From assembly GCF_014904695.1 (NCBI RefSeq), contig NZ_JACXXN010000042.1, positions 1 to 42,464 of the forward strand: DNA of 42,464 nt, written 5' to 3'. Both the position numbers and the translations under genes were made by a program. The stretch is from Nostoc sp. MG11 (GTDB lineage: Bacteria > Cyanobacteriota > Cyanobacteriia > Cyanobacteriales > Nostocaceae). This document shows, one piece after another, positions 1-42,464 of this stretch (the stretch's first letter is position 1; the number at the start of each line of letters is the position of its first letter). The notes under the pieces were generated by a model, which did not search any database, had not been told where the DNA came from, and was given only the letters and a program-made list of their open reading frames with translations.

Positions 1-98
1 AAAATTTACCCCTTGATGACCAAACCCCGGCATGAATTACGTAAACAATTGCAAACTGCTTAATTGGTAAGCGTTTCCGCTTTTCTTAGTGCCATTCG
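1..98 (+). mobile_element. Right end of an IS4-type insertion sequence (transposase C-terminus and terminal repeat)
   Basis: The window opens inside an insertion sequence. Bases 1-63 encode the last 20 residues of a transposase, ending KPRHELRKQLQTA and a TAA stop. The same ending occurs at 37302-37340, and both copies continue to the identical terminus CTTTTCTTAGTGCCATTCG. After base 98 the sequence matches the interior of the NmrA-like gene at 3850-3860, so the element sits inside a second copy of that gene. The family assignment (IS4-like) rests on the basic C-terminal tail and is inferred; the catalytic part lies outside the window. Confidence 0.75.
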
Positions 99-270
99 TA
101 ACAACATCAATGTTGTCGTGAGAACCCTCCACAATCTCGACGCGATCGCGGATCTTTGGATCGAGACGTGAGGGGTCGCGCACGATGACACAAATCGGCT
201 TGCCGCTATCGAGAATTTGCTCAAGGATCTGGTGTCCGATCTGTCCGGTAGGAGTAGTAATAACGATCAT
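99..270 (-). pseudogene. NmrA-like NAD(P)-binding reductase, 5' fragment cut by an IS
   Basis: This encodes the first 57 residues of an NmrA/SDR-a5 type protein, starting MIVITTPTGQIG with the glycine-rich dinucleotide loop TGQIGHQ. The start at 270 is set by a good GGAGG ribosome site 6-7 bases upstream. The fragment is nearly identical to the N-terminus of the intact gene at 3150-4028 (about five differences in 57 residues), so the two are recent duplicates. The reading frame stops at the IS4-type terminus at 98/99. The rest of the gene is beyond the window or lost, so function is unlikely. Confidence 0.85.
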
Positions 271-359
271 GAAAGCCTCCAAAAAAGTTTGCTGTACTAT
301 CAATCAATTTGAGATATTGAACAACCGCTTGAGTCTCTAGAGTCAGTTATGCTTCTGTT

Positions 360-551
360 GCATTCCTCGATTGCGATGATACGAAAGCCGCGATTGGGCA
401 AATGTTGCCAGAAGAGATTCCGTGAGTCGAAATTGCTCGAAGTTGGCAGGTGAGTGAAAGCTGGCTTTAGCAGTATGTCAATGCCTACTACGCTACGGTT
501 GCTCAGCCACATCCAAGTTCAACCAAAGCTCCCTTATTGAGTAAGAAGATA
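360..551 (+). pseudogene. Degraded IS1-type transposase N-terminal region
   Basis: Reading from 360 gives a helix-turn-helix segment of the kind found in IS1-family InsA-like proteins: EEIP, then VEIARSWQVSESWL, then QYVNAYYATV. Two in-frame stops interrupt it, after EEIP and after SESWL. No catalytic part follows. The match is from family memory and short, so this is a likely fossil rather than a firm identification. The rest of 271-651 holds nothing recognisable. Confidence 0.5.
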
Positions 552-651
552 ATTTCAAACTAACTTGCATGGTGATTTGGAAGTGTGAAGCTACCCCCTA
601 AATTGGTTTACTGGATCATGTTACTATGTCCTTCGAGTGTTGATTATTGCA

Positions 652-1557
652 TCAAGCCTTGGTGCGCAAGCGATTAACCAGCAAATCGTCCTTAATGATT
701 TGATCTTTGAGGTGTGTCAATTCACCAACATCCCAGTTGCAGCTCAAGTAGCGACCCTTAGCCCAGTCAGCCTCTCCGGAACAAAGCCAAACAGGAAACC
801 CGGCTGCCAATTCAGGTTCGTCTACAAGGTTGACGTGGAGTGCCTCGGGCATGTTCTTTCCTATCGCGGTAGGCACCCCCCCAGGATGGATAGCAAAGCA
901 TTTCACCCCGTCGTTGCCATGATCGACGTTAACGAATTCGCAAAGGCGGTTGATCGCGTGCTTAGATGTCTGGTAGTCAGACGCTGTTGGCGTCAACAGT
1001 TGAGCGCCGATTGAAGAAACGAGAATGAGATGACCACCCGTAGAGCCTCTGGCAGAATGCTTCCTTGCCGATTCGATCAGGTAAGGTATCGTGTACCGAA
1101 TGAGATAATAAGTGCCCTTGAGATTTACCTCCCAAGTATTCTACCAACTTGTGGTATCTGATTCTCCAATCTTCTTCCATTGATCGAGATAACCTGCATT
1201 TGAGTCGGTCACGTCGATGCCGCCAAATTTGGTCGCACAATCCTCAATCGACGCCTTGACCTGCTCCTCGTTCGTTACGTCGCAGACCGTATATGCACAC
1301 TGCGTTTCTGGATTCGCCTCTTTCACTCGTGCTCTCGTCTCCTCAAGCGCTTTTTCTGATCTTGCCGTGATGTAGACAGCTTTGGCACCCGCTTGAGCAA
1401 AGGCGACCGCAGTCGCCTGACCGATACCCTGTGATGCGCCGGTAATGAAAATGATCTTGCCTGACGCGCTGCCTTTTAGAAGTGTCTTGGGATTGATCGC
1501 AGAGTACTGTGCGTGATGCGCCTTGATATTAAGAAACTGGGTTTCAATCGAAGACAT
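652..1557 (-). pseudogene. SDR family oxidoreductase with an internal TAG stop
   Basis: This is a classical short-chain dehydrogenase of about 301 codons with an N-terminal extension of some 30 residues. The cofactor loop TGASQGIG, the SNAG (usually NNAG) element and the active-site YQTSK are visible. The two halves are in the same frame and separated only by TAG at 1141-1143. The local reading is TTSW-stop-NTWEVNLKG, where relatives have a second tryptophan (WW..WEVNLKG), so a TGG to TAG change explains it. No frameshift is needed. An AAAGGAG sequence lies about 12 bases upstream of the start. As read, only a 138-residue nucleotide-binding half would be made. Relatives are common in fungi and cyanobacteria; the substrate is unknown. 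Confidence 0.85.
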
Positions 1558-1624
1558 GAGACTATGGCTCCTTTAGTAGTAGCAAACTATGATCTGCGGA
1601 GATAGCGCTGTTTAACTGCACTGC

Positions 1625-2008
1625 TCACCCGGTCAACCACTCGGCAAACGCAGGAGCTTGTGGATGGAGGTAGAGCGGCACACGCAGATTAACAGCCATC
1701 TCAGAGATCGGTAAAAAATCAGGATAATCGAGATTGCGATCGCGGGTTCTTCCGAACAACATCCCACCCTTGCAGCCAAGCTTGGTAACAGCCCGCTCCA
1801 ATTCTCGCGCTGCCTCATCCGGGCTAGGAGTTAGGATCGTTGCAAATCCCTCAAAGCGATCGGGGCACCGCCGCACCGTCTCGCCGATGAGATCGTTAGC
1901 TTGTCGGGCGAGTTCGATGGCTGGTTCAGGATCGAGACATTGAACTGCTGGCGTGGTGAGCGACAAAACTTGGATATCAGTTCCAGTAACGCCTTTCGGC
2001 AATGTCAT
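1625..2008 (-). pseudogene. Amidohydrolase (ACMSD / resorcylate-decarboxylase type), internal fragment
   Basis: The 127-residue frame matches the middle of the full-length amidohydrolase at 11664-12809: the stretch around DIQVLSLTTPAVQ, then ANDLI, CPDRFEGFA, ELERAV.KLGCKGGML and LRVPLYLHPQ. The N-terminal E-x-H metal site and the C-terminal histidine and aspartate ligands are all absent. It stops shortly after the HPQ motif. It is therefore the core of a TIM barrel without its ends and cannot be active. It is one of three copies of this family in the window (with 10600-10660 and 11664-12809). Confidence 0.8.
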
Positions 2009-2105
2009 TCGTCATCACTGGTGTTAAAGCAATCGATCAAGTGTGATCGGCAACTGAGAGTTTCTGCTGCAATCAGAGCGCAGGGGTCGCCTGATATCAC
2101 AGTGA

Positions 2106-3041
2106 TTAGTGAATTTTGACCAATTCTGCACTAGATTCCCAAAGTTCGGCTGCTTTCTGCTCATCGTAGGATTCATCAGAAGATCGAGTTTCCTCTAGCC
2201 CATCGAAATATTTACCTGTAACGTGATTCAGTGAGCGATCGAGAATAAGTCGGGCAAGAGCGCCACCCATCGTTTTAGAGTCTTTAGCTTGCTCTATAAC
2301 TGATGGAGATATATCTGCCATCAAAGTAGAGATTTCTGCTTGGCTGTAGTCTCGTGCCAACTGCGTGTCGCCCATCAGTCCTGGGTTAAAAACATTCACT
2401 GTAATCTTTGATTGTTGCTGTTTTAATCGACGCGAAAGCTCATAAGCACAGAGAACATTGCAGAGTTTGGACGTGGTGTAACGTACCCGCCCTGTGTTTC
2501 CAATGTTCATCTGATTGTCGTGGCCCATTGGAAACGCGAGAGCTTTAGCATTCTGGTAGTGTGGATGAGGCATTCCAGTATTTTTGTCTGGATCATGGAC
2601 ATCGCTGCTGACAAACGCGATACGAGAGCGATCACTCAACTGTGGCAGCAGCAGATTGACGAGTAGAAAGTGTCCTAGATGATTAACCCCAAAGGTCATC
2701 TCAAACCCATCTTCTGTGTAGAGCGTGTCTGAGACGACTTGAAGTCCTGCATTGCAAACGATCGCTTGTAAAGGTGGACGCTCTCCAGTGATGAAGTCCT
2801 GCGCGAACTGACGAACAGATGCCAGCGATGCCAAATCAAGAGCCATGCCTTCGATGTGCGGATATTCAGTTTCAGCCATCAATTTACGAACGGCTGCTTC
2901 GACTCTGGGGAGATTTCGACTCGCGATAATGATGTGCCAATCTTGTCCAGATTGGGCGATCGCCTCGGCACAGTAGTACCCAAGACCACTGTTTCCGCCT
3001 GTAATAATGACTGATTTGACGGGTTTAGTTGAAACTTGCAT
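2106..3041 (-). CDS. SDR family oxidoreductase, protochlorophyllide-reductase-like
   Basis: A complete 311-residue short-chain dehydrogenase. The N-terminal cofactor loop is TGGNSGLG (residues ~15-22). CNAG lies near residue 97 and the catalytic YTTSK near residue 188. The GVNHLGHFLL motif and the C-terminal LW.SS-type helix resemble the retinol-dehydrogenase / light-dependent protochlorophyllide reductase branch. It is more likely a general NADPH reductase than a true LPOR, since the typical LPOR length and cysteines are not evident. The start at 3041 has an AGGA ribosome site about 9 bases upstream. It lies 108 bp downstream of the NmrA-like gene on the same strand and could be co-transcribed. 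It is one of the few intact SDRs here; the substrate is unknown. Confidence 0.88.
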   Translation of the reverse strand: MQVSTKPVKSVIITGGNSGLGYYCAEAIAQSGQDWHIIIASRNLPRVEAAVRKLMAETEYPHIEGMALDLASLASVRQFAQDFITGERPPLQAIVCNAGLQVVSDTLYTEDGFEMTFGVNHLGHFLLVNLLLPQLSDRSRIAFVSSDVHDPDKNTGMPHPHYQNAKALAFPMGHDNQMNIGNTGRVRYTTSKLCNVLCAYELSRRLKQQQSKITVNVFNPGLMGDTQLARDYSQAEISTLMADISPSVIEQAKDSKTMGGALARLILDRSLNHVTGKYFDGLEETRSSDESYDEQKAAELWESSAELVKIH

Positions 3042-3149
3042 TGTTTTCGTCCTGTGAGGTGAGTTTGAATTAAAGGGGCTGACCGCCAGAGACTTCCATC
3101 TCTAATGCACTTGCCCATAGAGCATTTTTTCGGGGCATAACTATGGTTT

Positions 3150-4028
3150 TCAGCCCAAGACGGCTGGTTTGAGCACGTCTTCACACCACTGGCGAAAGCT
3201 AGTAGGGGTGGTGGATGGCGACGTGCGCGGGTCGATGTTGTAAATGCCCTCATCTTGAGCCGCTGCCATATCGACCATGCCTTGCACCCATGCCTCGGTC
3301 ATCCCGCGCTGCATCATCGTCGCTTTGTAGTCCTCGCTGCTGACCTGCTGGAAGCGGATCGGTCGTTCCAGCACTTCGGACATCACCTGCGCCATGTCGT
3401 TGGGCGATAGCTCGTCAGGACTGACCACTGGCACGCTGCCCTGCCCACTCCAGGAGTCGTCGAGCAGCAGTTTGACCGCTACCTCGGCGATATCAGAGGT
3501 GGCGACAGTTGCAAGCTGTCGATCGCTGGAATTCGGCATCAAGAACATCCCCTGGCTGGCGATCATTTTGACCTGGTTGAGCAAGTTCTCCATAAAGAAC
3601 GGCATTCGCAATGCTCGGTAGCTCACGCCAGTACTCTCGATTAGATCTTCCATCGCGAACGCCGCCGACTGCAACCCAGCGTTCTTGCCGAACTCGCGAC
3701 CCAGGCTCGTGACACCGACTACACGCTTAACACGCTGGCTCTTGATTGCTTCGCACGCTGGACGGGTAAAGTCCATGTAGTAGTTTGTGGGATTATCGGT
3801 GTGAGGGTTCGGAGGCACCAACCAGAACACGCAGTCAGCACCTGCGAACGCCTTGGTAACAACATCAATGTCGTCGTGAGAACCCTCCACAATCTCGACG
3901 CGATCGCGGATCTTTGGATCGAGACGTGAGGGGTCGCGCACGATGACACGAATCGGCTTGCCGCTGTCAATGATTTGATCAAGAATTTGTTGTCCGATCT
4001 GTCCAGTGGGCGTGGTAATAACAATCAT
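3150..4028 (-). CDS. NmrA-like / NAD(P)H-binding reductase
   Basis: A 292-residue atypical SDR. The start MIVITTPTGQIG at 4028 is chosen because GGAG lies just upstream and because the paralogue at 270 starts at the same residue; a longer in-frame start at 4118 has no such support. The N-terminal Rossmann loop TGQIGQQ is followed by IVRDPSRL, VEGSHDD and VFWLVPP, as in NmrA and related quinone reductase-like proteins. The second half has RALRMPFFMENLL, typical of this family. Such proteins bind NAD(P) and either reduce quinone-like substrates or act as redox sensors. A 5' fragment of a near-identical copy stands at 99-270. Confidence 0.88.
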   Translation of the reverse strand: MIVITTPTGQIGQQILDQIIDSGKPIRVIVRDPSRLDPKIRDRVEIVEGSHDDIDVVTKAFAGADCVFWLVPPNPHTDNPTNYYMDFTRPACEAIKSQRVKRVVGVTSLGREFGKNAGLQSAAFAMEDLIESTGVSYRALRMPFFMENLLNQVKMIASQGMFLMPNSSDRQLATVATSDIAEVAVKLLLDDSWSGQGSVPVVSPDELSPNDMAQVMSEVLERPIRFQQVSSEDYKATMMQRGMTEAWVQGMVDMAAAQDEGIYNIDPRTSPSTTPTSFRQWCEDVLKPAVLG

Positions 4029-4233
4029 GAAAATCTCCGAAATATTTTGTTTGAGAGAGTGAAACGGGTAAAGTAGAAGCTTGAATCTAGGTCTAATAAA
4101 ATTGAAGATAGGGTGCATCTATCTCAATTAAAGATCTGTCAGGCAGTCACGACTGTTGTGGAACGAGCGGAGATGGCTTCAATGGGGAATCGCAAAATCT
4201 TCGCGGACTCTGGATCAATTGCTCAGCGACAGG

Positions 4234-5296
4234 TTAGGTTACTAGATAAGGATAATCTGTATAACCTTCAGGCCCTGCCGAATAAAACTTGGATGAATCG
4301 GGGGAATTAAGCGGGGCATTTTTAGCAAATCGGGTAGGCAGGTCCGGATTGGCGAGGAAAGACGTACCAAAAGCAACGGCATCAATTTGACCGCTAGCAA
4401 TTGCGGCTTCTGCTTCCTCGGCACCATAACCCATATTGCCGATAATCGTACCTTGATAGATTGAGCAAATTGGTGTCATCACGTCGCCTTGTTGTTCGCC
4501 CAAAGAGTCTGCGCGCATGACGTGGAGATAGGCGAGGTGATAGTCATTGAGTTTATTCGCCAGCCAACTGTACGTCCTGACTGGATCGCTATCTTTCATA
4601 CTATTGTAACTATTGAGCGGTGAAACTCTCACTCCCCCAGACATCGATTGTCACATCCAGTACTTCCAGCAATAAACGGGCGCGATTTTCGACAGCACCA
4701 CCATAAGCACCACTACGTTGGTTAGAGCCATCGCGCAGAAATTCATCCAATAAGTAACCATTAGCGCCGTGGATTTCTACCCCGTCAAATCCCGCTGCTT
4801 TGGCGTTTGCCGCCGCCGCTCTGAATCCAGCAATAATCATGGGAATCTCTTCATCTGCCAGAGCGTGGGGTGTCACATGCGCTACCTTCCCTTTGGGGGT
4901 ATGGATTTCGTTATTAGTAATCGGAATCGCACTAGGAGCCATCGGTATTGCCCCGTCATTCATCAAGGGATGGCAAGATCTCCCACCGTGCCAGATTTGT
5001 AGTGCAATCTGACCGCCTTTGGCATGGACGGCATCGGTGACTTGTTTCCAGCCAGCTACTTGCGTGCCATTGTAAATTCCTGGTTCCGTCCAATAAGACG
5101 AACAACCTGCCATTGCCGAAGCCACTGCGGCAATAATCAGTCCAACACTAGCTCGTTGGCTGTAATGTTCGGCCATCAACGCAGTCGGTACGTGGTCTTT
5201 ATCTGCCCGACAGCGAGTCAGTGGTGCCATCAAAATGCGGTTGGGTAAGCTCAAAGCCCCCATTTTCAGCAGTGTAAACAGACATGTCAATTTCAT
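4234..5296 (-). pseudogene. Old-yellow-enzyme family flavin oxidoreductase (NemA-like), frameshifted
   Basis: Two frames together cover a full OYE of about 354 residues. The first part (5296-4610) has LPNRILMAPLTRCRA at the N-terminus, QIWHGGR and the active-site HGANGYLLDEFLRDGSNQRS. The second part (from about 4644) resumes with GGVRVSPLNSYNS, then the FMN-binding GNMGYGAEEAE and DLPTRF..APLN near the end. The shift lies in a GGGGG run near 4634-4640. Relatives read VWG..GVRVSP continuously, so one or two bases were lost or gained. OYEs use NAD(P)H and FMN to reduce activated alkenes, nitroesters and maleimides. With the shift the barrel is cut at about 225 residues and should be inactive. 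Confidence 0.88.
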
Positions 5297-5536
5297 AAGC
5301 TAACTAAATAAGTAATCAATGAAGAGCTAAGTTAGCCTGCTGTAGAAATTTCAGTAGTTCGATAACCTCGAATACCTGAATTACATCAACCAACATAGCA
5401 GGATGCAAGTAGTTTTCTCGAACAGACGGTTTCAAATCGCGGCTGTCAATAAGACTTGAGGATCTATCGGCAAAAAGATCGAATGTGGATCGATCACTCA
5501 AAAATCTCTTTTAGCTGTCTACTATGCCCGTCTAGC
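5297..5536. other. No gene seen
   Basis: A 61-codon open frame exists on the minus strand (5316-5501), but it lacks a ribosome site and resembles nothing known to me. I see no promoter, repeat or RNA here beyond its role as a spacer between the OYE pseudogene and an SDR remnant. Confidence 0.4.
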
Positions 5537-5662
5537 CTAGGCTCCATTGATCGCGCGCCCCTCTAGTAAGACAATGAATTCTTGGGCTGCTAGTTGTCGC
5601 GCCATCTCATATACCCGATTCCTTTATCTGCACCTGTAATGAAAAACAATTTTTTTCCTCAT
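5537..5662 (-). pseudogene. N-terminal remnant of an SDR
   Basis: Reading from ATG at 5662 and allowing small shifts gives the SDR start KLFFITGADKGIG followed by EMARQLAAQEFIVLL. This is the glycine-rich cofactor loop and the next helix and strand of a short-chain dehydrogenase. Two frame changes are needed within 40 codons and the rest of the gene is missing, so this is a clear fossil. Confidence 0.65.
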
Positions 5663-5688
5663 GACGGTTTTGATGCCTAAATTTATCG

Positions 5689-6312
5689 TCAGTTTTGATC
5701 GCTATCACCAGTCGCATCCACATGGGGTCTAAATGTCCAGTTGATGCGTTCGCCCACTGGACGAGCGGTTTTTGGCACCGCGTGAACCCAGTCTTTTTGA
5801 CAGCCAGGGAGCATGATCAACAAGGAGCCGCTCTCTAATTGGTAATCAATCGTTTCACCGCTGTCCTTGTGCCGCAGCTTAAATTTGCGAGTGCTTCCCA
5901 AGCTTAAAGAGGCGATGGCTGCGCCAAAGCCTTCGGCTAACGCAGGTCTTTTGCCAATCTGCGGAAAATCATCGGCGTGCCAGCCGATTGAGTCTTTGCC
6001 TGTGAGGTAACGATTCCCGACGACAAAATTGAACTGATATCCGCTCAAGGCTTGAATGCGATAGCGCGCCTCTAACAAGAAGTCTGGCCAGGGAGCGGCT
6101 TTAATCTGGGTGCCACGATATTCGTAGTGAAAGTCGTCGCCAAAGAGGGACTCATCACGCGGTACGGGAATTAATTTTCCATACATATTGATTTAACCGC
6201 GAGTCCATTCAAGTTCCTTGGACTTTTGAAACCAATCGGAGTTATCTACCGAATTGAGAAAATTTGGGTAAAACAGAACGGGCGGCTTTATTTCGGTTAG
6301 CAAACTACTCAT
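5689..6312 (-). pseudogene. AlkB-like 2OG-Fe(II) dioxygenase with an internal TAA stop
   Basis: From ATG at 6312 (GGAG ribosome site upstream) the frame runs 207 codons to 5689, the usual size for bacterial ALKBH2/3-like proteins, broken only by TAA at 6193-6195. The N-terminal part, containing SDWFQKSKELEWTRG, is followed by the stop and then INMYGKLIPVPR. The core has NRY..G.DSIGWHADD with the iron ligands H112 and D114, the distal H177 in DWVHAVP, and the 2-oxoglutarate arginines in GERINWTFR. A CAA (Gln) to TAA change would explain the stop. AlkB proteins repair alkylated DNA or RNA by oxidative demethylation. Reinitiation at ATG 6186 would give a 165-residue protein with all metal ligands, so partial function is conceivable. 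Confidence 0.85.
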
Positions 6313-6370
6313 GCTGCATCTCCTGTTATTGTTAATTCCTTATGGTGAGGGGGTGCCAATGGTTCGTTCC

Positions 6371-6400
6371 TCTCTACGAGACGCTACGCGTAGCTTGCTT
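6371..6400. repeat. Nostoc-type short palindromic interspersed repeat
   Basis: The stretch contains GAGACGCTACGCGTAGC, with the perfect 10-bp palindrome CTACGCGTAG at its centre. Sequences of this form recur widely between genes in Nostoc-like genomes (recalled from general knowledge). It lies between the AlkB start and the end of the next SDR. Confidence 0.55.
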
Positions 6401-6440
6401 AAGAGCAGGGGTACGCAATGAGGTTGTTAACTACCTGAAA

Positions 6441-7178
6441 CTACCAGGGAATTTCTCCCGTTTCTGGGTTGTATTCTTCACTAAAAAACTTTCCTGTTGG
6501 ACTGTCGCTGTCAATAATGGCGTATTTAGCTATACGCGAGCCAGCCTCCTCGACGGTACCGGTTCCGCGGTGATTGTTAAAATCAGTTGCGACAAAGCCT
6601 GGGTCAATCGCATTTACTTTAAATGGTGTATCACGTAGTTCGTAAGCCAGGTTAATGGTGTACATATTGAGGGCGGCTTTTGAGGATTGGTACACGGCTG
6701 CTTTATGGTTGTAATACAGATTGGTTGGATCGTCGCTTAAGGTAAGCGAACCCTGACTCGAACTTACATTTACGATGCGTGGTTCGGGTGACTTTTGCAA
6801 TAAATTTATAAAAGCCTGGGTAGCTCTGACTACGCCAAACACATTGGTATCAAATACCTTTTTAAATGCGTCTATACTGGCACTAGTTGCTGATTGCGGC
6901 ATGCCCCCGCTAATCCCGGCGTTATTGATCAGTACATCCAACACTTCGGTTTTTTTGCCTATTTCGGCACGGGCTGCCTTTACCGATTCATCATCGCTGA
7001 CATCTATTTGGATGGCTTCCACATCGGTTAATCCTTCGGCTTTAAGCTTTTCTACCGCTTCCAGTCCATTCTCTAAATTACGGCTGCCTAAATAAATGTA
7101 ATATCCCTTTTGCAGCAGTTGGCGGGCGGTTTCAAAACCAATACTTTTATTGGCTCCGGTGATTAATACTTTTTTCAT
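6441..7178 (-). CDS. SDR family NAD(P)-dependent oxidoreductase, Bacteroidota-like
   Basis: A 245-residue classical SDR. MKKVLITGANKSIGFE holds the cofactor loop TGANKSIG, NNAG lies near residue 84 and the catalytic YQSSK near residue 159. The start at 7178 is chosen because homology begins at MKKVLITG. The 34 extra codons upstream are AT-rich and not SDR-like. The leader before the ATG is A/T-rich and lacks a Shine-Dalgarno sequence, as is usual in Bacteroidota. It lies 98 bp behind the AraC regulator on the same strand, so the pair looks like a transferred two-gene unit. The substrate is unknown. Confidence 0.88.
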   Translation of the reverse strand: MKKVLITGANKSIGFETARQLLQKGYYIYLGSRNLENGLEAVEKLKAEGLTDVEAIQIDVSDDESVKAARAEIGKKTEVLDVLINNAGISGGMPQSATSASIDAFKKVFDTNVFGVVRATQAFINLLQKSPEPRIVNVSSSQGSLTLSDDPTNLYYNHKAAVYQSSKAALNMYTINLAYELRDTPFKVNAIDPGFVATDFNNHRGTGTVEEAGSRIAKYAIIDSDSPTGKFFSEEYNPETGEIPW

Positions 7179-7276
7179 GATTTTTTTATTTTTAATTATC
7201 AATTGATTTACTGATACAAGATTAGTCGAAAAACAAGCAGAGGGGCTTACGCTAAACAAATAATTGCTTATGCAAA

Positions 7277-8188
7277 TCAAACAATATCGGCTTTTCTATA
7301 ATTTGTCGGTGTGATGTTCAGATATTTTTTGAAGAGATTATTAAAATGGGTCACTTCCGCATATCCCAAGGCATACGCAATTTCTGAAACCGTCCAGGAA
7401 CTTTGTCTTAAAAGAACTTTGGCTTCCTGTAATATTCGATCAATGATTAACTGAGATGTAGTTTTATTAGAAGTTTCTTTTAATGCCCTGTTTAAATGAT
7501 TGACATGAATATTCAAATTTTTGGCGTAGTCAGATGCAGATCGAAGAGTGAGAGGTCTGTGTATATCATCAATTGGAAACTGACGTTCTAAAAGTTCTGT
7601 AAAAAGTGTAGAAATTCTAACGGAAGCATTAATGGGCTGCTTGCTCAACTTGGAAGCAGGCTTCATTTTCATCGTATAAAGTACTAATTCATAAACAAGT
7701 GTTCTGAGCAAGTCATATTTATGAATAAAGTCACACTCGATTTCTTCAAACATTCGTCTAAAAATGTCTTCCAGTTGGACAAATTGCGCCTCATCTAATT
7801 GGTAGATATTATTACCGGGCTGAAAAACTGAATAATTAGTTATATTTCCGTATTGACGAAAAAATGCCTGATCAAAGAGGCAAACGAAACCATCTGAAAA
7901 GTTTTCTCTTTGTGACCATCCATAAGGTATTTGCGGATTAGCAAAGATAATTGAATAGTTTTCTATTTCAATCTCTCTATCCGCATAGAGAAAAATACCG
8001 CTGCCACTGCCTTTAATGATTGTTATTTTGTAGTAATCTTTTTTGCTATATGGCAATTGTGGAGGGTTCCCGTTCTTACCAGGATTAAAATTAAAAACAT
8101 TGAATAACCCAAATTCCTTTTTAATATCGTCAGGTAGCCAGGGAGCCCCTTGCTTAAAATAACTCTCTCTTTCTTGTATAGATTGCAT
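7277..8188 (-). CDS. AraC family transcriptional regulator, Bacteroidota-like
   Basis: A 303-residue regulator. The N-terminal cupin-like sensor half (IEIENYSIIFANPQIPYGW) is followed by a C-terminal double helix-turn-helix (about residues 205-300) with LNIHVNHLNRALKE, then ISEIA-like TVSEIAYALGYAEVTHFNNLFKKY and ending TPTNYRKAD. Lysine- and isoleucine-rich composition and the AT-rich codons differ from the flanking cyanobacterial genes. It most likely controls the SDR downstream. Effector unknown. Confidence 0.9.
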   Translation of the reverse strand: MQSIQERESYFKQGAPWLPDDIKKEFGLFNVFNFNPGKNGNPPQLPYSKKDYYKITIIKGSGSGIFLYADREIEIENYSIIFANPQIPYGWSQRENFSDGFVCLFDQAFFRQYGNITNYSVFQPGNNIYQLDEAQFVQLEDIFRRMFEEIECDFIHKYDLLRTLVYELVLYTMKMKPASKLSKQPINASVRISTLFTELLERQFPIDDIHRPLTLRSASDYAKNLNIHVNHLNRALKETSNKTTSQLIIDRILQEAKVLLRQSSWTVSEIAYALGYAEVTHFNNLFKKYLNITPTNYRKADIV

Positions 8189-8218
8189 CGTTCAATTCTT
8201 TACCTCAATTTTTCTATT

Positions 8219-8460
8219 TTAGTAATACCCTCCAAAAAGATTTGTCCGCGCCGAAAATTTCTTTGATGCGCGGCGCGATACCTGCGGCAACCCCTGCGGG
8301 GAACGCAAAGTTTTGGCAGTCAATCCATTCGCTGTATTTTTCGATAAATCGGAGATGCTTTTTTTATCGAAAATAACGAAATCAACGCCGTAGCGAAAAA
8401 CGAGCGAAACTGTAGGCAGTCGGGTACAGCGCCTTGTTAGGCTGTGGTTGGCAACTCTTA
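8219..8460. other. Non-coding spacer with an attC-like half site
   Basis: On the plus strand the segment ends CAGCGCCTTGTTAGGC. GTTAGGC fits the integron R' core consensus GTTRRRY, and its complement GCCTAAC lies directly behind the methyltransferase stop. I find only a poor counterpart (around AATCAACGCC, 8380-8390) for the other half site, so this would be a degenerate or partial attC. An open frame on the minus strand here has no family resemblance. Confidence 0.3.
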
Positions 8461-8462
8461 AT

Positions 8463-9164
8463 TTAGGTTGTTCGTCTGGCATACCAAGCACGAATGAGGA
8501 AGGCTTGAAAAAATAGCACAGGTGCATCGAAGCCGTTAGATGCAATCAGTGCTTCGATCTCTCGTAGTGCTGAAACAGCGACATTTCGTCCGTAAGCTTG
8601 GCGCATCTTTTCGATTCCCTCTTCTAGCATTCCATTAAATCTCTGCATCTGAAACCAAACCTCAAAAAGATCCTTGTAAGCTGAATCAGATGCCCCAGAA
8701 GACAAATCTGCACTCACCAAATATCCACCGGGACGAAGCTGGTTAGACATTTGACCAAAAAAGGCGCGCCTTTCTTCTGGTTGCATAATGAATTGCGATA
8801 CCAAGAGGCAAGTGGCTGCGTCAAAAGGTAATGAAAGGGGCAGAGAATCGAGATAGCCTTCGTGAAAAGTGCAACGCGATGTAATACCATCCTCTTCGGC
8901 TCTCTGGCGGCAAATGTCAAGCATTGGTTTGGAAGGTTCCACTAAGGTAAACGACCACTGGGGAAACGCTTGAGCCAGATAAAGCAGTTCCGCGCCGGTT
9001 CCCACGCCCACACAGAGAACTTGAGCGTCGTCGGGAAGTTCTGAAAGCCTGATGCGAAGGAGCAGATGAAGCGCGTCACGAATCGGAGCCAATTTTGTCC
9101 ATCGCTGGTCGTAACCCGCAGCTTGCTCTTTGCCGAAAAATACTGGCTGTTCTTGGTTGTTCAT
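8463..9164 (-). CDS. Class I SAM-dependent methyltransferase
   Basis: A 233-residue Rossmann-fold methyltransferase. The start at 9164 (MNNQEQPVFF) is where family-like sequence begins; the open frame extends far upstream, but that part reads as noise. The SAM-binding motif I is VLCVGVGTGAELLYLA, followed by the acidic LVEPSKPMLD, LPFDAATCLLVSQF and LRPGGYLVSADL. The general form (FGKEQAAGYDQRW near the start) is that of small-molecule methyltransferases of the UbiE/Methyltransf_25 type. The target is unknown. No strong ribosome site is visible. It sits between the Bacteroidota-like pair and a broken quinone reductase on the same strand. Confidence 0.85.
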   Translation of the reverse strand: MNNQEQPVFFGKEQAAGYDQRWTKLAPIRDALHLLLRIRLSELPDDAQVLCVGVGTGAELLYLAQAFPQWSFTLVEPSKPMLDICRQRAEEDGITSRCTFHEGYLDSLPLSLPFDAATCLLVSQFIMQPEERRAFFGQMSNQLRPGGYLVSADLSSGASDSAYKDLFEVWFQMQRFNGMLEEGIEKMRQAYGRNVAVSALREIEALIASNGFDAPVLFFQAFLIRAWYARRTT

Positions 9165-9259
9165 GGTAAAAGTTGTCGAGTTTCTCGCTTGAGGGAAAAT
9201 TTTTCTACAACAGGACTGATGTAGAAGGCGCATTGCAGTGCGTCCTGCGTTAGTCCTAA

Positions 9260-10188
9260 TTATGCTCCGACTTGTAAAACAATTTTGCCGCGTGTGCGCC
9301 CGCTTTGGGAAAGTTGATGTGCTTTTTTTACTTCCGTGAGCGGCAGAACCGTTTCGATGTGTATTTTTAATTTGCCTTCGGCAATCAGACGGTTGATTTC
9401 GGCTAATTGCTTTGCACTCGGCTGACAGAAGAGCCACGCGCCTTGGACACCAAACTCCTTGGCTTTCTCTTCGGCTTGAGACTCTGCCGCCGAAACCAAA
9501 AAGCCACCTTTTTTCAGAGTTTGGAACGCTCGCTCGCAAGTGTCGCCGCCGATCGTATCGAAAACGACATCAACGTCTTTGACGACTTCTTCAAACGGTT
9601 GCGCTGTGTAATCGACGAACTCATCCGCGCCTAAATCACGAATGAACTGTTGGTTTCTGCCTGAAGCCGTGCCGATCACGAACGCGCCTTTTGCTTTAGC
9701 CAACTGAACCGCCATCGAGCCGACTCCGCCCGACGCTCCGGTGATTAAGATGCTTTGCCCGCTGCTTAGATGCGCCAAATCAAACATCGCTTGCCACGCC
9801 GTCAACGCGCCGATTGGAATCGCCGCCGCCTCTTCAAAATTGAGGCTGTCCGGTTTGGGCGCGATGGTGTCCACACCCGCGAGGGCGTATTCGGCGTAGC
9901 CACCGGATAGTCCGGACACGGTCATCCCATAAACCGTATCGCCGGGCTGGAAATTCTCAATGCCATCGCCCACGCTTCGACGACCCCGGCGATGTCGATG
10001 CCGAGAATGATCGGAAGTTTCAGCCCTAACCTTTCGCCCGCGCCATCGCGGGTTTTCCAGTCGATCGGATTGACCGCCGCGACGTGAACTTTTACCAAAA
10101 CTTCGTCTGCTTTTGGCTCTGGACGTTCGACATCGACGTAATTTAAAACGTCTTCATTGCCGTATTCATTAATTATTATGGCTTTCAT
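9260..10188 (-). pseudogene. Zinc-independent quinone oxidoreductase (MDR family), frameshifted
   Basis: Two frames together form a complete medium-chain reductase of about 309 residues. The first (10188 downward) is [10 protein letters not shown], then [18 protein letters not shown] and [10 protein letters not shown]. The second continues [16 protein letters not shown], then the NADPH loop GASGGVGSMAVQLAK and the C-terminal GKIVLQVGA. At 9969-9979 the coding strand reads GCGTGGGC where GCGGTGGGC would restain EAVGDG in frame, so loss of one G is sufficient. Intact relatives reduce quinones or enones with NADPH. This copy should be inactive unless the shift is a sequencing error. Confidence 0.88.
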
Positions 10189-10284
10189 TTTTTCTCCTAT
10201 GTTCTGTGCGGCAATTAATCTCGGTCTGAAAATATCTAGATCGCAAGTCGCAACACCTATGGGTTAAGTGCCTGAAACAGCATG

Positions 10285-10551
10285 TCAGCATTTCCATTTT
10301 CGGCGGCGTAGCTTCAGTTCTGGGTAATCCTGAGCGACTTGCTGACTAAACGAACGGATGCTGCCTCGGTCACTGGTATCCAGTAACAAGGATTTGATGC
10401 CGGGATTGGCAGATATCACCTCATCTAGCATTTGTTGTTGCTGATCAGCAATAATGACGTGATTGCCGTTTTTGTGGAAGGAATCCGCGAGTCCGCGACC
10501 AATCTCCGATCCACCACCTGCGATTAGAATTGTGTTTCCGGTAATTTGCAT
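10285..10551 (-). pseudogene. SDR N-terminal fragment (DltE-like)
   Basis: The 88 codons start MQITGNTILIAGGGSEIGRGLADSF-like sequence, the N-terminus of a DltE-type oxidoreductase in which relatives have TGGGSGIGRGLAE. The threonine and a loop glycine are replaced (AGGGSEIG). The frame continues through the beta-alpha units to DYPELKL, just before the NNAG motif, then ends in unrelated LRRRKWKC. The catalytic half is absent, so this is a truncated gene. Confidence 0.75.
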
Positions 10552-10599
10552 GACAATTCTCTAAATATTTCATCAGAAGCGCTGACGAACACGCTTGGT

Positions 10600-10660
10600 T
10601 CATCCGAATGCATTGGTTACTGGAGCTATGAGACGTTGCTAGTTGCCGGACGCGATCGCG
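10600..10660 (-). pseudogene. C-terminal remnant of a second amidohydrolase
   Basis: The reading AIASGN-stop-QRLIAPVTNAFG is the same ending as the intact amidohydrolase at 11664-12809 (AIASGNWQRLIAPVTNAFG), with TGG changed to TAG. The preceding sequence is unrelated. Short, but with 18 of 19 positions shared the origin is secure. Confidence 0.75.
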
Positions 10661-10746
10661 CTACCCATAAATCTACGCCGAGACATTGAACTAAAGCGAG
10701 TCATTACTCCTCCTAGTAGGTTTAGTTAAGCAAAATATCTGCTTTT

Positions 10747-11494
10747 TCAGGTTGCTGTGTATCCGCCATCAATCACGATAGGCTGACCTGTAATGTAGCT
10801 GGCAGCATCAGAACATAAAAACACAACCGTTGCCGCGATTTCTTCAGCTTGACCCAGCCGTCCCATTGGGATGGTCGATGCCATTTGCTCTGGATTACCA
10901 TCAGCGAGACGGTTCATCATATCTGTGGCAATCATTCCAGGATTCACCGCATTAATCCGAATGCCTTGCTGGGCATAGTCCAGCGCAGCAGAACGAGTCA
11001 AGCCCATTACGGCATGTTTGCTGGCGTTATAGGGACTGATTCCAGGACGCAATCAGTCCGCCCATTGAAGAGTTATTGACAATCACTCCCACTCCTTGGG
11101 TGAGCATTTGTTGAATTTCGTATTTCATGCACAGAAACAGACCCCGAACATTAATTGCCATCAGTTTGTCGAAGTCTTCAACCGATTGTTCATGCAGCGG
11201 CTTTGGGGACGGATCGATTCCAGCGTTGTTAAATGCACAATCTAAGCGACCGTACTGTTCTATGATTGTCTGAATCAGTGCTTTGACCTCTACTTCACTC
11301 GATACATCTGATCGCACAAATAAGCACTCAGCCCCAGACTGACGAATCGAGTTAGCGGTGTTTTCACCTTCCTCCTCACGTCTGCCCGAAAAAACCACCT
11401 TTGCGCCTGCAACACCCAACGCTATAGCAGTTGCTTTCCCGATTCCCGATGTTCCACCTGTAACCAAGGCGACTTTATTCTCAAGTATCTTCAT
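10747..11494 (-). pseudogene. SDR (FabG-like), frameshifted
   Basis: Two overlapping frames give a near-complete SDR of about 248 residues. The first holds [12 protein letters not shown] and the [10 protein letters not shown] strand (11494-11045). The second resumes [15 protein letters not shown] with the catalytic YNASK and ends [17 protein letters not shown]. The change of frame lies at about 11040-11050, inside GLIAS/PGISPY. The intact paralogue at 19280-20050 reads [18 protein letters not shown] straight through, confirming the break. The two are close relatives, part of the repeated duplication of this family here. Confidence 0.87.
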
Positions 11495-11663
11495 GTCTGT
11501 CTATTTTTTGTTTAGTAGCTTTAAATCAACATTGCTCAAGCATTAGAAACACATCAAAGTACGAATCAATGATCGTCACCAAAATGCGATCATAGTCCAT
11601 TCTTTCGGCGATATCATCTTTTCGCCAGGCAGTCTGTTTGATGGCGCTGCGGACACGCTCGGT

Positions 11664-12809
11664 TCAGCCAAATGCATTGGTAACGGGGGCTATAAGGCGT
11701 TGCCAGTTGCCGGACGCGATCGCCGTCTTCTGTTCTAACGTGAAGGACGAATTGTCGAGGAATGATCGTGCGCGTCCCTTGCTCGTTTCGATGAACTGAT
11801 CTCCCGTACCAAACGTGAAGGGGTAGTCCGTTGAATAGAGCATCCGCTCTACGCCGACAACCTCTGCTGTCCAGCGGAGGTAGCGTTCGCTTTGGGTACC
11901 GCTTCCGGTAATCCAGATGTTCTGACGGAAGTAGTCGATCAGCGGACGCTTGATATTGGCGTTTCCTGTAAGGAAGCTGATGTGATCGAGGTAGAAGAGC
12001 ACGACCTCACCCCAATGGCCGACAATGATCTGCAAGTCGGGGTGTCGATCAAAGACTCCTGTAAAGATCATGCGCAAGAGTTGAACGCCTAAGTCGTAGT
12101 ACCAACCTAGTCCAGACGTTGCGAACGATTGGTCGAATCCATCGCGGATGCCATTATAATAGGCATCGATCACAGGGAGGACGGGCCGCTGCGGGTGAAA
12201 GTAGAGCGGCACACGCAATTTAGTGGCTGTAGCGTAGAGGTCGTCGTACTCCCGTGCTTCCGGTTTGATGTTGCCAGTGCGGCCGTATAGCATTGCTCCG
12301 CAGAAGCCCAGCTTGTTGACAGCGCGTTCCAGTTCAGCGGCAGCGGACTCAGGGGCTGGCGTTGGAATCGAGGCAAAGGCCTGAAAGCGATCAGGTCTGG
12401 CTTTTACAATGTCGGCGAGCGCATCATTTGCCTCGCGCGATACTGCAACGGATTCAGCAGGTTGGAGATTCTGCACCCCCGGTGTTGACTGCGCCAGAAC
12501 CTGCATATCCACGCCCTGCTCGTCCATATCGGCCAGCCGCCGCGCACCAACGTCTCGTAGTCTTTGGGCGGAGGGTTCATCGCCGAACCCCAGCGACGGG
12601 CCTAGAAACAGCCCAGGAACACGCGACCACGCTGCCTGAAGCTGCGGAATCGCGACATGTTCTTCGAGAGCGATGATTTTGAAATTTGACGTCCGACTAG
12701 CAGGAACGTCACGGTTCCCAGCGCTCTGTACAAGTTTAGGCGAGGCGGCGATCGCTGCACCGGCGGCTGCCGCAGAGGATGCAATAAAGAACTCGCGACG
12801 TGTAGGCAT
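11664..12809 (-). CDS. Tat-exported amidohydrolase family protein (decarboxylase-like)
   Basis: A complete 381-residue protein. It begins with a twin-arginine signal, TRREFFIASSAAAAGAAIAA, predicting export to the periplasm. The mature part is an amidohydrolase-2 TIM barrel: ALEEHVA (E-x-H-like metal site near residue 50), ADMDEQGVDMQVLAQ, LRVPLYFHPQ with a metal histidine, IIVGHWGE with the catalytic histidine, and the distal aspartate in LYSTDYPF. This layout matches the ACMSD / gamma-resorcylate / 2,3-dihydroxybenzoate decarboxylase group, which decarboxylates or hydrates small aromatic acids at a single metal. The exact substrate cannot be read from sequence. It is the only intact copy of three in the window. 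Confidence 0.88.
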   Translation of the reverse strand: MPTRREFFIASSAAAAGAAIAASPKLVQSAGNRDVPASRTSNFKIIALEEHVAIPQLQAAWSRVPGLFLGPSLGFGDEPSAQRLRDVGARRLADMDEQGVDMQVLAQSTPGVQNLQPAESVAVSREANDALADIVKARPDRFQAFASIPTPAPESAAAELERAVNKLGFCGAMLYGRTGNIKPEAREYDDLYATATKLRVPLYFHPQRPVLPVIDAYYNGIRDGFDQSFATSGLGWYYDLGVQLLRMIFTGVFDRHPDLQIIVGHWGEVVLFYLDHISFLTGNANIKRPLIDYFRQNIWITGSGTQSERYLRWTAEVVGVERMLYSTDYPFTFGTGDQFIETSKGRARSFLDNSSFTLEQKTAIASGNWQRLIAPVTNAFG

Positions 12810-12925
12810 AGGGTTACTCCGTTAATATCAGTATTTGGCAAACATCGGTTCGTGCGGTATCAATCTTTCCATTTCAGTTGCACCGGAAGTGCGATCAGGG
12901 CGCGAAGTTCGTGTGAGGAATGTCC

Positions 12926-13786
12926 CTATAACTTGAAGAGAACTTTCAACCCCTCTCGAAGCGATGCAGGTTTTCGCCCCAGAAGATTCTCCAGTTCGGG
13001 GCTGACTTTGTCTTCCTGACCGTTTTTAATGTCGGTTAGAAACCCTGTTACCTTCTCAATCATCATTTCGGGAACGCCGTGTCCTTTCATTTGCGTCTCA
13101 AATGCTGATTTCTCAGCAGGGGTATAGGCGACCTTTTTACCGGATAAGTCGGAAAGGGTCGCCGCAACATCGTCAAAGGAGTACGTCTCGCTTCCGGTGA
13201 GTTTGTAGATGCGGTTACTGCAATCGCTTTCTAACAGTACATGGGCGATCGCTTCTCCCATTTCGCTTCTCAGGGCAAAGGGGACTCGTCCCTGATCGGT
13301 TGGTAAGTTGATACCTGTATCAAAAACTCTTTCTCCCACGAACTGCGGAATGGTGTCCATATACAAGACATTGCGAAATAGGACATAGTTCAACCCACTC
13401 GCTTTAATGTAATCTTCCGTCTGAAAATGACCCTCCATCAACTTGTTTGCCAAAGTGTTTCTGTCTTTCAACGTTCGACTGGTGTAGGCGACACATTGAA
13501 CCCCCGCCTTTTTTGCGGCATCCACTACATTTTGGTGTTGCTTTATGCGGTTTTCCTCATCCGTTCCGGCTATCAGCAAAACCCTTTCAATTCCTTGCAT
13601 GGCCTTGTCGAGTGAAGCAGTATCATCGTAGCTGCCGACGCAGATGTCTACCCCTTTTTCTTTCAAGGCAGAGGCTTTTCTTTCATCCCGCACAAGTGCG
13701 GCAATTTGGTTGGCGGATGTTTTTTCCAGTAGATTTTGGACTACTGTTGTCCCTAACTGTCCGGTGGCTCCTGTTACCAAGATCAT
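12926..13786 (-). CDS. QorB-like NAD(P)H:quinone oxidoreductase (atypical SDR)
   Basis: Exactly 286 residues, the length of Escherichia coli QorB (YtfG) as I recall it. The order of motifs agrees: MILVTGATGQLGTTVVQNLL with the NADPH loop, ALVRDERKA, AMQGIERVLLIAG, GVQCVAYTSRTL, then LRNVLYMD, YKLTGSE.YSFDDVAA and a final LLGRKPASL. A clear AAGGA ribosome site lies 7 bases before the ATG. Such enzymes reduce quinones with NADPH. It is intact and transcribed in the same direction as the surrounding redox genes. Confidence 0.88.
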   Translation of the reverse strand: MILVTGATGQLGTTVVQNLLEKTSANQIAALVRDERKASALKEKGVDICVGSYDDTASLDKAMQGIERVLLIAGTDEENRIKQHQNVVDAAKKAGVQCVAYTSRTLKDRNTLANKLMEGHFQTEDYIKASGLNYVLFRNVLYMDTIPQFVGERVFDTGINLPTDQGRVPFALRSEMGEAIAHVLLESDCSNRIYKLTGSETYSFDDVAATLSDLSGKKVAYTPAEKSAFETQMKGHGVPEMMIEKVTGFLTDIKNGQEDKVSPELENLLGRKPASLREGLKVLFKL

Positions 13787-13859
13787 GGTTTTTCCTTTTT
13801 TGTTTGAATTTTGCTTTGTGCTTCGTTATCTTCTCAGATACCGAAAGAGTGCTTTTCTC

Positions 13860-14150
13860 GCCTACGTGAGTACAGGGTCGGGTGTGACCGTGGCGGCGTC
13901 GTTGAAGTCTCCCTGACGCACGTCTACGCCCTTGTGCAAGCTCGGCGGCCTTCTGCGGGGCGCGCCCTTGTCCGCGCACCATGCACCCCTCTTCCGGCAG
14001 CCTCCGCGCAGAACTCGGTTAGCCTAGCCACCCTCCAAACCGATTGCTTCTTGGCGCTCTTGGTGTGCTTGGCGTCCACCACGGCGTCGCTCGTTGATGT
14101 CCACCTTGGGGGCGACGCAATACGGTTCTGGTTAATATGTTTGACTCTCG
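13860..14150. other. GC-rich segment without a recognisable gene
   Basis: The base composition is far richer in G and C than the preceding QorB-like gene. Open frames exist on both strands because stop codons are rare, but none shows family resemblance or a ribosome site. It may be a decayed gene from the donor of the following GC-rich module. I cannot assign it. Confidence 0.4.
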
Positions 14151-14151
14151 A

Positions 14152-14218
14152 AGATCCCCCCAACCCCCTTTTTAAAGGGGGGCTTTTTCTCCTATTTACC
14201 CCCTTTTGAAGGGGGTCG
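14152..14218. repeat. Two C-tract/G-tract inverted repeats
   Basis: Two hairpins follow each other: CCCCCTTTTTAAAGGGGGG (about 14164-14182), and ACCCCCTTTTGAAGGGGGT (about 14199-14217). Such paired repeats are common between cyanobacterial genes. They may also act as a terminator for converging transcription, although no U-tract follows directly on the minus side. Confidence 0.6.
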
Positions 14219-14343
14219 CCGTAGGCAAAGAGAAGTCTGAGCGGCGGCTTTTGCCGTTGGCGCAGCCCGCCGCAGGCATCAGAACTTCGGGGGGATCTTA
14301 TCCGAACCGTATTGGGGGCGACGGCGGTTTGAAACAGACTGGT

Positions 14344-14823
14344 TCAAGATAGTCGGTAGACCCGGTGCTCGAAGCCCAGCAGCCCGGGGACTGGGGGGAG
14401 TAACCGGCCTTGACCGACGAATACCGTCTGGTTGACCCAGGCGTACCGCGGGTCGCCCGTCTCCAGCACCCAATGGGAACGGATTGACTGGTCGGCGAAC
14501 TCGGTCGGCGCGCACACGCTCACGGCCCGTTTCAACTTTTCGTTGGCCTCGGCTGGACCGAAGTAGTGGGCGCAAAGGATTGCCCCGTCGTCCGTCTCGA
14601 TCTGGACCCGGACGTCCATCCTTATGAAGCCATCCGGGCCGGTAAGCATCCAGTCGCTGCCGGCTGCGAGGAGCTTTCCCTTAAGCCGTGGCCCTTCGAC
14701 CCGGCCGCCGGTCATCTCGAAGTACTGGCGGCCGCCGTAGGGGCCGTCCCCAACTTCGTGGGGTGGGCCGCACGCCACTTGACACGTGAACTCGTGGACG
14801 AGTTGCAGGGATTGATCGGACAT
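14344..14823 (-). CDS. DUF3237 family protein
   Basis: A 159-residue protein resembling the UPF0311/DUF3237 family. It starts with SLQLVHEFTCQVACGPPHEVG, has GGRVEGPRLKGKLLAAGSDW near residues 40-60 and ends with the HRVYRLS strand. The family forms a small beta barrel of unknown biochemical function, often found near ring-modifying enzymes. GGAG stands 7 bases before the start, inside the 16-bp gap to the upstream SnoaL-like gene, so both are probably on one transcript behind the flavin monooxygenase. The codons are GC-rich like the rest of this module. Confidence 0.8.
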   Translation of the reverse strand: MSDQSLQLVHEFTCQVACGPPHEVGDGPYGGRQYFEMTGGRVEGPRLKGKLLAAGSDWMLTGPDGFIRMDVRVQIETDDGAILCAHYFGPAEANEKLKRAVSVCAPTEFADQSIRSHWVLETGDPRYAWVNQTVFVGQGRLLPPVPGLLGFEHRVYRLS

Positions 14824-14839
14824 TGTACGCTCCAGAACG

Positions 14840-15310
14840 CTACTTTCCTAAAAGCACTTGCGGGTCGCCGGTGAACCAAGCGTTGTCGATGACGAGGCGA
14901 CGCATACGCCAAAGCCTTTCGTCTCTGATGAGTTTCACCTCGTACCAGTTCATCATCCGGCATTGTCGGGAATGGTCGCCCCGAGGGAAGTGGGTGGCGT
15001 CGACCAATGTTCGCAACCGGGCGACATCTCCTTCGACATGGACGCGTCCGTTCGTAATTACGTGGCTGGTCGTCTGTGATCCGGCGTTCGCGCTCAAGAA
15101 GCCGACCACCGTCTCGTGCCCGGTCAACAGCGGGAAGTTGAGACCCATCTTGCGACCGCAGGGACCAAAGTCCACCACAATGTCCTCACTAAAGGCCGAG
15201 GCGATCAGAGCCGGGTCGTTGTGGTCGACGCCGGCACCGAAACGGTAAAGGGCATCCATGACCTCCAAGTGGTCGCCAGCGGACGCGATGGGATTCTGAT
15301 CAATAATCAT
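14840..15310 (-). CDS. SnoaL-like / NTF2-fold protein
   Basis: A 156-residue single-domain protein of the nuclear-transport-factor-2 superfamily. The first helix (EVMDALYRFGAGVDHNDPALIASAFSED, given here as a description of its ends) leads into DIVVDFGPCG, a conserved HVITNGRVHVEGDVARL strand and the C-terminal W-RMRRLVIDNAWFTGD. Members of this fold act as dehydratases, isomerases or polyketide cyclases, often on the product of a partner oxygenase. It lies 49 bp behind the monooxygenase, which suggests it acts on that enzyme's product. The start lacks a strong ribosome site and may be translated by coupling. Confidence 0.83.
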   Translation of the reverse strand: MIIDQNPIASAGDHLEVMDALYRFGAGVDHNDPALIASAFSEDIVVDFGPCGRKMGLNFPLLTGHETVVGFLSANAGSQTTSHVITNGRVHVEGDVARLRTLVDATHFPRGDHSRQCRMMNWYEVKLIRDERLWRMRRLVIDNAWFTGDPQVLLGK

Positions 15311-15359
15311 GGTTGATTTTTAACTGGGATGATTGAATTTGGATTTCGGCATCACTTCA

Positions 15360-16502
15360 CTACGGCTTGCTAAAGTCGATTTCGAGTCCGTAAATGTGTC
15401 GTCCGACTTCCAGGCATTCCGAAAGCTCATTGCGTGTCCGCTCCTGCATGCGCGCCTCGCACTTTTTCACGGCCTCCGTGACCTCGGCGGTCGGATTGGC
15501 CACTAAGCCGTCGGCCAGTTCGAGCGAGTCGAGCAGTGCAAGGTTCACCCCCTTGCCGGTGAACGGCGGCATGGCGTGGGACGAGTCGCCGACCATGGCA
15601 AGACCTGGCCGCGTCTCCCACCGGTAGTCCGGTGGCATCACGGACAGAGGCCAGCGATGGAAATTGCCGTCGACTTGTGTCAGCATCGTCAACAGCTCGG
15701 GCGACCAATCGTGATAAGCGGAAGTGATGGCATTGAGGACGGCCTTGCTGTCGTCGAGCGCGAAGCCTTGCGCTGCAGGCCAGTCCTGGGCAACCACCAT
15801 CGAGTAATAGAGAAGGATCAAGTCGCGGGAGCAGCGTTGCACGAAAATGGTCTGGTGATGGTCGGCGAACATCACCGAACCCTCGCCCAGAAGGTCCGAC
15901 AGTTCGGAGCCGCGCCAAAGCTCCTTGCGGATCACGCCCGCGAGCATTGTCATGCCGGTGTAGCGCGGGCGAACCGATGTCAGGCAGGGTCTGACGCGGG
16001 AGCCGACGCCATCGGCGCCAACGACGAGATCCGCGGTGACGGGCGCTTGATCTTTAAACTCCAGGCGCCACCGGCCGTCCGCCTCGGGCAAGACATCGTT
16101 GACGGCGTGGCCCCAGGCGATTGTGTCGGGAGCGAGCGAACCAAGCAGCATCTGCCGGAGATCGCCGCGGTCGATCTCCGGGCCGGCCTCCTCGTGGGTT
16201 CCGGCTTCGCCCGCAGGGTGCGGCTTGCCTCGCGAATCCAGCATCTTGAAAGCCTTGGCGTCACTACGCGAGAGGCAACGGAATTCCTCCATCAACCCAG
16301 CCTGTTCGATCGCCCGTTGACCGGCGTTCTGGCGCAGATCGAGGCTGCCGCCTTGCGATCGCGAGGTCGGCGAGGCGTCGCGCTCGAAGACCTTCACGGA
16401 AAAGCCCTGTGTTTGTAATAGCCGCGCCAACATCGTACCAGCTGGGCCCGCTCCGACGATGGCGACCATACCGCCGTCCCGTAGCTCTTCGCAAGATTTC
16501 AT
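15360..16502 (-). CDS. FAD-dependent monooxygenase, TetX-like
   Basis: A 380-residue class A flavoprotein hydroxylase. The FAD-binding GAGPAG is near residue 17. The TetX-type GGSLDLRQNAGQRAIEQAGL follows, then DLVVGADGVGSRVR (the DG motif) and the GD motif MVGDSSHAMPPFTGKGVNLAL, with an alpha-helical tail. Length and motif order match the TetX/tetracycline-destructase-like group of aromatic hydroxylases, though many relatives act on other aromatic compounds. GAGGGA lies 6 bases upstream of the ATG. It is the first gene of a three-gene unit (monooxygenase, SnoaL, DUF3237) behind the promoter and palindrome at 16665-16716, next to MarR. It probably inactivates or modifies an aromatic ligand sensed by that MarR. 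Confidence 0.87.
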   Translation of the reverse strand: MKSCEELRDGGMVAIVGAGPAGTMLARLLQTQGFSVKVFERDASPTSRSQGGSLDLRQNAGQRAIEQAGLMEEFRCLSRSDAKAFKMLDSRGKPHPAGEAGTHEEAGPEIDRGDLRQMLLGSLAPDTIAWGHAVNDVLPEADGRWRLEFKDQAPVTADLVVGADGVGSRVRPCLTSVRPRYTGMTMLAGVIRKELWRGSELSDLLGEGSVMFADHHQTIFVQRCSRDLILLYYSMVVAQDWPAAQGFALDDSKAVLNAITSAYHDWSPELLTMLTQVDGNFHRWPLSVMPPDYRWETRPGLAMVGDSSHAMPPFTGKGVNLALLDSLELADGLVANPTAEVTEAVKKCEARMQERTRNELSECLEVGRHIYGLEIDFSKP

Positions 16503-16664
16503 GATAGTCCCTCATAGTTCCTTTGGATTTGGTTGCGCACCTAGACGGGTGCTAGGTAATCAGTGCGCGTGACCAGGGTCGTCTAGACCCCAGTTCGTTC
16601 AGCAATGATATTTTTCTAATTTTGGGTTCAGCATCGGGCTGGTGGCTTTCTTACGAGTAAGACA

Positions 16665-16682
16665 TTGACAACATATTGTCAA
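16665..16682. promoter_or_regulatory. Candidate MarR operator
   Basis: A perfect inverted repeat TTGACAA-CATA-TTGTCAA. Its length and spacing are typical of MarR sites. It begins about 5 bases downstream of the -10 box of the minus-strand promoter at 16688-16716, so a bound repressor would cover the transcription start of the monooxygenase operon. Binding by the neighbouring MarR protein is inferred from position. Confidence 0.7.
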
Positions 16683-16687
16683 TATTG

Positions 16688-16716
16688 ATGATACTATGTT
16701 GCCGCTGCTCTGTCAA
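16688..16716 (-). promoter_or_regulatory. Sigma-70-type promoter of the monooxygenase operon
   Basis: On the minus strand, TTGACA (complement of 16711-16716) and TATCAT (complement of 16688-16693) are separated by exactly 17 bases, close to consensus. The -35 box overlaps the stop codon of the MarR gene. Transcription would start at about 16681, inside the palindrome, leaving a leader of about 180 bases before the monooxygenase ATG. Confidence 0.72.
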
Positions 16717-17225
16717 ATATCGGTTTGCATCTTCTGCGTAATGGCTTCCAGAAGTGCCACGGCACGAGTGATTTGTTCCGCGTCAAAGTCTTCGGCGATC
16801 GCATTTGTCCACTGCCATTCGCGCTCCAACGCATCGTGATACTTTGTCCTGCCTGCTTCCGTGAGCAGCAAGTGCATCGCTCGCGCGTCGCCGGGATTTT
16901 CGGCGAACTCAACCAAACCGTCGCTTGCCATGTCATCAGCGAGTCGTTGTACGGCTTGCCGTGAAAAGCCCATATGTCGAGCCAATTCGCTTACCGTGAC
17001 GCGCTTTTCAAGTGCGAATAACTCACTTAGCGTTTGCCACCGAGCATTGGTTATTCCCGTACCCCGCATTAGGCGTGTTCCTGATTTTTGCACCGTTGCG
17101 TTCATCCGAAGTACGGCGCGAATCAGATCGGTTAAAGCGTTCGACGCGGGCGTTTTTTTCTTATGGTAAAAAGGCACGTTCTTGTTTCCCGCAATTCGGG
17201 CATCTATCGTATTATCAGCAAGCAT
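16713..17225 (-). CDS. MarR family transcriptional regulator
   Basis: A 170-residue regulator with the winged helix of MarR proteins: ITNARWQTLSELF, then VTVSELARHMGFSRQAVQRLADDM as recognition region, and the wing GDARAMHLLLTEAGRTK. It is transcribed towards the monooxygenase operon, and its stop overlaps that operon's -35 box. A G-rich sequence (AAGGTAGAG) precedes the ATG at 17225. The likely role is repression of the downstream promoter through the palindrome at 16665-16682, relieved by a phenolic or antibiotic-like ligand. The ligand is unknown. Confidence 0.88.
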   Translation of the reverse strand: MLADNTIDARIAGNKNVPFYHKKKTPASNALTDLIRAVLRMNATVQKSGTRLMRGTGITNARWQTLSELFALEKRVTVSELARHMGFSRQAVQRLADDMASDGLVEFAENPGDARAMHLLLTEAGRTKYHDALEREWQWTNAIAEDFDAEQITRAVALLEAITQKMQTDI

Positions 17226-17319
17226 TGCTCTCTACCTTTCTTAATACCACGGACGCCGTGCCTTTTCATCGGGTGCAGGACGACATTGGCCTTTATTGGG
17301 GTGAAGTAAGCATCCGTAC

Positions 17320-18772
17320 GTGCAACCCGAAGTCGCACAGGAGAGTGGAATCCTCAGAAAATTCCCAGGCTAGTATCCAAAGCCTGTACTCGCCTAAAGG
17401 GGCTTTGTGAGTAATTACAAAGTTTCATAGCTAGAAGGTTAAATGCCCAACCTGAGTAGTAAAGCCATTCACGAAAAGGAGGCTAGGGTAAGACCGACAA
17501 GAATAACGCTTGTGAATCTGCATTGAGGCTCTGTCAGATCAGGCTATCGAAAGTGGCTGATACGATAGTGTTAGGAGAGTCACGCAAAATAATCGCGGTA
17601 AAAACACTTCAGGTGTGGATAAACTGGTAATTAAAACACCAGAAGCCAGGGGGATATTAGTAGATGCACTACTTAAATTTATCCTTTGGAAACCACTGCC
17701 TGCAAAACGGGTGTACATTCTTAAGCCAAATGATAAAAAACGCCCACTATCGATACCGAGCATAATCGATAGATGCCTACAAGCGATTGTAAAAAACGCA
17801 TTAGAACCCACATGGGAGTCTAAATTTGAGGCTACAAGCTATGGTTTTCGTGTTGGCAGAAGTACCCATGATGCTATTGGAAGAATTTTTACCATAGCAC
17901 ATTCAAATAATAAGAAAAAATGGGTATTAGATGCCGATATAGAGGGTTGTTTTGATAACATTTTTCATGAAGCTTTGATGTCAACCATAGGCAACTTTCC
18001 TGCAAGAAAGTTAATTCACCAATGGTTAAAATCTGGGTACATGGATAATAGTGGATTTCATAACACCAAAGCGTGAGTACCGCAAGGCGGAATTATTTCA
18101 CCTTTATTGGCTAATATAGCTTTGCATGGAATGGAGTCAGCATTGGGTGTTAAATACAAAAACGCGGTGAAATAATTAGTAATCGTGCTATTGTTCGATA
18201 TGCCGATGGCCTGGTTGTGTTTTGCGAATCCAAAGAAGATACAGAAAAAGCCAAATTGGTTTTGAATGAATGGTTGGATAAGAAAGGTCTTAAACTCTCC
18301 GAAGAGAAGACTAAAATTGTCCACCTATCTGAGGGCTTTGACTTTCTTGGTTTCAACATAAGACACTATGCAGTTTCCGATAGCAAAACGGGATGGAAAC
18401 TGTTAATAAAACCTAGTAAAAATCTGTGCAAAATATACGGGATAAACTGAGGCAAGAGTGGCAAAAAATAATTGGTCACAGCGCCAATGCAGTCATAGAA
18501 AAACTCAACCCTATTATTAGGGGACAAGCTAACTATTTCCGCATAGGTGTATCCTCTGAAACATTTACTAAATTAGATAAATGGATGTTTCATAGAGAAT
18601 ATAGATATGCCCAGCGCACACACCCAACCAAAAATTGGAATTGGTGTCAAAAGAAATACTGGGGTAGATTAGACTTGGAAAGGCAGGATAACTGGGTTTT
18701 TGGAGACAAACAAACTGGTAAATACCTGTTGAAGTTTTCCTGGTTTAAAATTAACAGACATATCTCATCACA
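17320..18772 (+). mobile_element. Decayed group II intron (RNA part and reverse transcriptase)
   Basis: From about 17320 the sequence GTGCAACCCGAAGTCGCAC and the purine-rich, structured stretch up to 17570 resemble the 5' RNA domains of a bacterial group II intron. They lead into a maturase-type reverse transcriptase pseudogene. No domain V hairpin or 3' end is found, because IS5-type debris begins at about 18773. The 5' border is my estimate from the GTGC start. The disrupted host sequence may be the SDR whose C-terminus appears at 18916. Confidence 0.6.
17573..18772 (+). pseudogene. Group II intron reverse transcriptase/maturase, inactivated
   Basis: The reading begins VRRVTQNNRGKNTSGVDKL and continues through ILKPNDKKRPLSIPSI and SYGFRVGRSTHDAI to a TGA at 18074-18076, where relatives have glycine in GVPQGG. 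PQGGIISPLLANIALHG follows. A one-base shift near 18161 leads to RYADGLVVF, where the catalytic motif should be YADD. A further shift near 18426 leads to the maturase part IIRGQANYF and FHREYRYAQRTHP. N-terminus, C-terminal tail and one catalytic aspartate are missing, so the enzyme is dead. Confidence 0.85.
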
Positions 18773-18895
18773 GACACTGGCTTTGGTGCAGTGACTAAAA
18801 AAAGGAAAGCCTAAAGTATCGACGGCTAAATGCCTTTTAATTCCGTTTGTAGCTTTGTAAAAACAAAATCCCTTCGACTCTACACTGGCATGCAA
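18773..18895 (-). pseudogene. IS5-type transposase fragment
   Basis: The minus strand reads YKATNGIKRHLAVDTLGFP followed by HCTKASV. This is the IS5-family stretch (relatives: GRKRHLLVDTLGLPL..HCT.ASVSDD) around the first catalytic aspartate. Only about 40 residues remain. It interrupts the end of the reverse transcriptase and abuts an SDR remnant. Confidence 0.7.
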
Positions 18896-18915
18896 AGTTG
18901 CTGTGACAGAGTACT

Positions 18916-18969
18916 AGCTACATCGCTGGACAACCTGTGGTGATCGATGGTGGATACACAACAAGCTAA
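18916..18969 (+). pseudogene. SDR C-terminal remnant
   Basis: SYIAGQPVVIDGGYTTS and a stop: the last strand of a FabG-like SDR, nearly identical to the ending of the broken gene at 10747 ([17 protein letters not shown]). The rest was removed or displaced by the intron and IS debris upstream. It precedes a hydrolase C-terminal remnant, the same order as the intact pair at 19280-20792. Confidence 0.75.
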
Positions 18970-19052
18970 AAGGCAAAACCATCATGTTCATAGTATTAGC
19001 AACTCTCAGGAGCAAGGAATAATTCCTTGGTAGAGAGTTTAGCTGCTTGAAA

Positions 19053-19148
19053 CTATTTCGGCTCGTACAAATGCCGGGTGGTCATGAGGTGATAGTTTCC
19101 AATCCGGTCGGTCTAGCAGAAAAGATTATTGTGGCAGGACGCGCCTAG
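19053..19148 (+). pseudogene. Alpha/beta hydrolase C-terminal remnant
   Basis: 32 codons reading LFRLVQMPGGHEVIVSNPVGLAEKIIVAGRA (described by its ends), matching the last 32 codons of the intact hydrolase at 20055-20792 with few differences and including the catalytic GGH histidine. Together with the SDR remnant just before it, this shows an earlier copy of the SDR-hydrolase pair that was mostly deleted. Confidence 0.8.
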
Positions 19149-19279
19149 CAGTGAAATTTCAAATAAAACTAATACCATTAGAATCTGACGAATCATTGTA
19201 AGAATCTGAAAGAAGTTGAGCGTTGTAAGTCATTACACTCAAATTAATGCAACTGGTTTTACAACAAGAGGTTAACATT

Positions 19280-20050
19280 ATGCTGCTTGAAAATAAAGTG
19301 GCTTTAGTTACAGGAGGAACATCGGGCATTGGTCGGGCAACTGTGATCGCTTTTGGGGCTGCGGGTGCAAAAGTGGTGTTCTCTGGGAGACGGGAAGCAG
19401 AAGGTGAAGCCACTGCTGCGATGATTCGCGATACCGGAGCAGAGTGCTTGTTTGTGCGATCGGATGTATCGAGTGAAACGGATATTAAGGCACTGATAGA
19501 GAAAACAGTCGCAAGTTACGGAAGGCTAGATTTTGCCTTCAATAACGCTGGGTTTGGTAGACCTCCAAAGCCACTACACGAGCAGTCTGTTGAAGACTTT
19601 GACAACATGATGGCGACTAACCTGCGGGGTGTGTTCTTATGCATGAAATATGAAATTCAACAGATGCTGACTCAAGGAGCAGGGGTCATCATCAATAACT
19701 CTTCAGTAGCGGGATTGATCGCGGTGCCTGGATCTGGACCTTATACTGCGAGCAAACATGCTGTGATGGGTCTCACTCGTTCTGCTGCGCTCGATTATGC
19801 CAAGCAAGGGATTCGCATTAATGCCGTCAATCCTGGCTATATTCGCACAGAAATCGTGACTCCTAATAGCTTCCAAGAGATGGGTGTGACTTTAGAGCAG
19901 TTTGAGTCGATGGTATCGTCGAGCGTCCCAATGGGGCGAATGGGTCAACCTGAAGAAATTGCTGCAACGGTTGTGTTCTTATGTTCTGATGCTGCAAGCT
20001 ACATCACAGGTCAGTCTTTCGCGATCGATGGTGGACTCATGGCGGGCTAA
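19280..20050 (+). CDS. SDR family oxidoreductase (FabG-like)
   Basis: A complete 256-residue classical SDR: cofactor loop TGGTSGIG (residues ~12-19), NNAG near residue 89, catalytic serine in NNSSVAG, YTASK near residue 157, and the C-terminal [11 protein letters not shown]. The start at 19280 is set by GAGG about 9 bases upstream and by homology beginning at [13 protein letters not shown]. The next gene starts 5 bp after its stop, so the two are surely one operon. It is the intact version of the frameshifted paralogue at 10747-11494. The substrate is unknown. Confidence 0.9.
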
Positions 20051-20054
20051 TTTA

Positions 20055-20792
20055 ATGAGCGATTTTATGTCAACTTTTGTCTTGGTTCATGGCTCATGGC
20101 ATGATGGCTCTGCTTGGAACACGGTCATCCAACATTTAGAAGCGAAGGGACATCAGGCTTTTGCACCCACGATCGCGGGTCATGGTAAAGGCATGAATAA
20201 AAACGTCAACCATGCTCAATGTACGCAGTCGATCATTGATTACATTGTTGATAAAGACTTAACCGATATTGTCCTACTCGGACATAGTTTCGGCGGCACA
20301 ATTACTATGAAAGTTGCCGAAGCAATTAGCGATCGCATTCGGCGACTCATCTTCTTGGATGCCTTTGTCCTCAATGATGGTGAGAGCCTCAAAGATAACC
20401 TTCCATTCCCCTCTCAAGAGCTATTCAATGATCTAGTTGAAGCATCGGGCGATAATACAATCATGCTGCCGTTCGATATTTGGCGAGAAACATTCCTCAA
20501 CGATGCTGACCTCGACCTGGCGAAATCGAGCTACGCGCAATTATCGCCTGAACCGTATCAACCGTTTATTGACAAATTAGACCTGAAGCAGTTTTACTCG
20601 CTGCCCATTCCTAAAAGTTACCTCTACTGTACAGAAGACAATGCCTTACCTCAAGGGGAGTGGGGATGGCATCCCAGGATGTCTAGTCGCTTGGGGCTAT
20701 TTCGGCTCGTGCAAATGCCGGGTGGTCATGAGGTGATGTTTTCTAACCCTGTTGGTTTAGCAGAAAAGATTATTGTGGCAAAACGTGATTAG
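20055..20792 (+). CDS. Alpha/beta hydrolase (MenH/methylesterase-like)
   Basis: A 245-residue hydrolase. The N-terminal FVLVHGSWHDGSAW contains the oxyanion loop (HGS), the nucleophile serine is in LLGHSFGGT near residue 81, and the catalytic histidine is in MPGGHEVMFSNP near the C-terminus. It resembles the plant-type methylesterase / salicylate-esterase and pyrethroid-hydrolase group. The start could be 20055 or the second ATG at 20067 (MSTFVLVHG), which fits the family N-terminus slightly better. It is coupled to the SDR just upstream; a joint role in breaking down a small ester or ketone is plausible but not shown. Confidence 0.88.
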   Translation: MSDFMSTFVLVHGSWHDGSAWNTVIQHLEAKGHQAFAPTIAGHGKGMNKNVNHAQCTQSIIDYIVDKDLTDIVLLGHSFGGTITMKVAEAISDRIRRLIFLDAFVLNDGESLKDNLPFPSQELFNDLVEASGDNTIMLPFDIWRETFLNDADLDLAKSSYAQLSPEPYQPFIDKLDLKQFYSLPIPKSYLYCTEDNALPQGEWGWHPRMSSRLGLFRLVQMPGGHEVMFSNPVGLAEKIIVAKRD

Positions 20793-20841
20793 CAACACTA
20801 TTACTGATCAGATTTACATGAAAACGCAGGAGGAATTTCAA

Positions 20842-21006
20842 ATGGCAACAAAGGTGAATCGGCAGTGGCGGCTTGTTTTGCGTCCCGTAGGTTTGATCGC
20901 AGAATCGAATTTTGAATGGACACAGGAGCCCGTACCCATGCCAGGAGAAGGGCAAATCTTCGTCCGCAACATTTATCTGTCCCTTGATCCAGCCAACCGA
21001 GGATAG
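20842..21006 (+). pseudogene. NADP-dependent oxidoreductase (MDR) N-terminal stub
   Basis: Behind a strong AGGAGG ribosome site the frame reads MATKVNRQWRLVLRPVG, then EPVPMPGEGQIFVRNIYLSLDPANRG and a TAG. This is the N-terminus of the leukotriene-B4-dehydrogenase-like reductases, which continue NRGWM; TGG to TAG would explain the stop. Nothing of the remaining 280 or so residues follows, so the gene is truncated as well. The next gene starts 16 bp later. Confidence 0.85.
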
Positions 21007-21021
21007 CAATAGGAGTCTCTC

Positions 21022-22287
21022 ATGGAACGGTATTTAGGCGCATTTGAACATTTATATTGGCTCTACAACCAGTTTTATTCGATAGATTTTGCCACCGTTG
21101 CGAAACTTCAGGGGCAGTTTAGTGTCGACCAACTTTCGACGGTGCTTAGGCAAGTTCAGCAACGCCATCCGCTGCTGCGAGTCCGCATCACCACTGACGC
21201 GATCAGACAGCCTAAATTTGTCGAAACCGACGACGAAATTCCACTGCGGCTGGTCGCGAGAACGGACGATCGGCACTGGCAAGCAGAACTCGAAGTCGAA
21301 CTGGCTCGCTCATTGAATTGGCAGGTTGCACCTTTACTGCGAGTCGTGCTGCTGCAATCGGGGGCTGAATCCGAGCTGATGATTATTTGCCATCATGCGA
21401 TCGCAGATGGGCTATCTGGCGTTTATCTGATGCGAGATATTCTCCAAGGGTTAGGAGGCAAAATATTTGAGCGATCGGAACTTTCTGCGGCATTATCGCT
21501 CGAATCAGCGCTTCCTGGCATTGCACCGTCTCCAGAAGCGACTGCTAAGCCCACGGACTATCCACCACCCCTGTCTCGTCGTCCCCAACCCCACATTCAC
21601 ACCGTTCTCCTCTCTCCCGAATTCACCCAGCGACTGATCCAACGCAGTCGAGCCGAAGGGACAACCGTACACGGTGCAATCAGCGCGGCGTTCTTGCTCA
21701 CTCAGCAAGACGTTAAACCCAGCGATGTGTTGCGATGTTTACACCCGGTCAATGTGCGCTCGCAGCTATCTTTGCCGATGCTAGAGGGAGTTGGGCTTTA
21801 TATTTGCATGTGTATGACGACTCATTCTCTTCAGGCAGATTCCACGTTTTGGGACATTGCTCGATCGGTTAAATCTCAACTCTCACAAATTGATATTGCC
21901 CAGCAGTTAGTCGAGGAGCGTCAACTTCGACAACCCACAATGGCAAATCTCACCGATGCCACCGCCTTTGTTGAAGCAACGCAATCGCAATATCTCTGTC
22001 AACTGAACGTCACAAATCTTGGTCACATCGATATGGCTCAACAATACGGCAACATTCGGATTGAAGCACTCCATGCACCTGCTGTCACTTCAGGTGTGGT
22101 AGAGCGGAATGTTGGAGTTGCGACCTTGGGCGATCGCCTGGCCCTCACGATTTCATCGACACCACTGATGGATGTGGATCGTACTGAGAGCGATCGGGCT
22201 GCAACTGCCTTTTTATCGTCAGGAGTCAAGCGTTTAGAGCTTGCAGTAGTACAGGAAGTGGCATCTAAAGTTGCCTGGCGCACATAA
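21022..22287 (+). CDS. Stand-alone condensation-domain acyltransferase (PapA5-like)
   Basis: A 421-residue protein of the condensation/acyltransferase superfamily. The catalytic motif HHAIADG is at residues 124-130. The N-terminal YLGAFEHLYWLY and VLRQVQQRHPLLRVRI are the usual first helix region. HGAISAAFLL and CLHPVNVRSQL in the second half match the phthiocerol dimycocerosyl transferase (PapA5) type. Such enzymes transfer an acyl group from a carrier protein or CoA to an alcohol or amine. No carrier, synthetase or polyketide synthase is present nearby, so the donor is unknown. An AGGAG ribosome site lies 8 bases before the ATG. Confidence 0.85.
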   Translation: MERYLGAFEHLYWLYNQFYSIDFATVAKLQGQFSVDQLSTVLRQVQQRHPLLRVRITTDAIRQPKFVETDDEIPLRLVARTDDRHWQAELEVELARSLNWQVAPLLRVVLLQSGAESELMIICHHAIADGLSGVYLMRDILQGLGGKIFERSELSAALSLESALPGIAPSPEATAKPTDYPPPLSRRPQPHIHTVLLSPEFTQRLIQRSRAEGTTVHGAISAAFLLTQQDVKPSDVLRCLHPVNVRSQLSLPMLEGVGLYICMCMTTHSLQADSTFWDIARSVKSQLSQIDIAQQLVEERQLRQPTMANLTDATAFVEATQSQYLCQLNVTNLGHIDMAQQYGNIRIEALHAPAVTSGVVERNVGVATLGDRLALTISSTPLMDVDRTESDRAATAFLSSGVKRLELAVVQEVASKVAWRT

Positions 22288-22330
22288 CATTCTTTTGAGT
22301 ATCAAATCTCCTAGATCGGGAAGAACAGGA

Positions 22331-22468
22331 GCGTGTATTGAAAAATTCTTTGCCGAAATCGGTGTTCCAGTAGACGACCCAGAGGCTTCATCACGCCCAG
22401 CCACCCCGGAAGCGATCGAGCGAGTTTTGGCAGCAGCCCCCAAGTATGGCATCGAATTCATCGCGTGA
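22331..22468 (+). pseudogene. Cupin-domain protein, C-terminal remnant
   Basis: The frame ends KFFAEIGVPVDDPEASS, then ERVLAAAPKYGIEFI and a stop. This is the C-terminal helix found after the barrel in quercetin-dioxygenase-like cupins (relatives: ..P.YGIE). The cupin barrel with its metal ligands is missing, and the sequence upstream is unrelated. The call relies on a short tail, so it is moderate. Confidence 0.55.
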
Positions 22469-22505
22469 ATTAGATTACAACGCTCTTTCCTACACAATAG
22501 ACACC

Positions 22506-22904
22506 ATGAGAAAGCAACTGATCAATCCGCCACAACGTTATGATGGCAGACCGCACGGACTGTCCCACGCTGTTGTCGATACCGCATCGGGTATCGTTTA
22601 CATTTCTGGTCAAGTTGACTGGGACATGAACCATCAAGTCTCATCCCATACCGTCGAGGGGCAACTCAGGAATGTGCTGACTAACCTAACTATCGTCCTG
22701 GATGCAGCAGGAAGCTCCGTAGAGAATTTGCTCCACCTTCGCATCTATGTTCGGGGTGAACTTGGAGAATCTATGGAGGCGATCGCACCAATTCTCGCGC
22801 AATTTCTAGCAGAATCGCGCCCCGCTCTTACTGGCATCGGTGTTGCCTCACTCGCCTCAAAAGAAACATTGGTTGAGATTGAGGCAACAGCAGCACTGAA
22901 GTAA
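22506..22904 (+). CDS. RidA family protein
   Basis: A 132-residue member of the RidA/YjgF/UK114 family. It contains HAVVDTASGIVYISGQVDWD (strands 2-3), NVLTNLTIVLDAAG, the LRIYVRGE strand and a C-terminal PALTGIGVASLAS..LVEIEATAAL with the usual E at the end. RidA proteins hydrolyse reactive enamines or imines; the typical catalytic arginine position falls in LRIYVR. The start at 22506 gives a normal family length; an upstream ATG at 22446 would add 20 unrelated residues. It fits the detoxification theme of the region. Confidence 0.88.
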   Translation: MRKQLINPPQRYDGRPHGLSHAVVDTASGIVYISGQVDWDMNHQVSSHTVEGQLRNVLTNLTIVLDAAGSSVENLLHLRIYVRGELGESMEAIAPILAQFLAESRPALTGIGVASLASKETLVEIEATAALK

Positions 22905-23051
22905 CTCACCAATTGCCATCGATGTTAGAGCGATCGCATTGACAACAAACGAGAAATCATGAAATCTAGACAGAGCATTAGACCTGGCTTCTGCCGACGC
23001 TCGCGGACTCGCTACCGCTGCGCTATCCTGCCTTATTTTCCAGGCAGGTCT

Positions 23052-23138
23052 ATTGTGATAGAGTGACTGCAAAAAGCACATAACGCCCATGATTTAGAAG
23101 CGTTTTTAGCCTGTTTTACACCTAACTTTCAGGGTGGT
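23052..23138 (+). pseudogene. SnoaL-like N-terminal remnant
   Basis: Reads IVIE-stop-LQKAHNAHDLEAFLACFTPNFQGG, the same as residues 6-34 of the intact gene at 23272-23631 (IVIERLQQAQNAHDLEALLACFAPNFQG), with CGA changed to TGA at 23064. It breaks off after 29 codons. It is evidence of a duplicated and deleted copy. Confidence 0.8.
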
Positions 23139-23149
23139 CAAGCCAGCCG

Positions 23150-23272
23150 ATCCGGAGAAGGCTGTACACGGAGTTGTCGAATTATGAACGCTTGCTCGAC
23201 CTGAAACGAAAATGCGATCCGGAAGATGTATTTCGATCGACAGTTGGACATCTCGCACTCAAGGAGGCATGA
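23150..23272 (+). pseudogene. FAD-binding oxidoreductase (berberine-bridge type), C-terminal remnant
   Basis: The frame contains SNYERLLDLKRKCDPEDVFR and ends LALKEA. NYERL..LK.KYDP.N.FR is the signature of the BBE domain at the end of FAD-linked oxidases. Only this tail is left. Its stop overlaps the start of the following SnoaL-like gene (ATGATG), suggesting the two were once translationally coupled. Confidence 0.65.
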
Positions 23273-23631
23273 TGAAAACCAGCCAAAGCATCGTTATAGA
23301 GCGACTGCAACAAGCACAAAACGCCCATGACCTGGAAGCGCTTTTAGCCTGTTTTGCACCTAATTTTCAGGGCAATCATCCACTCCACCCGGAGCGGGGT
23401 TTCCAGGGAATTGAGGATGCCCGTAAGAATTGGTCTACCATGTTCGACAACATCCCAGACTTTTACTCAGAGTTGCTCTGTTCGGCAGTTGAGGGTAACA
23501 CAGCTTGGGCAGAGTGGTACTGGTTCGGCACCCATCGTGATGGTTCGCAGTTTGGGATGCGCGGGGTGACTATTCTTGGCATACAAGCGGATCAGATCGA
23601 GTGGGCACGCTTGTATATGGAACCTGTTTAG
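23272..23631 (+). CDS. SnoaL-like / NTF2-fold protein
   Basis: A 119-residue protein of the SnoaL type: IVIERLQQAQNAHDLEALLACF, the FQGNHPLHPERGFQG loop, ARKNWSTMFDNIPDF, and the closing strand IEWARLYMEPV. A strong AAGGAGG ribosome site stands just before the tandem ATGATG. SnoaL-like proteins are small cyclases, isomerases or hydrolases without cofactors; no specific reaction can be assigned. Remnants of related copies lie at 23052 (N-terminus) and 26723 (C-terminus, WARLYMEPVQ). Confidence 0.85.
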   Translation: MKTSQSIVIERLQQAQNAHDLEALLACFAPNFQGNHPLHPERGFQGIEDARKNWSTMFDNIPDFYSELLCSAVEGNTAWAEWYWFGTHRDGSQFGMRGVTILGIQADQIEWARLYMEPV

Positions 23632-23784
23632 GTGTCCAGGCTCGCATGAACATGGACGATCGTGACTGAAGAAAGGCAGGGGGCAGTCCCAATGAAACAA
23701 GTTTCACCGCCAAGCATGAAAGTCTCTTTCTCCCCCTGCCTCCTGAATTAAATTTGGACATCATCAATTCAAAGGAAGAAAATT

Positions 23785-25737
23785 ATGTCTGAAACAGTAA
23801 AAACGCCACAGATATCAGAAATTGAAGTGCTAGCATCGGGTCTGGATAGCCCCCGGAAGCTGAGTTTTGGCCCAGATGGGGCACTTTATGTTGCCGAAGC
23901 AGGACGAGGAGGAACAGGTGCTAGTGTTCCGTCTCCCAGTCAACCGGACGCATCTTTGTTCTATGGTGCAACGGGTGCGATTACTCGAATTCAAAACGGT
24001 GTTGCAGAACAAGTCGTAACCGGACTACCGTCGCTGGCATTACCCGATGGATCGGATGCATCAGGTGTCAGTGATATTGAGTTTGATGCCTATGGAAACG
24101 CTTATGCGATCGTAGGTCTTGCCAGCAATCCAGCCAATCGAGATGACGTGCTACAAGTTCCCGATTTCAGCCAGTTAATCGCGATCGGTAACTTTGACGG
24201 TGGTGCTTCCTGGACAAGGCTGCGGGATTTTGGCGCTTACGAACAAAACAACAACCCCGATGGGCAAGATGTCATTACCAACCTCTATGACTTGTTGATT
24301 AAAGACAATACCGCATACGTCATTGATGCAGGTGCTAATGATTTGCTCTATCAGCGAGCCTTCGGCGGCGAAGTGACTCTAAAAACAGTCTTTCCAATTC
24401 GTACCACAACCGATCCGCTCACGGGTGAAGCAGTGGTGCGGCAGCCTGTACCTACTTCAGTCGCCGTTGGCCCGGATGGCGCTCTCTATGTCGGCGAATT
24501 GACTGGGTTCCCTTTTCAAGCAGAAACAGCACAAGTTTATCGCATCAATGAAGAAGGTCAACCGGAAGTCTATGCAGGAGGATTTACGAATATCGCTGAT
24601 ATTACCTTTGATGACGCTGGCGGTTTATATGTTCTGGAATATGATGCGGATGGAATTTTGAATGGCAGCGACGCAGGTGCGCTGATTTACGTGTCTCCGG
24701 ATGGCAAAACTCGCACGACGATCGCCGATGATGAATTAACGAATCCGACAGGTCTAGAAATTGGTGCTGACGGTGACATTTACATTTCCAATAAAGGCTT
24801 TGTTGCCGGACAGGGAGAGGTACTGCGGTTGAGTTTAGAGCAACAGACATGCTTCGATCCCGACCCGATTTATAACAAGGTGAAGCATTACAGAACCACA
24901 ATTGCCGCAGATGGCGATCCAGCCGATGTGTATTATCCAGTGCTGCCAAATTCAACGCCGGATCAACTGCCGATCGCGCTGATGCTGCAAGGTGCTCTGG
25001 TCGATAAAGCAGACTATTCTAACTATGCACAGGCAGTCGCCAGCTATGGATTTGTGGTCGTGGTTCCCAACAATCAGCGGACGGTAACCGCACCCAATGG
25101 TGAAACGGTGACAGGTCTACTTTCTGAGCAAGGGCAAGTAAATGATGTACTGGATCAGATGAAAGTGGAAGATGCCGATCCGACTTCACAGATTTTTGAA
25201 ATTGCCGATACCGAAACGCTCGGACTCCTGGGACACTCGTTTGGCGGAGCCGTCGGATTAGGCGCAACACAGGACGAGATTTGCATACCCGGAATTTGCT
25301 CCCAAGACTACACAATTCCTCCAGAGTTGCAGGCAGGTATCTTCTATGGCACTAGCTTCCGCGATCAGCAAACTGGAAAATTCCTGCCCATCGATAACGA
25401 AGGAATCGCAGTCGGGCTGATTCAGGGCAGTTTGGATGGCGTGATTCCACCGATCAATAGTCAAACAACTTACGATCAAATTCTCAACCCGCCCAAAGTT
25501 TCAGTTACCGTAGAAGGTGCGAACCACTATGGCATCACCAACGAAGACAACCCTGAGCGGGAGCCAAACAGACCCACCTTAGGCCAAACCACGATAACTG
25601 AGACGATCGCACGCTGGAGTGGATTATTTTTGCGATCGCATCTTCTCGACGATCAAGGTGCATTTAATTATGTCTACAGCACTGGCGACAATCTCGATCC
25701 GAATGTGAATGTGATTAGTCAAACTCCAGTGTATTGA
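23785..25737 (+). CDS. ScyD/ScyE-family beta-propeller fused to a chlorophyllase-like hydrolase
   Basis: A 650-residue two-domain protein. Residues ~10-355 are a ScyD/ScyE-family propeller: LASGLDSPRKLSFGPDGALYVAE, AITRIQNG, LPDGSDASG, VAVGPDGALYVGELTG and similar NHL-like blades. Family members are usually stand-alone exported proteins of scytonemin and related clusters. Residues ~365-650 form an alpha/beta hydrolase of the chlorophyllase / PET-hydrolase-like group: LGLLGHSFGGAVG with nucleophile S485, SLDGVIPP with D551, and GANHYGIT with H581, a full catalytic triad. The N-terminus (MSETVKTPQISEIEV) shows no signal peptide, unlike typical ScyD/E proteins. An AAAGGA ribosome site precedes the ATG. 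No scytonemin genes are near. Whether this fusion is known elsewhere I cannot tell. Confidence 0.87.
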   Translation: MSETVKTPQISEIEVLASGLDSPRKLSFGPDGALYVAEAGRGGTGASVPSPSQPDASLFYGATGAITRIQNGVAEQVVTGLPSLALPDGSDASGVSDIEFDAYGNAYAIVGLASNPANRDDVLQVPDFSQLIAIGNFDGGASWTRLRDFGAYEQNNNPDGQDVITNLYDLLIKDNTAYVIDAGANDLLYQRAFGGEVTLKTVFPIRTTTDPLTGEAVVRQPVPTSVAVGPDGALYVGELTGFPFQAETAQVYRINEEGQPEVYAGGFTNIADITFDDAGGLYVLEYDADGILNGSDAGALIYVSPDGKTRTTIADDELTNPTGLEIGADGDIYISNKGFVAGQGEVLRLSLEQQTCFDPDPIYNKVKHYRTTIAADGDPADVYYPVLPNSTPDQLPIALMLQGALVDKADYSNYAQAVASYGFVVVVPNNQRTVTAPNGETVTGLLSEQGQVNDVLDQMKVEDADPTSQIFEIADTETLGLLGHSFGGAVGLGATQDEICIPGICSQDYTIPPELQAGIFYGTSFRDQQTGKFLPIDNEGIAVGLIQGSLDGVIPPINSQTTYDQILNPPKVSVTVEGANHYGITNEDNPEREPNRPTLGQTTITETIARWSGLFLRSHLLDDQGAFNYVYSTGDNLDPNVNVISQTPVY

Positions 25738-25933
25738 TTCATTCCTCGCCCGGAACCTTACCCTCTACTGCCACAAAAACATAGTAAGTCCATTGCAGTT
25801 ATGCGGGGAAAATCTTGTATAGCCTACATTGCAACCTGTTTGCATACAGACACTAGCGTTTAACTGCGTCATTAGCCAGTAAGAAAACAAATAGACAACT
25901 CACTGAATCGGTGTAGAAGAAATTAGGAAAAAG

Positions 25934-26257
25934 ATGATGAACCAAAACAAAGAGATTTACGATTGTGTCATCGTCGGTGGCGGCTGTGCCGGACTCAGTG
26001 CGGCACTCCTTTTGGGCAGAGGTCGCCGCCGAGTGTTAGTCTGCGACAAAGGCAATCCGCGCAACGCTTGGGCGCACGAGTCGCACAGTTTTTTCACCCG
26101 CGACGGCATCAGTCCACACGAACTTTTGAGCATCGGGCGCGACCAACTCAAACCCTACAAAAGCGTCGAATTTCAAGCGATCGGTGTCAAGGAAATCAAA
26201 CCATCCGGCAACCAATTTGGGGAAGAGCTGGCGAAGCTGTCACTAAGTACAAACTAA
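25934..26257 (+). pseudogene. Thioredoxin-reductase-like flavoprotein, N-terminal stub
   Basis: 107 codons start YDCVIVGGGCAGLSAALLLGR (FAD-binding GGGCAG), then the family motif NPRNAWAHESHSFFTRDGISPHELL. Relatives continue to about 300 residues with an NAD(P) domain. Here the frame diverges after about residue 90 and stops. GGAAAAAG lies just before the ATGATG start. The stub keeps only half of the FAD domain and is unlikely to work. Confidence 0.85.
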
Positions 26258-26468
26258 ACGGTTCAGTTTAAAAACAGGGTATAACCATAGATGTTTATTT
26301 AAGGAAAAGGCGTTTTTATAATCTTGGATACTATGAGAGTGAATATTTTCAATCACCTCTTGAGTCAAGCGATCGCATACAGTCATGCTGACCTTGCGGC
26401 ACGCCTTCATAGCGATCGCATTGCAGGTTCCATCTGAGTACCTGGATACCGTTATCCGGGGTGTACCC

Positions 26469-26690
26469 ATGTCTGCAACCGATGTCCTCAAATTTTGTCC
26501 TCACTGCTGGACTCCCGGAACAACTCTTGAAGAAATCTGGTTGTTGCCGCGATCGTAGTTCTGTTTCTTGTGCGGTACTGGCTTACGTAATAGTTGCGCT
26601 CAGTGTAATGAGCCGATTACCTCTTTAAAATTTCGTTTTTGTCCTTACTGTGGCTTTTCATATAAGGCATCTAAGGATTCTGAATCTTAA
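26469..26690 (+). pseudogene. Double zinc-ribbon protein with an internal TAG
   Basis: 74 codons from ATG at 26469: LKFCPHCWTPG, then a TAG at 26556-26558, then FCFLCGTGLRNSCAQCNEPITSLKFRFCPYCGFSYK. Four CxxC knuckles (CPHC, CFLC, CAQC, CPYC) form two zinc ribbons. The stop separates the first knuckle from the other three. Such small double zinc-ribbon proteins are common in cyanobacteria; their role is unknown. The 200 bp before it (26258-26468) show nothing I can name. Confidence 0.65.
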
Positions 26691-26722
26691 AGCTAGTCAT
26701 GAAAATATTAGGCTCACCAGTG

Positions 26723-26797
26723 CTACTTTGGTAGGCTTTGAACTGGCTCCATGTATAGCCGCGCCCATGCGATCGTGTTTTCTCTTAGTCCAACAAC
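26723..26797 (-). pseudogene. SnoaL-like C-terminal remnant
   Basis: The minus strand reads VVGLRENTIAWARLYMEPVQ before a stop, matching the last strand of the gene at 23272-23631 (IQADQIEWARLYMEPV). Only some 24 codons are recognisable. It is inverted relative to its relative. Confidence 0.6.
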
Positions 26798-26948
26798 GGC
26801 AGCAAAGTCAGTCGGGCAAGCTACATACACAATGTTCTGAGGTTGGCTGATGACTAAACGGTAGGAGGATGGAAAATCTCCCCAGGCACTCTCAATGATT
26901 TCAATTAATATCGACCTTCAGCACAAAATCAAACTCCGATCCGTCATA

Positions 26949-27692
26949 TCAGCCCGTGCCAGCGAGCACCATCACGGGGATTGTGGGCAGGTTGACGACA
27001 GCGTGGACGACAACGGCGGGCCAAACCGATCCGCTGCGGCGGTACACCTCGGCGGTGACGAGACCGACCACCAAGGCGGCGGGGAAGACGTTGTTGAAGC
27101 CGTGCATGAGGGCGAAGATCAGGGTGCTGCCCACGACCCCGATGAACGGACCGTAGCGTAGCAGTGCATTAGTGATGACACCTCGAAAGAGCAGTTCCTC
27201 GCCGACAGGCGTGACGAGTCCGAGCAACACTGTAGCCAGAACTAAGGACAGCACTCCGCCACTGCCACCCTCGGCGTACATACCCTGGACGTTGGCGCTG
27301 TCCCCGGTGATCTGAATGTAGGTCAGAATTGCCAGACTCTTGAGCACGAAAGCGACCAGTCCAGCCCCGACCCCGATGAGCATCCACCGCCCGGAAACTC
27401 GGTGCACACCAAAGGCGCTCAGGCAACGAATCCGCACCAGTGCGGCTGCTGCGAACCCGGCAATTCCGGCGATGCCGGAGAGTGCGGTAAAGACCAGTCC
27501 GTAGAATACGAGATCGAGTTCAAATCGCCCAAGTTGTGAGCCAATCCCGAACCCGACGATCGCCAGGACGACGAGACTGACAACGATCTCGATCCAGCCC
27601 GGACGGGAGACTTTGTTTGGTGCGGGTCGCTTCGAGGAAGCAGCGGGGGTCTTTCCCGACTCCCGCGAATAGTTAGAAGACACTTTAGACAT
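26949..27692 (-). CDS. CPBP family intramembrane metalloprotease
   Basis: A 247-residue membrane protein with about seven hydrophobic segments and a polar, proline- and serine-rich N-terminus. The three CPBP (Abi/CAAX-like) motifs are present: GEELLFRG (EExxxR), LIFALMHG (FxxxH) and VVHAVVN (HxxxN), which together form the metal site in the membrane. A TAGGAG ribosome site lies 9 bases upstream of 27692. The base composition is markedly GC-rich and the valine/alanine-rich sequence looks actinobacterial, pointing to transfer. Bacterial CPBP proteins take part in bacteriocin self-immunity, prenyl-protein processing and stress; the role here is unknown. Confidence 0.88.
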   Translation of the reverse strand: MSKVSSNYSRESGKTPAASSKRPAPNKVSRPGWIEIVVSLVVLAIVGFGIGSQLGRFELDLVFYGLVFTALSGIAGIAGFAAAALVRIRCLSAFGVHRVSGRWMLIGVGAGLVAFVLKSLAILTYIQITGDSANVQGMYAEGGSGGVLSLVLATVLLGLVTPVGEELLFRGVITNALLRYGPFIGVVGSTLIFALMHGFNNVFPAALVVGLVTAEVYRRSGSVWPAVVVHAVVNLPTIPVMVLAGTG

Positions 27693-27799
27693 GGTAATGA
27701 ACTCCTAGATTTTCTGTGTCTTAGCTAACTTGAGTGTAGTGAGTTCTAATGCTTGACTTCTTCCAGATTCTTACGATGTCTTATCAGATTCTTATGGAG

Positions 27800-28216
27800 T
27801 TAGCGAACTTGCCTTGGAGTCATTCCGGTGATTCGCTTAAACTGTTGGGTTAAATGACTTTGGCTGGAGAAGCCGACTCGTAAGGCAATGTCTGGGATCG
27901 CTAAATCCGTTTTCGACAGCATCAATTTCGCCTGTTCCACGCGCTGTTGAATCACGTACTGATGGGGCGAAACCCCCATTGCTTGCTTAAACAAACTCGC
28001 AAAGTAAGTCGGGCTGATGTTAACAACACTTGCCAGTTCAGCCAAGGATAAATCTCGATTCAGATGAGCGTGGATGTAATCGATCGCCTGATGCAACTGG
28101 GTACGAGTTAAGCTGCTGTTTTGTGATCCAATCGGTTGCGTTAGGGTCGAATAGTGTCGTAGTAAATGAATCACCAGGATTTGAGTGAGTGATTCGACAT
28201 ATAATTGCCTCATCAT
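27800..28216 (-). pseudogene. AraC family regulator, DNA-binding half only
   Basis: The frame reads MMRQLYVESLTQILVIHLLRHYS and then the complete AraC double helix-turn-helix: LSLAELASVVNISPTYFASLFKQAMG and IPDIALRVGFSSQSHLTQQFKRITGMTPRQ. The N-terminal sensor domain is absent, because the sequence upstream belongs to a SnoaL-like gene whose stop codon overlaps the first ATG. The lone DNA-binding half could still be made from ATGATG at the junction, but no ribosome site is visible. Confidence 0.8.
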
Positions 28217-28341
28217 CCCGCCTGATCGTAGTACACGTCGCCGACATATTTCTCGATGGCTTCTGCGGGCTGACACTGATTGAACATCAGGTCATAAAAT
28301 GCCGTGACCGTCTGTTTGTTCTGCTCAAGTTTATCCGTCAT
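28213..28341 (-). pseudogene. SnoaL-like polyketide-cyclase N-terminal fragment
   Basis: Reads MTDKLEQNKQTVTAFYDLMFNQ, then PAEAIEKYVGDVYYDQAG and a stop. This is the N-terminus of the SnoaL-like family whose members continue YVGDVYIQHNP. It breaks exactly where the AraC fragment begins, so a deletion fused the front of this gene to the back of an AraC gene. Confidence 0.8.
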
Positions 28342-28384
28342 TCGTTCTACACCTCACATTACCCAAAACGCCCAACGGCTTAAA

Positions 28385-28600
28385 TCAGCGGCGGCAAAGA
28401 AACTCAAACGCAGCGCTAGCGAAAAATAGCCTCTCCGCCAGCTCTTTAATCAATCGAACAGTTTCTTCACCTTCATCAATTCGACGGACAACCACCACCA
28501 CCTTTGCTTGTTGTTGGGCATAAGCGATCGCAGTTGCACGACCAATTCCTGAAGTTCCGCCAGTGACAGGCGCAACTCTTCCTGAGAGCTTTTGTGACAT
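28385..28600 (-). pseudogene. SDR N-terminal fragment, decayed
   Basis: Starts [20 protein letters not shown] with an AGGA ribosome site and continues AKVVVVVRRIDEGEETVRLIKE. The original frame then reads nonsense, while a shifted frame gives AGGEAIF, the expected next SDR strand. The gene is thus frameshifted and truncated after about 60 codons. It lies directly behind an intact SDR on the same strand. Confidence 0.75.
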
Positions 28601-28649
28601 AGTGCTTTCCTGGTCGAGTTTAGAGATTACAAATTTGATTACGTCTCGT

Positions 28650-29393
28650 TCAAGCGGCAAAGCCGCCATCAATTTTGAGGCTCGCGCCCGTAACAAAAGC
28701 GGCTTCAGGACTGGCGAGATAAGACACCATGCCAGCCACCTCGTCGCCCTGTCCGTAGCGACCGAGGGCAGTCATCTTGGTCATCTCCTTGGCAAAGTCG
28801 CTGTCTGCGGGATTCATATCGGTGTCGATCGGACCCGGCTGGATGTTGTTGACGGTGATGCCGCGACGTCCAAGATCGAGGGCAAGACCGCGTGTAAAAC
28901 TGGCGATCGCCCCCTTCGTCAAACCGTAAATAGAGCCGCCAGCAAAAGGCGTAATATCACTATTGACGCTGCCAATCATGATGATCCGTCCCCCCTCGCC
29001 CATGTGACGAACGGCTTCCTGAGTTGCTACAAAAACGCCTTTGATATTCACCGCCACCAATCGGTCAAACTCCTCGATCGAGAACTGGTCGATCGGTGCT
29101 ATAGCCGCAACTCCTGCGTTGTTGACGAGAATGTCGAGACGACCTAAAACGTTTGCGGTTTCGGCAACAGCGTGTTTTACCGCTTCTACATCGGCACTGT
29201 CAGCCCGAATTGCCAAAGCTTTTCCCCCTGCTGCTTCGATATCTCGAACCACCTCATCAGCTTTTTGGGGCGAACTGGTGTAGGTGAGAGCAACGGCTGC
29301 CCCATCGTGAGCGAGACGTTTAGCGATCGCCGCTCCTAAACCGCGAGAACCACCCGTTACCAGTGCAACTTTGCCTGCAAGTGTTGCCATCAT
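28650..29393 (-). CDS. SDR family oxidoreductase (3-oxoacyl-ACP-reductase-like)
   Basis: A complete 247-residue SDR: TGGSRGLGAAIAKRLA cofactor loop, YTSSPQKADEVV (an NADPH-preferring element), NNAG near residue 91, catalytic serine in MIGSVN, YGLTKGA near residue 155 and a C-terminal VTGASLKIDGG. Two adjacent ATGs mark the start. It is divergent from a TetR regulator across a 105-bp region with two matching palindromes, so its expression is probably TetR-controlled. The arrangement (SDR plus TetR) is common for electrophile-inducible reductases. Confidence 0.9.
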   Translation of the reverse strand: MMATLAGKVALVTGGSRGLGAAIAKRLAHDGAAVALTYTSSPQKADEVVRDIEAAGGKALAIRADSADVEAVKHAVAETANVLGRLDILVNNAGVAAIAPIDQFSIEEFDRLVAVNIKGVFVATQEAVRHMGEGGRIIMIGSVNSDITPFAGGSIYGLTKGAIASFTRGLALDLGRRGITVNNIQPGPIDTDMNPADSDFAKEMTKMTALGRYGQGDEVAGMVSYLASPEAAFVTGASLKIDGGFAA

Positions 29394-29435
29394 GACTTAC
29401 TCTGTTGAGTGTATTACTGCCAAATCAGTATTTTT

Positions 29436-29447
29436 TACCGATTGGTA
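29436..29447. promoter_or_regulatory. Candidate TetR operator 1
   Basis: TACCGATTGGTA, an inverted repeat with TACC/GGTA arms. It matches the second site at 29488 in the pattern TACYGAWYGGTA. It lies in the intergenic region between the divergent SDR and TetR genes. Function is inferred. Confidence 0.6.
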
Positions 29448-29487
29448 CATAATAATATCGTCCTTCTCAGAATGTCAAGAAGTTTTA

Positions 29488-29499
29488 TACTGAACGGTA
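29488..29499. promoter_or_regulatory. Candidate TetR operator 2
   Basis: TACTGAACGGTA, matching site 1 in nine of twelve positions, both preceded by a T-rich run. It touches the ATG of the TetR gene at 29499, so binding here would repress the regulator itself. Confidence 0.55.
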
Positions 29500-30113
29500 T
29501 GGAAACGAGAAAGTCTCATAGTGTGCAGGGTCGTCCGCGCGCTTTTAATATGGATGTAGCTTTAGAGCAGGCTTTGCTTCTGTTCTGGCGCAAGGGCTAT
29601 TTGGGTACATCGCTCACCGATCTGACTGAGGCGATGGGCATTAACCGTCCGAGCCTTTACGCCGCCTTTGGCAACAAGGAGACTTTATTCCGCAAGGCAC
29701 TCGATCGCTATCGCGATCGGCACACTACGTACGTGCGAGATGCCCTTGAGGAACCTACTGCCCGGAGAGTGATCGAGCGGATGATGCACGGCGTTGTGTA
29801 TTTAGTGACCAATCCAGACAATCCTTCTAGCTGTTTGGTTGCACAGAGTCTGCTCGCCTGTGCAGATCCAGATGACCCGCTCCATCAGGAATTGGTAGAA
29901 CGCCGAGCGGCAGACGAGCTTGCTATCCGCGATCGCTTCGAGCGGGCGGTATCTGAGGGGGACTTGCCGCCTGATGCTGACCCTACTGCCCTTGCCCGCT
30001 TTGTGCTCACGGTCAACTTTGGCCTGTCCGGGCAAGCAGCAAGTGGAGCCAGTCGCACGGAACTCCTACAAGTTGTTCAGACGGCATTGAAAGCCTGCCC
30101 AATATTAGATTAG
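29499..30113 (+). CDS. TetR/AcrR family transcriptional regulator
   Basis: A 204-residue regulator beginning METRKSHSVQGRPRAFN. The N-terminal helix-turn-helix is ALLLFWRKGYLGTSLTDLTEAMGINRPSLYAAFGNKETLF (given by its parts, residues ~25-60), a typical TetR_N domain. The C-terminal half (GCLV-like SSCLVAQSLLACADPDDP) resembles the TetR_C group that senses small electrophilic or hydrophobic compounds. The start at 29499 was preferred because an upstream run adds unrelated residues. It probably represses the divergent SDR through the TACYGAWYGGTA sites. Confidence 0.9.
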   Translation: METRKSHSVQGRPRAFNMDVALEQALLLFWRKGYLGTSLTDLTEAMGINRPSLYAAFGNKETLFRKALDRYRDRHTTYVRDALEEPTARRVIERMMHGVVYLVTNPDNPSSCLVAQSLLACADPDDPLHQELVERRAADELAIRDRFERAVSEGDLPPDADPTALARFVLTVNFGLSGQAASGASRTELLQVVQTALKACPILD

Positions 30114-30578
30114 GTAATAGGTTTAATTATTTCTTTAAATTCAGGCAACCACAAATTTTTTGGGTTTGAAGTTGAATTATTAACCTTGATTTGTTTAATC
30201 TCTCGCTCTGAGATCGACCGCTCTTCAAAGGGAATCGCTCAAAGAGATATTAATGCCGACATTCTGCACTTTCAACTGGCACAAGGGGATTAATTCCTGC
30301 GCTAACACAGTGGGTAATACTGCCGACAGGTAGAACCGAGAAATTGGAGAATCCAACGGCGATCGTCCGTAAGATTAACGGTTCTGTCGCAAGAATTTCT
30401 AATGACGAATGATCTACATCATTCACATTGTTTTATACAGCAATTCCAAAGATCGATTCAATGAACTTCACTTGAGATACATTGTCCCCTCGATCGACTC
30501 CGTTCACTTGCCTTTTCTAATCATATTCATTGCTTCAATCCCGCTCAAGGTTCTCCTCGCACTATTAAACGACTTGAA
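30114..30578. other. Intergenic region with a possible coding remnant
   Basis: On the minus strand 30110-30238 is open for 42 codons ending LPEFKEIIKPIT, without a start and preceded by a stop. I cannot identify it. The remainder shows no convincing gene, promoter or RNA. It ends at the IS4-type terminal repeat at 30579. Confidence 0.35.
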
Positions 30579-30592
30579 CGAATGGCACTAAG
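30579..30592. repeat. Left terminal repeat of the IS4-type element
   Basis: CGAATGGCACTAAG is the exact reverse complement of the IS ends at 85-98 and 37363-37376 (CTTAGTGCCATTCG). It faces inward like a left end, but only a few dozen bases of the element can follow before unrelated sequence, so it marks a fossil left terminus. Confidence 0.7.
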
Positions 30593-30924
30593 TTAAGCGT
30601 AAAGCCATGATATAGCTGGCTTTTGGGTGTGGGGTGTAGGATGTGGGGAATTAAGAAGATGTTGAACTCCTTGACGCAACTAAAATTTAATTGTCTTAAA
30701 CACTACACCCACAAGAGCCACCCCCAACACCCTGCCAAAAGTGGGGTTTCAGCTTTTCGAGCGTGCCATTCCATTTCAGATCAAATGGCAGAATTTTTCA
30801 CGAATCGTTGCACTCCCCCTTACAAGCTTAAATATTTATATATTTATAGATGCACTAAGTATAAATACAGTATCCTAACCTAAACACAAAGCAAATCACT
30901 GGTTTTTATTAGAAGGAATCGTAT
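30593..30924. other. Leader region with low-complexity repeats
   Basis: A G/T-rich stretch (GGGTGTGGGGTGTAGG, about 30629-30644) and, 60 bases on, a C/A-rich counterpart (ACACCCACAAGAG and CCCCCAACACCC) could pair. An AT-rich tract at 30830-30880 with TATAAATA near 30861 may carry the promoter of the peptide gene at 30925. No protein gene is seen. Confidence 0.4.
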
Positions 30925-31152
30925 ATGAGCAGAATCCAAATTGATGACTTGCAGCAATTAAACTCTGACTTTATTGAACTTAGCAATGAAGAATTAGAAG
31001 CAATTTCAGGAGGTTTTCGAGTGCTAGCAAGTGCTTATTACCAACTTGCTAAAGGGGTGCTATGGGCGGTTAGGAATGGTGGTCAAGTTTATGGTGATAG
31101 CGTAGACGACCCTGCTTTGGAGGCTGTAAGGGGTGGTAATATGGGCGCATAA
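30925..31152 (+). CDS. Double-glycine-leader peptide (bacteriocin/RiPP precursor-like)
   Basis: A 75-residue peptide. The leader MSRIQIDDLQQ leads to IELSNEELEAISGG, the classical GG cleavage signature (L-S-x-E-E-L-x-x-I-x-GG) processed by peptidase-containing ABC exporters. The core after residue 30 is FRVLASAYYQLAKGVLWAVR followed by a Gly/Asp-rich tail; a second GG occurs near the end (RGGNMGA). AGAAGGA precedes the ATG and a strong hairpin follows at 31178-31224. It shares its leader pattern with the peptide at 32164-32409. An exporter remnant (HlyD C-terminus, 37377) is 6 kb away. The core has no cysteine, so a lanthipeptide is unlikely; class II bacteriocin-like is more probable. Confidence 0.78.
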   Translation: MSRIQIDDLQQLNSDFIELSNEELEAISGGFRVLASAYYQLAKGVLWAVRNGGQVYGDSVDDPALEAVRGGNMGA

Positions 31153-31177
31153 ATTCTAAACGCCATAGCCCTTAGCC

Positions 31178-31224
31178 AAGACAGATAAAACTTTTGCTCT
31201 TATATATGTGGTTTTATCTGTCTT
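31178..31224 (+). terminator. Long hairpin after the GG peptide gene
   Basis: AAGACAGATAAAAC (31178-31191) and GTTTTATCTGTCTT (31211-31224) form a perfect 14-bp stem with a 19-base loop, 25 bases after the stop codon. It is a likely transcription end or RNA-stabilising structure, although the T-run after it is weak. Confidence 0.65.
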
Positions 31225-31454
31225 ACCCTCAAAGCTTGCCACAAAAAATTAACTCCCAGTGTTTAAACACCAGGAGCTTTATAGAGTTTCTGTATAGTAC
31301 GAAATAATTGTCAATACCTTAGCCAATTTACAAGGGTTCAATACCTGTAGAAATGGGATGAACCAACTTGAAAGCTAATCTATTTATTTCTATAAATACT
31401 TTTTTTAAATCAAACTCAACTGCCCACCCCTCGCCCTCACAAGACACTCCTCCT

Positions 31455-31607
31455 TCAGCCTGACACCGCCCTCATCAACCGCACCCGATAGAACTCCTGC
31501 CGCAGCCCCGAAAGTACCCCCAGCAATACCAACTCCGACCATTCGCCTAAATCCTCACCATGCAGAGATACTCGGTAGTACCCGCACGAAGCGCGATCGC
31601 ATTGCAC
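31455..31607 (-). CDS. Small conserved-looking cyanobacterial protein
   Basis: A 50-residue reading frame from a GTG at 31607. It contains CGYYRVSLHGEDLGEWSELV, then LGVLSGLRQEFYRVRLMRAVSG. The arrangement recalls short hypothetical proteins seen in many filamentous cyanobacteria. No ATG or clear ribosome site is present, so it could be a remnant of a longer gene. The function is unknown. Confidence 0.45.
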   Translation of the reverse strand: MQCDRASCGYYRVSLHGEDLGEWSELVLLGVLSGLRQEFYRVRLMRAVSG

Positions 31608-31651
31608 AGGATAGCCGGACTCGTGCGATTAGACAATGTAGGCTAGAGCCT

Positions 31652-32170
31652 ATGAAAATAAACCGTTTCGGCAGAGCAGAAATCCTCAGCCCCGACCAAA
31701 TTAATCTCCTATTTACTGAGGGGTTTGTCAACCCACGCGATCGGGCTTTGTTTGACGCGTGCCTTTATGCTGCCTGCCGAATCAACGAAGCCTGCACATT
31801 GGCGGTAAAAGATGTGTTTGGCAGCAATGGTGTCAAGGGGGTGTTAGTATTACGCTGCGTCAACACCAAAGGCAAGCGAGACACCAGGGAAATCCAAGTT
31901 CATCCCAAACTCAGGCAGTATCTAGAAGAGTACAACCCTAACCGCCGCAAGGAGTTCTTGTTTCGCGGTCGGCATGGGTTGGGGCATATTCATAAGGTCA
32001 GTGCTGACAAAATCCTCAGAGATACCTGTGTGCGGCTGGACATTGAGGGCGTTAGTACCCATAGTTTCAGGAGGACTGCGTTAACCAGGATGAGCGATGC
32101 CGGGATACCGTTGCGCCACATTCAGGAAATATCGGGGCATCGCACTTTGGCAGCTTTAGAGCGCTATCTG
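31652..32170 (+). pseudogene. Tyrosine-recombinase integrase, truncated at its C-terminus
   Basis: About 173 integrase-like residues: the arginine in CRINEACTL, KGKRDTREIQVHP with the beta-strand lysine region, then HSFRRTALTRMSDAG (HxxR) and ISGHRTLAALERYL with the last histidine and the nucleophile tyrosine. After ERYL the open frame runs on to 32392, but that part (alanine/threonine-rich) is the reverse of the peptide gene at 32164-32409 and not integrase. All catalytic residues remain, but the final helix is replaced. It could be a bona fide short XerC/D-like integrase of a mobile element with a foreign tail, or inactive. Confidence 0.75.
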
Positions 32171-32409
32171 GGCCGCAAAAGTATACCAATGCCAATTACT
32201 AATGCTGCTGCGGCAACTGCTGGTGCTGTCACACTAGCAACTCCTGCTGCTGCTATACCTAGACCGATAATAGCTAAACCGCCAGCATCCGGATCTAGTC
32301 CTCCTACAACCAAATTCTGTTCAAAATCGTTAAGTTCAATCAAGTCAACAGAAGAGTCTGTAGAATTTTTATCTGATTCTTTGATGTCATAAATTTTAAT
32401 TTTGGACAT
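32164..32409 (-). CDS. Second double-glycine-leader peptide, hydrophobic core
   Basis: An 81-residue peptide. The leader MSKIKIYDIK leads to LIELNDFEQNLVVGG. The start (MS[RK]I[QK]I.D) and the IEL...GG end match the peptide at 30925. The core LDPDAGGLAIIGLGIAAAG continues into an alanine/valine-rich hydrophobic helix ending ILLRPR, which fits a membrane-active bacteriocin. No Shine-Dalgarno is visible. Its stop codon lies on the antisense of the integrase ERYL codons, so it was probably brought in by the event that truncated the integrase. It runs antisense to the unnatural integrase tail. Confidence 0.7.
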   Translation of the reverse strand: MSKIKIYDIKESDKNSTDSSVDLIELNDFEQNLVVGGLDPDAGGLAIIGLGIAAAGVASVTAPAVAAAALVIGIGILLRPR

Positions 32410-32552
32410 AACGCAATTTTAATCTTATGTTCGTTTCTATAAAAACATGACTATAAATATCATGGCAATATTTATACTATTCTCAATCAAAATTTATTCG
32501 TACCAAAATTGTTTTAGTTTTGTTCCATCTGTTTTCACCCAAATGATTGTTA

Positions 32553-32588
32553 CATATCCACAAGGTCAGTGCTGACAAAACCCTCAGA
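32553..32588 (+). pseudogene. Fragment of a second integrase copy
   Basis: CATATCCACAAGGTCAGTGC and the next 15 bases repeat, with few changes, the integrase gene at 31987-32022 (HIHKVSADK.LR). It lies 140 bp beyond the peptide gene, so the peptide is bracketed by integrase sequence on both sides. Confidence 0.7.
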
Positions 32589-32607
32589 GCTGAAGGGGTG
32601 ACAAAGG

Positions 32608-33805
32608 GGCTGAAGCCGAATAAATATAAGAGTGTGACCGTTTTAGGATAAAAAAAGATAGGTCAGGTATTCTCAACAAGACCTATCAAATGATAATTTT
32701 ACCTAAATTCTACCAAAACTACTTTGAAAATCTACTTACACATGCACAGTACAAGATGCTCGAAATCTTAATCATGCTGTTGCAGTTTCATAAAACAGTG
32801 ACGATTGAGAAGCTCTCATCTGTATTTCCCCAACCGATAAAATTTGAAAGTCGGCGACGCAGTATTCAGAGGTTTTTATTGTTGCCGCAGTTATCAATTC
32901 AATTCCTCTGGTTTCCAGTACTAAAACGATGGGTCAAAAACAACCGAAAATCAGTGAATAAACAACTGATATTTGCCATTAATAGAACACAGTGGCGCGA
33001 TGAAAATGTGTTTGTAATCAGCTGAATTGAACACAAAAGAGCCATACCAGTTTACTGGATATTATTACCAAAAAGAGGATGCAGTAATTTGAGCGAGCAG
33101 AAAAGATTAATCCGCCCATTGCTACGGTTGTTCAAAGGATATCGAATTCTTGTACTGGCAGACAGAGAATTTCATAGTATAAAACTGGCTCATTGGTTAC
33201 ACAGTGAGGGAATTGACTTTGTGCTGCGTCAAAAACAAGGCACCTATATTCGCCAAGAAAATGAATCATATCAAAGCTTACAATCTTTGGGATTAAATCC
33301 TGGTATCTCGTTCTTTTTAAACAGGATTCAATCTACCAAGCAGAAAGGTTTTGGAAAATTCAATTTAGCCGGATATTACAAGCGCAAATATCGTGGCAAG
33401 CTAGAGCCTGCGGGCTGGTTTTTACTCACTAACCTTGACAGCCTCAAAGATGCAATTAAAGCATTTAAGTCGCGAAGTGGTATTGAGGCGATGTTCGGTG
33501 ATTGCAAGACTGGGGGCTATAATCTCGAATCTACTTATGCTGATGGCCAACGCTTGATAGCATTGATTTTATTAATTGCTATTGCCTATACTTGTGCTAT
33601 TTTAGCTGGTCGTAATTCTCGCTCTTTGGGACTACAAAACTATGTTGGTCGTCTGAAAGAATTAAAGCGATTACACCGCCGACATAGCGCATTTTGGGTC
33701 GGTTTGTATGGTCGCTTTTGGCGAAGTTTCCGCAGTGGGGATTGGTGACGGTAGAATTGAAAAATAAAAAAGCTTAAAATTTGTCTTTTTTATTCAAATT
33801 CAGCC
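32608..33805 (+). mobile_element. IS4-family insertion sequence, inactive
   Basis: A transposase pseudogene (32690-33748) lies between imperfect inverted ends: GGCTGAAGCCGAATA at 32608 and the complement of TATTCAAATTCAGCC ending at 33805. A small hairpin (GATAGGTC ... GACCTATC) lies between the left end and the start codon. The ends are my estimate from partial complementarity. Confidence 0.6.
32690..33748 (+). pseudogene. IS4-family DDE transposase with TGA stop and lost catalytic Asp
   Basis: A 352-codon frame broken only by TGA at 33023-33025. The N-terminal HTH part leads to FAINRTQWRDENVFVIS-stop-IEHKRAIPVYW. Relatives have AIDRTQW, so the first catalytic aspartate is asparagine here, and a tryptophan-type codon has become TGA. 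The second aspartate (LADREFHS) and the glutamate (GIEAMFGDCKTGGYNLE) remain. Two lesions make it inactive. Confidence 0.85.
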
Positions 33806-33907
33806 AAATTGTGGAATTCCCTTCCATCAAAACGCAAAACCCCCACTAGTGCTTCAGAGGACGACAGCACTGTAGTGATCGTTTGGGCGGGGATGGATGG
33901 GGTACAG

Positions 33908-34138
33908 CTAGTTTAAATTTCCAGCTGACTCAACAACTTGTTTCAACTCTTCAAAGGTGATACTACCGTCTTTATCTCCATGCATAGCTAGCAATTCCTG
34001 GGGACTACTGACACCTGTTTCGGCTGAGATGATTGCGCTTAAGCCAGGGCTGAAAAAAAGCTCATTTATAGAAACTTTGCCATCAAGATCGGTATTTAAG
34101 ATATTAAAAAGAGATCGAAGCTCCTGCTCGGTTGCCAT
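33908..34138 (-). CDS. Small EF-hand calcium-binding protein
   Basis: A 76-residue protein with two EF-hand loops: NTDLDGKVSINEL (residues ~15-27) and HGDKDGSITFEEL (~53-65), both with the D-x-D-G-x-[IV] spacing and terminal glutamate, each followed by a short helix. A calmodulin-like pair without extensions suggests calcium buffering or regulation. No signal peptide. It lies between the IS4 copy and a hypothetical gene, on the strand of the second GG peptide. The partner is unknown. Confidence 0.83.
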   Translation of the reverse strand: MATEQELRSLFNILNTDLDGKVSINELFFSPGLSAIISAETGVSSPQELLAMHGDKDGSITFEELKQVVESAGNLN

Positions 34139-34327
34139 AATTTTTTATCTGAATTAATTTTTTCAATTTAATCTCTCAAAATTTTGACAAAGACACAAGA
34201 ACAGTTAAGAAAAACTTAATCACTTATTCCTAATCGCTTTCGGAGTTCGGCTTCTATTTGCTCACCTGTGATTGCTGGCACTCAACGCTATTGACGCGGT
34301 TGTTGGCAGAAAATTCCTGGTAAATGA

Positions 34328-34549
34328 TTGGAAAGGGTGAAATCACCGGAGGCTGTGTTTGTGGCAGCTTGTAAGGAGGGGAGGAAACCGGAAGCACAAC
34401 AGGCCAAGTCTGCTACGGTGGGCGCTTGGTTCGAGTGGGCTAGGCAGCAAAGGATTGTGATTGCTATGTCGGGGGAAGTTGTGTACACGCCGGATGGTGA
34501 GGCTGTGGCGTTGGCAGAGATGATGCGGCGGTATCCGATGCAGAGGTAG
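34328..34549 (+). CDS. Conserved-looking cyanobacterial protein of unknown function
   Basis: A 73-codon frame beginning after GGAAAGG. It contains SPEAVFVAACKEGRKPE, then WFEWARQQRIVIAMSGEVVYTPDGEAV and ends EMMRRYPM. The ending VVYTPDGE.V.L.EMMRRYP resembles a degraded fragment at 42004-42099 (LVYMPDGETVELLSMMRQFP). It may be a small free-standing protein or the C-terminus of a longer one; the upstream part shows no continuation. Confidence 0.55.
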   Translation: MERVKSPEAVFVAACKEGRKPEAQQAKSATVGAWFEWARQQRIVIAMSGEVVYTPDGEAVALAEMMRRYPMQR

Positions 34550-34672
34550 GGTTTATATAGGGTTTGCTGAAAAAGCAGGAGGCTGTAAAGCAAGGTTATT
34601 CATTGGTCTTTAAAGCCAGGTTAAACTAACAAAAAAGCATTTGCAATTAAAAAACACTCGTTAAGAATCTGT

Positions 34673-35674
34673 GTGACTTATCTTGATGGACTACTTTGGA
34701 CACAACAAAGCTGGCTTGAGCAAGCCAGTAGTTGGATTAATTGTGAGTTACATCAAAAAGACATCAAACGCATTGATTCAATTAAGCAGCTTCGCGTTCG
34801 TCACTGGTCAACAGTTCTGCAAATACCCACAAGCATCGGTAACATTTATTTCAAAGCAGTTGTATCAGAGCTTGCTTATGAAGCCGCACTTAGCCAAGTT
34901 CTATCGCATCGGTATCCTCAATGTATGCCACAAGTTTTAGCGATTAATGGGGAGCAAGGTTGGCTACTTATGCTTGATGGAGGGATGATGCTTCAGGACA
35001 CTCTGAAAATTGAAGATGACATTAAACATTGGCAGAATCTTTTACCAGTCTATACAAAATTGCAACAGGATTGTACCAAATATCTTAATGAGTTTCTGGA
35101 ACTGGGTGTGCCTGATCGTCGTTTAGCAATCTTGCCTGTTAGGTTTCAACAACTGCTAATGGATACCGAAACGTTAGGGCTGAATCAGCCTGGTGGAATT
35201 AATCTACTCGAATATCAGTGTTTACAGAATCAGGCTAACTTATTAGTTAAATTATGTGAAGAACTAGCGACCTTTGGTATACCAGAAACTTTGCATCATG
35301 GTGACTTACACGATGGGAACATCTTTATTTGCGATGGAAATTACTTGTTTTTTGACTGGGGTGATAGTAGCATCACTCATCCTTTTTTCAGCCTCCATAG
35401 TACCTACGATTGTTTGAAGAGGAGATTTAAATTAGCAAAAAATTCATCTTGGTTTGAGCGACTCAGAGCTTTCTACTTAGAACAATGGGCTGAATATGAG
35501 ACCAAGGAAAGACTGGAACAAGCGTTTGAGCTTGCTCAACAATTGTCTCCTATTGTTGCAGCTTTGAGGTGGCTGCCAGTTTTATCCACAATGGATGCAA
35601 TCCATCGAAACCAATACATGGAAGCAATTCCAAATTTGTTAAGGGAGTTTCTAAGCATGATCTCAGTTCGATGA
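34673..35674 (+). CDS. Aminoglycoside-phosphotransferase-like kinase
   Basis: A 333-residue member of the APH/choline-kinase-like fold. The ATP lysine is in IYFKAVV and its partner glutamate in LAYEAAL. The Brenner catalytic loop is LHHGDLHDGNIF and the metal motif FFDWGDSSITHPFFSL. This suits a small-molecule kinase; the target (antibiotic, sugar or amino alcohol) cannot be told. The frame begins at a GTG at 34673 with no ribosome site visible, so the start is uncertain. Intact, in a neighbourhood otherwise full of remnants. Confidence 0.83.
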   Translation: MTYLDGLLWTQQSWLEQASSWINCELHQKDIKRIDSIKQLRVRHWSTVLQIPTSIGNIYFKAVVSELAYEAALSQVLSHRYPQCMPQVLAINGEQGWLLMLDGGMMLQDTLKIEDDIKHWQNLLPVYTKLQQDCTKYLNEFLELGVPDRRLAILPVRFQQLLMDTETLGLNQPGGINLLEYQCLQNQANLLVKLCEELATFGIPETLHHGDLHDGNIFICDGNYLFFDWGDSSITHPFFSLHSTYDCLKRRFKLAKNSSWFERLRAFYLEQWAEYETKERLEQAFELAQQLSPIVAALRWLPVLSTMDAIHRNQYMEAIPNLLREFLSMISVR

Positions 35675-35676
35675 GG

Positions 35677-35769
35677 ATAAGTAAGCTGTTGTGAATCTAC
35701 TTCCCATCCTGCTGCTCGTAGCTGGGCATCGATGAGGCGACGTGTTTCTCTCTCATCCAGGTCAATATC
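35677..35769 (-). pseudogene. Type I restriction enzyme R subunit (HsdR), N-terminal stub
   Basis: The minus strand reads DIDLDERETRRLIDAQLRA then AGWEVDSQQLTY. This is the characteristic N-terminus of HsdR-like helicase/nuclease subunits. Nothing follows; the gene is cut within about 30 codons by the end of the kinase gene. Confidence 0.65.
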
Positions 35770-35833
35770 CCCTGCTTATTGTGGTGATCGCTTATCATAG
35801 AAAGAGATTGCGCTTGAAAGCGAGTTATACCTT

Positions 35834-35935
35834 ATGTCTGTGACAATCAAAGACTTAGAACAATTACAGTCACAGAATCCCGATTGGCAGATGGAGCTAG
35901 TAGAGGGAAACGGAAAACGGCTAGCTGGATGGTGA
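35834..35935 (+). pseudogene. Uma2-family nuclease N-terminal stub
   Basis: MSVTIKDLEQLQSQNPDWQ, then MELVEGN: the start of the Uma2 (DUF820) proteins, which are very abundant in cyanobacteria and have a PD-(D/E)XK fold. After VEGN the sequence diverges and stops; the catalytic residues are not reached. Confidence 0.7.
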
Positions 35936-36125
35936 AGAATTTGCATTGTAGCAGGATCAAAGAATTTTGGGAGAAAGCCAATTCGGAAAACCAACAACCA
36001 GATGCTAAAAAACGAGAACCAAATGCTGAGATTTCAGAGAAAGATGCTGGCTCTGAAGAAATGGGTGCTTTAAATCAAGCATCTATTTTAGGAAAAAGTC
36101 AGTCAGAGCAAGGGTTACAGGAAAC

Positions 36126-36154
36126 CTCACGAACTCTTTTGAAGAGTTCGTGAG
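36126..36154. repeat. 29-bp near-perfect palindrome
   Basis: CTCACGAACTCTT - TTG - AAGAGTTCGTGAG: 13-bp arms with a 3-base loop. It falls at the 3' end of the first unknown frame and just before the next inverted repeat. It could be a terminator or part of an inserted miniature element. Confidence 0.7.
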
Positions 36155-36159
36155 CTGTG

Positions 36160-36255
36160 TCTCTGACACGCTTTCAACAAACTGAGGCGACGCGACCCCC
36201 AAGGGAGCGTGAGCCGTCTCCTCACAGTGCAAAATCTCATAAAGCGTGTCAGAGA
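36160..36255. repeat. 96-bp element with 15-bp perfect inverted repeats
   Basis: TCTCTGACACGCTTT (36160-36174) is the exact complement of AAAGCGTGTCAGAGA (36241-36255). The 66 bases between are GC-richer and contain no gene. The layout resembles a MITE or a dispersed structured repeat. Confidence 0.65.
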
Positions 36256-36599
36256 ATGAAGTTGAGTTACCTGTGGTAACGGACTGCACATCGCTAACGC
36301 TTGTAGATGCTGCACGAGTCAATCTGCTTCGTTGTCAGAAGAAAATCAGGATTGTGGTGTTGAGCCGAAAGACTGTCATGAGGGTACTTGTTCCGCCGCG
36401 CCCATCGCACAAAATTTAACTGATTTGGTTGAACTTGCCCAAGCAAGCCTTCCCACTTCGTTAAAGACTGAAAACTCGGTTTCGGGTATAGAAGTCAAAG
36501 CAGATCATGAGGATGAAAATTCCGCCGCACCTGTGCCAAATCCTGAAAAGTGGTCACATGAGGCTATAGTTGCAAGGTCAAATCTGTGACCAGAACGTA

Positions 36600-37174
36600 T
36601 GCAGAAACTCAAACGAAATTAAACAACGATGTCTAACCATGTATGTAAATGGCATTGGTTTTCGTGCTATTGAGCGGCTGACTGGAGTCAATCATAATAT
36701 GGTAATAAATTGGGTAAAAGAAGTCGCTCTAAAATTACCAGATGCACCAGAACATTCAGAAATTCCTGCTATTTGCACAAGTCGATGAACTTGAAACTTT
36801 TGTGGGTAAAAAAAAACAAAATTTGGCTGTGGACAGCAGTAAACAATAGTCTTCCAGGTATTTTAGCTTGGACTCTAGGAGACCGTAGTGCCAAAACCTT
36901 TGCCAAACTGTGGAATAGGATTAAATGTTGGAAATGTTATTTTTACGTTACAGACGGATACCCAGTTTATCCATGTTTTATCGATGATTGTGACCAGATA
37001 ATAAAAAAAACCTACATGACACTCGTGATGTGAGAAAATACCAGATTAAGACATTATCTAGCACGCCTTCATCGCAAAACTCTTTGCTATTCTAAATCAG
37101 AAGAAATGCTTAAACTATCAATTCGATTGTTACTCCACTACCTCCATTATGGATTTTTACCCTTAGTAGCCTAA
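36600..37174 (+). pseudogene. IS1-family transposase, multiply inactivated
   Basis: Motifs in order: IKQRCLTMYVNGIGFRAIER with VNHNMVINWVKEV (InsA-type HTH), a frame change near 36776, VDELETFVGKKK, a second change in the A9 run near 36810, NKIWLWTAVN, CYFYVTDGYPVYPCFI with the catalytic aspartate, KTYMTLVM, then a TGA (37031-37033) where relatives have glycine in EGENTRLRHYLARLHRKTLCYSKSEE. The end LLLHYLHYG is normal. One of the changes lies in an A-tract like the IS1 frameshift site, but the others are plain decay. Confidence 0.82.
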
Positions 37175-37179
37175 TTCAT

Positions 37180-37376
37180 CCCGCAACTATGCAACGCCTA
37201 GAATTTATAGCACTTTACTCAAAGTTATTGCTCACAAGGCTGTTCCTGACCGTCCTGCTAGAAACGAACCACGAGTTCGTAAACGTCGTCTGAAAGCCAA
37301 ACCACGGCATGAATTACGCAAACAATTGCAAACTGCTTAAACCGCAAGTGTTTCAGCTTTTCTTAGTGCCATTCGG
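37180..37376 (+). mobile_element. Right end of a second IS4-type copy
   Basis: Encodes VIAHKAVPDRPARNEPRVRKRR, then KPRHELRKQLQTA and TAA at 37338-37340, followed by the IS terminus CTTTTCTTAGTGCCATTCG ending at 37376. It is the same element type as at 1-98. The larger front part of its transposase is absent, being replaced by the IS1 remnant. It interrupts an HlyD-type gene whose tail follows directly. Confidence 0.75.
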
Positions 37377-37593
37377 TTCTGATGCTTTGCTACCAGGTCA
37401 GATCTATCCTTTCTATCGCTTTCCTGCTAAGGTACGGTTAGAACAACAATCAATTTTAATTAATAGGCGTAAGGTATCTCTGCAATCTGGGATGTCAGTC
37501 AGTGGTAATATTAAGCTACGAGAGCGAACGGTGATGAGTATCTTTACCGATATGTTTAGTTCTAGTGTTGAAAGCCTCAAGTTTGTTCGTTAA
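37377..37593 (+). pseudogene. HlyD-family export adaptor, C-terminal remnant
   Basis: Directly after the IS end: LPGQIYPFYRFPAKVRLEQQ, then INRRKVSLQSGMSVSGNIKL, RERTVMSIFTDMF and SSSVESLKFVR-stop. This is the closing beta-barrel and C-terminal segment of cyanobacterial HlyD-like membrane-fusion proteins, which work with peptidase-containing ABC exporters of GG-leader peptides. About 85% of the gene, including the membrane anchor and hairpin, is lost. Confidence 0.75.
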
Positions 37594-37678
37594 TCTTTAA
37601 CTATAAAGAAGTAACGCTGAGGAACAGGGTTGGCTCCAATTAAGTCAAGATGACTGATCTGAGAGGGAGATACCGAGA

Positions 37679-38056
37679 ATGCTTTCTCAACGTCTTCAAC
37701 GCTTTTTCATTATCACTCTAGTGTTCTTGCTATTTTTAACAATAGCTAGCGGGATTTTTGCATACCAAGTTTCACCATTAAGAGATCCGAATTTTCAGCC
37801 CAATAGTGCAAATGGAGGTTCATTAATCCCTTGGATGAAAGGTGTCACCGAAGGGCATTGGTCATCAGGAGCTAATGTATTAGCATTTTTAGTTTCTACA
37901 AATCTCACGCTCATTAGTTGGCAACAAGGGATATTTAGTCAAGGTTATAATAAATGGCTACGTTTTATCCTGATAACAATTACATCAATAATGTTCTTTG
38001 TTTTTTTCTGGATTATATTTATGCTTCATTTATTATCACAATGGTTAGTTGATTAA
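37679..38056 (+). CDS. Small membrane protein of unknown function
   Basis: A 125-residue protein with three hydrophobic segments: RFFIITLVFLLFLTIASGIF (~8-28), NVLAFLVSTNLTLISW (~66-82) and FILITITSIMFFVFFWIIF (~97-117). The region between the first two, SPLRDPNFQPNSANGGSLIPW, is predicted to be outside or in a loop. It starts 85 bp after the HlyD remnant on the same strand, behind GAGAGGGAGA, and may have belonged to the same export operon. I do not recognise a family. Confidence 0.6.
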   Translation: MLSQRLQRFFIITLVFLLFLTIASGIFAYQVSPLRDPNFQPNSANGGSLIPWMKGVTEGHWSSGANVLAFLVSTNLTLISWQQGIFSQGYNKWLRFILITITSIMFFVFFWIIFMLHLLSQWLVD

Positions 38057-38113
38057 ACTACCTATTTAATCAAGCTCAGGCAGTGTAACTAAATGCTGAA
38101 TCACTGAACAGCG

Positions 38114-38296
38114 CTATAAAGAGGTAAAGTATTTCTTTTGTTGAAACCACTCATGGAACTTAACTAAAAAGTCATCGCTAACTAACCAACCTTGCTTCAC
38201 ATAAAAACCAATAATTTCTACTAATTCCTGATTGGTCTTTTGCTTATATTTTTGGCACTTAATACTCTCGAAGTATTCTTCTTGAAGTGCCTTCTT
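38114..38296 (-). pseudogene. C-terminal fragment of an unidentified small protein
   Basis: 60 codons open without an ATG: EYFESIKCQKYKQKTNQ, then IIGFYVKQGWLVSDDFL and HEWFQQKKYF. The even, amphipathic composition looks like real protein rather than chance. A stop precedes it at 38297. No family recognised. The rest of 38057-38463 holds nothing further. Confidence 0.4.
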
Positions 38297-38463
38297 TTAT
38301 GCCCAATCTGCCATCTCGCCTATAATTATCTTCCAGTTTCAGTAACTACGTGTGTAAGGCAATGCAGCACCCAATTTCTGGGAGTCGCTAATCTCAGGTA
38401 GGGAATAAGTGCTGGTGATACGATGGCGTAACCGCCCGCCTTCTTTTGATCGCTTCACTACCT

Positions 38464-38715
38464 TCATCGCAACTTCTTTACCTTAACTTCTGCTACTACT
38501 AATCCTTTAGAATTATTGTTTTCTATCAATCCTTTGGAATTATCAAATGCAAAAGTGTAATGAGTCACTTCAAGAACTTGATAGTCAGGGATGTCATAAC
38601 GACAAATACTCAGATAAATAGATTCTCCAACGCAAGGAACTCTCACAACATGAGTAGGAAACTTTTCAATCACACTGCCGCATTCATTGACAACTTGAAT
38701 TGAAACTCTGTACAT
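38464..38715 (-). CDS. Hypothetical protein
   Basis: An 83-residue protein with AAGGA about 10 bases before its ATG. It starts MYRVSIQVVNECGSV and has VPCVGESIYLSICRYDIPDYQVLEVTH-type alternating beta strands. Near the end an imperfect repeat occurs (NSKGLIENNNSKGLV), where one unit may have been duplicated inside a strand-turn. No domain recognised. Confidence 0.55.
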   Translation of the reverse strand: MYRVSIQVVNECGSVIEKFPTHVVRVPCVGESIYLSICRYDIPDYQVLEVTHYTFAFDNSKGLIENNNSKGLVVAEVKVKKLR

Positions 38716-38852
38716 ATTTCTACATCCTTATTTGCTTGGCGGCTAAAAACCTTGCTTCTGAGTAGAATCACCACACAGATGAAGCGAACGCATTAGATTA
38801 GCTGCTGTTAATTTAGAGCAGTTTTATTGTTTTTCAGGTATTTCATTTAAGG

Positions 38853-39161
38853 TTAATAACTAACTCCTTTCAAAAATTCCTCAAAACTCTGATACACGCT
38901 TTCATCCTGGCGTAAATCATCAATATTAAACTCTTTCTTCATCAACCCGAAACGGAACATCACATTTGAGCAACAACCGCCACGAACAGTATTCTCTAAA
39001 AACAGAACTGCACCAAAACACAATTTGGAATCAGAAGTGATTCGACCTTTTAAGGAATCAGAATAATCTACTGTTTTGTGACAATAGAAGGCTTTATCGT
39101 AGGTAATTCCGTTTAGAATATCATGCGCTTTTTCAGGAGAAAGCGCATAAGCTACAGATTT
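38853..39161 (-). pseudogene. Unidentified protein, C-terminal part (start lost)
   Basis: 102 codons: AYALSPEKAHDILNGITYD, KAFYCHKTVDYSDSLKGRI, CFGAVLFLENTVRGGCCSN and the tail DESVYQSFEEFLKGVSY. Codon usage and composition look genuinely coding, but a TAA stands just before it and there is no start codon. It ends against the IS630 element. Family not recognised. Confidence 0.45.
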
Positions 39162-39377
39162 TTAAAACGGACAGTCCTTATACCAATTCACGAAAAATCT
39201 GATGCGAATAAAGCATCAAGAATAAAACCCAACCTGTAATAGAAGCAACGATTGATGTGTTTAATTTCTCCAAACGCTTCCAGATAAATTGCCTCAATTC
39301 GTCTAATGTGACAAAGCTTTCCCAAGCTAAATGTCTTTTAACTTCCTCCCATAATCGTTCGATTGGATTAACTTGTG

Positions 39378-39418
39378 GTGAAGCTCGCCGGGTAGAGTAT
39401 CTACCCGGCAGACTTCAC
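39378..39418. repeat. 41-base palindromic insertion
   Basis: GTGAAG-CTC-GCCGGGTAGA-GTA-TCTACCCGGC-AGA-CTTCAC: nearly complete self-complementarity with a 3-base tip. Deleting exactly these 41 bases restores an uninterrupted IS630 transposase frame (QPPHTPQVNPIERLW), so it is an inserted mobile palindrome rather than native sequence. Confidence 0.85.
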
Positions 39419-39814
39419 GTGTATGTGGAGGTTGAAACAATAAAATTATATTCTCTGGTATCTGAAGATGCTGACTAAAATGAAAAGCTCCGTTATCTAA
39501 CTGAATAATATGGATATCTTGAGCATAAGTAGCTGAAAACTTTTCTAAAAATATATTAAAACAAGCTGCATTTAAATGAGAGAATTCCCAAACAAAATAC
39601 TCACCAGTTAACGGTTCTACTAATCCATATAAATAAAAATTCTCCCATTTCCATTGCATGATACCGATAGGCTTAGTAGCAAAGTTGGTAATTAATCTAC
39701 TCGCTTCAGTCTTCAACCCCACACGGCTTTCATCCTCGCTCCAATATCTAATTTTTCTTTGTCTATCTATTGGTGGTATGACATATTTCTTAATTACTTC
39801 TAGGTATTGCGGGA

Positions 39815-39823
39815 GTTTTTTTT
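39815..39823 (-). other. Probable programmed -1 frameshift site
   Basis: On the coding strand the frame reads TTT AAA AAA AAC TCC. A AAA AAC is a classical -1 slippery heptamer, and a -1 shift exactly joins the two transposase frames (next codons CTC CCG CAA). Frameshifting or slippage at such A-runs is usual in IS630 elements. I did not identify a downstream stimulatory structure. Confidence 0.65.
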
Positions 39824-40360
39824 AAACTCTTCTTTCGCTTCGGGCTGGTGTTTAACGCCTACTGCTCGCGGCACTTTTAGCTTCGCTTTCATTTGATAAC
39901 GCACTGTATCATGTACTACTTTATATGACGCTTCTACCCCCTCCACCGCTTTTAACCATGTTCGTATTTCTTCATAACTTTTAAATCCCTGCGGGTCATC
40001 CAGTTCTTTTGAAAGTTGCTCTCTTACCTCCGTGTTAATTATTGGTGGTTGCCCTGAACCTTTTTTTCTTGATACCAGACTGGTGATTCCCGATTCTGTA
40101 TAAGCCTTTAACCACCTTTGTACTGTCGCGCTTCCTCTTCCCAACACCACCGCCAAATCTTGTATTGTCTTTACCTGACTTATTTTCAGCAAGTACAATG
40201 CTTGAATACGTTCTTTCCCTAACGCTGTTTTTTGTTGTCTCAACAGATTATATAATTCCTCTGCTGATTCCAATATTTCTACTTTAGTGATTCCAGCCAT
40301 CTTTACTGGTTAATATTTAGTCCTCAATTATCTGTATCAGATTTTTAGTGAAATGGTATA

Positions 40361-40951
40361 AGCGTCGGTGACGGCGATACAATACGTGTGAGAACTGGCA
40401 ACAAAACTGTGACTGTGCGTTTAGCTTGCATTGATGCGCCTGAACTTAAACAAAGTCCTTGGGGACAGCAATCAACACTCAGACTTAAACAGTTGCTACC
40501 AGTAGGACAAACAATTACTCTACGTCCAATTGAAATTGACAAATACAAGCGCACTGTTGCAGAGATTTATGTGGGGAATCGTAGTATCAATGTCAATATG
40601 GTGCAAGAGGGACAGGCTGTTGTGTACAAGCAGTATCTCAAAAACTGCCCAGAATCTAAAGATAGTCTATTGCAAGGCGAAAATAGAGCCAAACAACAGC
40701 ATTTAGCTTTTTGGAGTCAAGCTAATCCTGTGATGCCTTGGGATTTTCGCAGAGGCATTAAAAAGACAACTTCCCAACCGACTCAACCCCAGCAACAGAA
40801 TACCTGCGATCCTTCTTACCCTGACTTTTGCATTCCCACCAATTCACCCGATTTGAATTGCCGAGATATTACCCAACGAAGATTTAAGGTGCTGCCACCT
40901 GACCCTCACGGCTTTGACCGAGATGGGGATGGCATCGGGTGTGAACGGTAG
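40361..40951 (+). pseudogene. Thermonuclease (SNase-like) with C-terminal excalibur domain, N-terminus severed by IS630
   Basis: From the IS border the frame reads SVGDGDTIRVRTGNKTVTVRLACIDAPE, the SNase core with the metal aspartates and the R of VRLACIDAPE. It continues YKRTVAEIYVGNRSINVNMVQEGQAVVY, then MPWDFRRG. A proline/glutamine linker leads to an excalibur-like calcium motif, DRDGDGIGCE, at the end. Joining the flanks across the IS gives NGQSLSVGDGDTIRV in frame, but a TAA lies just before, so the signal peptide part is lost. An internal ATG-less GTG start could still yield a product. Intact relatives are secreted nucleases. Confidence 0.82.
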
Positions 40952-40973
40952 AAAATTTAAGAACAGTCAGCTA

Positions 40974-41174
40974 TTAGCCAGTCAACTTAATCACACCTTG
41001 GTTCACTAAATATTCAAACTGAGAATAGTGCTGTGTTTGCTCTCGCAACAACTTAAGTTGCTCGTAGGTAATAATGTGTAATCCTGGACGGACAACATAA
41101 CCTTCAATAATGATGCTTTGGGGCTGCTGGCTATCGGTGCGTTTGTAGGTAATTGAAGGCATATTTGCAATCAT
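40974..41174 (-). CDS. Hypothetical protein
   Basis: A 66-residue protein: MPSITYKRTDSQQPQSIII, then EGYVVRPGLHIITYEQLKLL and QFEYLVNQGVIKL. The pattern (a short strand region, then a helix, then a G-x-I strand) is like small phage- or element-borne proteins of unknown role. The start may be 41174 or the second ATG at 41162. No ribosome site stands out. Confidence 0.5.
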   Translation of the reverse strand: MIANMPSITYKRTDSQQPQSIIIEGYVVRPGLHIITYEQLKLLREQTQHYSQFEYLVNQGVIKLTG

Positions 41175-41434
41175 ATAAGTCAGAACTGATCACTAGAAGA
41201 GAGTTTGACTCTTCACTCTATTACAGCTTACACAAGTTCCGATATTAGGTGAGTATAGTACGAGCGAATACCGAAGCGCACAAAGGACTCCCAGAAAAGC
41301 AATACTTGTGGGGTGCGGGTTTTATGAATAGGGAGAAGCAAAAGATTACGTTACGATAGAATTAGGCAACAAAGACGTGTTTAGTGAGCATAACTGACAC
41401 TTTACAGGTTTGAAATAAATCGGAGTTAAACGTT

Positions 41435-41923
41435 ATCGGAATTCAAAAGCAATTAATTAACTCGCAAATCAAGTCACATCAAGTCTTCTTGATTGACCAC
41501 GAGAATAATAATCGTGGTTTGACCAACACACATGAGGCGCTACAGCTAGCCGAGAGCCTTGAGCTTGACCTAGTTCTAGTCTCTGAAGGTAAAGAGACTC
41601 CAGTCGCAAAGATTCTTAACTATGGCAAGCTTCAGTATCAAAAGAAAAAGCGTCAGGCACAGAGTGCTAGACCAGTAGTAAAAGAAGTTCGGTTCGGTCT
41701 AAATGTGGGTGTGGCTGATTATAAGTTACGCATTGAACAAGCAATTGGGTGGTTGAGTAAAGGCGATTCCGTGAAATTTGCTGTGCGTTTACGAGGTCGA
41801 GAACATCAATATCGTGAGCAAGCTGGAGAATTACTAGACCGGGTTGTAACTGATCTTAGTTCAGTAGGTAAAGTCCAGTCGCTTGATAAACGCTCACTAA
41901 TTGCTCTAGTCATTCCTGCCTAA
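41435..41923 (+). CDS. infC-like: Translation initiation factor IF-3-like protein with non-AUG start
   Basis: A 162-codon frame with both IF-3 domains. The N-terminal domain has INSQIKSHQVFLIDHENN, then EALQLAESLELDLVLVSEGKETPVAKILNYGKLQYQKKK (given in parts), the linker and the C-terminal VKEVRFGLNVGVADYKLRIEQA, GDSVKFAVRLRGREHQ and LIALVIPA. Homology starts before the first ATG (41489). The only well-placed ribosome site is GGAG at 41422-41425, nine bases before an ATC codon at 41435, with ATT at 41441 as alternative. A rare start (AUU/AUC) is known for infC. The sequence is divergent from housekeeping IF-3, so it is probably a paralogue. Confidence 0.82.
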   Translation: MGIQKQLINSQIKSHQVFLIDHENNNRGLTNTHEALQLAESLELDLVLVSEGKETPVAKILNYGKLQYQKKKRQAQSARPVVKEVRFGLNVGVADYKLRIEQAIGWLSKGDSVKFAVRLRGREHQYREQAGELLDRVVTDLSSVGKVQSLDKRSLIALVIPA

Positions 41924-41943
41924 ATTAATTTTTTAGAGATATA

Positions 41944-41993
41944 GTGACGTTCTGCCGCGTTACATTCGCAGAGTCAACGGGGAAGAACGTCAC
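41944..41993. repeat. Inverted repeat after the IF-3-like gene
   Basis: GTGACGTTCT (41944-41953) and AGAACGTCAC (41984-41993) form a perfect 10-bp stem with a 30-base loop, 20 bases after the stop codon. It may serve as a terminator or be a short dispersed repeat. Confidence 0.5.
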
Positions 41994-42003
41994 ATCAGCA
42001 TTT

Positions 42004-42099
42004 TCATGCCTCACTCGGAAACTGCCGCATCATCGAGAGCAACTCCACCGTTTCCCCATCTGGCATATAAACAAGCCAGTCGGATTGTTGTACCAACCA
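42004..42099 (-). pseudogene. Remnant related to the unknown protein at 34328
   Basis: The minus strand reads SDWLVYMPDGETVELLSMMRQFPSEA (by parts) and a stop, with no start. It resembles VVYTPDGEAVALAEMMRRYP of the protein at 34328-34549. Only this tail is present. Confidence 0.4.
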
Positions 42100-42216
42100 T
42101 CAGCGATCGCACCCTGCACATTGGTAGTGTTTCGATAAATAGTAGTCAGTTCCGCTTTGCGCTGATACTAATAGTGGCAGTGAACTATTGTGTTTGTCAA
42201 CTAGAAGTTGCATAAT

Positions 42217-42464
42217 ATGGCAAGTCGAGAAGAAATAGAAGAGGTCGTAATGTTACCACTAACTGAAGTGGGTTCTATTAGATGGACAGATGCACGTGGG
42301 CATAAGATGCGTGCATTGCGTGGCGATATGCCATTAGTTACTTTATCCAAAAAGCTTGCTGAACTAAAAGTAGAGATTTCTCGCCAGTATTTGAACAGGA
42401 TGGAGACAAATACAGAAGTCAAAAGCGCTTCTCCAGAACTCGTGACTGGTTTATGTCAAGTATT
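42217..42464 (+). CDS. Helix-turn-helix (XRE-like) protein, 5' part
   Basis: The frame from ATG at 42217 stays open to the window edge (82 codons). It has GHKMRALRGDMPLVTLSKKLAELKVEISRQYLNRMETNTEVKSAS (by parts), the layout of an XRE helix-turn-helix: R-x-x-x-G, then LSKKL, then ISRQYLNRME. It probably encodes a small DNA-binding regulator or an element-borne repressor. The end is outside the window. Confidence 0.65.
   Translation, partial: MASREEIEEVVMLPLTEVGSIRWTDARGHKMRALRGDMPLVTLSKKLAELKVEISRQYLNRMETNTEVKSASPELVTGLCQV

Follow-up and report, generated by a model that had tools for sequence, protein, structure and literature searches.

The propeller proteins ScyD and ScyE, encoded in the scytonemin (scy) operon, are together with ScyF putative PEP-CTERM proteins, according to excerpts of two papers (PMC12188702, PMC4870267). 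In the same excerpts, loss of scyE abolished scytonemin, whereas loss of scyD was without apparent effect on its synthesis (PMC12188702, PMC4870267). The biochemical role of ScyE is presented there as unsettled (PMC4870267, PMC12188702): in the excerpt of one paper of this pair, it is argued that ScyE has no direct action in the last scytonemin steps and that its domains offer no clear clue, and in that of the other, a working model has ScyE dimerising the monomers. A second relevant protein is OaCLH, an assayed chlorophyllase which, in the excerpted text, cleaves chlorophyll (Chl) a, Chl b, BChl a and pheophytin a; its S159A and H258A variants were inactive, and D226N retained 21% activity (PMC7802212). 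Removal of the predicted 28-residue signal peptide of OaCLH eliminated >95% of the activity on Chl a, and turnover of Chl a was slow (kcat 0.65e-3 per s), as given in the same excerpt (PMC7802212). Because of this slow turnover, chlorophyll may be a side substrate rather than the natural one.

In this study, a gene joining relatives of these two proteins was analysed in the window, by which is meant the whole stretch of 42,464 nucleotides examined (Nostoc sp. MG11, contig NZ_JACXXN010000042.1). As ScyE is needed for scytonemin and its role is unsettled, such a natural fusion of a propeller with an enzyme of known reaction type offers a testable clue to what ScyE-type propellers bind. The assayed cyanobacterial relative needs its N-terminal segment; the fusion has the propeller in that place, and export signals are missing. 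The features of the gene are as follows.

23785 to 25737, + strand: fused gene, ScyE-type propeller plus chlorophyllase-type hydrolase, 650 aa; ATG at 23785, stop ends at 25737
23773 to 23778, + strand: AGGAAG, likely ribosome binding site by its sequence, six bases 5' of the ATG
23812 to 24837, + strand: propeller domain, residues 10-351
24838 to 24849, + strand: short linker, residues 352-355, the fusion point as placed by the pLDDT dip and the domain match boundaries
24850 to 25734, + strand: alpha/beta hydrolase domain of the OaCLH type, residues 356-650
25237 to 25239, + strand: codon of Ser485, nucleophile in GHSFG, aligned with OaCLH Ser159
25435 to 25437, + strand: codon of Asp551, aligned with OaCLH Asp226
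25525 to 25527, + strand: codon of His581, aligned with OaCLH His258
25282 to 25299, + strand: Cys500 and Cys505, both retained in lone relatives, where they possibly form a disulfide

The open reading frame was uninterrupted over its 650 codons, as the original prediction had described. A GGAAG or GGAGG motif was present at about the same distance from the start in four relatives (L008, L009, L014 and L058). In a profile search, residues 14-349 scored 358.1 bits against NF033206 (ScyE_fam; cut-off 80), which places the propeller in the ScyD/ScyE family. The hydrolase passed PF07224 (Chlorophyllase) marginally, with 27.5 bits against a cut-off of 26 over a partial stretch, residues 392-490. 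These two matches agree with the predicted union of a ScyD/ScyE-family propeller and an alpha/beta hydrolase. The fused protein did not reach the gathering cut-off of PF12740 (PETase; 25.8 bits against 28), and differs in this from the PET hydrolase/cutinase family, being nearer to OaCLH; the cut-off was reached by the relatives L061, L040, L062, L073 and L080. Two known families are combined here in a new domain architecture, which does not amount to a new kind of system.

In the structure model of the fused protein, each domain was folded with high confidence, with an overall pTM of 0.65. The pLDDT fell to 71 in the block 351-360, the ScyE_fam match stopped at residue 349, and structural matches to hydrolases started at residues 355-356. 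Each of the 50 structural-search (VIA) rows shown matched one domain only, and the mutual arrangement of the two domains is not fixed by the model. The order of an N-terminal propeller followed by an alpha/beta hydrolase is also that of the S9 (prolyl oligopeptidase) peptidases, as excerpted from PMC11878206, and PF00326 scored 15.7 bits in the window protein and 27.7 bits in the lone relative L061. A hydrolase gated in this manner, with the propeller filtering access to the active site, is nevertheless highly improbable, given a propeller of another family (ScyE/NHL type, with no PD40 or Peptidase_S9_N hit), a hydrolase nearer to chlorophyllase and PETase, and a modelled arrangement too loose (pTM 0.65) to provide evidence of gating. 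Assignment to the S9 peptidases themselves was rejected, as the PF00326 score was under the cut-off of 22.6. No S9 chain was present among the 50 VIA rows shown, a result that does not exclude the fold.

Full-length fusions were found in seven other genomes (L008-L013 and L058), giving eight distinct genomes with the window included. Identity to the window protein ranged from 69 to 94% (L008, 94%; L009, 89%; L010, 81%; L058, 80%; L011, 75%, with a match running one residue past its stop; L012, 74%; L013, 69%), and the Ser, Asp and His were kept in all eight fused proteins. With these copies in other genomes, an assembly join was rejected, as was the alternative that the relatives are always two separate genes. 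A chance open reading frame was rejected on the profile scores and the dN/dS values. Both domains were spanned by a match in 5 of 145 genomes sampled from the family, 3 of 291 from the order and 2 of 386 from the phylum; these counts are lower bounds, as only the best few candidates per genome were scored, and they come from overlapping samples that each include the window's own genome. In a genome-contig scan, 6 of 21 loci had a both-domain match. The named carriers were labelled Nostocaceae, Calotrichaceae, Oscillatoriaceae or only Cyanobacteriota, and L058 had the group code f18. Separate propeller and hydrolase genes lying side by side were not seen, the closest same-contig pair among the matches listed being about 18 kb apart when read by eye (contig C91 of genome G044). 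A plasmid-borne fusion was not found in PLSDB, where none of the 11 matching records covered 80% of the query. No description of the fusion was found in the open-access literature, to which the search was largely confined, most subscription journals being outside its coverage.

The hydrolase half was 53% identical over 297 residues to the protein L080. We infer that L080 is OaCLH of Oscillatoria acuminata PCC 6304 (AFY81906.1), because six numeric parameters (325 aa, MW 34783, pI 4.55, GRAVY 0.157, instability 37.42, aliphatic index 101.14) and four residue positions (S159, D224, D226 and H258) agree with the published values; the GHSWG motif is also as published. The chlorophyllase-like label given from the sequence alone was thus appropriate. 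The triad lies at Ser485, Asp551 and His581, exactly where it had been predicted, and these residues aligned with S159, D226 and H258 of OaCLH, within a shared GHSxG motif in the case of the serine. Among 31 aligned hydrolases including that of the window, the Ser and His were invariant and the Asp was present in 29 (Glu in L045, Asn in L082). Homology to an assayed enzyme therefore supports a predicted serine-esterase triad chemistry. Stand-alone homologues of this half occur widely among cyanobacteria, with identities of about 45-67%.

OaCLH differs from the fused protein in being a lone 325-aa protein with a 28-aa N-terminal segment, where the fusion has a propeller of about 350 aa. The OaCLH match started at OaCLH residue 31, just after the predicted signal peptide; the segment needed for OaCLH activity was absent from the fused protein, and the propeller precedes the match instead. 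With regard to the substrate, hydrolysis of a pigment or polyester-type ester had been proposed. The polyester part of this proposal is without direct support, as the protein resembles PETase in fold and profile only. It is most improbable that the protein is a lactonase or quorum-quenching enzyme with the propeller as helper. Such an enzyme would be in line with weak matches to NF047920 (UilS; E 0.0013 for the window protein and between 6.9e-05 and 4.3e-04 for four relatives), but with a cut-off of 400 bits these scored only 18.5 to 22.7, and the hydrolase is much nearer to OaCLH.

A complete scyABCDEF operon was present in the same genome on another contig (G000 contig C161, 203224-211771; L101, 3225-11772), with ScyA, ScyB, ScyC and ScyF above their equivalog cut-offs and two ScyE-family proteins with PEP-CTERM hits. 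The operon ScyD/E were only 37-46% identical to the fused propeller, depending on the alignment, and for this reason the fused gene is, on sequence grounds, regarded as an additional propeller branch separate from them. For scyA, scyB, scyC and scyF of this genome there was no match in the window at E <= 1e-3, and scyD and scyE matched it solely at the fused propeller itself, which is concordant with the predicted absence of scytonemin genes nearby. A role as scytonemin enzyme was rejected, since a scyABCDEF set is present elsewhere in the genome and the fused propeller belongs to a different branch. Although the fused propeller is of one family with ScyD and ScyE, these two are separate scy-operon proteins that bear signal peptides and putative PEP-CTERM tails, and the marks of ScyD/ScyE proper were lacking in the fusion (no hydrophobic N- or C-terminal stretch, no PEP-CTERM hit, a location outside the operon). 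Twenty-seven propellers, including the fused one and the ScyD/E of the same genome, had 27 invariant columns in common, and this conservation speaks for a retained site in the propeller.

The expectation that stand-alone relatives are exported held for most of them, as judged by a hydrophobic N-terminus, and the fused protein had no visible signal peptide, in agreement with the original prediction (best 19-residue hydropathy mean of 0.27 in the first 60 residues). Outside the fusion clade, by simple thresholds that we set and with some propeller rows truncated at the locus end, a strongly hydrophobic stretch before the domain was present in 22 of 26 lone hydrolases and a PEP-CTERM-like tail in 15 of 26, and the corresponding figures for lone propellers were 28 of 29 (hydrophobic N-terminus) and 22 of 29. 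In L080/OaCLH the N-terminal hydrophobic stretch was present and the PEP-CTERM-like tail absent. The N-terminal hydropathy maxima of the eight fused proteins were 0.15-0.44, compared with 1.44-1.99 in ten relatives chosen as putatively exported, and profile scans detected no RTX or PEP-CTERM match in the fused protein. Because the OaCLH match starts behind the signal peptide and the ScyE_fam match ends at residue 349, the fusion joins the mature parts of both parents. Outside the fusion clade, the Cys500/Cys505 pair was complete in 22 of 23 rows; inside it, 3 of 8 rows had the full pair, four had neither Cys and L038 had one. The fused gene of the window keeps both. This pattern would be compatible with a disulfide that has become dispensable and, together with the missing export signals, suggests a move to the cytosol. 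As the export signals of both parents are missing, the product is most likely cytosolic.

It is unlikely, by comparison, that the protein is still an extracellular enzyme, exported without a signal peptide, with esters outside the cell (polyesters or debris, for instance) as its substrates. The majority of lone relatives look exported, the Cys pair is kept in the window, the PETase-type profile and fold matches would suit such substrates, and the hydrolase of L073 carries RTX repeats (42.6 bits, cut-off 23). On the other hand, RTX and PEP-CTERM hits were lacking in the window protein, a hydrophobic N-terminus was lacking in all eight fused proteins, and the full Cys pair was missing in 5 of the 8 fusion-clade rows. 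The chlorophyllase-type hydrolase of L073 (778-2412, - strand) has its RTX calcium-binding repeats at the C-terminus, so C-terminal export-type signals of other kinds exist in the family. The lone propeller L036 starts with an RTX-like motif, under the Pfam cut-off, and with the L073 repeats this makes export by another route possible. A second hydrolase copy adjoins the RTX-repeat hydrolase of L073 on the opposite strand (3114-3881, + strand).

The hydrolase tree comprised 39 rows, and in it the eight fused hydrolases grouped in one clade (SH-aLRT 99.8) with five lone hydrolases that have propeller pieces at the locus. The lone hydrolases lay at three places inside this clade, of which the strongly supported branches force at least two, and a separate clade of the eight fused hydrolases was rejected (p-AU 0.00135). 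This rejection is in keeping with propeller loss and not with several fusions. The trees thus fit, as far as sequences can tell, a single fusion event, after which reduction left a lone hydrolase at three places and, in other relatives, lone propellers. The three places differed in their remnants. In L061 and L028 the propeller remnant covered about residues 3-40 and then jumped to about 308-332, and that of L028 was also out of frame. L002, from the same genome as the window (contig C205), and L038 had the propeller end only, from about residues 332 and 284, and G035 (L037) retains 117-226 and 387-650. The C205 lone hydrolase (G000, 321743-322585; L102, 9744-10586, - strand) had a short propeller remnant and a shortened C-terminus, and its longest listed frame opens with GTG. 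It would seem to descend, in truncated form, from the fusion that this genome also carries. The dN/dS values between lone hydrolases were 0.45 (L002/L038) and 0.88 (L038/L039, with few changes), and those between lone hydrolases and the fused L011 and L012 were 0.16-0.23. Some of the remnant-bearing lone hydrolases may be decaying genes rather than working enzymes.

The propeller tree, of 54 rows, placed the fused propellers in one clade (support 100) together with L023, L024, L027 and 12 lone propellers that we labelled remnant-bearing. The lone label needs five changes on this tree, of which the strongly supported branches force only one; the placement of L028_2 and L061_1, which fill only 11% of the columns, is meaningless. 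Hydrolase remnants in the lone propellers L014-L021 ran like residues 351 to 390-399. The C-terminus was also represented in L059 (626-643), L060 (606-639) and L036 (617-641, out of frame behind a stop). Among the 12 lone propellers so labelled, the L022 remnant was weak (E 0.01), and the remnant search gave none for L026 and none for L025, though the whole-query alignment of L025 reaches residue 394. The family is an example of a fusion whose halves have separated again in a number of relatives, with traces of the missing half left behind. In L023 and L024, a C-terminal domain of another, unnamed kind replaces the hydrolase on the same propeller type. By eye this domain was Calx-beta-like, an assignment that the Pfam scan of L023 did not support, with no hit there.

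For intact fusions, dN/dS was 0.11-0.16 in the propeller (8 of 8 pairs) and 0.12-0.25 in the hydrolase (7 of 8 pairs, one being saturated), and both halves are under purifying selection. In eight lone-lone pairs of lone propellers, the propeller gave 0.15-0.27 and the remnant hydrolase tail 0.45-1.28; two pairs with the window, mixing both states, gave 0.33 and 0.38 for the tail. The pairs were picked by us and the tails are only 30-45 codons long, so that the tail values are rough. The main rival to a coupled enzyme is that the domains are independent modules on one chain, an esterase and a propeller with its own ligand, sharing expression and no mechanism. This is a real possibility, although we hold it to be less probable than not. 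It is consistent with the relatives that have either half only, with the selection kept on lone propellers whose hydrolase remnant is relaxed by the above values, with the pTM of 0.65 and with the other C-terminal domain in L023 and L024; the retention of both halves and the triad in all eight intact fusions, across a linker of about four residues, argues against it. Of the predicted coupling of a substrate-holding propeller to an esterase, the true fusion was upheld, but the relatives with one half only indicate that coupling is not always needed.

Identity between the window and L058 was uneven along the gene, at 87-89% in codons 401-500, 84% in codons 601-650 and 59% in codons 551-600, the last being a region in which L058 was 85% like L011. 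Within 25285-25584 of the window (codons 501-600), identity to L058 dropped from 87-89% to 77% and 59%. This mosaic across the catalytic Asp/His region suggests gene conversion. Between the window and L009, dS was 0.50 in the propeller and 0.21 in the hydrolase. Such uneven identity and dS imply that segments have been exchanged, which makes the count of losses less certain than the single-clade result.

The explanation that we prefer, and to which we give an even chance of being right, is a cytosolic chlorophyllase-type serine esterase of the OaCLH family, which arose by one fusion and has a propeller that would bind a ligand or present it; its location, its substrate and the coupling of its domains are the conjectural parts. 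An exported OaCLH-family ancestor would have been joined once, at the end of its signal peptide, to the mature propeller taken from an exported protein of the ScyE family, and the product, with the export signals of both parents lost, would most likely reside in the cytosol. The hydrolase half would cleave a hydrophobic ester, such as that of chlorophyll, a chlorophyll-like molecule or another pigment, via Ser485-His581-Asp551. The propeller, with its family-invariant residues kept, might bind the ligand and present it, or hold the enzyme near it, and so take over the role of the hydrophobic N-terminus that OaCLH needs for activity. Several points weigh against this explanation: the fusion lacks the segment without which OaCLH lost activity, coupling is dispensable for the relatives with one half only, the window keeps a Cys pair fitting an exported enzyme, OaCLH is slow on chlorophyll a, the pTM is 0.65, the neighbours indicate no pathway, and other export routes are possible. 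A bolder version, which we consider doubtful, is that ScyE-type propellers bind hydrophobic pigment-like molecules, which in the fusion would pass directly into a chlorophyllase-type active site within the cell. If true, the fusion would be a Rosetta stone for ScyE-type propellers, and would represent a cytosolic pigment-processing enzyme made from two exported parents and repeatedly taken apart again.

Ten neighbours in the window were scanned, and were two SDRs, an alpha/beta hydrolase, a PapA/condensation-type acyltransferase, RidA-type and SnoaL-like proteins, a short FAD/NAD-binding fragment, a CAAX protease, and AraC and TetR regulators. The other fused loci had genes for cupins, BBE-type FAD oxidases, RidA, SnoaL, GMC oxidoreductase and pyridine-nucleotide oxidoreductase. 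Under strict limits no printed neighbour cluster occurred in more than 3 of the 8 fused loci, and no conserved operon partner was found; under looser limits a cupin-containing cluster was found in 4 of 7, in a comparison where clusters were named from one member each and flank lengths differed among loci. The neighbours point to oxidative or secondary metabolism generally and name no pathway. Among 11 propeller-only loci without hydrolase, an intradiol dioxygenase was nearby in six (L014, L017, L019, L020, L021 and L025) and a DUF981 protein in five; of the six loci with the dioxygenase, five had the DUF981 protein and four a lipocalin-like gene. The FAD/NAD-binding fragment at 25934-26257 of the window (107 aa) looks truncated, its relative in L010 (6481-7434) having 317 aa. 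A transposase-like open reading frame, recognised by eye at 33089-33748 of the window, was also present in L025.
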